Position numbers and translations under genes: made by a program. The notes below the pieces were generated by a model, which saw nothing but the letters and a program-made list of their open reading frames with translations, had not been told where the DNA came from and did no database searches. From Candidatus Nomurabacteria bacterium (GTDB taxonomy: Bacteria; Patescibacteriota; Saccharimonadia; Saccharimonadales; Saccharimonadaceae): a stretch of DNA of 57,514 nucleotides. This document shows positions 1-57,514 of this stretch, one piece after another. Location of the stretch: assembly GCA_031266275.1 (NCBI GenBank), contig JAISBI010000022.1, positions 1 through 57,514 of the forward strand, given 5' to 3'. Numbering within the stretch: position 1 is the stretch's first letter; every line of letters begins with the position of its first letter.

Positions 1-45
1 ACTACGAACCTTTTGATTTTGAAATAATTGCAATTTATCTTTCAT
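1..45 (-). CDS. Partial gene, BRO/antirepressor-like N-terminus
   Basis: Only the first 15 codons lie inside the window; the gene continues past the left edge. They read MKDKLQLFQNQKVRS, behind a good Shine-Dalgarno (AAAGGAG about 7 nt before the ATG). From memory this resembles the start of BRO-N/prophage-antirepressor family DNA-binding proteins, which commonly open with MK-K-LQ-F-N-KIR. The identity rests on 15 residues and is tentative. A TACAAT-like box on the minus strand near 90-95 could be its promoter. Confidence 0.4.
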   Translation of the reverse strand, partial: MKDKLQLFQNQKVRS

Positions 46-160
46 GCCACTCCTTTGCTTTTTTTAAGATAACCGTTTTATATCCACATCAATTGTAGCA
101 CGTTTTCGGCGAAAGCAGAATTGAAAAGTCAAGCATTCGCCTGACTCTTTTGATAAGTTT

Positions 161-628
161 TCATTTTTCTTTTTTGCGTGGAGCCAAAATGTCGACGATG
201 GCGACGATGATGCCGAATGTCAGGATTGGCAGCTGGATGCTGTCGAGTAGGGTCAAGATGTTGCGGGCGATGGGGTCTTCGACTGGGAACGCTGTAGTGA
301 TGGGGAAAATTATCAAGGTTGTAGCGATTAGGGCGTAAATCAAGCTGTTGAGCAAGCGATGGACTTTGTTGGTGGTTTTTGGCCCGCCGATGAATAGTAA
401 TAAACTGGGCAAGATTGTCACGATGAGGGTCGAAATGTCTTTGGCGGTCAGCGGCGTGAAATCGAATGGCAATAATGATATGGCGTCGACCACGAAATTG
501 CCGACTAGTTGGTTTAATAATACTCCGGCCGCCAGTCCCAGCCCGAGCAAGCCGAAGCGCCGTCGCGTCACGAACGCCAGCAAAAATAGGATGACGAAGA
601 CGGATATGACAATGATTAAACCAATCAT
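161..628 (-). CDS. Hypothetical multi-pass membrane protein
   Basis: A 155-residue protein with about four hydrophobic segments: residues 1-20, 25-45, a pair around 70-115, and 130-150. It ends in the basic tail APRKKEK. No catalytic motif is visible and I do not recognise the family. An upstream in-frame start exists at 661, but the ATG at 628 sits about 6 nt after a TATAAT box on the minus strand (635-640), matching the leaderless pattern of this genome. It diverges from yebC with only 36 nt between the start codons. Confidence 0.7.
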   Translation of the reverse strand: MIGLIIVISVFVILFLLAFVTRRRFGLLGLGLAAGVLLNQLVGNFVVDAISLLPFDFTPLTAKDISTLIVTILPSLLLFIGGPKTTNKVHRLLNSLIYALIATTLIIFPITTAFPVEDPIARNILTLLDSIQLPILTFGIIVAIVDILAPRKKEK

Positions 629-664
629 GCTTAGATTATACACGTTTTGTGGTATAATCACAAC
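629..664. promoter_or_regulatory. Back-to-back divergent promoters
   Basis: Within 36 nt there are two -10 boxes pointing outward: TATAAT on the plus strand at 653-658, 6 nt before the yebC ATG, and TATAAT on the minus strand at 635-640, 6 nt before the membrane-protein ATG. Each -35 region must therefore lie over or beyond the opposite -10. Neither start has a Shine-Dalgarno, so both mRNAs are probably leaderless. Confidence 0.65.
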
Positions 665-1375
665 ATGTCAGGACATTCGAAATGGAGTACGATTAAACGA
701 GCCAAAGGCGCCAATGACGCCAAGCGGGGCGCTTTGTTCACGAAACTCGGCAACCAAATCGCCATCGCGGCGCGCGGTGGTGCGGACCCGAAGATGAACG
801 CAGCGCTGGCTTTGGCTATCGAAAAAGCGCGGGCGGCCAACATGCCGAACGCCAATGTCGAGCGGTCAATCGCGCGGGCGGCAGCAGGGTCGGCGACGGC
901 GCTCGAAGAAGTGGTTTATGAAGCTTACGGGCAGGGCGGCACGGCGATTATTATCGAGACGGCGACCGACAATCGCAATCGGACTTTTCCGGATGTTCGC
1001 TCAACGCTCAATAAAAACGGCGGTAATATCGCCGAATCGGGCTCAGTGATGTTCAATTTCGACCGCAAAGGAGTAATTCAAGTGGCGGCCGTCGGCGAAG
1101 ACGCGCTATTGGCGATTTTGGAAGCTGGTGCGGAAGACGCCGTCGAAGAAGACGGTGAGATGGTGGTTTATACTGGCGCCAAAGAACTGGCGGCCGTGCG
1201 CGAAAAAATCATCGCGGCTGGGTTGACGGTGAAAGATTTCGGGCTGGAATACGTGCCGAAAAATCAAGTGGCTATCAGCGACGAAGCGACGGCTGGGAAG
1301 TTGTTGAAACTGCTCGATGCATTGGATGAACTGGACGATGTGGTAGGCGTGCATACCAATGCGGATTTGGGGTAG
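665..1375 (+). CDS. yebC: YebC/PmpR family regulator/translation factor
   Basis: Full-length YebC/TACO1 family protein of 236 residues (usual about 240-250). The N-terminus MSGHSKWSTIKRAKGANDAK is the family signature, followed by the conserved YEAYGQGG and FPDVRSTLNKNGG stretches. Members are described as DNA-binding regulators and, more recently, as factors that relieve ribosome stalling at proline-rich stretches. The start is the ATG six bases after a TATAAT box; the more distal in-frame start at 647 would overlap that promoter. Divergent from the membrane protein gene on the other strand. Confidence 0.95.
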   Translation: MSGHSKWSTIKRAKGANDAKRGALFTKLGNQIAIAARGGADPKMNAALALAIEKARAANMPNANVERSIARAAAGSATALEEVVYEAYGQGGTAIIIETATDNRNRTFPDVRSTLNKNGGNIAESGSVMFNFDRKGVIQVAAVGEDALLAILEAGAEDAVEEDGEMVVYTGAKELAAVREKIIAAGLTVKDFGLEYVPKNQVAISDEATAGKLLKLLDALDELDDVVGVHTNADLG

Positions 1376-1403
1376 TTGACAAAGTGAAAATTTTCGTTAT
1401 AAT
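1376..1403 (+). promoter_or_regulatory. Sigma70-type promoter of the prepilin gene
   Basis: TTGACA at 1376-1381, a 16-nt spacer, and TATAAT at 1398-1403. It lies directly after the yebC stop. Unlike most promoters here it is followed by a real leader of about 35 nt with a Shine-Dalgarno (AAAGGA) before the ATG at 1445. Confidence 0.8.
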
Positions 1404-1444
1404 GGAAGCGTAAGCAATTCATTTTATTAAGAAAGGATGGGAAA

Positions 1445-1972
1445 ATGAAGAAATTAAATAGAAACGAAAAAGGCTTCACGATTATTGAGGTTGTGTTGGT
1501 GCTGGCTATCGCCGGTTTGATATTCATGGTGGTGTTTTTGGCGTTGCCGGGGTTGCAGCGATCACAGAAAGATACTCAACGTAAGCAAGATGTTGGTCGG
1601 TTAGCGGCGGCAGTTACTACATATCAAGGGAATAATAAGGGATTGTTGCCTACTACCAGCGACACAGATAGAACTTCGCTTTTGAATATGCTCACGTCCG
1701 GTGGAAGTAGTTTTAATGACCCGTCGACTGGGCAGCCGTATGATCTTATATTATCAAATCCTACCGATAACGTAACGTATGCAGACGATAATACTCAGCA
1801 CATGTATTTAGTATTGAATGACGGAGGAACAGGCGTGGAGTGCGAATTGGGCACAGGCAGTGACGATAAGCATCTTTCTGAAAATCGAATTGTTAAAGCT
1901 GATACGGCAGGATCTTCATTCGCCATTATGGCGAGAATGGCAGACGGTTCTGTCTATTGTCAGCAAGGCTAA
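1445..1972 (+). CDS. Type IV prepilin-like protein
   Basis: A 175-residue prepilin. The class III signal is clear: basic leader MKKLNRNEKG, cleavage expected between G10 and F11, then FTIIEVVLVLAIAGLIF with the conserved Glu at position +5, forming the N-terminal assembly helix. The remaining 130 residues form a polar head with two Cys (in VECELG and VYCQQG) that could make the D-region disulfide. Prepilin peptidase and the assembly ATPases are not in this window. The gene has its own promoter and terminator, as expected for a strongly expressed major pilin, which is inference. Confidence 0.9.
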   Translation: MKKLNRNEKGFTIIEVVLVLAIAGLIFMVVFLALPGLQRSQKDTQRKQDVGRLAAAVTTYQGNNKGLLPTTSDTDRTSLLNMLTSGGSSFNDPSTGQPYDLILSNPTDNVTYADDNTQHMYLVLNDGGTGVECELGTGSDDKHLSENRIVKADTAGSSFAIMARMADGSVYCQQG

Positions 1973-1993
1973 ATGTTCTAAAGTAATCATCCT

Positions 1994-2026
1994 AAAACCC
2001 GCCAGCTTGGCGGGTTTTGGTTTTTT
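1994..2026 (+). terminator. Rho-independent terminator of the prepilin gene
   Basis: An 11-bp stem AAAACCCGCCA/TGGCGGGTTTT with a 3-nt loop (1994-2018), followed by a T-rich tract ending in six T (2021-2026). It sits between the prepilin stop and the metG promoter (TAAAAT at 2031-2036). Confidence 0.9.
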
Positions 2027-2030
2027 GTGT

Positions 2031-2036
2031 TAAAAT
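2031..2036 (+). promoter_or_regulatory. metG -10 box, probably leaderless
   Basis: TAAAAT ends 6 nt before the metG ATG at 2043. No Shine-Dalgarno fits between them, since the preceding sequence is the terminator T-tract. Confidence 0.55.
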
Positions 2037-2042
2037 ATTCTC

Positions 2043-3482
2043 ATGAGCAAGAAATATATTACGACGGCGATTCCTTATGTCAATGCGCGACCGCATATCG
2101 GCCACGCGATGGATTATCTATTGGCGGACATTTGGGCGCGATATTATTTGCAGCGGGGTGATACGGTGCGATATTCGGCCGGTACGGACGAGCACGGGAC
2201 AAAGGTGGCGCAAAAAGCGGCGGAGGCTGGCCTGACGCCGCAGAAATTTGTTGATGACCTCGTGCCGAGTTTTCTCGAGATGCAAGATAAGCTGAAAGTG
2301 GTGCGGACGGATTTTGTACGGACTTCTGATCCCGAACATATGCGGCGTTGTCAGGGAATTTGGCGGCGGCTGGATGCGGCTGGTGTGATTTATAAAGGCA
2401 GTTATGAGGGTTGGTATTGCGCGGGTTGCGAGGGCTTCGTAACCGAGAGCGAGGCTAAGGAAATGAATTATGTTTGTCCGGATCACCAAAAGCCGCTGGA
2501 AAAGCTGTCGGAAGAGAATTATTATTTGCGAGTGAGCGATTTTACCGAGCAAATACGCGAGTTTGTGGCGTCGGCTGTCGTGCCGGAATTTCGTGGCAAG
2601 GAGATTTTGGAGCTTATTAAAGATGGTGCGCAGGACGTGTCGATTTCGCGACCGAAAGAAAAACTCAATTGGGGCGTGCCGGTGCCGGACGACGATTCGC
2701 AGGTGATGTATGTGTGGGTGGACGCGCTGAGTAATTATATTACGGCGCTGCGATATCCCGATGACGGCTGGGATAAGGATTTTTGGCCAGCTGATGTCGA
2801 GGTGATTGGCAAAGATATTCTGCGATTTCACGCTGTAATTTGGCCGGCGATTTTGCTGGCGCTCGGTTTGGACTTACCCAAAAAATTACTAGTGCACGGT
2901 TTCGTCAACGTCGGCGGCGGTAAAATGAGCAAATCCATCGGCAACGTCATCGACCCGAATGAGCTAATCGACAAATACGGTCTCGACGCTTTTCGCTACT
3001 TTTTCACGCGTCACATTCCGACTTTTGATGACGGCGACTACACAGAGGAGAAGTTTGTAGCGGCGTATAACGGTGAACTGGCTAACGATCTCGGTAACCT
3101 CGTCTCGCGCGCGGCTAATATGGCAGAGCGATTTTTAATCGGTGGCCTTAGTTGCTCGAAAAAAGCCGACACAAATAAATTTGACGAAATCACTGAAGAA
3201 TATGATGGTTATTTCGCTAAATTCCGCTTTGACATGGCATTAGATACAGTATGGACGCTAATTCAAGACATGAACAAATTTATTGAAGCTGAAAAACCCT
3301 GGGAACTTGCTAAATCTGATCCGAATAAATTATCAGAAGTCATGGGTCATCTCATCGTCGGCCTGCGCCAAACAGCAAAACTCCTCGCGCCGTTCCTGCC
3401 TGATACTTCAAAAAAAATTGAGGAAGTATTCGGCGGTGATAAATTGGGTAAATTGGACGCTGTCTTATTCCCGAAGAGGTAA
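2043..3482 (+). CDS. metG: Methionyl-tRNA synthetase
   Basis: Class I aminoacyl-tRNA synthetase charging tRNA-Met, 479 residues. The HIGH motif is in [17 protein letters not shown] near residues 10-26 and the KMSKS loop is in [10 protein letters not shown] near residue 298. A zinc-knuckle region is visible as WYCAGCEGF with a second Cys/His pair in VCPDH near 150. The protein ends after the anticodon-binding helical domain and lacks the optional C-terminal EMAP-like tRNA-binding domain, which is common in short MetRS forms. It has its own promoter; the downstream methyltransferase gene appears to be separate. Confidence 0.97.
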
Positions 3483-3526
3483 ACTTGCAAAAAAGTTGAT
3501 ATCAATAGGCTTTTATGTTAGAATAC

Positions 3527-3568
3527 ATTATAATTGCTAAGGTAAAAACCCCAGTTTTTAATTATAAT
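3527..3568 (+). promoter_or_regulatory. AT-rich bulged hairpin in 5' region
   Basis: ATTATAAT (3527-3534) pairs with ATTATAAT (3561-3568), and inside it TAAAAAC (3543-3549) pairs with GTTTTTA (3554-3560) around a CCCA loop, leaving an 8-nt bulge on the 5' side. It lies just after a candidate promoter (TTGATA 3495-3500, TAGAAT 3519-3524) and about 40 nt before the start at 3606. It could be a leader hairpin or overlapping AT-rich promoter sequence. No T-tract follows, so it is not a classical terminator. Confidence 0.4.
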
Positions 3569-3605
3569 TTAATGGCGGTGGGCAGAAATACACGAGTATT
3601 AAAGG

Positions 3606-4652
3606 ATGAGTATTAAATCGATAGAGTTTGTTGAACGCGGTAGCATACATGACCGCGATCCGTTTTATAGTGAAGAGAATGCCAGGCAGTCGAAAGAAAT
3701 TATGGTCAACTCTAATTGTTTGGCGGAAGAATACTATGCGTCTGGAGGGTCGCGCTTATTACTGCCGCCAAAATTTTTGCGTGGGCCTGGTTATATAGAT
3801 AAAAATAATTGGGGCTACCTGCATTGCGACCGAATCACGAATGGCGATTTTGACGGCTGGGCAGGTGATGGTTCTACCTCAACAAAAGTCGAGGCAGCTT
3901 ACAGTCCTCTAGAGTACTATCTGCCAAAAACTCGTAAAAAAGCCGGTTCTGTAGCCGTCGCACTATTGACCGGATCAGAATCCAGCTGTTCTTTGAGGGC
4001 TCGCAAAGATACGTTTCAGAAGCAACTGTTGGCCGACTATCAATCTAGAGAGAAATGGGCCAGCTTTGCTTCTGGAGGTGGGCTACCCTTTATGGAAGCG
4101 TTGCAAGAAGCTGGTTCCGTCAGAGAGGCTGTCGCGGTAGACTACGATCCTGCGAGCTTAAGATTGATGGCAGAACGTGCAAAAAACATGGGAATTGATG
4201 ATAGATTTATAGTACAACATCGAGATTTGAGACGTAATGAAGGTGGCTATGAGCACGGCTATCTGTCTGATAAGATGATTACGGCACTTGGACTGCAAAG
4301 ATTGCCGTATCTGAAAGAGATACCAATACCTCTGAGCTATTTTGATAAAATAGAAGTCTCTGGTATGGTGGAATATTTGAATAAAAACGCCGCTGCCCAA
4401 GTGGTCCACAACACCGTGTCGCACCTGAACAAAAAAGACGGCAGCGCTATAATTTTCTCCAATATATGGGACAAGCACCCAGAGCGACAGTGGCTGGATA
4501 ACGTCCCTCAATGGACTGTTATGAAATATCGTAGTCTCGATGAGATGAAAGACATATTTGAACGGGCTAATCAGTTCGGCGCTAATATCAAATACGCGGA
4601 AGTGTTTACGGCGGGAGACGGCTACTTAGTTTTCACTTGTCGCATCAAATAG
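3606..4652 (+). CDS. Putative class I SAM-dependent methyltransferase
   Basis: A 348-residue soluble protein. Near residues 150-205 there is a Rossmann-like pattern: SFASGGGLPFMEAL (glycine-rich motif I), then VAVDYDPASLRLMAERA (acidic end of strand 2), then a hydrophobic strand and FIVQHRDLRR. This is the layout of class I methyltransferases. The N-terminal 140 residues match nothing I recognise. The substrate cannot be told from sequence. The start is the ATG after AAAGG, although the spacing is short. A phage-type or standalone modification role is equally possible. Confidence 0.55.
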   Translation: MSIKSIEFVERGSIHDRDPFYSEENARQSKEIMVNSNCLAEEYYASGGSRLLLPPKFLRGPGYIDKNNWGYLHCDRITNGDFDGWAGDGSTSTKVEAAYSPLEYYLPKTRKKAGSVAVALLTGSESSCSLRARKDTFQKQLLADYQSREKWASFASGGGLPFMEALQEAGSVREAVAVDYDPASLRLMAERAKNMGIDDRFIVQHRDLRRNEGGYEHGYLSDKMITALGLQRLPYLKEIPIPLSYFDKIEVSGMVEYLNKNAAAQVVHNTVSHLNKKDGSAIIFSNIWDKHPERQWLDNVPQWTVMKYRSLDEMKDIFERANQFGANIKYAEVFTAGDGYLVFTCRIK

Positions 4653-4689
4653 AATTTACTTTTTAAGCATAAAGTATTATAATGTACTC

Positions 4690-6741
4690 ATGTTATTACA
4701 GAGTGTTATTTTGTGGACGATGGCGACGGTCTGTGTGGTGCAGGGTGTAATTGTGATGGCGCGACCAGCCGATAGATTGCTCAATACTTTTTTCCTACTC
4801 CTGACAATTTTTGGTGCTTCTTGGGCGGTATGGATTGGCATTTTTCTAATTAATGATTATGGTAGTTTATCACAATTAGCAACATCAATTCATTATGTGT
4901 CTTCGATTATGTTGACTTGGGCCTTTGTCCAGTTCGCGTTCGCTTTTGTTGTTGAAAATAATACTATGCGTATCGCGATGGCGTTAATAACCATTGTGCC
5001 CTCAATCACATTGGCCGCAGTTAGTATTTGGTATCCGTCAGCCCTATTCTCAATTGACTTTTTGAATAAGTCTGTGACCACGATATCAGACGCTGGATAC
5101 AGTTTTGCAATTTATTATGTTTTATATTTTATTTTAACCCTGGCTATTTTTGTGTACGGCACCATAAAAGCTAAGAGCAGGCTTTTACGAAACCGCACAC
5201 AGTTGATGACGATTGGCAGCTTGGTATCGATGGCGTTTGGCGGGTTCTTTAATTTGCTTTTACCGTTCTTGGGCAATTGGAGTCTAGTATGGCTAGGGCC
5301 GTTAAGTGCTTTTATATTCTTGTCAATCGCATGTTATTCCATCGTGCGCTATCGAGTGTTTGGCAAAAAATTGGTAGTCGGGCGATTTTTTGCTTACACT
5401 ATAGTGCTTATGCTTCTGACTTTGCTATTCGCCGTATTTGCAGTAGTAATAAACTCATATATTGACGGGACACCCTACGTCATTGCCGTCAGCTCCGTCT
5501 TCATCGTGTTAGCAATTATTTTCCAATTATTAATCGGCGTGATTGACCGTTCGATTAACAGATTCTTTGCAAACACACTTTTGAGCGGTAAATTATTTGA
5601 TAGCATTTCGCGCCTAGCTATCGATAATATTGATATCCAAAAAATGCTGGATAAAATCACGCAGACTATTACTAAAAGCTCTAAGTCGAGCTACGCCATG
5701 ATTAGAATGAACGTGGCCAATCGCGAATTCACATCGCATTCGCAAACAAGGCATATTAGCGACGAAGAATTCGATGAAATTTTTGGTGCCTTTAGAAAAC
5801 GTAAAACTGGCGTTATTATCACTGAAGAAGTTAATAACAAAGAAAGGCTATATAGAGTATTGGAATCTAATAGTATTTCCGTCGTGTCGATTTTGCGCGA
5901 CAATGAAACTCATCATATCGTCGGGGTATTAATCATTGGGCAGGAAAAACCGACTCTATATTCGGATAAGGAAATTACTGCCTTGTCGGCGATTTGTGAC
6001 GTGATTGTGATTGCTGTGCGCAATTCGGAACTTTCGATGCTGGACAAAACGAAAGACGAATTCATGTCCATCGCCTCGCATCAATTGCGTACGCCGCTGA
6101 CCTCTATTCAGGGGTATGCTTCGATGGTGGTGGACGGCGATTTTGGACGGGTTAATGATGAGCAGTTGCATGCTTTGAATGAAATTGTCGCTTCGTCGCG
6201 GCGCATGACGGTTTTGGTCGATGATTTGCTCAATGTTTCGCGACTGCAGTCAGGCAAATTTGTTCTGGCGAAAACAGAGGTTAACTTGAGTGAATTGGTC
6301 AAATCGGAAGTCGATCAAGTTGCGATTTTGGCGGCTTCGCATGGAGTCAAAGTGGTTTATGATGACAAAAAATGGGACAAGATTCCATCGGTGACGATGG
6401 ACGCGGCCAAAATCGGCGAGGTGATGTCGAACATGATTGACAATGCCATCTTTTATTCGCGTTCCGGCAGTACGGTCGACGTTTTATTGGATTATAATAA
6501 AGCTGACGAGACGGTCGGATTTCGAGTGCGCGATCACGGCATCGGCGTGCCGAAAAAAGACCAAGAAGAATTATTCACCAAGTTTTTCCGTGCTTCCAAT
6601 TCGCGCACTTTGCGGCCGGACGGCACCGGTATCGGTTTATTCCTCGCCAAAAAAGTCGTCACCGAACACGGCGGTGAGATTATTTTTTCCAGCGTCGAGG
6701 GGCAGGGCTCGACGTTCGGGTTTAAATTGCCGCTCAAATAG
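4690..6741 (+). CDS. Membrane sensor histidine kinase (7TM-GAF-HisKA-HATPase)
   Basis: A 683-residue hybrid-free histidine kinase. The first 270 residues hold about nine hydrophobic helices, like the N-terminal 7TM histidine-kinase sensor class. A GAF-like region follows (about 300-440). The HisKA box is FMSIASHQLRTPLTSIQGY with the phospho-acceptor His near residue 463. The catalytic domain carries the N box (MIDNAIFYS), G1 (DHGIGVPKKDQ), F (KFFRASNS) and G2 (GTGIGLFLAKKVV) motifs. No response regulator is adjacent, so it is an orphan kinase here. TATAAT (4678-4683) lies 6 nt before the ATG, suggesting a leaderless mRNA. Confidence 0.93.
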   Translation: MLLQSVILWTMATVCVVQGVIVMARPADRLLNTFFLLLTIFGASWAVWIGIFLINDYGSLSQLATSIHYVSSIMLTWAFVQFAFAFVVENNTMRIAMALITIVPSITLAAVSIWYPSALFSIDFLNKSVTTISDAGYSFAIYYVLYFILTLAIFVYGTIKAKSRLLRNRTQLMTIGSLVSMAFGGFFNLLLPFLGNWSLVWLGPLSAFIFLSIACYSIVRYRVFGKKLVVGRFFAYTIVLMLLTLLFAVFAVVINSYIDGTPYVIAVSSVFIVLAIIFQLLIGVIDRSINRFFANTLLSGKLFDSISRLAIDNIDIQKMLDKITQTITKSSKSSYAMIRMNVANREFTSHSQTRHISDEEFDEIFGAFRKRKTGVIITEEVNNKERLYRVLESNSISVVSILRDNETHHIVGVLIIGQEKPTLYSDKEITALSAICDVIVIAVRNSELSMLDKTKDEFMSIASHQLRTPLTSIQGYASMVVDGDFGRVNDEQLHALNEIVASSRRMTVLVDDLLNVSRLQSGKFVLAKTEVNLSELVKSEVDQVAILAASHGVKVVYDDKKWDKIPSVTMDAAKIGEVMSNMIDNAIFYSRSGSTVDVLLDYNKADETVGFRVRDHGIGVPKKDQEELFTKFFRASNSRTLRPDGTGIGLFLAKKVVTEHGGEIIFSSVEGQGSTFGFKLPLK

Positions 6742-6743
6742 TG

Positions 6744-6749
6744 TATAAT
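6744..6749 (+). promoter_or_regulatory. pyk -10 box
   Basis: TATAAT 9 nt before the pyk ATG, directly after the sensor kinase stop. No Shine-Dalgarno is present, so the transcript is probably leaderless. Confidence 0.6.
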
Positions 6750-6758
6750 AATAGATGT

Positions 6759-8159
6759 ATGGGTGTGGATTTAAAGATTAATAAAACCAAGATTTTAGTT
6801 ACGGTCGGGCCGAGTGTTTCTAGCGCGGCCAAAATTGATAAGTTGGTCAAACTTGGCGTACGCGGCTTTCGGCAGAATTTTTCGCACGGCACCAACGAGG
6901 AGCGTGCGGGGGAAATTAAATGGGTTCGCGAATCGGCCAAAAAACACGGCGTCAATGTCGCGATAATTCAAGATTTACAGGGGCCGAAGTTGCGGTTGGG
7001 CAAAATTGTTAATAATCATATGGTGGTGAAAAAAGGCGATGAACTGGGGCTGACGCATGGCATCGAGCATGATGGCGGCCCGAATTTGCCGGTCCAGCAC
7101 GATTTGTCGAAAATTGTGAGAGCGGGCGACGACGTGTTTTTATTCGACGGAATGATTGGCGCCAAAGTCGTGGATGTGGTCGGCAAAATCGTGCGCATTA
7201 AAATCGAAAACGACGGTTTTTTGATGAGTAATAAATCAATCAATTTGCCGGACGCTGATTTGAAAGGCGATGTTTTTACTGAGAAAGACATCAAAGATAT
7301 CAAATGGGGCGTCAAGCAAGATTATGATTATGTGGCGATGAGTTTCGTGCAAACGGCGAGCGACGTCGAGCAGCTCCGGAAGATGCTTCAAGCGCAAAAA
7401 TCCGATGCTAAGATTATTACTAAAGTGGAGACGAAATCTGCTACGGCGGCCGAAAATTTGGAAGAAATCGTCGCTGCCAGCGATGGCGTAATGGTGGCGC
7501 GCGGCGATATGGCGACCGAAGTTGGTGAGGAAAAAGTCCCAGTAATCCAAGAAGAAATCATCGAATTTTGCGAAAAATACGGCAAGTTTTCCATCGTGGC
7601 CACCCAGATGCTCGAATCGATGGTCGAAAATCCGCACCCGACGCGGGCCGAAGTTTCTGACATCGCGACCGCCGCTATGGAGGGAGCGGACACTGTCATG
7701 CTGTCGGACGAAACAGCCAACGGCAAATATCCGCTCGAAGCGGTCGAAGTCATGCAAAAAACCATCGCTTTTTCCCAAACCGCCATGCCGCCGCTGCGCT
7801 TGACGGACACTTGCCGCGTGGTAGACGCTCGGCGCGACCACATCGCCATCGAGGCGGTGGATTTATTGCACAGCGAACAAGCTGACGTGATTTTAGTCGA
7901 AACTAAAAGCGGCAAAACCGTCGAAAGCGTCGCTTTGCGCCGTCCGGAAAAGCCGATTTTGGCCGTCACCGACGATGTCAGGGTCGCCAATCAATTGTCA
8001 CTATGGTATGGAGCAGAACCAGTCGTGGTCGATGATACTCGAGAGCGCGACTACGGTCTGCGCTGGCTCAAAGCTAGCGGCCTGCGCCACAAACACGTCA
8101 TTTTCGTCAACGCCACTGGCGGCGACGCCGTTGATACGGTGCGGTCGGTGGAGATTTGA
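6759..8159 (+). CDS. pyk: Pyruvate kinase
   Basis: Catalyses PEP + ADP to pyruvate + ATP, the last step of glycolysis; 466 residues. Visible motifs: TKILVTVGPSV, FRQNFSHGTNEE (most homologs have LNFSHG, so Gln replaces Leu), DLQGPKLRLG, the catalytic-Lys strand IITKVETKSA, MVARGDMATEV, and the signature region VATQMLESMVENPHPTRAE with LSDETANGKYP. A C-terminal domain is present (about residues 350-466). The start is the ATG at 6759 rather than the GTG at 6741, which lies upstream of the -10 box. Together with pgk nearby it covers both ATP-yielding steps of lower glycolysis. Confidence 0.96.
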   Translation: MGVDLKINKTKILVTVGPSVSSAAKIDKLVKLGVRGFRQNFSHGTNEERAGEIKWVRESAKKHGVNVAIIQDLQGPKLRLGKIVNNHMVVKKGDELGLTHGIEHDGGPNLPVQHDLSKIVRAGDDVFLFDGMIGAKVVDVVGKIVRIKIENDGFLMSNKSINLPDADLKGDVFTEKDIKDIKWGVKQDYDYVAMSFVQTASDVEQLRKMLQAQKSDAKIITKVETKSATAAENLEEIVAASDGVMVARGDMATEVGEEKVPVIQEEIIEFCEKYGKFSIVATQMLESMVENPHPTRAEVSDIATAAMEGADTVMLSDETANGKYPLEAVEVMQKTIAFSQTAMPPLRLTDTCRVVDARRDHIAIEAVDLLHSEQADVILVETKSGKTVESVALRRPEKPILAVTDDVRVANQLSLWYGAEPVVVDDTRERDYGLRWLKASGLRHKHVIFVNATGGDAVDTVRSVEI

Positions 8160-8221
8160 GATTCCAGAATAAATCAACTGTATGATATAATTGCAATTAG
8201 TATAATAAAATAGGAGGGACC

Positions 8222-8653
8222 ATGCATGAAATGCTGAAGATTTACCAGAATTACGAGGAATTCAGAAAAGGATTTACAGAAATATTAAAAAGCGAGGCAT
8301 TGCTGATGTATAGCAGCGGCGGAGCGGCCGGTGAGAACGGAGCAGTGTTTGTGTTTTGGCAGACAGACGATGGGCATGACATTTCGGAGATATATGAATG
8401 GAATGAGTTTAGGGAAGGTATGAATTGGTCAGCGAAGAAGGTGGAAGTTAAAAACGACAACGCAATTCAAAAGGTCAAAGATTTTATTGATGAACGAAAA
8501 TTGGTGTCAGAAAAGCTGAATGGAGACGAAGGCGTTTTGGATGCATGGGGAAGCGTGGTCGTGAACTACAACGGAGAGCATCGAGAAATTAAAAATAATT
8601 TTTCACTGCAGGATGAAGTAGCGGATTTATTGCGGGAAATCATAAAATCGTAA
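8222..8653 (+). CDS. Hypothetical protein, 143 aa
   Basis: Not recognised. A soluble acidic 143-residue protein with no membrane segment or signal peptide and a mixed alpha/beta pattern. A glycine-rich stretch (YSSGGAAGENGAVFVFW) lies near residue 30. It has a strong Shine-Dalgarno (AGGAGG, 4 nt before the ATG) and is followed 9 nt later by the superoxide reductase gene, which also has a good Shine-Dalgarno, so the two are probably co-transcribed. A TATAAT-like box lies near 8200. A link to oxidative stress is suggested only by this neighbour. Confidence 0.7.
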   Translation: MHEMLKIYQNYEEFRKGFTEILKSEALLMYSSGGAAGENGAVFVFWQTDDGHDISEIYEWNEFREGMNWSAKKVEVKNDNAIQKVKDFIDERKLVSEKLNGDEGVLDAWGSVVVNYNGEHREIKNNFSLQDEVADLLREIIKS

Positions 8654-8662
8654 GGAGAAAAT

Positions 8663-9037
8663 ATGAAAATCTATCAGTGTAAACACTGTCACAATTTAAT
8701 GGTCATGCTGTATGACGGCGGAGTGACGCCGCGCTGTTGCGGCGAGGATATGGAGTTGTTGCAGGCTGGCACGAGTGATGGTGCGGCTGAAAAACACGTG
8801 CCGGTAGTGGCGCGAAACGGCGCGCAGGTGACGGTTCAGGTTGGTTCGGAGTTGCACCCGATGACGCCGGAGCACCATATTGAGTGGATTGCAATCGAAT
8901 ATGATGGCACTTACCAGATTACCAAGCTCAACGATACCGACGCGCCGACTGCCGTGTTCGCCGTCGAGAGTACCTCGCCGATTACGGCTTACGAGCACTG
9001 CAATATACATGGTTTGTGGAAGTCGGATGAGGTTTAA
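8663..9037 (+). CDS. dfx: Superoxide reductase (desulfoferrodoxin, 2Fe type)
   Basis: A 124-residue desulfoferrodoxin. The N-terminal desulforedoxin module has CKHC and an adjacent CC pair (TPRCCGED) that bind the structural Fe(Cys)4. The catalytic module carries the Fe(His)4Cys ligands: EKHVPVV, HPMTPEHHIEWI and YEHCNIHGLW. The catalytic Glu-Lys-His triad (EKH near residue 45) is present. It reduces superoxide to peroxide without making oxygen, normally using rubredoxin as electron donor; a rubredoxin-domain protein lies at 54310. The Shine-Dalgarno AAGGAG precedes the ATG. Confidence 0.94.
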   Translation: MKIYQCKHCHNLMVMLYDGGVTPRCCGEDMELLQAGTSDGAAEKHVPVVARNGAQVTVQVGSELHPMTPEHHIEWIAIEYDGTYQITKLNDTDAPTAVFAVESTSPITAYEHCNIHGLWKSDEV

Positions 9038-9085
9038 GTTTGGCTTTCTCGGCGTAACATAGTAGTTGATTGCCGCGATATGTGG

Positions 9086-9091
9086 TACAAT
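9086..9091 (+). promoter_or_regulatory. pgk -10 box
   Basis: TACAAT 8 nt before the pgk ATG at 9100, with no Shine-Dalgarno between them. Confidence 0.55.
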
Positions 9092-9099
9092 TAAAGCCA

Positions 9100-10332
9100 A
9101 TGAGTGAGATTGTGTTTCCGAAAAAGACTTTGCGTGATGTGGCGCTGGGCGGCAAGACTGTTTTGGTGCGGGTTGATTATAATGTGCCGCTTGGCAGCAA
9201 TGGTGCGATTATGGATGATTTTCGTATCGAATCGACCGTGCCGACGATTAAATATCTCATCGAGCAGGGCGCGAAGATTGTTCTATGTTCGCATTTGGGT
9301 CGGCCGAGCGGCAAGAGGGATGAGAAGTTGTCCCTGAAGCCGATTGCGGAGAATTTAGCGAAATTATTAAAGAAGAAAGTTATATTTGTCGATGATTGTG
9401 TCGGGCTGAAAGTGCGGGCGGCAGTGGCGGGATTGGGTTCGGGCGACATCGCGCTGTTGGAAAATCTGCGTTTTTACGCTGGTGAGGAAAATAATGACCC
9501 GAACTTTGCGCGGCAAATTGTGACTGATACTTCTGCCAGTTACTTCATCCAAGACGGTTTCGGCGTGGTGCATCGCACGTCGGCGACTACGGCGGCCGTT
9601 ACTAATTTGTTGCCGAGCGTAGCTGGATTGTTGGTTGAAAACGAATGGTTGACGCTCGAAACGGCCGTCCAATCGCCCAAACGGCCGCTTATCACGGTGA
9701 TGGGCGGGGCCAAAATCAGCGATAAAATAGATTTGATGAACCGTTTCGTCGACATTTCCGACGGCATGGTCGTCGGCGGGGCGATGGCTAATACTTTTTT
9801 GAAGTATCTCGGTTTTGACATCGGCGAGAGTTTGTGCGAGCCGGACATGGACGAAGTCGTCAAGCAGATTTTGGGCCGTGCCCGCAATAAATTCGGTACG
9901 TCGTTTCTCGATAAATTCATCTTGCCGGTTGATATCGCGGTCTCTGAGAGCGGTTCGGAGCGCGGCAAGCGAATCGAGATGCCGCTGGCCCGCGACATTT
10001 CCAATCCGACGTTCAAAATCTATGACATCGGCTCTGGGAGCATGGCGCGAGCTCAAAAATTATTGAGTGAAGCGACCACTGTGATATGGAATGGCACGCT
10101 CGGCGTAGCGGAAAAAAGCCAATGGGCAGCTGGGTCAGCGGCCATCGCCGAAAGCATTTCAGACATACGTATCGTCAGCGTCATCGGCGGCGGCGACACG
10201 GCCAGTTTCGCGCGCGATTGGGCGGCTAAAAATTCGGCTTATTTCTCTCATATATCGACCGGCGGCGGCGCTTCACTCGAGTTGATGGCCGGCGAGAGTT
10301 TGGCCGGCATCGATAGTTTGCTCGATGAATAA
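9100..10332 (+). CDS. pgk: Phosphoglycerate kinase
   Basis: Converts 1,3-bisphosphoglycerate + ADP to 3-phosphoglycerate + ATP; 410 residues, normal length. Motifs: VLVRVDYNVPL (substrate site), CSHLGRPSGKRDEK, ALLENLRFY, the PLITVMGGAKISDK hinge/nucleotide strand, WNGTLGVAEK (most homologs have NGPMG) and the GGGDTASF loop. The start follows the TACAAT box; the earlier TTG at 9070 would include the promoter. Its stop codon abuts the comEC stop codon on the other strand with no gap. Confidence 0.96.
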   Translation: MSEIVFPKKTLRDVALGGKTVLVRVDYNVPLGSNGAIMDDFRIESTVPTIKYLIEQGAKIVLCSHLGRPSGKRDEKLSLKPIAENLAKLLKKKVIFVDDCVGLKVRAAVAGLGSGDIALLENLRFYAGEENNDPNFARQIVTDTSASYFIQDGFGVVHRTSATTAAVTNLLPSVAGLLVENEWLTLETAVQSPKRPLITVMGGAKISDKIDLMNRFVDISDGMVVGGAMANTFLKYLGFDIGESLCEPDMDEVVKQILGRARNKFGTSFLDKFILPVDIAVSESGSERGKRIEMPLARDISNPTFKIYDIGSGSMARAQKLLSEATTVIWNGTLGVAEKSQWAAGSAAIAESISDIRIVSVIGGGDTASFARDWAAKNSAYFSHISTGGGASLELMAGESLAGIDSLLDE

Positions 10333-11811
10333 TTATTCAACCAAGTAATTATTGCGGAAGTTGAATTTGGTTTTGCGCCACATGTAAAATATGAAAATGA
10401 GAATTATGGCGTAGCAAACGACGGCGGCTATGACTGGGAAGCCAATTTCTATCATTGAATATGGTAGGTCGGCTACCGACTGGCCGACTTTTATAATATA
10501 ACTCAATAAAATTTGAGGAAGTTGGGCGAAAACAGCGGCCAGAGGCGGAACAAAAATGGCCAAAATTCCGGCGATGAAAGTGAACAGCATGGTTATCGGT
10601 ACGATTGGCAAGACTAATAAATTAGCAATCAGGCCGAACGGCGCAATCGTGCCCATGAAATAAGCAATGACCGGCATGGTGCAGATTGAGGCGCAAAAAG
10701 TGTCAACCATGATTTGACGAATGATGCCGGCTTTTTTCTTACCCCAGAAATAACGCTGAATCATGGGCGACAAAATAATTACGCCGGCAAAAGCCGTGAA
10801 GCTCATGTACCAGCCGGCGTCGCCCCAAACATAGTAGGGGCTGATTAGCGCGCTCGCTCCGGCGACGATGAATAGTAAAATCACCGGATGAGATTTGCGC
10901 CCGTAGTACCAAGCCAGCAGCGACAAAATCGCCACGATGGCGGCGCGCGTCATCGACGGGCTGAATCCGGTCACACAAGCGAAGAGTAGCACCAAAATCG
11001 AGGCGCAAGCGGCGGCGGCGAAGCGGGAGACTCGGGCGAATAGGCGCCGAGCGAAACGCACCAAAATGGTCAAATTATATCCGCTGGCCACGATGATGTG
11101 AGTCAGGCCGGCCGCTTTGAACGCTTCGGACAGGTCGAGCGGCAGAGCGCGTTTTTGTCCGGCCAAAATACCCATGCCGAGATTGCTTTCCGGTTCTTTG
11201 ACGACGGTTTCGAGATTTTGGCCGAAGCTGTCACGCATGTCGCGGGCTAGGTCGATTTTGTCTGAGCGCGCGACTCCGTCTAATTTGGCGAAGCTGAGCG
11301 TCGCTGGAAAATTAGCAAAACCGGACTTCAACCGGCCGGAAACCTGCACGACGTCGCTGCGCTTGACGGCGGACTTCGGCCCGCTGCCAACCGACGCCCA
11401 GACTGTGCCGGACAATTCGACACCGTCAATCGACGGGCTGGTTAATTTGATGCGCAGGTCGCCAGCATAACCAAAGCTTGGGTCTTCGCTGACAAATCCA
11501 GTCATGACGACGTCTCGGCCGATGAATTGAGTGTAAGAATTTATTTCGACGCGTTCCCAACCGCCGCGTACTAATCCGGCCAAAAGGCCGATAATAATTG
11601 CGAAGATGACGGCGTATCTTCTCGGTTTGCGCCAAATGAAAACCGCTAGTAGTATCATGTTCGCGACGATAATCCACAGTGGTACGAAGCCGATATATAA
11701 GACTAAACTCAACCCGATGCCGAGCACTGCGCCGATAAATCCAAAAGCGATGAACCAAGAAACGTGTAATTCGCGAGACAGCTTAGCGCGGACGTTTTTT
11801 GGCGATGGCAC
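10333..11811 (-). CDS. comEC: ComEC/Rec2 DNA-uptake channel
   Basis: A 492-residue polytopic membrane protein of the ComEC/Rec2 family. An N-terminal pair or trio of helices is followed by an OB-like extracellular region (about residues 80-190), then the competence domain with IIVASGYNLTIL (corresponding to the SGLH-type motif) and about eight helices. The C-terminal metallo-beta-lactamase nuclease-like domain of longer ComEC proteins is absent. It starts with GTG behind GGAG and overlaps the gatD 3' end by 29 nt, making it the last gene of a murT-gatD-comEC operon. With the prepilin at 1445 this supports natural DNA uptake. Confidence 0.9.
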   Translation of the reverse strand: MPSPKNVRAKLSRELHVSWFIAFGFIGAVLGIGLSLVLYIGFVPLWIIVANMILLAVFIWRKPRRYAVIFAIIIGLLAGLVRGGWERVEINSYTQFIGRDVVMTGFVSEDPSFGYAGDLRIKLTSPSIDGVELSGTVWASVGSGPKSAVKRSDVVQVSGRLKSGFANFPATLSFAKLDGVARSDKIDLARDMRDSFGQNLETVVKEPESNLGMGILAGQKRALPLDLSEAFKAAGLTHIIVASGYNLTILVRFARRLFARVSRFAAAACASILVLLFACVTGFSPSMTRAAIVAILSLLAWYYGRKSHPVILLFIVAGASALISPYYVWGDAGWYMSFTAFAGVIILSPMIQRYFWGKKKAGIIRQIMVDTFCASICTMPVIAYFMGTIAPFGLIANLLVLPIVPITMLFTFIAGILAIFVPPLAAVFAQLPQILLSYIIKVGQSVADLPYSMIEIGFPVIAAVVCYAIILIFIFYMWRKTKFNFRNNYLVE

Positions 11812-12502
11812 GAGCTTTCTCCGCTAAGGAATCGTCTATTTGACTGAGTTTGAAGTCGGGATATTTTTTCACGGCGGCCAGTCGGATGATTTCGTCGGCT
11901 AAGCGCGGATTTTTCGGCAGGATGGGGCCGTGCAGGTACGACCCGAAGACATTGCCGGTGCGTGCGCCTTCGAATTTGCCGCTGGCGTCGTTGCCGGCGC
12001 CTTTTTTGACTCTGGCGAGCGGTTTTTGGTTTTGGCCGAGAAAGGTTAGTCCACTGTGATTTTCATAGCCGACCAATTCGCCAAATTCGGCTGATTTAGT
12101 CACGATATTACCGATTAGCCGCTTCGGGCCGGCGACGGTATAGGCGTCAAAAATTCCGATGCCGTTTATTTTTTCACCAGTCGCTGTTTCGAAATAGCGG
12201 CCAAAAAGTTGATACAGGCCGCAAATGACCAACATGGGTGTGCCGCTCGCCGCTAATTTGCGCAATTTCGGGGCAATTTCGGCCAAGTCATCTTGGATTT
12301 TGGACTGGCCGGAATCTTGCCCGCCGCCGCCCAATATGATGTCGGCCCGTTCGTCGAACTTCATATCTGGTTCGTATAATACGGTCTCTGTCGTCAAACC
12401 GCGCTTCTCGGCCCGTTTTTGCAGAGTCAGCAGGTTGCCGTGATCGCCATAGATGTTCATTTCTTCCGGATATAGCACTAAAATTTTCAAGCTTTTCGTC
12501 AT
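11783..12502 (-). CDS. gatD: Lipid II isoglutaminyl synthase, glutaminase subunit GatD
   Basis: A 239-residue class I glutamine amidotransferase-like protein. The nucleophile elbow is MLVICGLYQLFG (Cys near residue 107) and the catalytic His is in GSYLHGPILPKNP. With MurT it amidates the D-Glu of the peptidoglycan stem on lipid II to D-isoglutamine, using ammonia from glutamine. Its ATG overlaps the murT TGA (ATGA), which indicates translational coupling. The longer reading frame upstream lies inside murT and is not used. Confidence 0.92.
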   Translation of the reverse strand: MTKSLKILVLYPEEMNIYGDHGNLLTLQKRAEKRGLTTETVLYEPDMKFDERADIILGGGGQDSGQSKIQDDLAEIAPKLRKLAASGTPMLVICGLYQLFGRYFETATGEKINGIGIFDAYTVAGPKRLIGNIVTKSAEFGELVGYENHSGLTFLGQNQKPLARVKKGAGNDASGKFEGARTGNVFGSYLHGPILPKNPRLADEIIRLAAVKKYPDFKLSQIDDSLAEKARAIAKKRPR

Positions 12503-13731
12503 AATATTTTCTCCACGTCGGTGATGCGTGACAGTAATTTTCGTATTTTTAACATAGCGGTATAGGTGCAATAAATTTGCAAGTTTTTATTATCAGTCGA
12601 TAGAAAATGCGACAGTGCCTGACGTAAATTTGGTTCGATATGGTCGATTTCCACGTCATCGTATTGCAAGCGCAACGCCATATCGTAGGCGCGAATTCCA
12701 GAGACGACCGAGACGCTATCGAATTGCCGAAAGTCGACATCCCACAGCCACGACATGTCGCGACCGTCGGCGTATTCGTCGTTGATAGCAATCATAGTGG
12801 TGGCAGTTTTATCGTTTTGGCTGGCTAGCGCGATGCGAAATCCGCTGGGGTTTTTGACCAATATCAGTTCGACGCTCTTGTCGGAAACCGTCACTTTTTC
12901 ACCTCTACCAAAAGCAGCCTGAATTTTCGCTAATTTCCTCAAAGATTTTTGAGGATTGAAATCTTTCCCCAAGATACTTTTCACTAATGCCAACGCTCCA
13001 GCGGCGTTCAGGGCATTGTGTGCGCCTGGTAATTGTAATTTAACGGACCCGATATTGTATTTTGCGAAGCCGTTTCGGTAATCTTCTAGCACGATATCTG
13101 CTTCGACACCATTTTTGCGGTCTTTGATGCCATATAATTCATCATCATTAGGGAACAGCTCCTCAATTTTTTTTGAGTAACCGAAATATTTGACATTTTT
13201 CGCCTCGATTTTCTGGAGCAAGGTATCTTCGCGATTGACCACTACCATAGCAGTAGTTTTCTCGGCCACTTGGCGCAGATAAGAAGCCGTTATATCTATT
13301 TCGCCGAAGCGATCGAGTTGGTCGCGCATGACGTTCAACAACAGCGAGTACGTTGGCGCGACTTTGCGCACGAACTGCACGGCGTGAGCCTCGTCAAGCT
13401 CTAAAACCGCGATGTCGAAGTCAAAAACCTCGCCGTTTCCAAGCTCTGCCAAGACGGCGCTCGTGATGCCACGAGTGAAATTTGAGCCAGTTTTGTTAGT
13501 AAAAACTTTTTTACCATAATCCTCTAGCAACTCCGTGACAATCTTCGCCGTAGTGGTCTTGCCATTAGTGCCAGACACCACCACGACGGGTATTTTGGCG
13601 AAAACTTCGCTCAAAAAATTCGGCTGGAGTTTTTCGGCGACCAAACCCGGCAAAGCCGATCCGCCGCTGCCACGCAGGTGCGAAATCAATCGCGCGCCCT
13701 TGCCCGCTAAAATAGCCGTTTTTTTAATCAT
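12499..13731 (-). CDS. murT: Lipid II isoglutaminyl synthase, Mur-ligase-like subunit MurT
   Basis: A 410-residue Mur-ligase-fold protein. The ATP loop is VVVSGTNGKTTTAKIV near residue 55; LELDEAHAVQF and LLNVMRDQLDRFGE follow, then the substrate/ATP stretch LPGAHNALNAAGAL and a C-terminal MurT-type domain (DUF1727-like). It activates the lipid II D-Glu for amidation by GatD. Characterised MurT proteins carry a Cys4 zinc ribbon in the central domain; here that region (KYFGYSKKIEELFPNDDELYG) has no Cys at all. The ATG at 13731 lies just downstream of a minus-strand TACAAT, suggesting a leaderless start. Confidence 0.92.
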   Translation of the reverse strand: MIKKTAILAGKGARLISHLRGSGGSALPGLVAEKLQPNFLSEVFAKIPVVVVSGTNGKTTTAKIVTELLEDYGKKVFTNKTGSNFTRGITSAVLAELGNGEVFDFDIAVLELDEAHAVQFVRKVAPTYSLLLNVMRDQLDRFGEIDITASYLRQVAEKTTAMVVVNREDTLLQKIEAKNVKYFGYSKKIEELFPNDDELYGIKDRKNGVEADIVLEDYRNGFAKYNIGSVKLQLPGAHNALNAAGALALVKSILGKDFNPQKSLRKLAKIQAAFGRGEKVTVSDKSVELILVKNPSGFRIALASQNDKTATTMIAINDEYADGRDMSWLWDVDFRQFDSVSVVSGIRAYDMALRLQYDDVEIDHIEPNLRQALSHFLSTDNKNLQIYCTYTAMLKIRKLLSRITDVEKIL

Positions 13732-13798
13732 ACATATAATTGTAGCACAAAATTGCTCGCCCATTTGCATTCCGAGACAGCTATGGTACAATAGGCTT
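13732..13798. promoter_or_regulatory. Divergent promoters of murT and the 13799 gene
   Basis: A minus-strand TACAAT near 13738-13743 serves murT. A plus-strand TACAAT (about 13787-13792) lies 6 nt before the ATG at 13799. Neither start has a Shine-Dalgarno. The 67-nt gap links peptidoglycan amidation and the Clp-like pair to one divergent control region. Confidence 0.55.
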
Positions 13799-14167
13799 AT
13801 GGTCGCAATATTTTTTTCTTGGTGGTACGGTTCGGGCTGGCTCGGGCAGGTCGCCAAAATGAAACTGAATTTGGCGAAATTAGCTGACCTTTTTTCTATT
13901 AAGCTACTGCTCAAGACCATGTTCGCGCCATTTCATCAATATTCAGCCAACGACAGAGGGCGCGGGCCGACTGAGGCGTTGAAAGCTTGGGGGAACCGGA
14001 CGTTCAGCCGGTTTTTCGGTTTCTTCATACGCACTCTCGTCATTATAATTGGGCTGGCAGCCGTGTTAGTGATGTCTATTTTGGAAGCGATTTGGTTGGC
14101 GGTGTGGTTCGTTTTGCCGTTGGCGCCGGTCGCGTATGTTATTTTGATAACCATGAGGATAATTTAA
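13799..14167 (+). CDS. Hypothetical small membrane protein, Clp-linked
   Basis: A 122-residue protein with an N-terminal hydrophobic segment containing a W-rich patch (FFSWWYGSGW), a soluble middle of about 50 residues, and two C-terminal transmembrane helices (about residues 75-115). Family not recognised. Its stop overlaps the start of the Clp-like gene (TAATG), so the two are translationally coupled. The obvious inference is a membrane partner or adaptor of that AAA+ protein. Confidence 0.75.
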   Translation: MVAIFFSWWYGSGWLGQVAKMKLNLAKLADLFSIKLLLKTMFAPFHQYSANDRGRGPTEALKAWGNRTFSRFFGFFIRTLVIIIGLAAVLVMSILEAIWLAVWFVLPLAPVAYVILITMRII

Positions 14168-16566
14168 TGGATTATCTATTCGATTTCAACGACAAACGCG
14201 CCAAAAAAGCTCGATTTTATGTGCGTTTCGGCAAAACCATCAAGGTCCTGATGATTATTTTGATATTATTATTTGGTTTGGGCGGAATTGGGTTGGTGGT
14301 GCTTGGCCAAAAAATCGGTTGGTTGCTGGTCAGCTTCGCGCTTAGTTTTTGGTCAGTTTTGACTTGGCTCGACGGCGACTTGAAAAATCCGGCGACTGTG
14401 ACAGGGACGGTATCTGGTATGATTGATCCGGATTTACTAGGGCGCTTGCCGCTTAATCCCAGTCCAAAAGATATTGCGCTGCAACTTCAGTCGACTTATG
14501 GCGGCGGGTTTTTCTCGGCTCGTTTCGGCGTGCCGACGAGTAGTTTGGAGAATTTAGTCAGTAGTGAAGCGGGAGACTCCGCGACCGTTTGGGCCAAAGC
14601 CAGCGAGATTTATTCCAGTCTGCCGGAGCGTGATGACTTCATTTCGTCGACCACCATCATGGCGGCTTTGATTTTGACTCAGCCGCAGGTGACCGGAATA
14701 TTGCCGCAGTTACATCTGGACGAAGACGATATTTTGGCCGGCTGCATGTGGGGCGCTCACATCGACCACGTTTTGCATGAGCACGAAAAAGTCAAAATGA
14801 CCGGCGGCATCGGGCGCGACTGGGCTTTCGGTTACACGCCGTTGCTGGAGCATTTCGGCGTGAATATTAGCGAAAAATATTCGGCTGGGCGTGGTTTGAA
14901 CGTGGAATTGGAAACTCATCGAGAATTAATTGACGCGATGCTCAGGAATTTCGACAATGGCGGCGGCGGTAATGTGGCGCTAATCGGGCCGCTCGGTTCG
15001 GGCAAAACGTCGGTCGTCGAGGCTTTTGCCGAGAAGCTGATGGATACAGAAGCGCAAATTCCGCAAGGTTTGCGTTTCCAGCAAGTTTTCGAACTCGATG
15101 CATCGGCATTATTGTCAGTGGCGGCGCGGTTTGGCGGCATGGAAAATCTGATGAACCGCATCTTGAACGAAGTTTATTCATCGAAAAATATTATTTTATT
15201 CCTCGACAGTGCTGAGTTGTTTTTCGAAAACGGCACCGGCTCCATCGATATTTCCAACATTTTGTTGCCGGTTCTAGAAAACAGTGCCATTCGCGTGATA
15301 CTGGCCATGAACGAACAGCGCTACTTGCAAATTTCGCAGCGCAATACGGCGCTGGCCGGCGCTCTGAATCGGCTCAATGTAACGAGCTCCAACGAAAAAG
15401 AAACTATGTTGGTGCTGCAAGACCAGTTACTCTTCGCTGAGAACAAAAAAACCACTTTTACTTATCAGGCGATTAAAGAAATTTACCGACTGAGCGATCG
15501 TTATATCAAAGAATCAGCTCAACCGGGCGCGGCCGTGCAGTTGTTGAAATCGGTCGCCAAAATCGGCGGATTGATTACGCCGGTCGAAGTGCAAAAAACT
15601 ATCGAACAAACCATCGGCGTCAAAGTCGGCGTGTCAAACGACGCCGCCGAGCGCGAAACATTATTGAATTTAGAAGACCAAATTCATTCCCGCATGATTA
15701 ATCAAAAATCGGCCGTCGAAGCCGTCGCGTCGAGTTTGCGCCGCGCCCGCGCTGGCGTCCGAAACGAAAATCGCCCCATCGGCACGTTTCTGTTTCTCGG
15801 TCCGACTGGCGTCGGTAAGACGGAATTGGCCAAGAGCTTGGCAGCGGTTTATTTCGGCGGCGAAAATCACATGGTGCGCATCGATTTGAACGAATATGTC
15901 AAAACCGACGACGTCCGGCGCTTGATTGCGGACGGCGCTGACAATCCCAATTCATTGACGGCGCAAGTTTTGAAAAATCCGTTCAGCGTGGTCTTGCTCG
16001 ATGAAATTGAAAAAGCTTCCGATTCGGTATTGACGACATTATTGCAAGTGCTGGACGAGGGAATTTTGCGCGACGAAAACAACCGCGAAATTTCTTTCCG
16101 CGACGCCATCATCATCGCGACGTCAAACGCCGGCGCCAATCGCATTCGTCAATTAATCGACGCTGGCGAAGCTATCGAGAAAATGCAAGAAACCATCGTC
16201 AACGAGTTAATCGATGCGGGCGAATTCAAACCAGAATTTCTGAACCGCTTCGACGAGATTGCCGTCTTTCGACCGTTGAACAAAGAAGAATTACTCCAAA
16301 TCCTCGACCTGATAATCGCCGGCGTGAACAAAAATCTCAACCTACAAAAAGTTCAAATATCAGTCGACACGGATGCGAAAACTGCGCTGGTCGATGCTGG
16401 TTACGACCCACGATTAGGCGCCCGCCCGATGCGCCGCATCGTCCAAAACACCATCGAAAACATCGTCGCGAAAAAGACATTGGCCGGCGAAATCCAGCCG
16501 GGCGAAACGCTCAATATAACTTTGCCAAACGTCCAAGAAGCGCTCGGCGCAAAAAACGCGCAGTAA
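14167..16566 (+). CDS. Membrane-anchored ClpB/ClpC-like AAA+ protein
   Basis: A 799-residue protein with two AAA+ modules. Residues about 20-65 form two transmembrane helices, which soluble ClpA/B/C proteins lack. A Clp-N-like helical region follows (about 85-240). D1 has Walker A GPLGSGKTS (about 274), but its Walker B reads ILFLDSAELFF: Ser replaces the catalytic Glu. D2 is intact: GPTGVGKTE (about 544), VVLLDEIEKA (about 608), sensor 1 IIATSNAGA, and sensor 2 GARPMRR. There is no long ClpB-type M-domain. ClpP is not nearby. It probably acts as a membrane-tethered unfoldase, driven mainly by D2. Confidence 0.88.
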   Translation: MDYLFDFNDKRAKKARFYVRFGKTIKVLMIILILLFGLGGIGLVVLGQKIGWLLVSFALSFWSVLTWLDGDLKNPATVTGTVSGMIDPDLLGRLPLNPSPKDIALQLQSTYGGGFFSARFGVPTSSLENLVSSEAGDSATVWAKASEIYSSLPERDDFISSTTIMAALILTQPQVTGILPQLHLDEDDILAGCMWGAHIDHVLHEHEKVKMTGGIGRDWAFGYTPLLEHFGVNISEKYSAGRGLNVELETHRELIDAMLRNFDNGGGGNVALIGPLGSGKTSVVEAFAEKLMDTEAQIPQGLRFQQVFELDASALLSVAARFGGMENLMNRILNEVYSSKNIILFLDSAELFFENGTGSIDISNILLPVLENSAIRVILAMNEQRYLQISQRNTALAGALNRLNVTSSNEKETMLVLQDQLLFAENKKTTFTYQAIKEIYRLSDRYIKESAQPGAAVQLLKSVAKIGGLITPVEVQKTIEQTIGVKVGVSNDAAERETLLNLEDQIHSRMINQKSAVEAVASSLRRARAGVRNENRPIGTFLFLGPTGVGKTELAKSLAAVYFGGENHMVRIDLNEYVKTDDVRRLIADGADNPNSLTAQVLKNPFSVVLLDEIEKASDSVLTTLLQVLDEGILRDENNREISFRDAIIIATSNAGANRIRQLIDAGEAIEKMQETIVNELIDAGEFKPEFLNRFDEIAVFRPLNKEELLQILDLIIAGVNKNLNLQKVQISVDTDAKTALVDAGYDPRLGARPMRRIVQNTIENIVAKKTLAGEIQPGETLNITLPNVQEALGAKNAQ

Positions 16567-16591
16567 GTTTAATCGAAATTCGTTTTTGTGA

Positions 16592-16597
16592 TATAAT
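16592..16597 (+). promoter_or_regulatory. Promoter of FISUMP gene 1 leader
   Basis: An extended -10 TGATATAAT (TATAAT at 16592-16597), 25 nt after the Clp stop. Transcription would start around 16603-16605, i.e. on the first arm of the structured leader. Confidence 0.6.
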
Positions 16598-16601
16598 GAA
16601 A

Positions 16602-16747
16602 TCGCAAAACACATGATTTTCGTGTTCGTTGAATAAATAATGAATGCGGCTATGTACGCAACTTTGTTTGTTCAACGAAGATTGTGTGTTTTGCGACATT
16701 AGTACATAGTCGCATTTTTATTTGCGACGGAATTTAAGGAGCTGAAA
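16602..16747 (+). ncRNA. Structured leader with interleaved stems (paralog 1)
   Basis: Two long inverted repeats interleave. Stem 1: TCGCAAAACACA (16602-16613) with TGTGTTTTGCGA (16685-16696), continued by TTCGTTGAA (16625-16633) with TTCAACGAA (16671-16679). Stem 2: the 15-nt arm AATGCGGCTATGTAC (16643-16657), inside the loop of stem 1, pairs with GTACATAGTCGCATT (16702-16716) outside it, with one G-U. This is an H-type pseudoknot topology. A T-rich run follows arm 2b, then AAGGAG and the ATG at 16748. The leader of the paralog at 44474 has the same order of parts with unrelated sequence. Confidence 0.7.
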
Positions 16748-18115
16748 ATGAGTAAAAAAGCAATAACAACCATCACGAACTTTATAAAATCCCACTTCAG
16801 ACCATTAATCCTCTCAGGCCTAGTCCTCGTTTTTATCTCCTTATTCTTCATAAACTATTCCTTCACTCATGCCGATGCTTCTATAACCCTGACCATAAAC
16901 GGCGGCCCCACCAACAACGGTAAAGTAATCACTATAGACAAAAATGACTGTACTACCTTTACGCTAGATACTACAACAACTACAGATAATACAACTGGCT
17001 ATAACCTCAAAGCCTACACTAAAACCAAAAGTACTGGTATAACCATAAAAAAACAAGACAACACAGACCTACCCACTAATCCAAACCACCCAACTGAAAT
17101 AGTAACCACCACCAAAGCAGAAATCAAAGACAAGCAAACCACTACCTACCAAGCCTGTGCAGAAGAAAGCATTAGTGATGGGGACAAAACAGCCGAAGTA
17201 GCCTACGTGATAGCTGAAAACCTGCCATCCATGCAAGTTTTCACTTTATCGGATTGCCAAAATCTACCAATCTATAATAAGACTAATCCAGACCCAGCCA
17301 GTACGATTACCCTCATAGACAGTAGAAACAGCCAAGAGTATGACATTAGACGATTACAAGATGGCAAGTGCTGGATGATTGATAATTTGAAACTAGAGCT
17401 AAAAAACGGTATGACGTTAACGACTCAAGATACTAATGTGGAAAACGATACGACCATTTACTTTACACAGGATGGCACCCAGAATGGTACGAAATTAACC
17501 GGCATGACGGAGAATTTTACGACGTCGGGCTATTTAACGCGGGACGGAAAACAGCCAAGTTCTGATTACAACTGGGACGCATGGCGACAAGTCAATCCGA
17601 GCAGTCGAACCTATTGCGCATATCCAAGCGGCGCTGCCTATACGACTACTAACTCCAAAACTGGTTGTGGTTACCTTTATAATTTTTATACTGCTACGGC
17701 TAGTTTTGGCACTCAAGACCTTGACGTTCAGGGGGAACAAGTTGAAGACTCAATTTGTCCGGCCGGTTGGCATTTGTCGAGAAGCGGTGAAATAGGCGCC
17801 TTAACTAATGAAACGGATATATTAAATGCCAAAATGGCAGGTTTTGCCGACAACCAAGATACTACTTACCAAAGTAACTCGACCACTTATTACGCTAATT
17901 GGATTTCATCAGGGTCTTGGCGAGGAGTTCTTGCTGGCGATTATCGTTCTTCGTTTATGAGCACGGGCAGTATAGGAGAATTTTGGTCGTCTACTATAGG
18001 TTATGGCTCGACGTCAGCTTATCACATTTATCTCGTCTCGGCGTCTTCTTATGCAAATCCTAATAATACCAGTAGCCGCTATTATGCATTTGGTGTGCGG
18101 TGTTTAGCGAATTGA
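16748..18115 (+). CDS. FISUMP-domain surface protein, paralog 1
   Basis: A 455-residue exported protein. An N-terminal membrane helix/signal anchor (about residues 18-37) is followed by a Thr-rich beta region (about 40-170), then the FISUMP (Fibrobacter succinogenes major paralogous) domain. Hallmarks of that domain: DGKCWMIDNLKLEL, CGYLYNFYTA, SICPAGWHLS, FWSST and the terminal GVRCLAN. Paired Cys suggest disulfides outside the cell. Its N-terminal two thirds closely match the paralog at 43083-44474 while the last 150 residues differ. Shine-Dalgarno AAGGAG precedes the ATG. The function is probably adhesion or host contact, which is inference; CPR cells carry many such paralogs. Confidence 0.88.
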   Translation: MSKKAITTITNFIKSHFRPLILSGLVLVFISLFFINYSFTHADASITLTINGGPTNNGKVITIDKNDCTTFTLDTTTTTDNTTGYNLKAYTKTKSTGITIKKQDNTDLPTNPNHPTEIVTTTKAEIKDKQTTTYQACAEESISDGDKTAEVAYVIAENLPSMQVFTLSDCQNLPIYNKTNPDPASTITLIDSRNSQEYDIRRLQDGKCWMIDNLKLELKNGMTLTTQDTNVENDTTIYFTQDGTQNGTKLTGMTENFTTSGYLTRDGKQPSSDYNWDAWRQVNPSSRTYCAYPSGAAYTTTNSKTGCGYLYNFYTATASFGTQDLDVQGEQVEDSICPAGWHLSRSGEIGALTNETDILNAKMAGFADNQDTTYQSNSTTYYANWISSGSWRGVLAGDYRSSFMSTGSIGEFWSSTIGYGSTSAYHIYLVSASSYANPNNTSSRYYAFGVRCLAN

Positions 18116-18194
18116 TTTCTTAGATTCACCGATTAAGCCGGCGAATGACGGGTTTTAGAAAATATAGCAAAATAACAAATAATCTCTGAAATTC

Positions 18195-18223
18195 TTGCAT
18201 TCTGGACAAATTTCTGCTATAAT
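18195..18223 (+). promoter_or_regulatory. Promoter of a candidate small RNA
   Basis: TTGCAT at 18195-18200, a 17-nt spacer and TATAAT at 18218-18223. The sequence downstream has no usable reading frame, only hairpins and a terminator. Confidence 0.65.
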
Positions 18224-18229
18224 AGGGGT

Positions 18230-18322
18230 AATGCAGTGACTGGTAAGTTACATTAAGTTGTAGCGGCATGCGTGAATTCGTATGCAGGTCATCGCGCCAA
18301 GGAAGTCCATCAGGGCTTTTTT
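18230..18322 (+). ncRNA. Candidate small RNA, about 93 nt, unknown family
   Basis: Bounded by a good promoter and a Rho-independent terminator. Three hairpins are visible: TAATG-CAG-TGACT/AGTTA-CATTA with a 3-nt bulge; GCATGCG/CGTATGC with loop TGAATT (one G-U); and the terminator stem AAGTCC/GGGCTT (18303-18308/18313-18318) with six T at 18317-18322. It does not carry the SRP RNA tetraloop consensus, the tmRNA ends or 6S features that I know. It ends 12 nt before the convergent gene at 18334. Confidence 0.6.
18303..18322 (+). terminator. Terminator of the candidate small RNA
   Basis: AAGTCC-ATCA-GGGCTT with one G-U pair, followed by TTTT. The T-run overlaps the end of the stem. Confidence 0.7.
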
Positions 18323-18333
18323 GTTTAGGCCAA

Positions 18334-18969
18334 CTACCCTCGTCCGCTCATTATTTTGCCATAACTGTCGAGGCCTTTGGCGGCTTCAATTAATTTTTCA
18401 ATATCGTATGATTCATCGCGATATTTGCCATTCAAAACGCCGTATTCGTTGATTTCGACCATCCTTTTTCGAGCGTTTTTTATAGCAATCGCCGTCATCG
18501 TGTTGATATATTCGGTTTTATCTAGGTTTTGAACATCATGTTCGGCCAGAGTTTGTCTATTGATTTCCGCAATTGGCAAAAGCGTCGGCGTCTTTATTCC
18601 ACCTGCTTGCTTTTTGTGATAGACGAGGAGGTTATTGTGGGCTAAACTTTCAATTTCATCGGCGTTGTTGATAGACATGCTAATCAAGCTAAGCATTGGC
18701 AGTGCATAAAAAACCGCCAGAGATTGATTTTTGGTGTTTGCTATAAATTCTGCCACATCGATGCCTTTCGCGTGCATGGTTGCGACATGTCCGATGGCTT
18801 TATAATCTCTCCCGTTGGCACTAATAGTGTTATGGTGAAACAGGGTTTGGATGCCGTAATTGTCGTGCAATGTGTTAATCGCTTGGCGCGCTTTAGCGTC
18901 ACGGTCATCGCCGCTGGTGCCGTATAATTTGGCATTGAAACCTTTTTGAAATTGAAAATTATTCATCAT
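18334..18969 (-). CDS. Hypothetical protein, 211 aa
   Basis: Not recognised. A soluble, mostly helical protein without a signal peptide. A central hydrophobic stretch (SLAVFYALPMLSLISMSI, about residues 85-105) may be a buried helix rather than a membrane segment. The start is taken at 18969, 6-8 nt after a minus-strand TATAAT; a second in-frame ATG follows immediately at 18966. It is followed on the same strand by no gene, and preceded by the XRE-MurA gene with its own promoter. Confidence 0.65.
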   Translation of the reverse strand: MMNNFQFQKGFNAKLYGTSGDDRDAKARQAINTLHDNYGIQTLFHHNTISANGRDYKAIGHVATMHAKGIDVAEFIANTKNQSLAVFYALPMLSLISMSINNADEIESLAHNNLLVYHKKQAGGIKTPTLLPIAEINRQTLAEHDVQNLDKTEYINTMTAIAIKNARKRMVEINEYGVLNGKYRDESYDIEKLIEAAKGLDSYGKIMSGRG

Positions 18970-19019
18970 TCTGCTATTATAGCACATTTTTCAATAAAAA
19001 TCAAGACGGATTGTGAGGC

Positions 19020-20537
19020 TCAGCTCCGAATTGTCTCAATACGTGCGCCGAGTGCATTGAGGCGTTCGGCGAAGTCGGCGTAGCCGCGTTTGATGTTATA
19101 GACGTCGCGCAGGATTGATTTGCCGGAGGCTGCCATCATCGCAATTAATATTACAACGCTAGGACGCAGGGCCGGCGGAGCGACGATGTCGGCGGACTGC
19201 CAATCGGTCGGGCCGAAAATATAGACGCGATGTGGGTCGACCAGTTCGACGTGTGCGCCGAGCGGCATCAGGTCGGTGAAATAAATTGCCCGATTTTCGT
19301 AGCTCCAATCGTGCACTAACGTGCGACCTTTCGCCATCGTGGCGACCAGCCCCAGAAACGGCAGGTTGTCCATGTTGATGCCCGGAAACGGCATGGCGTG
19401 GAGTTTGTCTTTCGGCGCGTGCAGGCGGCTTTTCAGCACTGTGATGTCGACCAGCCGAGTCTTTTCATTGCGCGACAGGTACTCGTCGCTCATTTCATAT
19501 TCCAAGCCCATTTCTTCCAATTTTTGCAACTCTAGTTCCATAAATTCAATCGGCACGCGGTTAATCGTCAATATACTATTCGTTACTAACGCCGCCGCGA
19601 CGAAAGTCATTGCTTCGATTGGGTCTTCGGAAATGTGATATTCGACGTTTTTGTTTATTTCCGGCAGGCCCTCGATTTTCAATGTCGTCGTGCCGATGCC
19701 GCGAATTTTGACGCCGAGTTTTTGCAGAAAGAAGCAAACGTCTTGCACCATGTAGTTCGGGCTGGCGTTGCGAACGATGGTTTGAAATGGGAAAAGCGCC
19801 GCCGCCATGACGACGTTTTCGGTCGCGGTGTCGCCACGCTCGCTCAAAACTATCGCTCGGCCGGAGCGGGCTTTGCGCACCAGCGCGCAATGTCTATGTT
19901 CGGTAGTTTCGATTTCTAGGCCGAAATATTTTAGCGCATTCAAATGCGGCTCTATGGTGCGCAGGCCCAGCGAACAGCCGCCAGAAAACGGCAATTCGAA
20001 TTTTTCATATTGTGCTAAAAGTGGGCCGAGAAACATCAAGATGGAGCGGGTGCGTTGGGCGGCATAGACGTCGATGTCTTCCAGTCGCAATCGTTTGGGG
20101 TGCTGGATTTCCAAATCGTTTTTGTTGACCCATTTGACATGGCTACCGAGACTCGTCAATACTTCGATGATGCGATAAACTTCTTCGATGCGTGCGACGT
20201 TGCGCAGGGTGGTTTTGCCTTTGTTTAATAGCGACGCGCAGAGCAGGCCGACGGCCGCGTTTTTCGAAGTGTTGACCGTGACGGCGCCGGATAATTTGGT
20301 CGGGCCGACGACTTTGAAATTTATTTTGCCGGTATTATTGATTTGCAAAATGTCTTGGCCCAAAGCTTCGGAGATTTGGTCGAGCATCTCGATGCTGATA
20401 TTGCGCGCGCCGTTTTCGATTTGATTGATGGCGCTTTGGCTGGTGCCGACGCGGCGAGCCAGCTCACTCTGCGTCAATTTTTGCGCTTTGCGCGTGTCTG
20501 ATATAATTTTGCCAATTTTCTTCTTATAGTTTGTCAT
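19020..20537 (-). CDS. murA: XRE-family HTH domain fused to MurA
   Basis: A 505-residue fusion. Residues 1-65 are an XRE/Cro HTH domain (IISDTRKAQKLTQSELARRV, then GTSQSAINQIENG). From about residue 72 it is UDP-GlcNAc 1-carboxyvinyltransferase (MurA/EPT fold), the first committed enzyme of peptidoglycan synthesis. Catalytic positions are kept: Lys-Asn in NTSKNAAVG (E. coli K22-N23), Cys in FSGGCSLGLR (C115) and Asp in PFPGINMDNLPF (D305). Start by the ATG, 9 nt after a TAAAAT box. A perfect palindrome spans the promoter, so the fusion may repress itself in response to substrate or product; that is inference. Divergent from lysS. Confidence 0.93.
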   Translation of the reverse strand: MTNYKKKIGKIISDTRKAQKLTQSELARRVGTSQSAINQIENGARNISIEMLDQISEALGQDILQINNTGKINFKVVGPTKLSGAVTVNTSKNAAVGLLCASLLNKGKTTLRNVARIEEVYRIIEVLTSLGSHVKWVNKNDLEIQHPKRLRLEDIDVYAAQRTRSILMFLGPLLAQYEKFELPFSGGCSLGLRTIEPHLNALKYFGLEIETTEHRHCALVRKARSGRAIVLSERGDTATENVVMAAALFPFQTIVRNASPNYMVQDVCFFLQKLGVKIRGIGTTTLKIEGLPEINKNVEYHISEDPIEAMTFVAAALVTNSILTINRVPIEFMELELQKLEEMGLEYEMSDEYLSRNEKTRLVDITVLKSRLHAPKDKLHAMPFPGINMDNLPFLGLVATMAKGRTLVHDWSYENRAIYFTDLMPLGAHVELVDPHRVYIFGPTDWQSADIVAPPALRPSVVILIAMMAASGKSILRDVYNIKRGYADFAERLNALGARIETIRS

Positions 20538-20546
20538 AATCTCCAC

Positions 20547-20572
20547 ATTTTATATCATATTTGATATAAAAT
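20547..20572. promoter_or_regulatory. Palindromic operator over the XRE-murA promoter
   Basis: A perfect 11-bp inverted repeat, ATTTTATATCA (20547-20557) and TGATATAAAAT (20562-20572), with spacer TATT. On the minus strand it runs from the -10 box (TAAAAT, 20547-20552) into the -35 box (TTGATT, 20570-20575), so a bound protein would block RNA polymerase. The XRE domain of the adjacent gene is the obvious candidate to bind it. Confidence 0.7.
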
Positions 20573-20578
20573 CAAGAT

Positions 20579-20607
20579 TTGACTGTTGAGCGCGATTATA
20601 GTAGAAT
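20579..20607 (+). promoter_or_regulatory. lysS promoter
   Basis: TTGACT (20579-20584), a 17-nt spacer, TAGAAT (20602-20607), then 9 nt to the lysS ATG. No Shine-Dalgarno is present. The operator for the divergent murA gene ends 6 nt upstream of this -35, so both genes could respond to it. Confidence 0.7.
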
Positions 20608-20616
20608 GTATACACT

Positions 20617-22119
20617 ATGGCTACAATGAAAGAATTTCGCGACGAGCGAATTAAAAAACTGAATGAAATCAAAGCTTTGGGTATTAATCCGTATCCGGCG
20701 CAAACTCATCGCACTAATATGATTGGCGACGTGACGGGCGACTTCGAAAAATTCGAGGGCCGAAAAATCACGGTGGCTGGGCGCATTTCTGGCATCCGCA
20801 AATTTGGCAAAATAGCTTTTGTCGTGGTGCGCGATTTTTCCGGCGAGATGCAGCTGTTTTTGAAAGACGGCGAAATCGATGGCAGCGACAAAGAAAGCTT
20901 CGGGCTGGACAATTTGAATTTGCTCGATACCGGCGATTTCGTGGAAGCGACAGGCGCCGTCGGTAAGACTAAAACTGGCGAAGTTTCGGTCATCGTGCGC
21001 AAGCTGAGGTTGCTATCCAAAGCGCTGCGTCCCATGCCGGTCAACCATCAAGAATTTTCTGACAAAGAAGAGCGCTTCCGCCGCCGTTACATCGACATCA
21101 ATGTCAACCAAAATGTGCGCGACCGTTTCGTCCGCCGTTCGAAGTTTTGGCAGGCCACGCGCCAGTATCTGCTCGATGCCGGATTCATCGAAATTAACAT
21201 ACCGGTTTTGGAGCATACGACGGGCGGAGCTGATGCTAATCCGTTCGTGACCCACATGGACGCTTTGGACGAAGATTTTTATCTGAGAATTTCGCATGAA
21301 TTGCCGCTCAAAAGGTTGATTGGCGCTGGTTATGAAAAAGTTTTCGACATCGGTCCGCGCTTCCGCAACGAAGGCGTCGACGACGAACATTTGCCGGAGC
21401 ATATTGCGATGGAAAGTTACGCGGCGTTCGAAGATTATAACGATGGAATTGAATTTTACGAGGGCATGATTAAATACACGGCCCAAGAAACATGGGGCAC
21501 ATTGAAATTCAAAAACGACGACATGGAAGTCGATTTGGCGGGCGAATGGCCGCGCGTCAAATACGCCGACATCATGAAAGAAAAATTTGACATCGATGTG
21601 TTCGACCCAGACGAAAAACTTTTGCGCAAGATTTTGCAGGACCACAAAGTCGATTTGTCGGGCGACGTCTCGACAGCGCGCATGCTCGACAATGTTTGGA
21701 AGTTGATTCGAAAAGATAGCGCTGGGCCGTTTTGGTTAATCCATGAACCTTTGGAAATTTCTCCGTTGGCCAAACGTTCGCACGAAGACCCGCGCGTCAC
21801 CGAGCGCTTCCACCCGATAATTTTTGGCACGGAAATGGGTAATGGTTTTTCGGAGTTGAACGATCCGGTCGATCAGTTGGAGCGTTTCGTCGAACAGCAA
21901 GGCATGCGCGATGCTGGTGATGATGAGGCGATGATGTTGGACATTGACTTTGTCGAAATGTTGGAATACGGACTGCCGCCGACTTGTGGCTGGGGCAATA
22001 GCGAGCGCAATTTTTGGTTGTTTGAGGGCGTGTCTGGCCGAGAGGGCGTGCCGTTTCCCCATATGAAACACGAAATATCTGAGACCACCAAGTCAATTTA
22101 TCCTGATTTGAAACTGTAA
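20617..22119 (+). CDS. lysS: Lysyl-tRNA synthetase, class II
   Basis: A 500-residue class II synthetase. The N-terminal OB-fold anticodon-binding domain (about residues 50-140) contains VAGRISGIRKFGKIAFVVV. The catalytic core has motif 2 region VFDIGPRFRNEG and HLPEHIAMESYAAF, and GTEMGNGFSELNDP. The motif 3 region reads PPTCGWGNSERNFWLFEG, where most bacterial LysRS have GIGIDRL; the motif 3 Arg is still present, so this looks like a lineage-specific variant. Separate promoter; divergent from XRE-murA. Confidence 0.94.
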   Translation: MATMKEFRDERIKKLNEIKALGINPYPAQTHRTNMIGDVTGDFEKFEGRKITVAGRISGIRKFGKIAFVVVRDFSGEMQLFLKDGEIDGSDKESFGLDNLNLLDTGDFVEATGAVGKTKTGEVSVIVRKLRLLSKALRPMPVNHQEFSDKEERFRRRYIDINVNQNVRDRFVRRSKFWQATRQYLLDAGFIEINIPVLEHTTGGADANPFVTHMDALDEDFYLRISHELPLKRLIGAGYEKVFDIGPRFRNEGVDDEHLPEHIAMESYAAFEDYNDGIEFYEGMIKYTAQETWGTLKFKNDDMEVDLAGEWPRVKYADIMKEKFDIDVFDPDEKLLRKILQDHKVDLSGDVSTARMLDNVWKLIRKDSAGPFWLIHEPLEISPLAKRSHEDPRVTERFHPIIFGTEMGNGFSELNDPVDQLERFVEQQGMRDAGDDEAMMLDIDFVEMLEYGLPPTCGWGNSERNFWLFEGVSGREGVPFPHMKHEISETTKSIYPDLKL

Positions 22120-22179
22120 TATGGTTTTTAGACGATTTTCCCTCGCGATAAGCGACTGTTTTATGTTATAATTTTTGAT

Positions 22180-23829
22180 ATGGCACGCGAAAAAGTAGCA
22201 AAAAAAATCAGTCGGACTTTGGCTCGGGCAAATAGCGCCGTTAATATCAAAACGGCAGCGACTTTGTTGGCGACGTCAACTTTGATTTCTGGGTTGCTCG
22301 GGTTTTATCGCGACCGGTTGCTAAATTCGATGTATCTCGACACTTATAAAGTCGGCATCGACGCTTATACGGTGTCGTTCACTATTCCGGACTTCATGTA
22401 TTTTATTTTGGTGTCGGGCGCTCTGTCGGTGACGTTCATTCCGGTTTTTAATCAAAGATTTTTGAACGGCAATAAAGAGTCGGCTTGGCAATTGTCGAGT
22501 TCGGTTTTGAATTTTTTGGCGCTGGCGACGTTTTTCGCATCGATTTTGATTATCATTTTTGCGCCGCTTTTGGTGCAGTATGTGGTCGGACCGGGACTGG
22601 ACGAAACCGGACAGCATTTGGCGACCGCCATGATGCGCGTCATCGCGGTCAATCCGATGATTTTTGCAGTGGCGACGGTTTTGTCGTCGATGCAGCAAGC
22701 TGTCGGGCGCTTCGTGTTTTTCGCGCTAAGTCCAGCGCTGTATAATATTGGCATTATTTTCGGTGCGTTAGTTTTGACTAATGGCATCAATATCGGCGGC
22801 TGGCAGATATTCGAGGGCGGCATCATGGGCGTGGCGCTGGGTGTGGTATTGGGTGCGATTTTGCAATTGATTGTGTCGTCGATGGGTCTGGCGGGGCTTG
22901 ATTTCAAATATGAATTCAAAGTGTTTTGGAAGAATTTGGGTTTTCGTAGGGTCCTGAAATTGCTGCCGGCGCGGTCGGCCGATCAAGGATTGGACTATGT
23001 TTCGAGTTTGGTCGATACCAACTTGGCGTCGCGCATGGCGGAGGGCACGGTGCGGTCGTATAATCAAGCCATGACGTTGCATCAAATGCCGATAAATCTC
23101 ATCGGCATCGCAATTTCTACGGCGGCGTTCCCGCAGATGACGGAGCGAATTTCGCAGGGCCGGCCGGACTTGTTTGCCAAAGAATTGCGCACGGTGCTCA
23201 GGGTGATTATCTGGCTGGCTCTGCCGGTCGCCGTCATATTTTTCTCGGCCCGCCGCTACATAGTTTCGGTCATCGTCAAAGACGGCAACGAGCTCATTGC
23301 GTCGTTGCTGGCGGTTTTGTCCATCGTCATATTGGTGCGGTCGATTTTCTATCTCGCGTCGCGCAGTTTTTACGCCCAGCAAGACACCAAAACGCCGCTC
23401 GTCATATCGTTCGTGACGATTGCCATCGCTGTCACTTGCGCGATTGTTTTCACGCAAGTTTTAGGCATGGGCGCGGAGGGATTGGCATTGGCGCAGATGA
23501 TTTGGGCGATTTTGGAAGTGTCGATATTGTTCATATTGATGCAGGCCCGCATCAAAGGTCTTTTCACGGTTGATTTTTGGTCGGCGGTTTTTCGCATGAT
23601 TATTTCCGCGATAATCGTCGGTGTGTTGGCTTATGTTTTGGCGAACTTGTTGGACCTCAGTTTTGACGACCAAACTTTGATGACTGTGGTGCCGAAATTG
23701 CTGGTCATCACGATTGTTTCACTGGCCGTATATTTATTATTATCCAAGATTTTTCGTTTGGATGAGGTCAATCCGGTGGTGAACTTTTTGAAGAGAATTT
23801 TGTTTGGGCGGTTCAAATATGATAAGTAA
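22180..23829 (+). CDS. murJ: Lipid II flippase MurJ (MviN)
   Basis: A 549-residue MOP-superfamily membrane protein with about 14 helices, moving lipid II across the membrane. Family stretches: STLISGLLGFYRDRLL near residue 35, FVLVSGA-like FILVSGALSVTFIPVFNQ near 70, and LHQMPINLIGIAISTAAFPQ. TATAAT lies about 9 nt before the ATG. The stop overlaps the rnpA start by 11 nt, so murJ-rnpA-lepA(N) probably form one coupled operon. Confidence 0.94.
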   Translation: MAREKVAKKISRTLARANSAVNIKTAATLLATSTLISGLLGFYRDRLLNSMYLDTYKVGIDAYTVSFTIPDFMYFILVSGALSVTFIPVFNQRFLNGNKESAWQLSSSVLNFLALATFFASILIIIFAPLLVQYVVGPGLDETGQHLATAMMRVIAVNPMIFAVATVLSSMQQAVGRFVFFALSPALYNIGIIFGALVLTNGINIGGWQIFEGGIMGVALGVVLGAILQLIVSSMGLAGLDFKYEFKVFWKNLGFRRVLKLLPARSADQGLDYVSSLVDTNLASRMAEGTVRSYNQAMTLHQMPINLIGIAISTAAFPQMTERISQGRPDLFAKELRTVLRVIIWLALPVAVIFFSARRYIVSVIVKDGNELIASLLAVLSIVILVRSIFYLASRSFYAQQDTKTPLVISFVTIAIAVTCAIVFTQVLGMGAEGLALAQMIWAILEVSILFILMQARIKGLFTVDFWSAVFRMIISAIIVGVLAYVLANLLDLSFDDQTLMTVVPKLLVITIVSLAVYLLLSKIFRLDEVNPVVNFLKRILFGRFKYDK

Positions 23830-24154
23830 AAAGTATCGTTTTCACGGGCATGGCAGCTTGAAATACATGTTCGCCAACGGCGAGCAGGTTCGCACGAAAT
23901 ATTTTGGGCTGAGATTTGTGCGAAACAGTCGCCGTCAGGCGCCGCGCATTGCTGTCATCGTTTCGAAAAAAGTTTTCAAATCGGCCGTCAAACGCAACCG
24001 CATTCGTCGCCGGATTTTTGAAACCATTCGTTTGAATTTTGATTTTTCGAAAAACATCGATTTTTCTATCACGGTATTTTCGCCGGAAGTTTTGATGGCG
24101 CCGTCGGCTGAGTTGACGAAGCAGATTAAAAAGGTATTGGCGGGTATTAAGTGA
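23819..24154 (+). CDS. rnpA: Ribonuclease P protein component
   Basis: A 111-residue basic protein with the RnpA signature: [16 protein letters not shown] at the start and the helix [17 protein letters not shown] near residues 58-75. It binds RNase P RNA and helps it to process tRNA 5' ends. The ATG at 23819 lies inside the murJ 3' end; the longer frame from 23804 is not preferred. The usual neighbours rpmH, yidC and dnaA are absent. The TGA overlaps the ATG of the lepA N-terminal half (TGATG). Confidence 0.92.
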
Positions 24155-24996
24155 TGGAGCACATTCGAAATTTTTGTATCATAGCGCACATTGATCATGG
24201 CAAGTCGACGCTGGCTGATAGAATGATGGAATTGACCGGCACGGTCGAAAAACGCGAGATGAAATCGCAACTGCTAGACTCGATGGAGCTGGAGCGTGAG
24301 CGTGGAATTACTATTAAATTAGCGCCGGTGCGCATGCGCTGGCAGGACTATGATTTGAACTTGATTGATACGCCCGGCCATGTCGATTTTAGCTACGAAG
24401 TTTCGCGCAGCTTGGCGGCCTGCGAGGGCGCGGTGTTGGTGGTGGACGCGTCGCAGGGTATTCAGGCCCAGACTTTAGCCAATGTTTATCTTGCGATGGA
24501 GCAGGATTTGACCATAGTTCCGGTGTTGAATAAAATTGATTTGCCGGCGGCTGACGTGGCGCGAGTAAGTAAGGAGATTATAAATTTGCTTGGCTGCGAC
24601 GAGTCGGACATTTTGAAAATCAGTGCCAAAACCGGCGAGGGTGTGGAACAAGTTTTGAGCGCCGTGATAGAACGAATTCCGTCGCCCAAAGGCCAGCCGA
24701 AAAGTCCAACTCGGGCTTTGATTTTCGATAGTTATTACGATGATTATCGTGGCGTGATTTTGTACGTTCGCGTGGTCGATGGTGAAATCCGGCGGAACGA
24801 CGAGGTCAAAATGCTGGCTACCGGCGCGCACGGCCTAGCCCTCGAAGTCGGTCATCTTTCTCCGAAAATGACCGCTGACCCAGTGCTTGCTACCGGTGAA
24901 ATCGGCTACATTGTTACTAACCTCAAAACTACCCGCGACGCTAAAGTTGGCGATACGGTGACGCTCAAGAAATATTTTGACGGAGATAAAAAATGA
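24154..24996 (+). CDS. lepA: Elongation factor 4 (LepA), N-terminal half: G domain + domain II
   Basis: A 280-residue protein with the complete GTPase domain: G1 [13 protein letters not shown], switch [11 protein letters not shown]3 DTPGHVDF, G4 NKID, G5 SAKTG. Domain II follows and ends [12 protein letters not shown] plus nine residues. LepA is normally about 600 residues; the missing part (domains III, V and CTD) is encoded at 31647-32609. The two products sum to 600 residues. The break is at the loop between domain II and III, not within a fold, and no frame damage is seen. The stop overlaps the next ATG (ATGA). Confidence 0.95.
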
Positions 24997-25682
24997 GTAA
25001 ACCTGAACCAAAAACCACTCGTGATATTGAAGAAATCTTTGAATTTTTGACGTTGGCCGAAAAACTAAAAACTATTAAACGTGACAATCTCAAATCAAAC
25101 GGTGAGTTTGAAACTGACGCAGACCATAGTTGGATGTTGGCGCTGATGGCGATATTATTTGAGCCGAAGTTGAAGCACAAGGTGGACATGGCGCGCGTGA
25201 TGAAACTAGCCGTCGTGCATGACTTGGCGGAGGCAGAGACGGGTGATGTGTCGTTGCATGAGCAATTCAGCGCCGATGGAGTGAAAGAGGCGAAAGACCA
25301 AGCAGAGCTCGAAGCCATGACTAAGACTTGCAAGTTATTGCCTAAAAAGCTCGGAGATGAAATTTATGACCTTTGGCGAGAATACGAAGACCGAAAGACT
25401 CCGGAGGCGAAATACGTCAAAGCGCTAGATAAATTGGAGGCTACATTTCAATCGTTAATGTTTGAGGACATCAGATATTGGGAGCGTTATGGTGACGGAA
25501 AAATTTACTACGATATCGTTCTAAAAGACAAAAAGAAATTGTATTATGAACACGAAGAAAGCCTCGTGGTTTTTGGTGAGAAGCTGAAGGAAGTTACCCG
25601 TGAGAAAATGTTGGCGGCCGGGTTGGATTTGACAGAGTATGACGAGGATAAAAATGAGAGTTCTAGAATCGGCGCCAATTAA
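24993..25682 (+). CDS. HD-domain hydrolase (YfbR/HDDC2-like)
   Basis: A 229-residue HD-superfamily phosphohydrolase. Metal ligands are visible as the His in [11 protein letters not shown] (about residue 45), the HD pair in [12 protein letters not shown] (about 75) and Asp in VKALDKLEA (about 148). The order matches HDDC2/YfbR 5'-deoxynucleotidases, which act on dNMPs. First gene of the insert inside lepA, translationally coupled to the lepA N-half (ATGA) and overlapping the NUDIX gene, so it could be co-expressed with murJ-rnpA-lepA(N). Confidence 0.85.
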
Positions 25683-26172
25683 ACAAAAACCAGACAAGGC
25701 GCGGGCCATCATTTTTGACCGCGAACAAAACGTTGTGGTTGTCGACTACGATGGTTGCTTGATGTTTCCGGGTGGGAAGTTGGACGACGGTGAAATTGCT
25801 CGTACGGCAGTTACTCGTGAGGTTAAAGAAGAGCTCGGCCTTATTATATCTGATGGCCAAAAACTTTTTACCTTTAGACAGAACCGCAAAAATTATCCAG
25901 AGCGTGATGGCACGATTACACCGCAGCGGTTGGTTGAAACTGACTACTTCCTTTTCTACCAGCCAATAATTGAATTTGGCGAGCGGCAGTTGACCAACAA
26001 GGAAAAACTCGGTAAAGTTGTCGTGAAAAAAGTAAGGCTTGGTAAATTGTTAAATTTTATAACTGAACACCAAAGCGATAATGAGCGTTGGCCGTTTTTC
26101 GAGCAAGAGATTATGACTGTGGCAAAACGATTGGTGGAATCAGCAGTGCAATTAGAGGAAATGAAATATTAA
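25654..26172 (+). CDS. NUDIX hydrolase
   Basis: A 172-residue protein with a perfect Nudix box (G-x5-E-x7-REVKEELGL) in FPGGKLDDGEIARTAVTREV and the following residues, near position 42. NUDIX enzymes cleave nucleoside diphosphates linked to another group. The exact substrate cannot be read from sequence. The start at 25654 follows GAGG at a proper distance; an ATG at 25639 would extend the overlap with the HD gene. HD nucleotidase plus NUDIX suggests a nucleotide-pool clean-up pair, which is inference. Confidence 0.9.
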   Translation: MRVLESAPIKQKPDKARAIIFDREQNVVVVDYDGCLMFPGGKLDDGEIARTAVTREVKEELGLIISDGQKLFTFRQNRKNYPERDGTITPQRLVETDYFLFYQPIIEFGERQLTNKEKLGKVVVKKVRLGKLLNFITEHQSDNERWPFFEQEIMTVAKRLVESAVQLEEMKY

Positions 26173-26175
26173 ATT

Positions 26176-26410
26176 TTACCTCTCGGCTTTCGGCGTATTT
26201 GCCATACCTTTTTCTGAAATTATGTTGAAGTAAACACTGAATTTATTATCAGGATATGTTTTGTTTAAATTAGCAATGATAGACTCAGAGCTTGCGCAGC
26301 TACCCGCTTAATGTCTTTTGCGACAGAATTCAATAACTCATTTTGTTCTTTGACGATGAATAAATTTTTATAAGCACCGTTGCATTTCCTTTCTTGACTT
26401 AGTATTAGAT
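26176..26410 (-). pseudogene. Possible decayed coding fragment
   Basis: The 296-nt gap after the NUDIX gene has no plus-strand gene. On the minus strand two adjacent frames read like protein if joined by one frameshift: about 38 codons ending NSVAKDIKRVAAQ, then ANLNKTYPDNKFSVYFNII and a short tail ending NTPKAER-stop at 26176. No start codon or Shine-Dalgarno is apparent. It could be the remnant of a gene broken during assembly of this island, or chance in AT-rich DNA. Confidence 0.3.
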
Positions 26411-26468
26411 TTTAGTTTTAATTTTACCACTTAACCGTCTTAAAGTAAAAGTATGCTAGAATAACGGT

Positions 26469-27764
26469 ATGGAATTTGAGAGTAGGAAAACTATCATGCC
26501 GGAGCTAAAGTCAGCAGATATTTCTGATGATAGTTTAGAGTTGAAAACTCATAAGACCGAAAGCTATGGTATTCGTGTGGATTTGGACGGACGTTTTTTC
26601 TATATAGATGACAATGAATTCTTAACTGACGACTGGCATGAGCTAGAAGATTTTGCGGTTTGGTTGGAAGCTGATATTGCCATTATCAAAAGAGTAGCGA
26701 CTTCTTTAGGCATTAAGAGGCGCAGTGATAGAAAGTGTCCGCCGCTGTCTTTTGAAGTTATTGAGCAGGAATACGCATGGCAGAAGTATTACGAATCTTT
26801 GCCCGCTAGAATTAGTCGTTACGAGATAGGTCAAACGCTAGGACTGCACTATGACACCATAACTCATTACGCTAAGGAATGGAGCTATAAAACAACCAGA
26901 ACCAAATGTGAACGCGCGAGTAAACGTGGTAGTTTTCGATATTTTTATCCCAAAAGATTTTTAGCGGCATTACGTGAAAGACAGTTGTCTGTACCTTTGG
27001 ACGAGGGCTGGTTGACTCTGCGCGGATTGATTAATGGTACAGATATGGACAGAGAATGGGCGAAGCATAGGTTGGATGAGTCTGGGCTGTCACCAGAAAT
27101 GCGTCGTTCCGTAAAGGATAATACTATTCGCTTGCATTATCCGCCAGAATCAAAGCAGTATCTACAACGATGCGTTAGAAATGTTCCGCCGGCCGGCGGC
27201 GATTATTTAACAGAATGCTATATTGCAGGAATGATTCCTGAAAGATCTGGTAAATGGGTAGGGCGACGACTGGCAAAATTTGCGATGGAAATGGAAATTC
27301 GTTTAGACGACCAAAGAGTGCCGCGCTGGCACTATCCGTACTGGGTGTATAAAATGTTAAAAACGGAGGCAATTGAAACAGTGGCGAAAACCGACGCGGA
27401 AGATTGGTATTCAACTGAAAACGTGGCGAAGTTCTTTGATATCAAACCGCATTCTACTGAGCGTACGATGGCCCGATTGGGCGTGGAACGCGAGAAACGG
27501 TTTACGGAATCTGGTAGGGCTATTTACCACTATAACCCGCAACAAATTATTGCCATATATCAGAGGTTGAATTTTGAGCTAGAAACCATGTTTAGTCTTG
27601 ACGACTTGGCGCAGGAACTTGGCATATGTACGAGAACGGTCAGCGAGCGCTTGCGAAAATTAAATATTGAACCGAGCAATCGAATTCGAGCAGTACATAA
27701 TCGCAAACTTTATGATACAGCAGCAAGAACCGCGTTAGCGACGACGATTAAGGAACCTAAATAA
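26469..27764 (+). CDS. Multi-HTH DNA-binding-like protein, unknown
   Basis: A 431-residue soluble protein not tied to a named family. At least three stretches look like MerR/excisionase-type winged HTHs: RISRYEIGQTLGLHYDTITH (about 115), WYSTENVAKFFDIKPHSTER (about 312) and FSLDDLAQELGICTRTVSER (about 378). Basic and aromatic clusters follow each, such as RYFYPKRF and YHYNPQQI, reminiscent of target-choosing regulators. TAGAAT lies 6 nt before the ATG, so it is probably leaderless. It sits in the middle of the lepA insert and is a candidate regulator of it. Confidence 0.7.
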   Translation: MEFESRKTIMPELKSADISDDSLELKTHKTESYGIRVDLDGRFFYIDDNEFLTDDWHELEDFAVWLEADIAIIKRVATSLGIKRRSDRKCPPLSFEVIEQEYAWQKYYESLPARISRYEIGQTLGLHYDTITHYAKEWSYKTTRTKCERASKRGSFRYFYPKRFLAALRERQLSVPLDEGWLTLRGLINGTDMDREWAKHRLDESGLSPEMRRSVKDNTIRLHYPPESKQYLQRCVRNVPPAGGDYLTECYIAGMIPERSGKWVGRRLAKFAMEMEIRLDDQRVPRWHYPYWVYKMLKTEAIETVAKTDAEDWYSTENVAKFFDIKPHSTERTMARLGVEREKRFTESGRAIYHYNPQQIIAIYQRLNFELETMFSLDDLAQELGICTRTVSERLRKLNIEPSNRIRAVHNRKLYDTAARTALATTIKEPK

Positions 27765-27768
27765 AATA

Positions 27769-27805
27769 CAACTTCAAGTTTACAAAAAGCAACTTGAAGT
27801 TTACA
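27769..27805. promoter_or_regulatory. Tandem operator-like repeats
   Basis: CAACTTCAAGTTTACA (27769-27784) and CAACTTGAAGTTTACA (27790-27805) are identical except at the centre and are spaced 21 bp, two helical turns. Each contains an 11-bp palindrome core AACTTSAAGTT. They lie about 100 nt upstream of the XRE regulator, as expected for its autoregulatory operator. Confidence 0.6.
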
Positions 27806-27898
27806 TAAATATTGCAAAATCAAGCTGAATTTGGTAGAGTTGACAGTATGAAGACTGCTAAAATTGTGCTACATCGTTTAACAAGAAAGGAGAAAATG

Positions 27899-28351
27899 AT
27901 GAATTTTAGTAAAAACTTAAGGGAGCTGCGGGCTAAACACGGTCTTACACAGGAGGTTTTGGCGGACAAAATTGGCGTATCGCGTCAAATGATTGCCCGC
28001 TATGAATCAGGCGAAAACTATCCTGAGATGGACAAGGCGGTTTTGATTGCGCAGGTTCTAAATTGTAAATTGGACGACTTGGTCAATAGTAAAGAGCCGG
28101 TAGAAAGTTTCGGCCCACACTTGACGGCTCAAACTGTCTCTGTGAAACTAGAGAAGCCAAAGCTTTCCGTTCGTGACAAGGTAATTTACATTTCGTTGTG
28201 GTGCGCTGTCAGCTTGATGGTATTTGGTTCGCTAATTGCCAGCGCAGGCATAATGTTCGGTGAACAGGCTAGCAGTGCGGCCGGTTCATTTTTCGGTGCG
28301 CTGATGATAGCGTCTTGGTGCATTATTGCGATTATTTACAAAGCGAAATAG
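27899..28351 (+). CDS. XRE-family regulator with C-terminal membrane helices
   Basis: A 150-residue protein. Residues 1-62 are a clear XRE HTH (LRELRAKHGLTQEVLADKIG, VSRQMIARYESGENYPEMDK). Residues 90-150 hold two transmembrane helices. Such HTH-TM proteins are common in Firmicutes, where they often control nearby transporters. A strong Shine-Dalgarno (AAGGAG) favours the second of two adjacent ATGs (27896 or 27899). Tandem palindromic repeats lie upstream. Confidence 0.88.
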   Translation: MNFSKNLRELRAKHGLTQEVLADKIGVSRQMIARYESGENYPEMDKAVLIAQVLNCKLDDLVNSKEPVESFGPHLTAQTVSVKLEKPKLSVRDKVIYISLWCAVSLMVFGSLIASAGIMFGEQASSAAGSFFGALMIASWCIIAIIYKAK

Positions 28352-28386
28352 ACGTTTAGTTCACGCATGGAAAAGCGTCGCTTATT

Positions 28387-28587
28387 GTGCGGTTTATTTA
28401 CAGAGCGCGGATTGTGAGCGAGTCGAAAAAGTGCGAAATGAACCATCGGTATTTTGATCTAGCTGAACTTGAAAAAATCACCGGTGACGGCTTGGTGCGC
28501 GGTGCGGATGTGGTGGCGTTGGCACGGGATTTCTTTGACGATAAATTAGTGATATGTCGCGAACCGGTGGTTTTCACGCCTCGTTAG
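28387..28587 (+). CDS. Small hypothetical protein
   Basis: A 66-codon frame from a GTG; an internal ATG at 28438 would give 49 residues (MNHRYFDLAELEKITGDGLV and so on). It reads like a real small protein in the second part (ALARDFFDDKLVICREPVVF), but no convincing Shine-Dalgarno or promoter is seen. Family unknown. Confidence 0.35.
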   Translation: MRFIYRARIVSESKKCEMNHRYFDLAELEKITGDGLVRGADVVALARDFFDDKLVICREPVVFTPR

Positions 28588-28635
28588 TTTAACAGATCTG
28601 CCAATTTGACAAATATAACAAAATACAATATATTA

Positions 28636-29397
28636 ATGAATATGAATGATAGAATAGTGCCTCCGGGACTCAGCAACTGGTGTATCTCCGCGCAGGGCTT
28701 GGATTGCTATGACCGGATAAAAGACTTATATGACAGCGACACTGAAGGCGCTTATCGAAAAATTCTTCAATTGAGATTGCCGACGGTGATGCGAATTGAT
28801 TGCAGTCCAAACGAGTTTGTTAGTCGGCCTGACAGTTTCTTCGAACAAATACCGAGTGATACTTATTGGGTTGCTGTCAACTCTGATAGCAATAAATCAG
28901 CACCGCGTGAGCGAGCGTATAATTTAGAACGGAGTGCAGCACTGGATTTTGTAAATAAATTGGTGTGCAGCGGGGGGGGGTATAATCTAATGGAGCTCAA
29001 AGAAGATCGTCGATATGACTATTCTGGCACGATTTCGGTCGCTCCAAACAGTTTCGATGTTTACGTCGAGGCGGTCAACGGTGGTCTGAGTGATTTAATG
29101 CACGGCGGGCGAGTCGACCACATTGCAATCAGAGACTCGTTTACCGGTTCTTTCAAATATTATACCGACGACATAGAGGCTAGGCGAAGTATTTTTAATG
29201 CTGTTTCCCGCATTCCGTCACCGACGCCTGACGGTGAAAATGTACCAGCGCGTGACCGTTTATATGTGCGCGGACAGTATGAGGTTATGATTTCGCAGGG
29301 TCGGCCGTTTTTCACTGAGTATACAGATAACAGAGTGGTTAGTGAGGTTTTTCGTGATGTGGGGATTGTGGCGGTTGGTGATATTGCCACTATATAA
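28636..29397 (+). CDS. Hypothetical protein with an internal G9 tract
   Basis: A soluble 253-residue protein not recognised; no signal peptide. A candidate promoter (TTGACA 28606-28611, 17 nt, TATATT 28629-28634) places the start at the ATG at 28636 or 28642; the frame upstream of it is promoter. Codons about 113-115 are encoded by nine consecutive G (28972-28980), giving CSGGGYN. A one-base slip would stop translation early, so the gene may be phase-variable. It converges on the MFS gene with a 16-nt gap. Confidence 0.7.
   Translation: MNMNDRIVPPGLSNWCISAQGLDCYDRIKDLYDSDTEGAYRKILQLRLPTVMRIDCSPNEFVSRPDSFFEQIPSDTYWVAVNSDSNKSAPRERAYNLERSAALDFVNKLVCSGGGYNLMELKEDRRYDYSGTISVAPNSFDVYVEAVNGGLSDLMHGGRVDHIAIRDSFTGSFKYYTDDIEARRSIFNAVSRIPSPTPDGENVPARDRLYVRGQYEVMISQGRPFFTEYTDNRVVSEVFRDVGIVAVGDIATI
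28972..28980 (+). repeat. Poly-G tract (G9) inside a gene
   Basis: Nine consecutive G after AGC, in frame as GGG GGG GGG. No comparable G-run was noticed elsewhere in the window. Confidence 0.9.
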
Positions 29398-29413
29398 TGG
29401 TTGAATTTCTGTA

Positions 29414-30643
29414 TCAAATGAATTTGTTGTTTTTCACTTGCTTCATCAATTTGACGGACACATAAATCGCCGGTAAAGCAGCCGCGAGCAGTATTAAAAT
29501 AGCATGTTGCAGCTGTAGCTTCGTCAGACTTAGCGTGATAATTATACCTAATATGAATGTTCCGATTTTCCTAACCAAAGCTAGATACGAAATCATTTCT
29601 TGGTGACTGGAACTAGGGAAAGAATTAAGAACCAGATTTGTTATATATAATTTTAATGGGTCTCTAGTTGCCACTACGAGCGAAAAACCGAGCGTCATCA
29701 CGATTGATTTTATGATTATGTCCGACAGGCAAAAGCTAATCAAAATCAAGGCAAACGATACGGCTAAGTGGAGTGCCAAAAATATCGGCATTTTATTGGC
29801 CAGCCGCTTATGTAGCTTTGGATAAATTAGATTATATAACACCCTAACTGCTCTGGACACAAAGATGATAATCCCTAGATATATCGCCACCTCATCCAGT
29901 GCGAAATATTTTTGCAATTCAAATTGCGTGAACAACTGTTCGTTTTCTTGGCCGATGTTGATTAACCCATATAACAGTCCGAAAGTTAGCAATATATAAA
30001 ACGCCAATTTGGTCGGTTTTGGCAGGTTGAATTTCTTACTTGGTGCAAGCACTTCTGGTTTTTTGGGACTGACTTTATCGTTAACATCAAATATGAAAAA
30101 ACTTAGGATAAAGCAAATCAGCATATCGGTGATGCAGAGCAGCATCGGCAGATAATTATACAAGTCAAAGAGAAATCCGATGGACAGGGCAATTAACAAA
30201 GTCGCTACGGCATAAATAATATTTTCCTTACTTTTAATATTTATGAATTCTTTTTCTTTCCTCTGAAATTTCAAGTTGTTTTTTAGCAAAACATCTCCCA
30301 TAGCTTTCAAGACAAAAGCTACTTCAAACATCACCATCGCCAAAATAAATAACCAATAATCTGTTGCGAAAGTTAGCAAAAGGCTCGATATGACCAAGCA
30401 GAAAGTGCCAATTCTAACCGATTTAGTGTTGCCAAGTTTTTTGAGGATAAATTTTATGGCGAAAATTTGGAAAAATATGGCGAACAGGCTGGCTACTGTT
30501 ATTAATAGCGTTACTTGGGCGGTGGAAAAGCCTTTAATTGCGGTCAGCCAAATCGTTTCTATGGCGATATAGAACAACAGGTCGTCGGACAGTCCCGCAT
30601 ACCATGGGAAGATTTTTGATACTTTGGTTAGTTTTTTATACAT
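29414..30643 (-). CDS. MFS transporter
   Basis: A 409-residue membrane protein with 12 predicted helices in two groups of six, separated by a charged loop (NDKVSPKKPEVLAPSKKFNL, about residue 200). That is the major facilitator layout. Weak acidic/basic motifs between helices 2 and 3 (LKKLGNTKSVR) agree. The substrate is unknown; drug efflux is the usual guess for such singletons. GGAG lies 5 nt before the ATG, and a minus-strand TACAAT is at 30671-30676 with CTGACA as -35. Lower GC than the flanking lepA halves. Confidence 0.85.
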   Translation of the reverse strand: MYKKLTKVSKIFPWYAGLSDDLLFYIAIETIWLTAIKGFSTAQVTLLITVASLFAIFFQIFAIKFILKKLGNTKSVRIGTFCLVISSLLLTFATDYWLFILAMVMFEVAFVLKAMGDVLLKNNLKFQRKEKEFINIKSKENIIYAVATLLIALSIGFLFDLYNYLPMLLCITDMLICFILSFFIFDVNDKVSPKKPEVLAPSKKFNLPKPTKLAFYILLTFGLLYGLINIGQENEQLFTQFELQKYFALDEVAIYLGIIIFVSRAVRVLYNLIYPKLHKRLANKMPIFLALHLAVSFALILISFCLSDIIIKSIVMTLGFSLVVATRDPLKLYITNLVLNSFPSSSHQEMISYLALVRKIGTFILGIIITLSLTKLQLQHAILILLAAALPAIYVSVKLMKQVKNNKFI

Positions 30644-30686
30644 CAGGCTCCGCTTTTATGCATTTACGTTATTGTAACATAACTTT

Positions 30687-30699
30687 CTGACAATGTCAG
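30687..30699. promoter_or_regulatory. Inverted repeat between divergent MFS and GNAT genes
   Basis: CTGACA-A-TGTCAG, a 13-bp palindrome. One half forms the -35 (CTGACA) of the MFS promoter on the minus strand. It could be an operator for the transporter. Confidence 0.4.
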
Positions 30700-30742
30700 T
30701 ATCAGCTTATTGGTTTTGGGCCGACTAGGGCAGTGTGATATA

Positions 30743-31276
30743 ATGGCGGCTATGAAAGAGAGCAGATTTATCATCGAAACCTTTAATGGCAATCAAGCAA
30801 CGGCAGATTTGATAGCAGCCAAGCATCTCGAGACACGGTTGAAACAAAGGGATGACGGCGAAAATGAATTTCAAACAAACATCTTGGGCTCTCAGGACGA
30901 CTTGAAAAACATGCAAACTTATTATGTTGAACCGGGCGGTGGTTTTTGGATTGCGAAAGAAGCAGCGTCGAAAAACATCGCTGGATTTGTTGGACTATGT
31001 AAAAAAACTAATGATATTGGTATGCTTAAACGTATGGCAGTGATGCCTGAATATAGAGGGCATCATCTCGGTCAGCGCTTGGTTGATGCTCTGACTCTAT
31101 GGGCAGCTAATCAAGGATTCCAGACTATCTGCTTAGCAACCGGTAAGGACGAACGTGCTCGCAAGTTGGTGTATGAACCGCTTGGCTTTGTGGCGGTTGG
31201 CTTTGATGATGTTCACCAAGATCATATGATGGAGTTGCAGCTCTCGGAAGATTGTAAAGCGAGAAGCAATGCATAA
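30743..31276 (+). CDS. GNAT-family N-acetyltransferase
   Basis: A 177-residue protein with the GNAT core. Motif A is MAVMPEYRGHHLGQRLVDAL near residue 110, with the R/Q-x-x-G-x-G/A-like acetyl-CoA loop (RGHHLG), preceded by the GFVGLCKKTNDIG strand and followed by KLVYEPLGFVAVGF (motif B). Substrate unknown. A TATAAT-like box overlaps the ATG at 30743, so the ATG at 30752 is an equally good leaderless start. Divergent from the MFS gene. Confidence 0.85.
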   Translation: MAAMKESRFIIETFNGNQATADLIAAKHLETRLKQRDDGENEFQTNILGSQDDLKNMQTYYVEPGGGFWIAKEAASKNIAGFVGLCKKTNDIGMLKRMAVMPEYRGHHLGQRLVDALTLWAANQGFQTICLATGKDERARKLVYEPLGFVAVGFDDVHQDHMMELQLSEDCKARSNA

Positions 31277-31297
31277 TTGTATGCTAAAATAATAGTT

Positions 31298-31654
31298 ATG
31301 AAAACGAAATACCAAGTCACGCCAAATGACAGTCGCTACGTTCCGTTCACGCAACAAAAATATGATTGTGCGCCAACGTCGATTATGATGATTATGTATC
31401 GAAATGGAATTCCTCTTATGTCGACAGAGGAGCTTGGTTATCGTCTCGGTTTGGTGGTTCCGCCGAAGGATAAAGCTCTTTATTGCCAGTCGCGTGTTTT
31501 CGATAAAATTGTGAATGGTAAAATACGCATAATCGACACGTGGTACAACGATGCCAAGTGGCAGTTGTTTGAGCCTGATCTAATGTATCGCGCCATTCAA
31601 AAACACGGCAGCGATAAATCAGGCGGGATTTGGAGATTTACGAAAAATGTCTGA
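31298..31654 (+). CDS. C39-like papain-fold protein, possibly C-truncated
   Basis: A 118-residue protein. RYVPFTQQKYDCAPTSIMMI fits the start of peptidase C39-like domains: oxyanion Gln, nucleophile Cys and the PTS helix. The later His/Asp part of that fold, normally about 80 residues on as a GH motif, is not present. Either the 3' end was lost where the insert meets lepA, or this is a short inactive member. A TAAAAT box precedes the ATG. The last 8 nt overlap the start of the lepA C-half, giving translational coupling. Confidence 0.6.
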   Translation: MKTKYQVTPNDSRYVPFTQQKYDCAPTSIMMIMYRNGIPLMSTEELGYRLGLVVPPKDKALYCQSRVFDKIVNGKIRIIDTWYNDAKWQLFEPDLMYRAIQKHGSDKSGGIWRFTKNV

Positions 31655-32609
31655 ACATATCGTTGTTAGGCCGTTGTCGGGCTATAAAGACGTCAAGCCG
31701 TTTGTTTATGCTGGGTTTTTCCCAGTGAGCAATGAGGATTATCAGGACTTGAAAGACGCGGTGGAGAAGTTGTCGTTGTCCGATTCAGCGCTGCAGTTTG
31801 CGCCGGAAAACTCGCCAGTTTTGGGTTTTGGGGTGCGAATTGGCTTTCTCGGGTTGTTGCATATGGACATTGTGCGCGAGCGGTTGGAGCGGGAATATAG
31901 TCTTGATTTGGTCGTGACAAATCCCTCGACGGATTATCATGTGGTATTGATTAGCGGCGAGGATGTTGATATTAAGTCGGCGGCGGACCTGCCGGATGTC
32001 AGCAAAATCGCCAGCATTGCCGAGCCTTATATCAGCGGTGAAATTATCGTGCCGAGTGACTATGTCGGGGCAGTTATTCAGTTGATTATCGGCAAGCGTG
32101 GGCAGCAGAAAAACCTCAGTTATGTCGACGAACGGGCCTTGATTGGTTTCGAGGCGCCGTTGGCAAATCTTTTGACGGATTTTTACGACCAATTGAAAAG
32201 TGTGACGAGTGGATACGGTTCGTTTAATTATGAATTGGCGGATTATCGCGTGGGGGATTTGGTGCGGGTGGATTTTTATGTGGCCGGCGAAATGGTCGAC
32301 GCGCTTTCGGTCATGGTCCACAGAAGTGAGGCGGAAAGTCTGGGCCGCGAAGTCGTCAAAAAATTAAAAGACGTCGTGCCGCGCCAGAATTTCAAAGTCG
32401 CGCTCCAAGCCGCCATCGGCGGTAAATTCATCGCCCGCGAAGACATCAGCGCCTATCGCAAAGATGTCACGACCGGACTTTACGGTGGCGACGTCACGCG
32501 CAAGAAAAAAGTCCTCGCCAAACAAGCCAAAGGCAAAAAGCGCATGAAAAAATTCGGCCGTGTCGAAATTCCCAGCGCAGCTTTTGCGGTGATGTTGAAG
32601 CGCGATTAA
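31647..32609 (+). CDS. lepA: Elongation factor 4 (LepA), C-terminal half: domains III, V and CTD
   Basis: A 320-residue protein starting MSEHIVVRPLSGYKDVKPFV and continuing colinearly with LepA from the domain III strand VKPFVYAGFFPVSNEDYQDL. It includes LGFGVRIGFLGLLHMDIVRE, PLANLLTDFYDQLKSVTSGY and the LepA-specific C-terminal tail KGKKRMKKFGRVEIPSAAF. No GTPase domain is present. The ATG has its own GGAG (11 nt upstream) and overlaps the C39-like gene. Both halves are intact in frame, so a two-subunit EF4 is plausible. Confidence 0.95.
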   Translation: MSEHIVVRPLSGYKDVKPFVYAGFFPVSNEDYQDLKDAVEKLSLSDSALQFAPENSPVLGFGVRIGFLGLLHMDIVRERLEREYSLDLVVTNPSTDYHVVLISGEDVDIKSAADLPDVSKIASIAEPYISGEIIVPSDYVGAVIQLIIGKRGQQKNLSYVDERALIGFEAPLANLLTDFYDQLKSVTSGYGSFNYELADYRVGDLVRVDFYVAGEMVDALSVMVHRSEAESLGREVVKKLKDVVPRQNFKVALQAAIGGKFIAREDISAYRKDVTTGLYGGDVTRKKKVLAKQAKGKKRMKKFGRVEIPSAAFAVMLKRD

Positions 32610-32673
32610 AACTTGCTAAAAATAAACGTTTGCGCTATAGTTGAAGTGTATTAATAACTTAAGGAGTAATAAA

Positions 32674-33270
32674 ATGGAAAATGACTCAATCGTTTCGTGT
32701 TCAAAGAACAAATTTAAGCCGCTGGCGATAGTTTTCATCGTTTTGTCAGTATTATTGGCTATCTCGACTGGGATTTTCGTTTGGCAATACTTCAGTCAAA
32801 GGGCGGAGATTAGCGACTTAAACGCGAAAATTGAGAAGCTTATATACGAAAACGCAAATCATGAAGATTCGCTGCAGGCTGCTGAGGTCGAGCAAAGCCA
32901 AAAAGACCCAAATATTGTTACTGTCGATGAACTAACTGCAGCTTATGAGGCGGCTGGTCATAACCTTAACAATTCTTTCGTAATATTAAATGACGACTAT
33001 GAGATTAAAGACGGCAGTATCAAGCCATATCAAACCGTAACAGCCACTATCGCCTCTAGGTCGGGAGTAGGTAGCGCAGCGGGACATTTTTACCGAGCAG
33101 GCGTTGATGACGATTGGCACTATGGTTTTGGTGCTCAGAACGCAGGTTTATGCAATCGATTTAGTAATTGGCCAGTTTTTGACAAGGCTTTTGCCGACTT
33201 TCCTTGCTTTGACGATATGGATGCTCAAACAACTTACGGAGAATACGCTACGGGATTAGGTATTATCTAA
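32674..33270 (+). CDS. Hypothetical membrane-anchored protein with coiled coil
   Basis: A 198-residue protein. One transmembrane helix (about residues 16-38, LAIVFIVLSVLLAISTGIFV), then a short coiled coil (RAEISDLNAKIEKLIYENAN), then an exported domain of about 120 residues with two Cys (GLCNRF, FPCFDD). Family not recognised. The Shine-Dalgarno AAGGAG precedes the ATG. It follows the lepA C-half by 64 nt with a TATAGT-like -10. Confidence 0.75.
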   Translation: MENDSIVSCSKNKFKPLAIVFIVLSVLLAISTGIFVWQYFSQRAEISDLNAKIEKLIYENANHEDSLQAAEVEQSQKDPNIVTVDELTAAYEAAGHNLNNSFVILNDDYEIKDGSIKPYQTVTATIASRSGVGSAAGHFYRAGVDDDWHYGFGAQNAGLCNRFSNWPVFDKAFADFPCFDDMDAQTTYGEYATGLGII

Positions 33271-33287
33271 AGCACTTCAATATGCCT

Positions 33288-33695
33288 ATGAACGATGAAA
33301 ATCAACAGTTGTTTAATCAAAGTAACGGTAATTTCAAGGTCGCGTCTGAGCCTGTGACTACGCAGAAGAAAGATAAACTGTGGATTTTGTTGATGTTCTC
33401 TGCGACTGGTTTATTTATGGAGTTTCTGTCCGTAGTCGTGCTCCCGTTACTGAATAAATCTGGGCCGTCACACGATGATTTCATAGGAGGATGGGCCATA
33501 TTAATATTCATAGTGGGCTTCTCGGTAATTGGTAATATTGTGGCCATTATTGCTGCTATAATTCTTTGGGTCAAAGTAATTCGCCGCAAAAAGACGCTGC
33601 CAGAACGCAAATTTACAATGTATATTGTGATGAGTGACATTTTCGTGTTGGTTTCATTATTTGCTCCAATACTCTTCTTTTTATTCAGATTTTAA
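33288..33695 (+). CDS. Hypothetical small membrane protein
   Basis: 135 residues with three hydrophobic helices (about 30-50, 65-92 and 110-132) and a polar N-terminus. No family recognised. An in-frame ATG two codons upstream (33282) is an alternative start. It is 17 nt after the coiled-coil protein gene, so probably in the same transcript. Confidence 0.65.
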   Translation: MNDENQQLFNQSNGNFKVASEPVTTQKKDKLWILLMFSATGLFMEFLSVVVLPLLNKSGPSHDDFIGGWAILIFIVGFSVIGNIVAIIAAIILWVKVIRRKKTLPERKFTMYIVMSDIFVLVSLFAPILFFLFRF

Positions 33696-33744
33696 TGGTG
33701 TTTTGATTTTGTCGGAACGGTGTTGGTGTGGTACAATCAAAAAC

Positions 33745-34557
33745 ATGAACGTAATTAGCGTCAAAAAACTCAATAAATCTTTTGGGACAAAGCAGGCACT
33801 TTCGGACGTTAGCTTCGAGGTTGCGGAAAATTCGATCACGGGATTTTTAGGTCCAAATGGTGCTGGCAAATCGACGGCCATGAATATTTTGCTCGGTTTT
33901 ATTGCGGCGGATGACGGCAAGGCGAGGATTTTCGACGAAAAAGTTTCGGTTTCGAATCATAAAATTCACAAAGACATTGGTTTCCTGTCGAGTAATATGG
34001 CGCTCGATAAAACTCTGACGGCAGGGCAGGAAATTGAATATTTTGGGCACTTGGCGAAAAACTATGACGCCCAAAAAGTCGCGGATTTGGCGAAAAAACT
34101 AGACCTAGATTTGAATCAAAAAATCGGCAGTATGTCGACCGGCAATCATCAAAAAGTGGCGCTGATGGTGGCTTTGTTGGCCGAGCCAAAGTTGCTGATT
34201 CTGGACGAGCCGACCAATGGTCTCGATCCGTTGGTGCAGGCCGAATTTAATAAAATCATTATGCAGCTGCACGCTAAAGGTTCGACGATTTTTATTTCGT
34301 CGCACGTGCTGAGCGAGATTGAAGAATTGTGTGATAATTTCATTTTCATTCGCGATGGAAAAATCGCGGCGCAATTGTCGAAAGACGATTTGCATCGGAA
34401 ATCGCAAGACAAAATTGTGGTCGAAACCAACGCCAAAAACAAAGCCAAAATTCAGAAGTTTTTGCGGGATAATAAAATTAAATTTGCTGAAGAATCGGGC
34501 GATTTAGAATCGACATTTATGAAGTATTATTCGGGCAAGGAGGAGCGCGATGCTTAG
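33745..34557 (+). CDS. ABC-2 exporter ATPase
   Basis: A 270-residue ABC ATPase of the CcmA/NatA-like export class. Walker A GPNGAGKST, signature-region MSTGNHQKV (a TG-H variant of LSGGQ, frequent in this subgroup), Walker B LLILDEPTNGLDPL, and switch His in FISSHVLSEIEE. TACAAT lies about 8 nt before the ATG. Overlaps the permease gene by 8 nt. The substrate cannot be told. Confidence 0.93.
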   Translation: MNVISVKKLNKSFGTKQALSDVSFEVAENSITGFLGPNGAGKSTAMNILLGFIAADDGKARIFDEKVSVSNHKIHKDIGFLSSNMALDKTLTAGQEIEYFGHLAKNYDAQKVADLAKKLDLDLNQKIGSMSTGNHQKVALMVALLAEPKLLILDEPTNGLDPLVQAEFNKIIMQLHAKGSTIFISSHVLSEIEELCDNFIFIRDGKIAAQLSKDDLHRKSQDKIVVETNAKNKAKIQKFLRDNKIKFAEESGDLESTFMKYYSGKEERDA

Positions 34558-35344
34558 AAGTGTTTTCGGCAAAACTTTGTTTGAAAAGCGTTTCGCGATT
34601 TTGTTTTGGGCGCTGGGTCTGCTGCTGGCGAACTTGGCGATAATGCAACTTTTCCCGCCGCTGAAAGAGGCTTTTGCGCAAATGACGCAAGACTTGCCGG
34701 CTTCGCTTGAAGTCTGGTTTGGCGGCGACGGACAAATTTGGACAACTTTGCGCGGCTACGTTGGGATGGAGATTATGGGGCAAATGACGACCGCGATGAT
34801 TGTGCTCGCAATGGTTTTCAGCCTGTCAACTTTGGCCAGCGAGGAAAGTTCCGGAGTGCTGCTGACGCAATTTTCGAAACCGATTTCTCGCACTAGTTTT
34901 TATTTGCAAAAGTTTTTGGCTTTTGTCGTCGCTACTGTCATTGTGATGATTGGATTTTATCTTGGAACTTGGTTTGGCTCGGTGGTTTTGAACGACATAA
35001 TTCCGCTGGGCGAGCTATTTCAACCAATTGTCGCCATCACTTTATTGACTTTAGTATTCGGCACTTTGACATTTGCGCTCAGCGCGGCTTCCGGCAGCAA
35101 AGTTTTGGCCGGCGCTGTCATTGGCTGCTATGCGATTTTTGGCTACTTCATCACTTCGCTACGCGGCGCGGCGGAAATTCTCACGACATTGAGTAAGGCC
35201 ACGCCGTTTTATTACTATAATAATCCGAGCGTGATTGATAATGGCTTGGAGCTCAAAAACGTTTTGATTCTGGCGGCAACCATTATAATTCCGCTCGTTG
35301 TCGCGCTATTGATTTTCGCGCGCCGCGACCTGAAAACTCGCTGA
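34550..35344 (+). CDS. ABC-2 type exporter permease
   Basis: A 264-residue protein with six helices, the first near residues 17-37. A large extracytoplasmic loop (about 38-75) and the pattern LSTLASEESSGVLLTQFSKPISR with SFYLQKFLAF are typical of ABC-2 permeases. Translationally coupled to the upstream ATPase; the two form a complete exporter. The gene ends about 100 nt before the next promoter. Confidence 0.9.
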   Translation: MLRSVFGKTLFEKRFAILFWALGLLLANLAIMQLFPPLKEAFAQMTQDLPASLEVWFGGDGQIWTTLRGYVGMEIMGQMTTAMIVLAMVFSLSTLASEESSGVLLTQFSKPISRTSFYLQKFLAFVVATVIVMIGFYLGTWFGSVVLNDIIPLGELFQPIVAITLLTLVFGTLTFALSAASGSKVLAGAVIGCYAIFGYFITSLRGAAEILTTLSKATPFYYYNNPSVIDNGLELKNVLILAATIIIPLVVALLIFARRDLKTR

Positions 35345-35440
35345 TTTGTGCCAAAACAGTCACCATTATTAAAATAAATCACAAGCGTTTTGTTGAGTAA
35401 AAAATTTTACATAATTAACAAAATCTGATATAACAAGGTC

Positions 35441-36184
35441 ATGAACAAATCTGAGTGGAAAGAGTATGGATATCCTTTTGACGTAAAGCGTAACGCGCAA
35501 GTTGCTAATAGACCTAGCCGTTATGTGCGATTTTTGACCAATTTCGCCATCGCTAGCGGATGTGATATTGACGAAACTCAACCAAATCGCTGGCAGTGGA
35601 TATCTAGTTTTACGAGAGCGCTTGATAATATTTACGATGGTGACGTTGACGAAAATATTAATCCAGAACAAATATGGTCGACTGAATATAAAGGCAAACA
35701 ATTTCAATACGACTCTGGGGAAGTTGTCAGCCTCGACAATATCAGGGAGGTGTTTGAGCGTATCGTATATGAAAAAAGGGCGACTACGAACCCGCATGAA
35801 TTGGTCAAAAAACGCATAGATGAGATTAACTTGTTTGTGCCTATGGGAAGACTGACGACGGATGGAGTCGATGAAAATGTGGCGCGAAAAAGGGATAAGT
35901 TTTATAAAGGAGTGCTTCTGGGCGGCGTCAGCGCGAGCTTAATAGATGATTGCGCCGATATTGAGGAAGATTTTGAAGCTGGAATTCATCAAGTTAGTCC
36001 TGTTTGGTACAATAAACTGATTTTGGCGCGCTACGCAGTTGATTATGGACTGCGAGGATTGCCTATGTTCCCACCGTCGCAACTTGTTGATATAATCAAA
36101 CTAACAACGGCGGGTTTGACGCAATCGCTATTTGAAACATCTCTGCAAGCTGCGCAAAATCGCGTGCAGCATGGTGGAGAGTAG
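35441..36184 (+). CDS. Isoprenoid-synthase-fold-like protein (tentative)
   Basis: A 247-residue, all-helical soluble protein. Two Asp-rich motifs are placed as in class I terpenoid/phytoene synthases: ALDNIYDGDVDE near residue 65, comparable with DDxxD, and LIDDCADIEEDFEAGIHQ about 105 residues later, containing DDxxD. In phytoene/squalene synthases the second motif is followed by G-R-Y-P; here the equivalent is GIHQVSP. No family match is certain, and the fold call is inference. A TATAAC-like box lies about 8 nt before the ATG. No isoprenoid pathway gene is nearby. Confidence 0.45.
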   Translation: MNKSEWKEYGYPFDVKRNAQVANRPSRYVRFLTNFAIASGCDIDETQPNRWQWISSFTRALDNIYDGDVDENINPEQIWSTEYKGKQFQYDSGEVVSLDNIREVFERIVYEKRATTNPHELVKKRIDEINLFVPMGRLTTDGVDENVARKRDKFYKGVLLGGVSASLIDDCADIEEDFEAGIHQVSPVWYNKLILARYAVDYGLRGLPMFPPSQLVDIIKLTTAGLTQSLFETSLQAAQNRVQHGGE

Positions 36185-36247
36185 AATTTAAATCATTGAC
36201 GAGGGTTGTTTTTAGCGCTCTGGCTACGCTTATGTTACAATAAAGAT

Positions 36248-38356
36248 ATGGACATCTTAAAAGGATTGAACCCCAAACAGAGAGAAGCGGTGGAGCAAAC
36301 CGAAGGGCCGCTGCTGATTTTGGCAGGCGCGGGCTCGGGGAAGACTAAGACTTTGACACATCGCATTGCTTATCTCATCGCCGAGAAGCACGTTGCGCCG
36401 TACAATATTTTGGCGGTAACTTTTACTAATAAAGCGGCCGGCGAGATGCGGCAGCGGTTGGGCAAATTACTCGGTCAAGACGGCGAGGACCGGCGATTTA
36501 TGCCATATATGGGGACTTTTCATTCGATTGCGGTGAAGCTGTTGCGAATTTACGGTGATAATATTAAGGTTCCGAACAATTTCGTCATTCTCGACGAAAC
36601 GGACAAGCTCGGATTGATTAAACGGGCGATGAAACAACTGAATATTGACCCCAAACAATATAATCCGAAAACTGTCGCCAGCTTGATTTCCAGCGCTAAA
36701 AATGACGGCGTCGACGAGAGAACTTATGCCGACATCGCCAGCTCACCCATTCAAAAAAAGACAGCCAAAGTTTATAAAGTTTACGTCAAGCTCTGCACGG
36801 ACAATAGCTCGCTCGACTTCGACGATTTATTATTAAAAGCAGTGGAACTGCTGAGCGTGAAGCCGGTGCGTCAAGAATTGCAGAATAAGTTTCACTACGT
36901 TTTAATCGACGAATATCAAGACACTAACAAAGTCCAATACCAATTCGTCAAACAGATTTTGAACAAAAACCACAATATTTGCGTGGTCGGCGACGATTGG
37001 CAGTCGATTTATTCGTGGCGGGGCGCCGATTTCACTAATATTTTGAATTTTGAGCGAGATTTTTCGGGCGCCACGATTATTAAATTGGAGCAAAATTATC
37101 GTTCGACGCAGCATATTTTAGACGCGGCGCATAAAATTATCACGAAAAATCAAAATCGCAGTGAAAAGGAATTATGGACGGACAAAAACGGCGGCAAAGA
37201 AGTCGGGGTTTTGGCGGCCAAAAGCGAGCGTCACGAGGCGGAAATGATTGCGAATACGATTTATTCACAAGTTTCTCTGCGGGCGCGGGAGTTTTCTGAT
37301 TTCGCCGTTTTGTATCGCACCAATGCCCAATCGCGCGTCATCGAAGAGATTTTCCTGCAAAATCAAATTCCTTATAAAATTGTCGGCGGCGTGCGCTTTT
37401 ACGATCGCGCCGAGATTAAAGACTTGATTGCGTATCTGAGGCTGATTTATCAACCGGACGATTTGACCAGTTTCAATCGCATCGTCAATGTGCCAAAGCG
37501 CGGGCTGGGCGAAGCCAGCGTCGGCAAGTTTCTCGACGGACGCGGACAAACTGATTTGATTACGGCATTAATCAGCGCCGAGCAAGACACGAAATTCACG
37601 CCGCGCGCCCGCAAAGAAATGTCAGATTTGGGCAAAAAACTATCATCTTTGCGCGACCTGATTGACACTATTCCGATTGATGAATTAGTCCAAAAGATTA
37701 TTCGCACGTTCAAATACGAAGAATATTTGAACGACGGCACCATCGCTGGCGAAGCGCGTGTCGAAAACGTCCAAGAACTTTTGTCAGTGGCGAAAAATCA
37801 CGCTGGATTGTCGGTGGAGGATTTTTTGACTGAAGTGGCTTTGGTCTCTGGGGCCGACGAATCGGCTGACGGCAATGTTGTGACGCTGATGACTGTGCAT
37901 GCAGCCAAAGGATTGGAATTTCCAGTGGTCATCGTGGCTGGCATGGAAGAAACCGTCTTCCCGCACAGCCGAGCTTTTTACGAACCCGAAGAAATGGAAG
38001 AAGAGCGGCGCCTCGCTTATGTTGCCATGACGCGAGCGATGGACGAGCTGTATTTGAGCTACGCCCAGCAGCGCATGTTGTTTGGGCAATTTGCTTGCAA
38101 CCAAATCTCGCGTTTCATCGAAGATATTGGCATGACGCCGGCGAGCGCCGACAATGATAATTGGGTCGAAAATGAGCCGCAATACGAACCGTCATATGAA
38201 CCAGACGAAGTCGAAGCCAAAGTCGGCGACCAAGTGCGCCATCAAATTTTCGGCGACGGTGCCATCGAAGACATCGACGGCTCAGTCGTAACCATAAATT
38301 TCAGCGGCAAAGTCCGCAAATTAAACGCAGCTTTTGCGCCATTGGAAAAACTCTGA
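36248..38356 (+). CDS. pcrA: UvrD/PcrA superfamily I DNA helicase
   Basis: A 702-residue 3'-5' helicase. All motifs are present: Q motif LNPKQREAVEQ, I ILAGAGSGKTKT, Ia VTFTNKAAGEM, II LIDEYQDTNKVQ, III VVGDDWQSIYSWRGAD, IV LEQNYRST, V VTLMTVHAAKGLEF, VI RRLAYVAMTRAM. The short C-terminal tail (VGDQVRHQIFGDGAIEDIDG) is the Tudor-like domain of PcrA/UvrD that contacts RNA polymerase. It acts in nucleotide excision repair and replication restart. TACAAT lies before the ATG; the longer frame from 36206 includes the promoter. Confidence 0.95.
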   Translation: MDILKGLNPKQREAVEQTEGPLLILAGAGSGKTKTLTHRIAYLIAEKHVAPYNILAVTFTNKAAGEMRQRLGKLLGQDGEDRRFMPYMGTFHSIAVKLLRIYGDNIKVPNNFVILDETDKLGLIKRAMKQLNIDPKQYNPKTVASLISSAKNDGVDERTYADIASSPIQKKTAKVYKVYVKLCTDNSSLDFDDLLLKAVELLSVKPVRQELQNKFHYVLIDEYQDTNKVQYQFVKQILNKNHNICVVGDDWQSIYSWRGADFTNILNFERDFSGATIIKLEQNYRSTQHILDAAHKIITKNQNRSEKELWTDKNGGKEVGVLAAKSERHEAEMIANTIYSQVSLRAREFSDFAVLYRTNAQSRVIEEIFLQNQIPYKIVGGVRFYDRAEIKDLIAYLRLIYQPDDLTSFNRIVNVPKRGLGEASVGKFLDGRGQTDLITALISAEQDTKFTPRARKEMSDLGKKLSSLRDLIDTIPIDELVQKIIRTFKYEEYLNDGTIAGEARVENVQELLSVAKNHAGLSVEDFLTEVALVSGADESADGNVVTLMTVHAAKGLEFPVVIVAGMEETVFPHSRAFYEPEEMEEERRLAYVAMTRAMDELYLSYAQQRMLFGQFACNQISRFIEDIGMTPASADNDNWVENEPQYEPSYEPDEVEAKVGDQVRHQIFGDGAIEDIDGSVVTINFSGKVRKLNAAFAPLEKL

Positions 38357-38369
38357 TATAATCAATGCC

Positions 38370-39671
38370 ATGTTAGACATCAAGTTTGTGCGCGAAAATG
38401 CTGAAAAAGTGCAAAAAGACAGTGATAACAAGGGTTATGACGTTGATGTGAATGGCGTTTTAAAATTGGACGAACAGCGCCGCGAACTGCAGGGCAAAAC
38501 AGATGAACTACGTGCTCAACGCAATGAAACTGCCGCTAAGATGAAAAACGGCCGGCCGTCGCCTGATTTAATTGCTGAGGGTAAAAAATTGAAAGAAAAA
38601 TTATCCGGACTGGAAGAGAAATTGCGTGCGGTCGACGATGAATTCGTCACGAACCTGAAAAAAATTCCCAACACGCCGTGCGACGATGTGCCGATTGGGC
38701 AGAGCGAAGACGAAAACGTCGTGGCTGAAGTTGTCGGTCAGTCGACCAAGTTCGATTTCGCGCCGAAAAATCATTGGGAAATCGGCCAATTGCGCGGTTG
38801 GATTGACAAAGAACGAGCGGCCAAAGTGACCGGCGCGCGCTTTGCTTATATCCAGAGCGACTTGGTGAAATTGGAATTGGCGATTGAACAATTAGTCATC
38901 GATGTATTGACGGATGAAGCGAAATTAAAAGAAATAATCAAAGACGCCAGTTTGAAAAACTTGTCGGCGAAACCATTCACGCCAATCTTGCCGCCGCTGA
39001 TGGTGCGGACTGAGGTTTATGATGCGATGGACCGCTTGGAGCCGCGCGAGGACCGATATAAAATCGAGGGCGAAGAATTATGGTTGCAAGGCAGTGCCGA
39101 GCACGTCTTGGGCTCCATGTACATGGACGAAATAATTGACGAAAAAGACCTGCCCGTCCGCATGGTCGGCTTCGCGACCAGTTTTCGCAAAGAAGCTGGC
39201 GCGGCCGGCAAAGACATGGAGGGCATTTTGCGCATGCATCAATTTGACAAATTGGAGTTGGAAGCTTTGACGACGGCGGAAAACAGCTTCGACGAACATC
39301 AGTTTTTCATAGCTATCCAAAGGTATTTGATTGAACAGCTGGAGTTGCCTTATCGTGTAGTCATGAAATGCACGGCGGACATTGGCAAGCCCAATGCGCG
39401 CGGTGTAGACATGGAAGTTTGGCTGGCGGGTCAGAATAAATATCGCGAAACACATTCTGCAGATTATATGACGGACTACCAAGCGCGCCGGCTGGCGACC
39501 CGCGTGCGCCGTACCAGTGGTGAAATTGAATTAGTCCACACTAATGACGCGACGGCCTTTGCGCTGGGACGCATCATGATTGCCATCATTGAAAACTATC
39601 AAAACGAAGACGGCAGCGTGAGAATGCCGAAAGTATTACAAAAATATATGGGTGGAAAGGAAAAAATCTAA
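38370..39671 (+). CDS. serS: Seryl-tRNA synthetase
   Basis: A 433-residue class II synthetase. The N-terminal coiled-coil tRNA-binding arm covers residues about 30-100. Motif 2 is GFATSFRKEAGAAGKDMEGI, and motif 3 is in HTNDATAFALGRIMIAIIEN. The ending VLQKYMGGKEKI is typical. A TATAAT box lies 7 nt before the ATG. It is the first gene of a coupled run serS-yqeY-adk-ABC ATPase-permease-membrane protein, in which each start overlaps the previous stop. Confidence 0.95.
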   Translation: MLDIKFVRENAEKVQKDSDNKGYDVDVNGVLKLDEQRRELQGKTDELRAQRNETAAKMKNGRPSPDLIAEGKKLKEKLSGLEEKLRAVDDEFVTNLKKIPNTPCDDVPIGQSEDENVVAEVVGQSTKFDFAPKNHWEIGQLRGWIDKERAAKVTGARFAYIQSDLVKLELAIEQLVIDVLTDEAKLKEIIKDASLKNLSAKPFTPILPPLMVRTEVYDAMDRLEPREDRYKIEGEELWLQGSAEHVLGSMYMDEIIDEKDLPVRMVGFATSFRKEAGAAGKDMEGILRMHQFDKLELEALTTAENSFDEHQFFIAIQRYLIEQLELPYRVVMKCTADIGKPNARGVDMEVWLAGQNKYRETHSADYMTDYQARRLATRVRRTSGEIELVHTNDATAFALGRIMIAIIENYQNEDGSVRMPKVLQKYMGGKEKI

Positions 39672-40120
39672 TGAAAGACAAAATTCAAGCAAAATTGAAA
39701 GAGGCCATGTTGGCGCGCGACGAGTTTTTGAAAACCGTCCTGTCGGGGCTGAAGTCAGCTATTTTATATGAGGAAGTCGCCAAAGGCAAGAAAGAAGCGG
39801 GACTTTCCGATGACGAAGTTTTAACAGTCATCGCCCGTGAAGTCAAAAAACGCGACGATTCGATTGAAATTTATACAGCGGCCGGCGACAAAGCACGGGC
39901 CGAAGCCGAAGCGGCGGAGCGTGAAGTCTTGTCGAGTTTCCTACCTGAGCAAATGAACGAAGAAGAACTCATCGAAATCATCGAAAGAGTCATCACCACG
40001 ACTGGTGCCAGCGACATAAAAGACATGGGGCGCGTCATCGGCGCGGTCAAAGCGGAAGTCGGCGCGCGAGCCGATGGCGTGAAGCTGGCGAAATTAGTCA
40101 AGGAGCAATTGTCGCGATGA
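39671..40120 (+). CDS. yqeY: GatB/YqeY domain protein
   Basis: A 149-residue YqeY-family protein: N-terminal helical domain (LKEAMLARDEFLKTVLSGLK, RDDSIEIYTAAG) and C-terminal EELIEIIERVITTTGASDIK with KDMGRVIGAVKAEVGARADG. Related to the tail domain of GatB, which contacts tRNA in the Asp/Glu amidotransferase; the standalone protein's role is not settled. Its ATG shares the A of the serS TAA (TAATG), indicating coupling. Confidence 0.92.
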   Translation: MKDKIQAKLKEAMLARDEFLKTVLSGLKSAILYEEVAKGKKEAGLSDDEVLTVIAREVKKRDDSIEIYTAAGDKARAEAEAAEREVLSSFLPEQMNEEELIEIIERVITTTGASDIKDMGRVIGAVKAEVGARADGVKLAKLVKEQLSR

Positions 40121-40659
40121 TTTTGTTTTATGGCCCAGCCGGCTCCGGAAAAAGCACACAAGGAAAAATCTTAGCAAAAAAATTCAACTGGCAATACGTT
40201 TCGGCCGGCGATTTGTTGCGCGAGAAAGCTAAAAACGATGTGATGTTAGCCAAAATCATGGACAAAGGCGACTTGGCCCCGAGCGGCGTAATCAACGAAT
40301 TGATTTTCACTGCAGTAGACCCGACCGACAAAGGACACGTCGTGGTCGACGGTTATCCGCGAGAATTAGAAGAGTTGGCCGACTTAGTTGAACGTTATGG
40401 CGTGAATACCATCGCGGCCGCCATCGTTTTGGTGCTGCCGGAAACAGAAGCGATTAAGCGACTGAAATTGCGAGCGCGCGAAGACGACGATGACGACGCC
40501 ATCCAACGCCGATTGGAAATTTATCACGAAGAAATGGCGCCGATTTTGAATTTCTTCGATGAGCATAGTGTAAAAATAATAAAGATTGACGGTGCGCCGA
40601 GCATCAAAGAAATCGCTAAAAATATTGAAAAGGAGTTAAATAAATGGCAGATATTGTAA
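40117..40659 (+). CDS. adk: Adenylate kinase (short form)
   Basis: A 180-residue P-loop kinase of the adenylate kinase family. P-loop YGPAGSGKSTQGK, AMP-site stretches VSAGDLLREKA and VVDGYPRELEEL (where most have DGFPR), and REDDDDDAIQRRLEIYHEEM in the LID/arginine region. It lacks the long zinc-type LID, so it is a short form. It interconverts 2 ADP with ATP + AMP. Overlaps yqeY by 4 nt (ATGA) and the next gene by 16 nt. Confidence 0.9.
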   Translation: MILFYGPAGSGKSTQGKILAKKFNWQYVSAGDLLREKAKNDVMLAKIMDKGDLAPSGVINELIFTAVDPTDKGHVVVDGYPRELEELADLVERYGVNTIAAAIVLVLPETEAIKRLKLRAREDDDDDAIQRRLEIYHEEMAPILNFFDEHSVKIIKIDGAPSIKEIAKNIEKELNKWQIL

Positions 40660-41318
40660 TTTCAGCCAAAGGCATACACAAAACTTACGGCAAACGATCG
40701 ACCAGCTACGAAGCCTTGCGCGGCATCGATTTCGACGTCGAAAAAGGCGAATCGGTCGCCATCATCGGCAAATCAGGCTCGGGCAAATCGACGCTGATGC
40801 ACCTGTTGGCCCTGCTCGATAAGTCGACCAAAGGAGTTATCAAAATCAACGGCACAGACGCGACCAAGCTCAAAAGTCGCCAGCTGAACAAAATTCGTTG
40901 CCTGAAATTCGGCTTCGTTTTCCAACAGTTTTTCATGAATCCGCGCGACAGCGTTTTGAATAATGTCATGTTGCCGCTCAAAATCGCCGGCGTCCGCAAA
41001 AGTCAGCGCAAACGCCGCGCCATGAAAGCTCTGAAAATCGTCGAACTTGACGACAAAGCCAAAAACAAAGCCAATGACTTGTCCGGCGGACAGAAGCAGC
41101 GCGTCTGCATCGCGCGAGCGCTGGTCAACAGTCCGAGCGTGATTTTCGCCGACGAACCGACCGGCAATCTCGATTCGGCGACCGGCAAAAAAATCGAAGA
41201 CTTGCTCATCAAATTAAACGAAGCCGGCATCACGCTAATCGTCGTGACGCACGACGAAGATTTGGCGCGGCGCTGTTCTCGACAAATTCATATCAAAGAC
41301 GGGAGGATTGAAAAATGA
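40644..41318 (+). CDS. ABC transporter ATPase, MacB/LolD type
   Basis: A 224-residue ATPase. Walker A IGKSGSGKST, Q-loop GFVFQQFF, signature NDLSGGQKQRV, Walker B VIFADEPTGNLDS, switch His VVTHDEDLA. The GNLDSATG sequence and length place it with LolD/MacB/FtsE-like ATPases that power FtsX-fold permeases. Coupled to adk upstream (16-nt overlap) and the permease downstream (ATGA). Confidence 0.95.
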   Translation: MADIVISAKGIHKTYGKRSTSYEALRGIDFDVEKGESVAIIGKSGSGKSTLMHLLALLDKSTKGVIKINGTDATKLKSRQLNKIRCLKFGFVFQQFFMNPRDSVLNNVMLPLKIAGVRKSQRKRRAMKALKIVELDDKAKNKANDLSGGQKQRVCIARALVNSPSVIFADEPTGNLDSATGKKIEDLLIKLNEAGITLIVVTHDEDLARRCSRQIHIKDGRIEK

Positions 41319-42625
41319 AAATCATAGATGTAATTAGCACAGCCAACTCAAATCTGTTGCGCAACAAAAGCCGCTTTATCCTGACGATTTTAGCGGTCTT
41401 CATCGGTGCGTTTACCATCATCATGACCACCGGCATCAACACCGGCGTCAACGGTTATATCGACAAACAAATGGCCAGTGTCGGCGGCGAGGGCTATTTG
41501 GAAATCATGCCAGCTTCGACGATGGAAAATTTGGGCGGCGGTGGATTGGACATCATGGGTGACGGCGATGTCAAAGAATACAGCTCCGAAAAAGCCGCCA
41601 CTGAAATAGAATTTTTCACTCAAAAAGACATTGATAAAATCCGCGAAATAGCGGGCGTCGAGTCGGCCAAAGCCTATCAAATGACCAGCGCCGAATACAT
41701 TTATTCGGTGACGGGTGAGGCGAAAAAATTTGAAATCCAAATCGGCGAAATGCCGTCGGACAGCCTCAACGTCGACATGGCTGCCGGCCGCATGGTAGAT
41801 TTGAACAACGGCAAAGCAGAAATCGCCATTACCGACAAATTCATCGAACCGCTGGGCTTCAAAGATGCCGAAAACGCCGTCAACAAAGAAGTCAAATTGG
41901 CCGTCAAAAATCAAATGACCGGCCAAACCACCGAAGTCGGAGCGACCATCAGTGGCGTCATGAACCCGAACGTAGTCGGCTTCGGGCGGGCTTGGATTAA
42001 CGACGCGGCCGGCAACGAATTGCACGACATCGCTACGGCCGGCTTGCCGGACGAAATCAAAAACCAATCATATTTCGCGGTGGCGCAGTTGACAGACGAC
42101 TATTTGACCGATGAAAAAGTCACCGAAGTCAAAGATAAACTGAAAGATATGGGCTACAGTGCCATGACGATAGAAGACGAAATCGGCATGATGAAATCGT
42201 TTTTCGACGCCGTCACGATGGTATTGACGATTTTCGGCGGCATTGCCCTGATTGCAGCGTCCATCGGCATCGTCAACACATTGTTCATGGCAGTGCAAGA
42301 GCGCACGCGCGAAATCGGACTGATGAAAGCGATGGGACTTGGCAAAGGCAAAATCCGCCTGATGTTCTCACTGGAAGCAGTGGCGCTGGGCTTCTGGGGC
42401 GTAGTGCTCGGCGTAGTGCTGGCGTTCGTGGCCAAAGAAGTCGCCAATCACTTGGCGGCCGAAACATTCCTGAAAGCCCTGCCCGGCTTTGTATTGGTCA
42501 AATTTGACATCATAACTCTGATTGTGATTTGCTTGATTGTAATGGCAATCGCGTTTCTGGCCGGAACCTTGCCAGCGCGACGGGCTTCTAAACTTGATCC
42601 GATTGAGGCGCTACGTTATGAGTAG
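41315..42625 (+). CDS. MacB-like ABC permease (FtsX fold)
   Basis: A 436-residue protein. Helix 1 near residues 19-42 (RFILTILAVFIGAFTIIMTT), a large extracytoplasmic MacB periplasmic-core-like domain (about 45-290), then three helices forming the FtsX domain, with EIGLMKAMGLGKGKIRLMFS between helices 2 and 3 and the end GTLPARRASKLDPIEALRYE. These are family hallmarks. In monoderm bacteria such pairs export peptides or sense stress by mechanotransmission. The cargo is unknown. Confidence 0.93.
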   Translation: MKIIDVISTANSNLLRNKSRFILTILAVFIGAFTIIMTTGINTGVNGYIDKQMASVGGEGYLEIMPASTMENLGGGGLDIMGDGDVKEYSSEKAATEIEFFTQKDIDKIREIAGVESAKAYQMTSAEYIYSVTGEAKKFEIQIGEMPSDSLNVDMAAGRMVDLNNGKAEIAITDKFIEPLGFKDAENAVNKEVKLAVKNQMTGQTTEVGATISGVMNPNVVGFGRAWINDAAGNELHDIATAGLPDEIKNQSYFAVAQLTDDYLTDEKVTEVKDKLKDMGYSAMTIEDEIGMMKSFFDAVTMVLTIFGGIALIAASIGIVNTLFMAVQERTREIGLMKAMGLGKGKIRLMFSLEAVALGFWGVVLGVVLAFVAKEVANHLAAETFLKALPGFVLVKFDIITLIVICLIVMAIAFLAGTLPARRASKLDPIEALRYE

Positions 42626-43094
42626 TCGACTAGCTCGAAGAAGAATATCTTTTGCGTGGGGCGTCATAATCGTCGCGTTCGCCACATTGCTATGGAGCAT
42701 GCTGTGGTCAAATGGAAGTTTATCATGGGATATCTGGTACCCAGTCAATAATTTTGTAGCGCCTATCTTGGCAATTGCCTTTATAGTATCTGTCGTTGGT
42801 TTGATATTAGGCAATCGCTCGGCAGCCAAAGAGTCTCAGCAAAAAAATCTCCAAGTGGTGTATAAGTGGACGCTAATATCAGTTATCACAGCCTTAATAT
42901 CAGCGGCGGTCGGGTTTATTGTCCTTATCACCATCATGAGCCAGTGTCTGCTTGGCGGTTGCTCGACCGGCATCGTCTTCTCTGGGTTCGTTTCCGTAAT
43001 TGCGTTTTCGTTGAGTATTCTATTGCTCCTTGCCATGAGTATCGCGACTATATACTTGCATCGTAAGCAAATAGCGAAGAAATCAATTAACTAA
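42618..43094 (+). CDS. Hypothetical four-helix membrane protein
   Basis: 158 residues with four hydrophobic helices (about 8-28, 38-60, 80-105 and 118-145) and basic ends. Not recognised. Its ATG overlaps the end of the MacB-like permease by 8 nt, so it may be an accessory subunit of that exporter. Its 3' end overlaps the convergent FISUMP paralog 2 by 12 nt. Confidence 0.75.
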   Translation: MSSRLARRRISFAWGVIIVAFATLLWSMLWSNGSLSWDIWYPVNNFVAPILAIAFIVSVVGLILGNRSAAKESQQKNLQVVYKWTLISVITALISAAVGFIVLITIMSQCLLGGCSTGIVFSGFVSVIAFSLSILLLLAMSIATIYLHRKQIAKKSIN

Positions 43095-44474
43095 GCAGCG
43101 AACCGCCATCCCTATATAACGCTGGTGTATTTTGTAATAGTCGTTGCCGGGATATACGTAACTACCGTAATGCGTATAGAGCAGATGAGCATAGATGTCC
43201 GAGTACATGCTGGAAGTCCACATATAAATTTTTGTGCCCTGTAAGTTAAAAGTATCAGATTCACTGCTACTATACATGCCGCTTAAAGAACCGCGAAATG
43301 AACCAGCCGGTTCCCAATTTTTGTAATATTTACTGTTATATGAGTAAGCTTGAGATGGGGCGTCATCGCCAGCCATATATCCATTCAATACCGCGAAGTC
43401 ATTCTGCGCAGCATCACTATTATATCCTCTCGGTAAACTCCAGCCAGTCGGACAAATTGAGCTTTCGGCTACACCACTAGTTTTGGATTGCGGGGCTGTG
43501 CCAGCAGTGGCAGTATAAACATTATAGAGATACCCACATTTAGATTTAGAATTTACATTATATGTAATGTCAGCTATGCCGCTATAACCCGAATTATTGA
43601 GGCATAGCTCAACATTACTGGGGTCGGCTTGCCGCCAAGCATCTTGATTGGGGCTGGTAGTCGAGTCGGTACCGCTGCGCGTTAAATGTCCTGATGTCGT
43701 AAAATTTTTGGTCAGACCCGTAAGAGCCGTCCCATTCTTAGTGCCATCTTGAGTAAAATAAACAGTGGTATTAGTCGCTACGTTAGTATCTTCTGGCGTC
43801 AAAGTCATGTCATTCTTTAGCTCCAACTTCAAATTATCTATCATCCAACACTTTCCATCTTGTAATCGTCTAACATCATACCATTGGTCGTTTCTGGTAT
43901 CTATCATAGTTATAGTGCTAGCTGGGTCTGGGTTAGTTTTATTATAAATTGGTAAACTTTGACAATCTGATGAAGTAAAAGTTTGCATGGGTATGGGTTG
44001 GTTTTCGTTGATGATGTAGGCTACTTCAGCTGTTTTACCTCCATCACTAATGTTTTCTTCTGCACAGGCTTGATAGGTAGTTGTTTGCTTGTCTCTGGTT
44101 GAGACGATATTTGTCTTAATTATTTCTACTGGATTGTTTGGATTTGTGGATAATTCGGTGTTGTCTTGTTTCTTTATCGTTATACTGGTACTGCTAGCTT
44201 TAGTATAGGCTTTTAGACTATAGCCTAATTCATTGTCTGTTGTGGTAGTAGTATCTAAAGTAAAGGTAGTGCAATCATCTTTATCTATGGTTATTGTTTT
44301 GCCGTTGTTGGTGGGGCCGCCGTTGATTGTGAGGATAATAGAGTCTTCAGCATGGGTTAGAGAGTAGTTTATGAAGAATAGAGAGAGAAAGACAAGAGTA
44401 ATTCCAGACAGGATTAGTGGTCTAGGATGGGATTTGACAAAGTTTGTGATAGTTGATATTGCTTTTTTAGTCAT
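43083..44474 (-). CDS. FISUMP-domain surface protein, paralog 2
   Basis: A 463-residue protein, a close paralog of 16748-18115 in opposite orientation. It has the same N-terminal anchor (about 18-38), the same INGGPTNNGKTITIDKDDCT region, and the FISUMP hallmarks DGKCWMIDNLKLEL, CGYLYNVYTA, SSICPTGWSLPRG and terminal AVRCLVN. Divergence is concentrated after about residue 300, where the exposed loops would be. The nucleotide sequence of the 5' part is also clearly similar. No strong Shine-Dalgarno is seen, only an AAAG-type stretch about 9 nt upstream. A structured leader precedes it. Confidence 0.88.
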   Translation of the reverse strand: MTKKAISTITNFVKSHPRPLILSGITLVFLSLFFINYSLTHAEDSIILTINGGPTNNGKTITIDKDDCTTFTLDTTTTTDNELGYSLKAYTKASSTSITIKKQDNTELSTNPNNPVEIIKTNIVSTRDKQTTTYQACAEENISDGGKTAEVAYIINENQPIPMQTFTSSDCQSLPIYNKTNPDPASTITMIDTRNDQWYDVRRLQDGKCWMIDNLKLELKNDMTLTPEDTNVATNTTVYFTQDGTKNGTALTGLTKNFTTSGHLTRSGTDSTTSPNQDAWRQADPSNVELCLNNSGYSGIADITYNVNSKSKCGYLYNVYTATAGTAPQSKTSGVAESSICPTGWSLPRGYNSDAAQNDFAVLNGYMAGDDAPSQAYSYNSKYYKNWEPAGSFRGSLSGMYSSSESDTFNLQGTKIYMWTSSMYSDIYAHLLYTHYGSYVYPGNDYYKIHQRYIGMAVRCLVN

Positions 44475-44650
44475 ATTGTCTACTTTCTTTACAAAGTTAT
44501 TATTCTGGTGTCAAAAAAGGACACCGCGAGGTGTTCTAATCCTTAATACAGTAGAGGCTCACTCTTGCTGTCGCGGTGCCCTTTAATAAATGAGCCACGC
44601 GACTAAGCACTGTTTAAAAAACACTACTGTATCTTATCAAAGATTAGAAC
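44475..44650 (-). ncRNA. Structured leader with interleaved stems (paralog 2)
   Basis: In transcript order: arm 1a (44650-44624), arm 2a (44584-44571), arm 1b (44554-44533), arm 2b (44529-44516). Stem 1 pairs GATTAGAAC (44642-44650) with GTTCTAATC (44533-44541) and CTACTGTAT (44624-44632) with ATACAGTAG (44546-44554). Stem 2 pairs TCGCGGTGCCCTTT (44571-44584) with AAAGGACACCGCGA (44516-44529), one G-U. GGCTCA/TGAGCC (44556-44561/44591-44596) makes a small hairpin presenting arm 2a. A T6 run follows arm 2b in the transcript. Same topology as 16602-16747. Confidence 0.7.
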
Positions 44651-44656
44651 AACTCC

Positions 44657-44685
44657 ATTGTAACAAACAAACGCCATTTTCGCAA
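44657..44685 (-). promoter_or_regulatory. Promoter of FISUMP gene 2 leader
   Basis: Minus-strand TTGCGA (44680-44685), a 17-nt spacer, and TACAAT (44657-44662). Transcription would begin near 44650, exactly at leader arm 1a, as in paralog 1. Confidence 0.6.
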
Positions 44686-44741
44686 TTAGCATAGAAACGA
44701 AAACTTGACTTTTTGCATGAAGTGTGCTACAATGTAGGGAT

Positions 44742-45506
44742 ATGGCAATGATACCACTAACAGATAAACAGATTGAAAAAGCGCGGACTGCGGGGCGGAT
44801 TTTGGCGGAGGTTTTTCGTGAACTAAAAATCCAGATTAAAGTTGGGGTGACGACGAAAAACTTGGACAAGTTTGTCGCAGACAAAATTATCGAGAAAGGC
44901 GGCCGGATTGCTTATTTCGAGCCGGAGGTGAACTTTCCGGCCGCGATTTGCATTTCGATTAATTCTGCCGTCGTGCATGGCGTGCCGTCGGACTACATTT
45001 TGCAAAAAGGCGACGTCGCCAAATTCGACCTCGTCGTCGACTATGAGGGCATCAAAGTCGACAGCGCTTTCACGGTGGTGGTTGGCGAAGAGCCGCGTGG
45101 CGCCAAAAAGCACTTGCTCAGCACCACCGAACGCGCGCTGTACGCCGGCATCGACGTCATCAAAGGTCCTGTGCGCACCGGCGAGATTTCCGCTGCTATC
45201 GAAAAAGTCTTGCGGGCCGGCCGGCTCGGCATCATTCGCGAACTGGCCGGACACGGCATCGGCACGAAGCAATGGCAGGAGCCTGACGTGCCAAACGTCG
45301 GGCATAAATCGAGCGGGCCCATCGTACCTGCCGGCTATCTTTTGGCCATCGAGCCGATGGCGGCGTTGGGCAAGTCGGCGATTAGGCTTGATGGAAGCGA
45401 CGGTTGGACTTGGCGCATGCGCGACGGATCGTTGGCGGCTCATTTCGAGCACACCGTACTTGTTTTAGAAAATGGCGCCGAGATATTGACGCGGCTGGAC
45501 GACTGA
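44742..45506 (+). CDS. map: Methionine aminopeptidase, type I
   Basis: A 254-residue pita-bread-fold metallopeptidase removing the N-terminal Met of new proteins. Metal ligands are present: two Asp in FDLVVDYEGIKVDSAF, His in AGHGIGTK, Glu in LAIEPMAALG and Glu in HFEHTVLV; the substrate His is in VVHGVPSD. One oddity: the conserved HEEP of type I enzymes (E. coli H178) reads WQEP here. TACAAT lies about 8 nt before the ATG; the longer frame from 44724 is not preferred. Confidence 0.94.
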   Translation: MAMIPLTDKQIEKARTAGRILAEVFRELKIQIKVGVTTKNLDKFVADKIIEKGGRIAYFEPEVNFPAAICISINSAVVHGVPSDYILQKGDVAKFDLVVDYEGIKVDSAFTVVVGEEPRGAKKHLLSTTERALYAGIDVIKGPVRTGEISAAIEKVLRAGRLGIIRELAGHGIGTKQWQEPDVPNVGHKSSGPIVPAGYLLAIEPMAALGKSAIRLDGSDGWTWRMRDGSLAAHFEHTVLVLENGAEILTRLDD

Positions 45507-45520
45507 GCTATAATGAGCTT

Positions 45521-45862
45521 ATGAAAAAATTTCGATTAGCCATACGAGCAGCCACTTTGGCGCTGTCGGTCGCGGCGGTCGTCGGTATCGCTATTTTGAT
45601 TATCAGCAGCCAAGATACCCAGCGCACGCTTTACGAGCTGATTGCTTTCATCGTCGGAATTTGCGCCATCGCGATGGCCATTTTGGAACAGCTCAATTCG
45701 CGCCGCTTGGAACGGCGACTGGACAGAATGCAAAGCCAATTGGCGCTGTTGATTAAAGAAGAACACCAAGACGAAGTCGACGGCCGCTATGTGCGGGAGC
45801 GATTGACGGATATTTTGACTAATCAAAAGAGGAAACCGCGTGATAAAAGCCCCCGACAGTAA
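45521..45862 (+). CDS. Small membrane protein with coiled-coil tail
   Basis: 113 residues: two transmembrane helices (about 8-30 and 38-58), then a charged coiled-coil tail (RRLERRLDRMQSQLALLIKE). Not recognised. A TATAAT box lies 6 nt before the ATG, 14 nt after the map stop. The end overlaps the next small membrane protein by 23 nt. Confidence 0.75.
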   Translation: MKKFRLAIRAATLALSVAAVVGIAILIISSQDTQRTLYELIAFIVGICAIAMAILEQLNSRRLERRLDRMQSQLALLIKEEHQDEVDGRYVRERLTDILTNQKRKPRDKSPRQ

Positions 45863-46178
45863 AATCAGCACCGTGAACCGCATTTTTTCAGCCGTCTTGT
45901 CCGGCCGAGTGTCAATCATTATTTATGTGGCGATGTTTATTTATCTGGTGCCCATACCGCTCATCGCGTTTCTGCCCAACATGGAATGGCTGATGCCGTC
46001 GACAGCGGCTATGTTGATTGGCGATAATTATACTTCGGTGCTAGCGGCACTGGGCGCTTCGATTGCGGCCGGCGCCGGAGTTTCAGCGCACAAAAAGATT
46101 AAAGAGTATCAAAAAAAGCACGATGAGATGCAAAAATCCATCGACGAACTGCATGTAAAATTGGACGCCCTGAAGTGA
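45840..46178 (+). CDS. Small membrane protein, GTG start
   Basis: 112 residues with two hydrophobic segments (about 22-45 and 55-80) and a C-terminal coiled coil (KEYQKKHDEMQKSIDELHVK). It starts at GTG behind AGAGGA and overlaps both neighbours; its TGA overlaps the recX GTG. Its layout mirrors the preceding protein (two helices then coiled coil), so the two may interact. Function unknown. Confidence 0.7.
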   Translation: MIKAPDSKISTVNRIFSAVLSGRVSIIIYVAMFIYLVPIPLIAFLPNMEWLMPSTAAMLIGDNYTSVLAALGASIAAGAGVSAHKKIKEYQKKHDEMQKSIDELHVKLDALK

Positions 46179-46780
46179 CCATCACCAAAATCGCACCGGC
46201 GGTCAAAACTGAGGGGCGATACAACGTCTTCGTCGACGACAAGTTTGCTTTTTCGCTGTCCGAGACACAATTAATAGAAGCAGGGCTGAAAAAAGGTCAA
46301 GTGGTGAGCGAAGACGAAGTCGCCCGCCTCAAATCAGAGAGTGACTTTGGCAAAAATTACATCCGCGCCGTCGATTTGATTTCGCGCCGCCTGCGCAGCG
46401 AAAAAGAAATCCGCGACTATGCTTGGCGCAAGCAATGGACGCCGGAAAACCGCGACCGCGTCATCGAGAGGCTGACCGAGCGCGGCTATCTGAACGACGA
46501 AAAGTTCGCCGAAAGCTTCACTCATTCTCGCGCCACGACCAAGAACCTATCGCGGCGAAAAATGGCGCAAGAATTGATGAAAAAAGGCCTCGAAAAAGAC
46601 CTCATTGAAAAAACTCTGCAAAACTCCGCCGAATATGACGAAAAACAAGCCTTGCAAAACCTCGTCGCCAAGAAGCGCGACAAATACGACAGCGAACAAA
46701 AACTCACGGCCTACCTCGTCCGGCAGGGCTTCAGCTATGACGACGTCAAAAACGCCCTGTCAGAAGACCAAAATCAATAG
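46175..46780 (+). CDS. recX: Regulatory protein RecX
   Basis: A 201-residue RecX: triple three-helix repeats with AVDLISRRLRSEKEIRDYAW, VIERLTERGYLNDEKFAESF, LSRRKMAQELMKKGLEKDLI and LTAYLVRQGFSYDDVKNAL. It binds RecA filaments and restrains recombination. recA is not in the window. The start GTG overlaps the previous stop (GTGA). Confidence 0.9.
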   Translation: MTITKIAPAVKTEGRYNVFVDDKFAFSLSETQLIEAGLKKGQVVSEDEVARLKSESDFGKNYIRAVDLISRRLRSEKEIRDYAWRKQWTPENRDRVIERLTERGYLNDEKFAESFTHSRATTKNLSRRKMAQELMKKGLEKDLIEKTLQNSAEYDEKQALQNLVAKKRDKYDSEQKLTAYLVRQGFSYDDVKNALSEDQNQ

Positions 46781-46781
46781 T

Positions 46782-47108
46782 CTACATCTCTAAAATCACG
46801 CCAATCGACGTCACGTACAGCACGGCGAACAAACACAGGCCGATGATGCCCAAGATGAAACCAGCTTTGGCCGGCCCCGCGCCAGTCTCGCGGTAAGATT
46901 TGGCGCCAAATACGATGGCCAAAATGCCGGCCGGCAGGACAATGTACCAGAAAAAAGCCGCCGGTATAGATATAATTCCCAGCGTCAGAGCCAAGCTGCT
47001 GTGCAGATTGCGCGGCCTTTTTTCTATCACGGACTCCGCCTCAACAGCCGAAACTTTTTCCGTTCGGTTCATGTTTTGCTCTTTGAATGGGTTGACTGTA
47101 TCGCTCAT
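46782..47108 (-). CDS. DUF4190-like small membrane protein
   Basis: 108 residues: polar N-terminus of about 38 residues, then two helices (about 40-65 and 82-105) joined by the loop VFGAKSYRETGAGPAKAG. That is the DUF4190 pattern (LGI-S, P-G--A-V-G--A, G-A-AG---G). Shine-Dalgarno GGAG lies before the ATG. It lies 2 nt after the beta-propeller gene and is probably co-transcribed with it. Confidence 0.75.
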   Translation of the reverse strand: MSDTVNPFKEQNMNRTEKVSAVEAESVIEKRPRNLHSSLALTLGIISIPAAFFWYIVLPAGILAIVFGAKSYRETGAGPAKAGFILGIIGLCLFAVLYVTSIGVILEM

Positions 47109-47110
47109 TT

Positions 47111-49309
47111 TTACTCCTTTATTAAATTAAGTTTACTTACCAAGCTCAAATCGGATAATTTATTGACCATGACCTCGTCTTCGGACACCGTGAATAAATC
47201 GTCGTTGATATATAATCCGCGCAACAGTCGCGTCGTGTTGCCGGTGACGGAGCTGCAACCAATCGTGCTATAACTACAAGGCCGATTTTTATCGTCCGAC
47301 GCTTTGTCGTGCGTGATGGCGCCTTTCAGCGAAAATCCGTCCGTCAAATTGACGTTATAGACGAAGTAGCCCTCTGACGTATACGGCACGCCGTATTTTT
47401 TGTATTGGTTGATGCTCGTTTCGATATTATTTGACTCTTCGACCGAAAAATCGTCTTGGTAATTATTGACCGGAATGGCGATGAACTGCTTTTCTTTTGA
47501 GAATAGCAACGCTTTGTGATTGGTCAAAATAGCCGATGAAGTGCGCGAATCACCGATTAAAGCTTGGGATAACTGCTTCGGATTTGTCACATTGCTGACG
47601 TCGAACAGCGCCATTTTCATGCCGGTGATGCGCGAACTGACGCTGCTGACGCGGCCGTCGCTAGTGCGCCGAGTGGTCTCGGTGCTATTCATGCCGATGC
47701 CGATGAGATGCGTGTCATCATATGGGTGCAGGTAAGTGCTGTAGCCCGGTATTTTCAGTTCGCCCAGCGCTTGCGGTGCGCGCGGATTGGACACATCGAT
47801 GACGTATAGCGGGTCGGTCACCAGATATGTCACGAGATAAGCTCTCTCGCCCATGAACCGCGAAGAATACATCTGTTCGCCTTTGGCGAGGAACTCAGAA
47901 GCGCCGATTTCCGTCATATTTTGGTCGAAAACAACGACCCGCGAGCCCTCGTTTGATTTGGTCGCCATGCGCAAGTTGCCATCGTATTCGTCGAATGAGA
48001 ATTGATTGACGGCAGTGCCGACTGTCTCGGCTTTGTCGACGTATTTCAGCCCTCTATCATCGGTGATTTCAAATTTATAAACATCAGTCATGGTCTCCGA
48101 ATTGTAATTGTAATCCATCGAGTCTGCAACCGGCAGGATTAGTCCAAACAGCCCGCGCCAGCCAAAAATCGACCCCCAGTTGACTTTCTCCATCTGCTCC
48201 GAGTCGGTTTCGTTAGCCAGATAAATATTTCCCTCTGAAATATAAGCGTTGTCGATATTGACCAGATACGAACTGACATTGACATTGCCCAGATTGCTCA
48301 GGTTGATTTGCGCCAGCAAGGTCTGGTCTGGGCTGTCAATCTCTTTCAGATATTTGATATTAGAAAATTCGATGTCTTTGTTTTGGCCATCTTCGCGGTA
48401 GCCACGCACGACGTCGTCGCCGGATTTGCGCAGCGCGCCCGACGATATAATATATAACTTATCGCCGATGCGGCGCGAAGTATAATATTCTTCGTATAGT
48501 CGGAAAGTTTTGACTTGGGTCGGGTTGGTCCGGTCGGTGATGTCGTAAATATTGACGATGGTGTCGCGGCCGGATGACGAACTGCCCTGCAGCGGCGTGA
48601 CGCCGGCGCCGGCTAAGTTTTCGGCTATCACAATCAATTTGCCGTTGTCTGACAGCATCAAATCGATTGGATAACCGTCGACCACGCCGATTTCGGCCGC
48701 GACTCGCAAGTTTTCCGGATTGCGCGCATCAGTGATGACGACTTTGTCTTCCGACAGCGAATAAATATAGTCGCCGTCCGTTTTGGTGATGTCGGCTTCG
48801 TCGACGTTTTCGACTTGGATATTGGTGGTAGAATAGTCTTTGGAACCGGAACTGCCAAACAAGTTGCTGGAAGTCAGTCCGCCGCTATCAGCCTCAGATG
48901 ACGCGCCGATTGACGAGCCGGCGACCCAATCTATGTTCTTGTTTGACTTTGTTGAGCTGGTTGGCATATCATCTTCGAAGTAATAATCGTCATCATAAAT
49001 CGGCGTGACGCGCGATACCGAATTCAAATTCGAAACAACATTATAAATCACCGCCAACGGCCACAGGAAAATATTCGAAAAACCAGAACCGGACGAAGAA
49101 CTGTACCTGCCATCGTAATCGTCATATATACTATTAAGTTCAGCCTGCGAATGAACAGACTGCAAGCCGCCGGCGCCACTGAAAATAGAACAAATCACCA
49201 GCGCGGCCACTGCTGCGACGACAATTCCTCCTCCCAAATACCACCAACGTCGACCCGACGGAGCTGTTTTTCGACCCGTCGCGCCTGATTCGTAGTTAAT
49301 TTTCTCCAT
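47111..49309 (-). CDS. Secreted beta-propeller domain protein
   Basis: 732 residues. One N-terminal transmembrane helix (about 28-48), a Ser/Tyr/Asp-rich linker, then a large beta-propeller of the PF09826 type starting near residue 140: STTNIQVENVDEADITKTDG, YIYSLSEDKVVITDARNPEN, DITDRTNPTQVKTF, then repeated YLVTYLVTDPLYVIDVSNPR. Extracellular by topology. The N-terminal ATG at 49309 follows a minus-strand TATAAT by 7-8 nt. Function of the family is not established. Confidence 0.9.
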   Translation of the reverse strand: MEKINYESGATGRKTAPSGRRWWYLGGGIVVAAVAALVICSIFSGAGGLQSVHSQAELNSIYDDYDGRYSSSSGSGFSNIFLWPLAVIYNVVSNLNSVSRVTPIYDDDYYFEDDMPTSSTKSNKNIDWVAGSSIGASSEADSGGLTSSNLFGSSGSKDYSTTNIQVENVDEADITKTDGDYIYSLSEDKVVITDARNPENLRVAAEIGVVDGYPIDLMLSDNGKLIVIAENLAGAGVTPLQGSSSSGRDTIVNIYDITDRTNPTQVKTFRLYEEYYTSRRIGDKLYIISSGALRKSGDDVVRGYREDGQNKDIEFSNIKYLKEIDSPDQTLLAQINLSNLGNVNVSSYLVNIDNAYISEGNIYLANETDSEQMEKVNWGSIFGWRGLFGLILPVADSMDYNYNSETMTDVYKFEITDDRGLKYVDKAETVGTAVNQFSFDEYDGNLRMATKSNEGSRVVVFDQNMTEIGASEFLAKGEQMYSSRFMGERAYLVTYLVTDPLYVIDVSNPRAPQALGELKIPGYSTYLHPYDDTHLIGIGMNSTETTRRTSDGRVSSVSSRITGMKMALFDVSNVTNPKQLSQALIGDSRTSSAILTNHKALLFSKEKQFIAIPVNNYQDDFSVEESNNIETSINQYKKYGVPYTSEGYFVYNVNLTDGFSLKGAITHDKASDDKNRPCSYSTIGCSSVTGNTTRLLRGLYINDDLFTVSEDEVMVNKLSDLSLVSKLNLIKE

Positions 49310-49485
49310 ACCGATAATTATATACGGTTTATTTTTATAACACAAGCAGAAATATTTAACAGGGGTTATGTCCTAGACTTTTCCACAGCCAAGCAAAAAA
49401 ACATGGGCGAAATCATTGACAAAGCATTGGAAAGCGGTATAATAGCACTACAATTATAAAAAAATAACCGAAAAGGAGAAAATTT

Positions 49486-50142
49486 ATGCCTCGAATAACA
49501 AAAATTGTCGCTGTAACAGCTGTTGCAGCAGCTTTAGGATGGGCTATTTTGCCTGCAGCAAGCTATGCTGTGACAACGGCCACCACAACCGTTAATGTTA
49601 ATATTGATTCGCAATGTGGTATCGGCGAAACGCTTACATCAGAAACTACGCCGGGCGGCCCAGCTTCAGTTAGCATTGGCACGTTAAACGCAGTCACATT
49701 GGGTGCGGAGAACACTGCAACTGGTGACGCTACGCCAATGAGTATCACCTGCAACTCAGCTGGTGGCTGGGAATTGACCGAGCAAATGAACACTGGCGAA
49801 GACCAAATCTTGAATATTGGCGGTGGCTCGTCGCCTGCAGTCGGTTTCGGTCCCTGGACGGCCGGTACGGACCCGACAGCTACTTCTTGGACTGCTAACA
49901 CTTGGGGCGCCAAATATGCCGCAAAGGCTGGCGGCACTGATGCTGCTGGTAGCTACACCGTCGCGACTGCCGCTCAGGCTTATCATGCCGTTCCGGCTAA
50001 TGGCTCGGGGGCAGTTATCGCTAGCGCGGGCGCCGCAACCGCTGATTCGCGTGTGACTGAAGCTTACGCTGCTCGCACCAATGGTGCATTGGGCACAGGT
50101 ACCTATACTGGCGTAGTCCTATTTAGTTTAACTGGTTTATAA
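49486..50142 (+). CDS. Secreted WxL-like surface protein
   Basis: 218 residues. A Sec signal peptide (MPRITKIVAVTAVAAALGWA, cleavage about residue 28 after SYA), then a Thr/Ala/Gly-rich beta domain. AGGWELTEQ holds a Trp-x-Leu motif, and the last stretch GTYTGVVLFSLTGL resembles the end of WxL domains (GTYTATLTWTL in Gram-positives), although the second Trp is missing. Two Cys (QCGIGE, ITCNSA). The Shine-Dalgarno AAGGAG precedes the ATG. First gene of a three-gene surface operon. Confidence 0.65.
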   Translation: MPRITKIVAVTAVAAALGWAILPAASYAVTTATTTVNVNIDSQCGIGETLTSETTPGGPASVSIGTLNAVTLGAENTATGDATPMSITCNSAGGWELTEQMNTGEDQILNIGGGSSPAVGFGPWTAGTDPTATSWTANTWGAKYAAKAGGTDAAGSYTVATAAQAYHAVPANGSGAVIASAGAATADSRVTEAYAARTNGALGTGTYTGVVLFSLTGL

Positions 50143-50175
50143 ATTTATACAAGGTTAAAACAGGAAACTTACAGT

Positions 50176-51168
50176 ATGCTGACTAAGAATACTCTTATAG
50201 TGTCGCTCACGATCGGAGTGCTGGTGACGCTGGGCCTCGCGCTCAGCGCCGCCGGCGGGTCGGCACTCGCCGTCATCAACGACAAAATTGAGACCAAAGA
50301 TAAATCGCTTAGTATCTATGTCTCGCCGGCTAGTAGTGATCGCATCACTTTGACGCCGGGCGACGTTTATGACGGAGAGTTCACGGTGACGTCTGACGCT
50401 AGTGTTACCAACGAAGTCTTTGTCTCACTGACGCCATACTCAATCGGCAAAGATTCCGGACAACGAGACTTTGATACCGAGACGTCACGCACTCATATCA
50501 CCAAATGGATAGACTTTGGTGTTGATGGCTGCGATATTACGCGCACCGATGGCAACAACGTCTATTTCACTATGCGCCCGCAAGAAGAATGCAAAATCAA
50601 ATATCACATCGCAGTACCGAGTGACGCGATGGGCGGGTCACAAAATTCCGGCATTTTCGTCCAAAGCGTAGTCGACGACAGCAGCGGCGGCATGATTATG
50701 CAATCTTATCGTGTCGGCTATCTGCTGTATGTCAATATAAATGGACCTGGCGCATTATACAGAGGTGAAATCGTCAAAAACGACATACCGTTCATATTAT
50801 TTGAACCACCGGTTTATGCTGGATCGTTGATCGAGAACACGGGAAACTTGGATTTCAGGGCTAGTTACGAAGTCGTCATGCACAATTGGTTCGGTGGCGA
50901 AGAAGTCTTCCGGAAATCTTGGGAAAACTTGATTATGGCCGACGGCCGCAAGAGTGACGAGGCTCAATGGGGGGGCTCGCCTAGCTTGGGCATATTCAAA
51001 GTGCAACAGAAAATATCTCTGTTAGACGAAGTCTCAGATGAGACAAAAATAGTAATTATTATACCGATTTGGCTCATTATCATCACGGTGCTGCTGATAG
51101 CAGCGTTGATTTGGTGGTTGTGTAGCCGTAATCACGGCAAACCTAAACGAAGTAAGAGGTGGAACTAA
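50176..51168 (+). CDS. DUF916/WxL-interacting-like membrane protein
   Basis: 330 residues: signal peptide (about 1-30), an exported beta-rich region (about 40-280), a C-terminal helix (about 293-315) and a basic cytoplasmic tail. SLSIYVSPASSDRITLTPGD followed by YDGEFTVTSDASVTNEVFV and later GGSQNSGIFVQSV resembles the WxL-interacting/DUF916 architecture of Lactobacillales, which has the same signal, domain, helix and basic-tail order. It sits 33 nt after the WxL-like gene. Assignment by pattern and context. Confidence 0.65.
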   Translation: MLTKNTLIVSLTIGVLVTLGLALSAAGGSALAVINDKIETKDKSLSIYVSPASSDRITLTPGDVYDGEFTVTSDASVTNEVFVSLTPYSIGKDSGQRDFDTETSRTHITKWIDFGVDGCDITRTDGNNVYFTMRPQEECKIKYHIAVPSDAMGGSQNSGIFVQSVVDDSSGGMIMQSYRVGYLLYVNINGPGALYRGEIVKNDIPFILFEPPVYAGSLIENTGNLDFRASYEVVMHNWFGGEEVFRKSWENLIMADGRKSDEAQWGGSPSLGIFKVQQKISLLDEVSDETKIVIIIPIWLIIITVLLIAALIWWLCSRNHGKPKRSKRWN

Positions 51169-51172
51169 CATC

Positions 51173-52141
51173 ATGACAAACATCAAAAAACAACATCACA
51201 ATACAAAAGCTAAAACAAACAAGTGGCTTTTCTCGGCGGTTTTCGCTGTGTTGGGCTTGTTCACGGCCGGTGCTGTGGCGGCTGGCGGCTTTATCGCTCC
51301 GGAAGAAGCTGGAGCGACAGACATATCTATTGAAATCATCAAATCGCCAATGATGTTCAATGTCGACACGCCAATCGATGGCCAATCTGGTGGCAATACA
51401 TATCCGGTCACGCTGACTGGCGAGAACGTCAATACAGTAGACGTCTATCTCGACGGATCATTTTTTGAAACAATCAATATCAATGACTCAGCAGCTTTTT
51501 CAAGCCTCAAGGTTGGTAATATAATATTGCCAAACAGTGTCGGTCAAGGCCCGCATCTATTGGAATTTACGGCTCATGTTAAAGATGGCGTTTCGCCGGA
51601 TATTAGCAGGCAGCTCACGGTGGTCTGGCAGAGTAACGCGCCACAAATTGACAAAGTCGACCCAGACGTCGTCCCGACGGAAGGTGGGCGCGTCATCAGG
51701 ATCTTTGGTAGCTCTTTCACTGGAACCAGCCAGGTATACGTTGACGATACTCAGTGCACGAACTTTTCAGTTATCTCCGATTCAGAGATAGACTGCGCTG
51801 TGCCGCCGCATGTAGCGAGCTATGTCAATGTCTCCGTTGCGACGAAGACAGGTATTTATACACGAATCAACGCCCTGCGCTATGCAGAAGGTCTATTCCC
51901 ATGGATTCCAAACACTGGCGCGTTTCGCATTGGTGACAAAATAGTCACAACTCACGACGTTGCAGCCATGCTGTTGTGTACCTGGATACTGTTTATGATC
52001 CTAGCTCTGTCAGTTATAGTTTGCCGAAAATGCTTCAATAAAAACTCCAAAAGATCGAAAAAAACTCGAAAAACTACTAAAAAGTCGCGAAAAACTATCA
52101 AAAAACCGGCCAGGAAATCGGCTAAACCTCGCAAATCTTGA
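51173..52141 (+). CDS. IPT/TIG-domain surface protein with PNTG-like C-terminal anchor
   Basis: 322 residues: signal segment (about 18-40), a first beta domain (about 50-155), an IPT/TIG domain (PQIDKVDPDVVPTEGGRVIR, IFGSSFTGTSQVYV, about 157-240), then FPWIPNTGAF, a helix (about 260-283) and a very basic tail of about 40 residues (KKTRKTTKKSRKTIKK). IPNTG before a helix and basic residues recalls sortase sorting signals, but the gap to the helix and the long tail differ. Starts 4 nt after the previous gene; third member of the surface operon. Confidence 0.75.
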   Translation: MTNIKKQHHNTKAKTNKWLFSAVFAVLGLFTAGAVAAGGFIAPEEAGATDISIEIIKSPMMFNVDTPIDGQSGGNTYPVTLTGENVNTVDVYLDGSFFETININDSAAFSSLKVGNIILPNSVGQGPHLLEFTAHVKDGVSPDISRQLTVVWQSNAPQIDKVDPDVVPTEGGRVIRIFGSSFTGTSQVYVDDTQCTNFSVISDSEIDCAVPPHVASYVNVSVATKTGIYTRINALRYAEGLFPWIPNTGAFRIGDKIVTTHDVAAMLLCTWILFMILALSVIVCRKCFNKNSKRSKKTRKTTKKSRKTIKKPARKSAKPRKS

Positions 52142-52186
52142 ATAGAAGCATTGCATCTCGCAGGTTTTTATGTTAAAATGCTCCTC

Positions 52187-52429
52187 ATGAGTATATCAGT
52201 AACCAGAAAAGACGAGAAAGAAGCCAACGAAAACGTTGTTCGGCGCTTCAACCGACGCGTTTTGCAAAGCGGTGTCGTTGCGACCGTTAAATCGCGCCAG
52301 CGTTTTGCTAAACCGCTTAGCAAAGTCGAGCGCCGCCGTAAAGCCATTATCCGCCGCCGCCGCAACGACGAGAAGACTTTGCAGATTAAACTTGGCAATT
52401 TCACGCCGCGCGCGCCGCGACAGCAGTAA
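52187..52429 (+). CDS. rpsU: Ribosomal protein bS21
   Basis: 80 residues, very basic. VVRRFNRRVLQSGVVATVKS followed by RQRFAKPLSKVERRRKAIIR matches bS21 (RRF-R---K-G-L-E-R-R----KP---R-RK---). It is a small-subunit protein near the anti-Shine-Dalgarno. TAAAAT lies 6-7 nt before the ATG, a leaderless pattern. Followed by a strong terminator, so monocistronic. Confidence 0.88.
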   Translation: MSISVTRKDEKEANENVVRRFNRRVLQSGVVATVKSRQRFAKPLSKVERRRKAIIRRRRNDEKTLQIKLGNFTPRAPRQQ

Positions 52430-52446
52430 GTTTCCTCAGACAAAGC

Positions 52447-52475
52447 GAAAGACCTCGAGAGCGAGGTCTTTCTTT
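52447..52475 (+). terminator. Terminator of rpsU
   Basis: An 11-bp stem GAAAGACCTCG (52447-52457) and CGAGGTCTTTC (52462-52472) with loop AGAG, followed by TTT. Confidence 0.85.
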
Positions 52476-52504
52476 GAGGGGTATTTGTTGTGATGGAGAT
52501 AACC

Positions 52505-52564
52505 GCAAATTTCGCAAACAAAGCTTCGCAAATTGTTTTTTGAATATTTGTTTTTGAATATTTG
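52505..52564. repeat. Tandem short direct repeats
   Basis: An exact 14-bp tandem duplication TTTTTGAATATTTG (52537-52550 and 52551-52564), preceded by three TCGCAAA/CCGCAAA units spaced about 10-17 nt. The 274-nt gap 52430-52703 holds these repeats, a TTGACT, two TGTGGAAAA sites and the promoter of the 52704 gene; no gene was seen. Confidence 0.6.
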
Positions 52565-52627
52565 CTTGACTCTATAGTACCAGCAATTTTATAAAAAAGC
52601 AATAGCATTTGGTGCAAATTTTAATAA

Positions 52628-52648
52628 TGTGGAAAAATATGTGGAAAA
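52628..52648. promoter_or_regulatory. Pair of DnaA-box-like sites
   Basis: TGTGGAAAA at 52628-52636 and 52640-52648, i.e. TTTTCCACA on the minus strand, which fits the relaxed DnaA-box consensus TTWTNCACA. A single TTTTCCACA is also at 49379-49387. Confidence 0.35.
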
Positions 52649-52703
52649 GTACAGGGGTATAAAACTTGCGATTGATTAAATAATGTGCTAAACTATAGTA
52701 GGT

Positions 52704-53192
52704 ATGAGTAGATTTAAGAACCTAGGCACAAAAACGAAAAAAACTCTTGGCATGATTTTGATGGCCGTGAACGTCGTTTTCGCACTGGCTTGGTTGTTCC
52801 GCGTCGATTTATTGGTGCCGGAACTAGCTCTGCAATTGGACAACGAATTTTTGGCTTGGCTGATTGTCATATTATCAGTTGTGGCAGCTATTGGCTCCAT
52901 ACCATTTCTTCTCGGATATAAAGTTAAATCTAAGATACTCAAACTTATCAGCGGTATCTTCGCTGTCGTGCCGGCTTGGCTGTGGACGGGGGTGACGATC
53001 TGGACCCTGGGTGGTTTGGGTGATTTGCCTTATATCGGACCAGCAGTCCAATTTACTACCTACGCGTCATTCAGTGCCAACTGGTTGGTACTGGTATTAG
53101 ACCTGCTGTGGTTACTTATGAGTGTTATAGTCATACAACAATATGGCATAGAGGATATCTATGGCTCTAAGAAAAAAACTAAAGATGGCTAG
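52704..53192 (+). CDS. Hypothetical four-helix membrane protein
   Basis: 162 residues with four helices (about 14-35, 48-70, 78-102 and 125-147) and a basic end (GSKKKTKDG). Not recognised. TAAACT/TATAGT boxes lie close to the ATG, with no Shine-Dalgarno. It precedes the peroxide-defence operon, but that operon has its own promoter. Confidence 0.7.
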   Translation: MSRFKNLGTKTKKTLGMILMAVNVVFALAWLFRVDLLVPELALQLDNEFLAWLIVILSVVAAIGSIPFLLGYKVKSKILKLISGIFAVVPAWLWTGVTIWTLGGLGDLPYIGPAVQFTTYASFSANWLVLVLDLLWLLMSVIVIQQYGIEDIYGSKKKTKDG

Positions 53193-53238
53193 TTTTACCT
53201 GTAAAACTGCTAATTTTTAAAAAAAGTATAAAAAACGC

Positions 53239-53285
53239 TTGACATTAAGTCTGGATCTGCTATCATTGATAGTAACGGTTACTAT
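53239..53285 (+). promoter_or_regulatory. perR promoter with overlapping palindromes
   Basis: TTGACA (53239-53244), a 16-nt spacer, TATCAT (53261-53266). Two palindromes overlap it: CTATCA-T-TGATAG (53260-53272) on the -10 and ATAGTAAC-G-GTTACTAT (53269-53285) at the expected start of transcription. These are good candidates for Fur/PerR operator sites. Confidence 0.65.
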
Positions 53286-53342
53286 TATGGAACCCATAAA
53301 GGTATCACGATAGTAGCTGGGGCGTTAGATTAATCGCATGAT

Positions 53343-53735
53343 ATGAGAAATTCGAGGCAAAAAGAATTAATTCGAACATCCGTAATGCATCGCCGGGATC
53401 ATCCGACAGCTGCAGATGTTTATGAGGCAATTCATGCGATTGATCCTAACGTTAGTCTTGGGACGGTTTACCGTAACTTGAATAATATGGTAACAAGAGG
53501 AGAGTTAATGAAAATTGCTGTTCCGAACGAAGCTGACCACTATGACACTAGAACCCATGAGCACCAACATGTCAAATGCAGTCATTGTCAAAAAGTTTTT
53601 GACGTAGATATGGCAGTGCCACAATCATTTCGTGATAAAATTAAAAAAGAAACTGGATTTGAGATAGGCAGACTCCATATGATGGGAATTGGTTTATGCC
53701 AAAAATGCAGAAATAAAGTAAAGGAGAAACTATGA
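53343..53735 (+). CDS. perR: PerR-type Fur-family peroxide sensor
   Basis: 130 residues: winged-helix DNA-binding domain (DHPTAADVYEAIHAI, LGTVYRNLNNMV) and metal-binding dimer domain. Structural zinc: CSHC and CQKC. Regulatory-site ligands line up with B. subtilis PerR: His in DHPTA (H37), Asp in HYDTRTHEHQH (D85) with its following two His (H91, H93), and Asp in VFDVD (D104). Asp rather than Glu at position 85 favours PerR over Fur. It likely represses the adjacent rubrerythrin operon until His oxidation. Coupled to rubrerythrin by ATGA. Confidence 0.88.
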   Translation: MRNSRQKELIRTSVMHRRDHPTAADVYEAIHAIDPNVSLGTVYRNLNNMVTRGELMKIAVPNEADHYDTRTHEHQHVKCSHCQKVFDVDMAVPQSFRDKIKKETGFEIGRLHMMGIGLCQKCRNKVKEKL

Positions 53736-54268
53736 AAGACCTAAAAGGCACAAAAACCGAGAAAAATTTGATGGAAGCGTTCGCCGGCGAGTCCCAAGCG
53801 CGCAATAAATACGAATTTTATGCTTCTCAAGCCCGCAAAGACGGCTATGAACGAATTGCGGCCTTTTTCGAAGAAACCGCAGGGAACGAAAAAGAGCATT
53901 CAGAACAGTGGTTCAAATACTTTCATGGCATCGGTTCGACGGCGGATAATTTGCGAGACGCGGCGGCCGGCGAAAACTATGAATGGACGGAGATGTATGT
54001 CCGGATGGCCAAAGACGCTCGCGACGAGGGATTTGATGAAATCGCTTTCAAACTCGAATTAGTCGGGAAAATCGAAAAAACCCACAAAGAGCGCTACAAT
54101 GAGATTTTAAAAACGCTCGAAGCCGGAAAAGTCTTCAAAAAAGACGACGCGGTGATTTGGCGCTGCCGCAAATGTGGCCATATTCACGTCGCCAAAGTGG
54201 CGCCGGCCAAATGTCCAGTCTGTGGCCACGCGCAAGCATTCTTTGAAATTAGAGCCGAAGAAATTTAA
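53732..54268 (+). CDS. rbr: Rubrerythrin
   Basis: 178 residues: an N-terminal four-helix diiron domain (EAFAGESQARNKYEFYA, EETAGNEKEHSEQWF, AAAGENYEW, GKIEKTHKERY) carrying the Glu/His ligands, and a C-terminal rubredoxin domain (WRCRKCGHIHV, KCPVCGH). It reduces hydrogen peroxide to water using NAD(P)H-derived electrons through rubredoxin-type carriers. Second gene after perR, which is a typical regulon arrangement in anaerobes. Confidence 0.95.
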   Translation: MKDLKGTKTEKNLMEAFAGESQARNKYEFYASQARKDGYERIAAFFEETAGNEKEHSEQWFKYFHGIGSTADNLRDAAAGENYEWTEMYVRMAKDARDEGFDEIAFKLELVGKIEKTHKERYNEILKTLEAGKVFKKDDAVIWRCRKCGHIHVAKVAPAKCPVCGHAQAFFEIRAEEI

Positions 54269-54309
54269 TAGGCTTCAGCAAGAATTTTAGCGAAAAAGGG
54301 GGTGAATTC

Positions 54310-55599
54310 ATGATTTATAAATGTAAAATGTGCGGTGAGGTTTATGACGAGTCGCGCGAAGAGCTGAAATTCATCGACTTACCGGACAATTGGATTTGTC
54401 CGGTTTGTAGTGCGCCGAAAAGCTTGTTTGAGCCGGTCGAAGAAGAAGTGCCGAGCCAGACGAGAGCGGCAAACGAGTTCGCCATACCAGTTGAAAACGA
54501 TATGGCCTATATCCAAAACATTGCCCTGAGCGGTGAGATGTTGATTGAACCATCTGGCACGCGGAAAAACGTCACCAATTGGGACGAAATGCTGTTATTG
54601 TCGGGCCAGCTGGCCGCCAAACCGCTCGAAAAAGATATTGACGTCGACATGACAACCGTCATCGGTCGGAGCGCCAAACAGCCGATGGAATTATCATCAC
54701 CCATCATCGTGTCGCACATGAGTTTCGGCGCCTTGACCGGTGATAACAAAGTCGCCATCGCGCGCGGTGCGGCCGCTGTTGGTACAGCTGTCGGCAGCGG
54801 CGAGGGCGGAATTTACGAACCAGAATTTGCCGCCGCCGCCAAATACATTTTCGAATATGTGCCGAATAAATACAGCGTCACCGATGAAAACCTGCGACGC
54901 GTTGACGCCATCGAAATCAAGGTCGGCCAGAGCGCCAAGCCCGGATTGGGCGGACATTTGCCGAGTAGTAAAGTCAGCCCAGAGGTCGCTAAGCTGCGCG
55001 GCGTAGTCGAGGGCGAAGACGTGATTTCGCCGCCGGCTTTCGCCGAAATCAACAATCCGGAAGATTTGAAAAACTTGATTAGCGATTTGCGCAAACGTTC
55101 GGGCGGGCGGCCAATCGGCGTGAAATTAGCGGCCAATAATATAGAGGCGGACTTGGAATGGATTAAACTGGCGGGCCCAGACTTCGTGACCATTGATGGA
55201 CGCGGCGGCGGCACCGGCGCGGCGCCCAAAGTCATAAAGGACGCCGCTGGCGTGCCGACTCTGTTCGCACTGCACCGCACGCGGAAGTTTTTGGACGCCA
55301 ATAAGATAGAAGCCGATTTAATTGTCACTGGCGGCTTGCGAATATCGTCCGACTTCGCGAAATGTTTGGCGCTAGGCGCAGACGCGGTAGCCGTCGCCAC
55401 CGCAGTTTTGACGGCCGTAGCGGCTAACGGCGATTTATCCTCAGAGCAAAAAGTCGAAAATTACCTCGACACTTCCGCTGAAGAATTGAAAATGTTCGCC
55501 CGCGCTTGCGGCCTTTCTAGCGTGCATGGTTTGGGACTGGCGAATTTGGCCACAACTAGCTACGAGGTCGCTACTTATACTGACATCGAACACGTTTAA
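54310..55599 (+). CDS. Rubredoxin fused to glutamate-synthase-like FMN domain
   Basis: 429 residues. Residues 1-45 are a rubredoxin (YKCKMCGEVYD and WICPVCSAP). From about residue 60 it is an FMN-binding TIM barrel of the glutamate synthase family: SSPIIVSHMSFGALT, GTAVGSGEGGIY, IEIKVGQSAKPGLGGHLPSS, DFVTIDGRGGGTGAAP, VTGGLRISSDFAK. The [3Fe-4S] Cys cluster and amidotransferase domain of GltB are missing. In this operon it may feed electrons to rubrerythrin or the superoxide reductase, which is inference; the family is usually only called glutamate synthase-related. A good Shine-Dalgarno (GGGGG) precedes the ATG. Confidence 0.88.
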   Translation: MIYKCKMCGEVYDESREELKFIDLPDNWICPVCSAPKSLFEPVEEEVPSQTRAANEFAIPVENDMAYIQNIALSGEMLIEPSGTRKNVTNWDEMLLLSGQLAAKPLEKDIDVDMTTVIGRSAKQPMELSSPIIVSHMSFGALTGDNKVAIARGAAAVGTAVGSGEGGIYEPEFAAAAKYIFEYVPNKYSVTDENLRRVDAIEIKVGQSAKPGLGGHLPSSKVSPEVAKLRGVVEGEDVISPPAFAEINNPEDLKNLISDLRKRSGGRPIGVKLAANNIEADLEWIKLAGPDFVTIDGRGGGTGAAPKVIKDAAGVPTLFALHRTRKFLDANKIEADLIVTGGLRISSDFAKCLALGADAVAVATAVLTAVAANGDLSSEQKVENYLDTSAEELKMFARACGLSSVHGLGLANLATTSYEVATYTDIEHV

Positions 55600-55625
55600 A
55601 CTGCTCACCCATAAATTTCATAGAC

Positions 55626-55655
55626 TTATCCACAGGTTTACATTATTTATCCACA
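55626..55655 (+). promoter_or_regulatory. Two perfect DnaA boxes
   Basis: TTATCCACA at 55626-55634 and again at 55647-55655, same orientation, spaced 21 bp. They lie in an AT-rich gap 7 nt upstream of the -35 of FISUMP gene 3. Confidence 0.6.
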
Positions 55656-55661
55656 AGCGCC

Positions 55662-55690
55662 TTGACGTTCGTATTGATAACCATTACAAT
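55662..55690 (+). promoter_or_regulatory. Promoter of FISUMP gene 3
   Basis: TTGACG (55662-55667), 17-nt spacer, TACAAT (55685-55690). A short TAATCA/TGATTA hairpin lies in the leader, then AGGAG and the ATG at 55744. Confidence 0.65.
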
Positions 55691-55743
55691 TAAAGGGTAA
55701 TCATCGAATACGTGATTAGGTAATATAAAAACAGGAGTAAACC

Positions 55744-57258
55744 ATGCAAAATAGTTTCATCCAGACCCTAAATATTAATATCATCAACACTCCCGTCACA
55801 CCAAATGCAGGAGAGATGATGAACTCAGGCGACCTCTCGCCAACAGTAATAGCATTTTCGGTACTTGGCCTGGCACTACTGTTGCTGGTAGTCGCCCGTC
55901 TGCTCTGTCGAGGCAATCAACGCATTGCCCGCAGAATAACCGCCTTGTCCCTAGTAATATTGCCCTTGCTGACCATACCGACCATCGTCCTCACGTCTGA
56001 AAGCCCGCCTCAAACCCTCGCCACTTCCAACATTTCATCAGTCACCCCGACAATTGACTTCAACATCTACAAAGATGCTTTGGCTGGCGGCCCGCTCACC
56101 AAAACCGCCGACAGCATCACTGAGGTCACTACCGATAGCGGCACCGGATACACGCTGTCCGCTCGGTTAGAAAAAGCTTTGACTAACAACTTTTCTGTCG
56201 ACATCAACAGCAAACCATTGACCGTCACTGACGTCGATATCTATTCTACCAGTACTGCTGACAGCCCCAGCGTCCACGACAACGATTTGACCGTCACGGT
56301 GCCCAAAGACATCGAACTCGGCACCTATAGTTACAATATCATCTATGACATCGTAGAAAATCCCTACACGTCGAGCTGCGGTTCGGGCCCTCAACACAAA
56401 GGTTTTGTCGGCGATATGCAAAACTTCGACACGAGCAGCTGGGTCGTCGGTGACATCAGCGTCGTCAAAGACACTAGGGATAACCAAGAATATTGCATCG
56501 GCAAACTCAAGGATGGCAAAACTTGGATGCTAGATAATCTAAAATTTGAGCTAAAAAACGGCGTGACTCTGACCCCGCAAGATACTAACGTCAAATCAAA
56601 TACCACTGTTTACTTCACCAAAGACGGCAAGCAGGACGGCGCGCCCCTCACCGGCATGACTGGTAACTTCACCACTTCGGGCTACTTGAGCGTAGATGGT
56701 AAAGACATCGTCTACTCCAAGCATGCCAACTTGAATGCTTGGCGTCAAGTCGACCCGTCAAATGAGAGCGCCTGCAAAAGCAACTCGCAGGTTGGCAATA
56801 TCAATGGTGGAATAGTCTATAATACTTGGTCAAAAACCGGTTGCGGCTACTTATATAATTTTTATACCGCATCTGCCGGCACCGTGCCGAGCAGTCAAAT
56901 CAACGGATCGGCAGCAAGTTCTATTTGCCCTGCGGGCTGGATATTTCCGACCGGACACTATGATAGCGATCTTGAGGGCCTCGACCTAGCTTATCCGCCC
57001 GGAATCGGCTATGTGCACGAAGGAATGGTCGACCAAGGTCTTTGGCTGTCTGCGGGCGCGTGGCGCGGTACGCTGAGTGGCGTCTACGTAGACAAGATGT
57101 ATGCTGCCGGTACGGACGGTTACTACTGGGCGTCTACTGTGTTTGTGCACGAATTGGCCGCTTATACCGTGTTCATCCAGAGCAACGGAAAAATTATCCC
57201 TGGCACAACCAATGCCAACCGGAACAACGGGTTTGCCATTCGTTGCGTGGTGAGGTAA
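55744..57258 (+). CDS. FISUMP-domain surface protein, paralog 3
   Basis: 504 residues. Two N-terminal hydrophobic segments (about 35-58 and 68-86), a Thr/Asp-rich beta region (about 100-210), then the FISUMP domain: DGKTWMLDNLKFELKNG, FTTSGYLSVDGK, CGYLYNFYTA, SSICPAGWIFP and terminal AIRCVVR. It lacks the N-terminal leader shared by paralogs 1 and 2 and has a higher GC content, so it is a more distant relative. Shine-Dalgarno AGGAG. A strong terminator follows. Confidence 0.87.
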   Translation: MQNSFIQTLNINIINTPVTPNAGEMMNSGDLSPTVIAFSVLGLALLLLVVARLLCRGNQRIARRITALSLVILPLLTIPTIVLTSESPPQTLATSNISSVTPTIDFNIYKDALAGGPLTKTADSITEVTTDSGTGYTLSARLEKALTNNFSVDINSKPLTVTDVDIYSTSTADSPSVHDNDLTVTVPKDIELGTYSYNIIYDIVENPYTSSCGSGPQHKGFVGDMQNFDTSSWVVGDISVVKDTRDNQEYCIGKLKDGKTWMLDNLKFELKNGVTLTPQDTNVKSNTTVYFTKDGKQDGAPLTGMTGNFTTSGYLSVDGKDIVYSKHANLNAWRQVDPSNESACKSNSQVGNINGGIVYNTWSKTGCGYLYNFYTASAGTVPSSQINGSAASSICPAGWIFPTGHYDSDLEGLDLAYPPGIGYVHEGMVDQGLWLSAGAWRGTLSGVYVDKMYAAGTDGYYWASTVFVHELAAYTVFIQSNGKIIPGTTNANRNNGFAIRCVVR

Positions 57259-57298
57259 ATTCATGCGGACTCTTTCATATTAACCTCGTATAACCTGT

Positions 57299-57330
57299 AA
57301 AACCCCGCGAAATTAACGCGGGGTTTTATT
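57299..57330 (+). terminator. Terminator of FISUMP gene 3
   Basis: An 11-bp stem AAAACCCCGCG/CGCGGGGTTTT around a 7-nt loop (57299-57327), continuing into an AT-rich tail. Confidence 0.9.
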
Positions 57331-57347
57331 TATTCCCCCCCAAACCC

Positions 57348-57375
57348 TTGACATCCAAAAAATCCGTGCTACAAT
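57348..57375 (+). promoter_or_regulatory. Promoter of the partial gene at the right edge
   Basis: TTGACA (57348-57353), 16-nt spacer, TACAAT (57370-57375), followed by a leader of about 30 nt. Confidence 0.7.
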
Positions 57376-57412
57376 GTAACCATAACTAACAACATAAAAG
57401 GGTACAAAAGTA

Positions 57413-57514
57413 ATGAAAACAACAATAAACAACGAAAATAATAACAAAGTAGTCCTCCCAACTCACTTTCTTCCTAACGAAATAAACCAAAACTCCTCTC
57501 TCTCTCTCTCTCTC
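57413..57514 (+). CDS. Partial gene with N-terminal Ser-Leu repeat
   Basis: Starts at ATG behind a weak AAAGGG and runs off the window after 34 codons: MKTTINNENNNKVVLPTHF, then a short Asn-rich stretch and an alternating Ser-Leu run encoded by a CT repeat. Family unknown. The CT repeat makes the frame unstable, so phase variation is possible; the window may simply end where assembly failed in the repeat. Confidence 0.5.
   Translation, partial: MKTTINNENNNKVVLPTHFLPNEINQNSSLSLSL
57496..57514 (+). repeat. CT dinucleotide repeat at the window end
   Basis: An uninterrupted CTCTCT run of 19 nt, reaching the last base of the window and lying inside the 5' part of a reading frame. Confidence 0.9.

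Follow-up and report, generated by a model that had tools for sequence, protein, structure and literature searches.

Two genes for exported proteins with FISUMP domains, in the 57,514-nucleotide window analysed here (the whole stretch of contig JAISBI010000022.1, assembly GCA_031266275.1, Candidatus Nomurabacteria bacterium), are each preceded by a leader in which four pairing arms interleave in the same order. This raises the question whether such a leader is a selected RNA structure, as had been proposed from the letters alone, and what such an RNA would do for the gene behind it. We focus on the leader found on the minus strand at 44651-44513, upstream of a gene (43083-44474, minus strand) that codes for an exported FISUMP (PF09603, by Pfam) protein of 463 aa, whose nearest named relative is in a Candidatus Saccharibacteria assembly.

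The minus-strand leader and a third pairing

Reading of the minus strand and listing of its helices bore out the anatomy given by the sequence-only reading, with the arms in the order 1a-2a-1b-2b. Stem 1 (P1) consists of two blocks: an outer one of 10 bp between TGTTCTAATC of arm 1a (44651-44642) and GATTAGAACA of arm 1b (44541-44532), both found by helix listing and by covariation, and an inner one of 9-10 bp between GATACAGTAG (44633-44624; helix listing and own-versus-swapped test) and CTACTGTATT (44554-44545; helix listing). Stem 2, of 14 bp with one G-U pair, joins arm 2a, AAAGGGCACCGCGA (44584-44571), to arm 2b, TCGCGGTGTCCTTT (44529-44516), the 5' and 3' strands of a pseudoknot that is again seen in both helix listing and covariation, and a T6 run read directly from the sequence is located at 44518-44513. 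The small extra hairpin said to present arm 2a is also there (P2, GGCTCA 44596-44591 : TGAGCC 44561-44556; both strands in the helix listing, the 5' strand also in the own-versus-swapped test) and holds 2a in its loop. In addition, a segment 4a (GTCGCG..., 44603-44597), noted in the MFE fold, could base-pair with positions 44575-44570, the 3' half of arm 2a. From the end of the promoter, TTGCGA-N17-TACAAT (44685-44657), it is 6 nt to the first G of arm 1a, and +1 is expected at or adjoining that arm.

The earlier reading overlooked a third pairing, in which arm 2b and the tail of arm 1b together make a standard intrinsic terminator. In the leader under study this is the local hairpin ACACC-TCGC-GGTGT (44534-44521; one found against 0.1 expected in shuffles), followed by CC and the T6 run; many relatives have GACACC-TTGC-GGTGTC-GTTTTT, and a terminator-type hairpin was found in most other copies. 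The 5' arm of the hairpin overlaps the end of arm 1b, and the 3' arm falls within arm 2b. Since arm 2b serves both pairings, pseudoknot and terminator are mutually exclusive. Among the copies, coupled variants of the 1b tail, 2b and 2a are found: GACGACC, GGTCGTC and GGGCGACTCGCG; GACAACC, GGTTGTC and GGGCAACTCGCG; GACGCC, GGCGTC and GGACGCCACA; AGCGAC, GTCGCT and GCGGCCATATC. The terminator's own covariation is weak (2/6 pairs in the fixed-length set described below), and the case for it therefore rests on its form, its presence in most copies and these coupled variants.

Where pseudoknot and terminator overlap, the pseudoknot contains one or two wobble pairs in 66/81 copies, and the terminator hairpin is free of them in 75/81. 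The isolated pseudoknot helix has a computed energy of about -20 to -24 kcal/mol as against -5 to -9 for the terminator hairpin, so that the terminator must win by speed or because 2a is hidden. A further candidate, an antiterminator formed by conserved pairing of GGTGTC with GACACC about the T run, was dropped, being absent in several copies.

A family of leaders in one genome

The other leader of the window, at 16602-16717 on the plus strand, has the same arm order in a different sequence. Behind a TATAAT −10 box (16592-16597, read in the sequence), arm 1a (16602-16623) pairs over 22 bp with arm 1b (16675-16696), and arm 2a, GAATGCGGCTATGTAC (16642-16657), pairs with arm 2b, GTACATAGTCGCATTT (16702-16717), all four arms being found by helix listing and topology scan. 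A terminator hairpin TGCGAC...GTCGCA, followed by TTTTTATTT (16692-16714; sequence read, energy computed), overlaps arms 1b and 2b, and the gene 3' of the leader (16748-18115, plus strand) encodes an exported FISUMP protein of 455 aa by Pfam.

To ask how often this arrangement occurs, we scanned both strands of all 42 contigs of the own genome (792,187 bases), irrespective of sequence, for a P1 of 9 bp or more interleaved with a 2a:2b helix of 10 bp or more, with a T run at the end. The scan returned 18 matches, 12 of which form one coherent family, with the other six unrelated. Chance pairings in random regions do not account for the pattern, as three dinucleotide-preserving shuffled genomes gave only 7, 3 and 1 matches, numbers close to that of the six unrelated real ones. 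The family comprises both window leaders, single members on contigs C12, C38, C31, C21, C24, C10, C34 and C27, and two in tandem on C28. Eleven of the 12 precede FISUMP or related exported-protein genes, and the C12 copy precedes a gene for a 205-aa protein in which a signal peptide was not apparent by inspection. The tandem pair (locus L068, C28 258-573, minus strand) has one promoter for each leader and stands before a single FISUMP-like gene start.

The proposal that the two window leaders are unrelated in sequence holds for that pair, but not for the family: the 2a/2b core of the leader under study, GGRCAYCGCG ... CTCGCGGTGTCCTTTTTT, is common to most of the paralogous leaders. Judged by sequence, it is the first leader, and not the one under study, that is the diverged copy of the two. 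The sequence-only reading is thus incomplete, having missed both this conserved core and a likely switch between the pseudoknot and the local terminator.

Covariation of the pairing arms

Since MAFFT alignments of all leaders misplace P1, covariation was counted on arms extracted at fixed length; this set holds 81 copies, of which 72 are distinct. The fixed length did not suit nine copies, several of which are informative length variants. In the 72 distinct copies, 98.5% of P1 cells are paired (shuffle mean 67%), with compensatory double changes at 9/9 pairs, and 98.5% of cells of the 2a:2b pseudoknot are paired (shuffle mean 87%), with double changes at 5/10 pairs; these counts are inflated by relatedness, and pairing falls to only 25-47% when the partners are slid by 1-2 columns. 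The outermost 2a:2b pair, for example, is C-G in 28, G-C in 28 and T-A in 9. RNAalifold, run on 12 relatives, chose 2a:2b unaided as the consensus helix. Together with the spread of the family across the order, these double changes strongly support the view that the leader is a selected RNA structure.

In the own-versus-swapped test the inner helices hold in 74/76 copies. The pairing of 4a with the 3' half of 2a exceeds swapped controls in 58/76 copies, which is weaker evidence than that for the other helices and is suggestive of an alternative fold that hides arm 2a.

Distribution, promoters and downstream genes

A covariance model built from five canonical leaders, with the leader under study left out, recovered that leader (42 bits, E=7e-5) and found relatives in 14 other genomes. 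A further model, built from 12 relatives' leaders including the C12 copy of the own genome, again without the leader under study, recovered it with 50 bits (E=3.6e-9) and placed the family in 89/393 genomes and 42/156 genera of the order; in one large genus, single genomes carry as many as seven copies or more. Outside the order, four genomes in a phylum-wide sample matched, one from the same class (103 bits) and three from elsewhere in the phylum (32-35 bits); pseudoknot and terminator are visible by eye in all four. A topology scan of the relatives' PF09603 loci, many of which stop short of the gene start, had given no convincing leader, and it was the covariance models that afterwards located leaders in relatives. 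No leader match was found in phage and plasmid records, and no viral contig matched the exact terminator pattern. Fifteen viral contigs that carry the 2a motif were rejected as chance matches (best 17.6 bits, with P1 and 2b missing). On contig C46 of one related genome (G032), two leaders about 0.5 kb apart (L155 and L163) have nearly identical inner parts and different P1 arms, as if only the P1 stem had been swapped.

In 69/76 copies, 6-7 nt separate the end of the −10 box from P1a, and the RNA is therefore expected to begin with P1. In annotated copies the start codon lies mostly 14-80 nt past the U run. As in an attenuator, a conserved leader structure is found between promoter and gene. 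A strong hydrophobic segment near the N-terminus is present in 63/79 downstream ORFs, as compared to 31% among 505 long ORFs taken from the own genome; by this simple hydropathy test, with one genome as background, about 80% of the downstream genes are predicted to encode membrane or secreted proteins. Pfam matches among the downstream genes were FISUMP, in three genera (the own genome, L211/L217/L229 and L257), TM2, DUF4352, OmpA and NHL. These genes share no common pathway, which would be unusual for a metabolite riboswitch and counts against an attenuator or riboswitch reading.

Leaders and repeat tracts in FISUMP paralogs

Using the N-terminus of the downstream protein as query, we found 22 paralogous loci in the own genome, one of which (L072) has too little upstream DNA to be read. 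The four-arm pattern is present in 10 of the 21 readable loci and absent from the other 11; the leader is therefore not universal in the FISUMP gene family. Eight of the 11 paralogs without a leader have, within their first codons, either a poly-G tract or a repeat of GA, and in the sample of 21 loci tract and leader are mutually exclusive (Fisher p = 0.001), with no G-run tract seen in the paralogs that carry the RNA leader.

The G runs, 9-13 bases long, are found in the first codons of six leaderless loci (L059, L061, L062, L067, L070 and L071; CTGGGGGGGGGG) and are likely to mediate phase variation by slippage. Long GA repeats of 18-40 bases occur at L063, at L064, on many other contigs and in the window itself (57496-57513). 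Many genes for membrane proteins have such a repeat at their start, preceded by AAC and encoding RERERE..., and other genes have one near the 3' end; these repeats probably make up a genome-wide set of simple-repeat switches. A palindromic repeat, GTCATTGCGAGCnnAGCGAAGCAATC, is also present in frame in the FISUMP N-termini of L058, L060, L061 and L065, near the gene start (NVIASKAKQS), and resembles palindromic elements inserted in coding genes of other bacteria.

A candidate attenuator and its alternatives

Conservation, covariation, promoter position, a terminator, the overlap of two pairings and the gene context are established for this leader, and we consider it probable that it belongs to a conserved family of cis-regulatory RNAs that work by co-transcriptional attenuation. 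Transcription would begin at arm 1a, P1 (1a:1b) would close the domain, and the inner hairpin would keep arm 2a in its loop. As arm 2b emerges it could pair with 2a, so that the strand immediately 3' of P1 makes a pseudoknot and read-through is permitted, or it could fold onto the 1b tail, giving the intrinsic terminator that ends in the U run and hence no expression. A putative signal, ligand or protein, would bias this choice, either by making the P1/P2/pseudoknot fold more stable or by concealing 2a, which the upstream segment 4a may also mask. That switching occurs, which state is ON and that a signal exists is what we infer; an alternative structure that forms an intrinsic terminator, as an attenuator demands, is found at the sequence level. 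A point against the attenuator model is the short terminator stem, of only 4 bp, in some copies from one genus.

The two states may also be the reverse of those just described, with 2a:2b as the stem of a long-loop terminator and P1 or the local hairpin as the antiterminator. The pseudoknot helix, the strongest in the leader, finishes beside the U run and in many copies pairs into it (AAAC:GTTT), and might thus itself terminate. However, it is the local hairpin with the U run that looks like a standard terminator and is scored as one, and P1 is no obvious antiterminator of 2a:2b because the two helices are topologically compatible. We regard this reversal of ON and OFF as unlikely. That the structure is no switch, and serves as a stabiliser of the 5' end of the mRNA or as a nuclease-resistant cap, is quite improbable: P1 closes exactly at +1 and the fold is very stable, as such a cap would have it, but a cap would need neither the U run, nor the terminator complement to 2b, nor the coupled changes in 2a, 2b and the 1b tail.

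The full promoter-to-terminator unit, and the tandem leaders of C28 with a promoter of their own each, might instead belong to an independent small RNA that stops at the terminator and acts in trans, with the gene transcribed from a promoter of its own. Against this, a gene start with a ribosome site lies shortly downstream in most copies, no conserved second promoter was seen, and since P1 sequences vary between copies there is no common target-pairing region; we hold a small RNA of this kind to be highly improbable. It is hardly credible that the repeats work at the DNA level, as a site of recombination or inversion, even though they are multi-copy inverted repeats beside variable surface genes, for G-U pairs occur often in both P1 and the pseudoknot, the arm sequences vary from copy to copy, and the orientation to promoter and gene is constant.

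Relation to known RNAs and implications

None of the 4227 models of Rfam 15 matched any leader at gathering or relaxed thresholds, and in the literature on riboswitches, pseudoknots and RNA motifs of Saccharibacteria and Patescibacteria, of which our coverage is incomplete, we found no description of it. As both are without a match, we take the leaders to be a new RNA family, best read as a new class of pseudoknot/terminator attenuator and possibly as a riboswitch.

The family would work like the fluoride (crcB, RF01734) and ZTP (pfl, RF01750) riboswitches, where a pseudoknot strand likewise overlaps an intrinsic terminator and the two are mutually exclusive. Hertz et al. (PMC11077080) found that the fluoride riboswitch switches only if its pseudoknot has a wobble pair where it overlaps the terminator, and the wobble pairs in the overlapping part of the leader's pseudoknot may, by analogy, be a parallel to it. 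The leader family differs from both in its long P1 around inner hairpins, its pseudoknot from a loop to the outside on the 3' side and its gene context, and with no match to RF01734 or RF01750 it is not a member of either. T-box leaders (RF00230) are also 5' leaders that set a terminator against an antiterminator, and the leader 2a core, ...CACCGCG, recalls the T-box ACCGCG. Membership was rejected, with no RF00230 match and neither a conserved UGGN bulge nor a Stem I seen, and the downstream genes are not related to tRNAs or amino acids.

LOOT RNA (RF03000) is a structured RNA of the same order that differs from the leader family in structure and sequence. It was found in 14/61 relatives, and an RF03000 search found none in the own genome. 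One LOOT RNA (L158:2744-2861, 74 bits) lies about 1.1 kb downstream of a leader; that leader has no RF03000 match, and the neighbouring element that does match is separate. In riboswitches of the preQ1-III type, the pairing partner of a hairpin loop lies 3' of the domain. The leader family has a similar pseudoknot between a hairpin loop and the outside, and differs in its larger enclosing P1, its terminator platform and the lack of an Rfam match.

Almost nothing is known of gene regulation in host-dependent Patescibacteria; a 2024 review describes the mechanisms of their on-host growth and cell-cycle control as virtually unknown, and riboswitches as wanted tools (PMC11665869). Tentatively, the leaders could form a new class of riboswitches in Saccharibacteria and related Patescibacteria. 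They would sense a signal of life on a host cell and co-regulate surface and membrane proteins, several of them per genome in certain lineages, and within the same paralog family they would be an RNA-based alternative to phase variation by repeat tracts; this wider reading is possible rather than probable. A conserved, multi-copy leader before surface-protein genes is a concrete candidate regulator with a defined test, and if its signal is found, the leader could supply a native inducible element.
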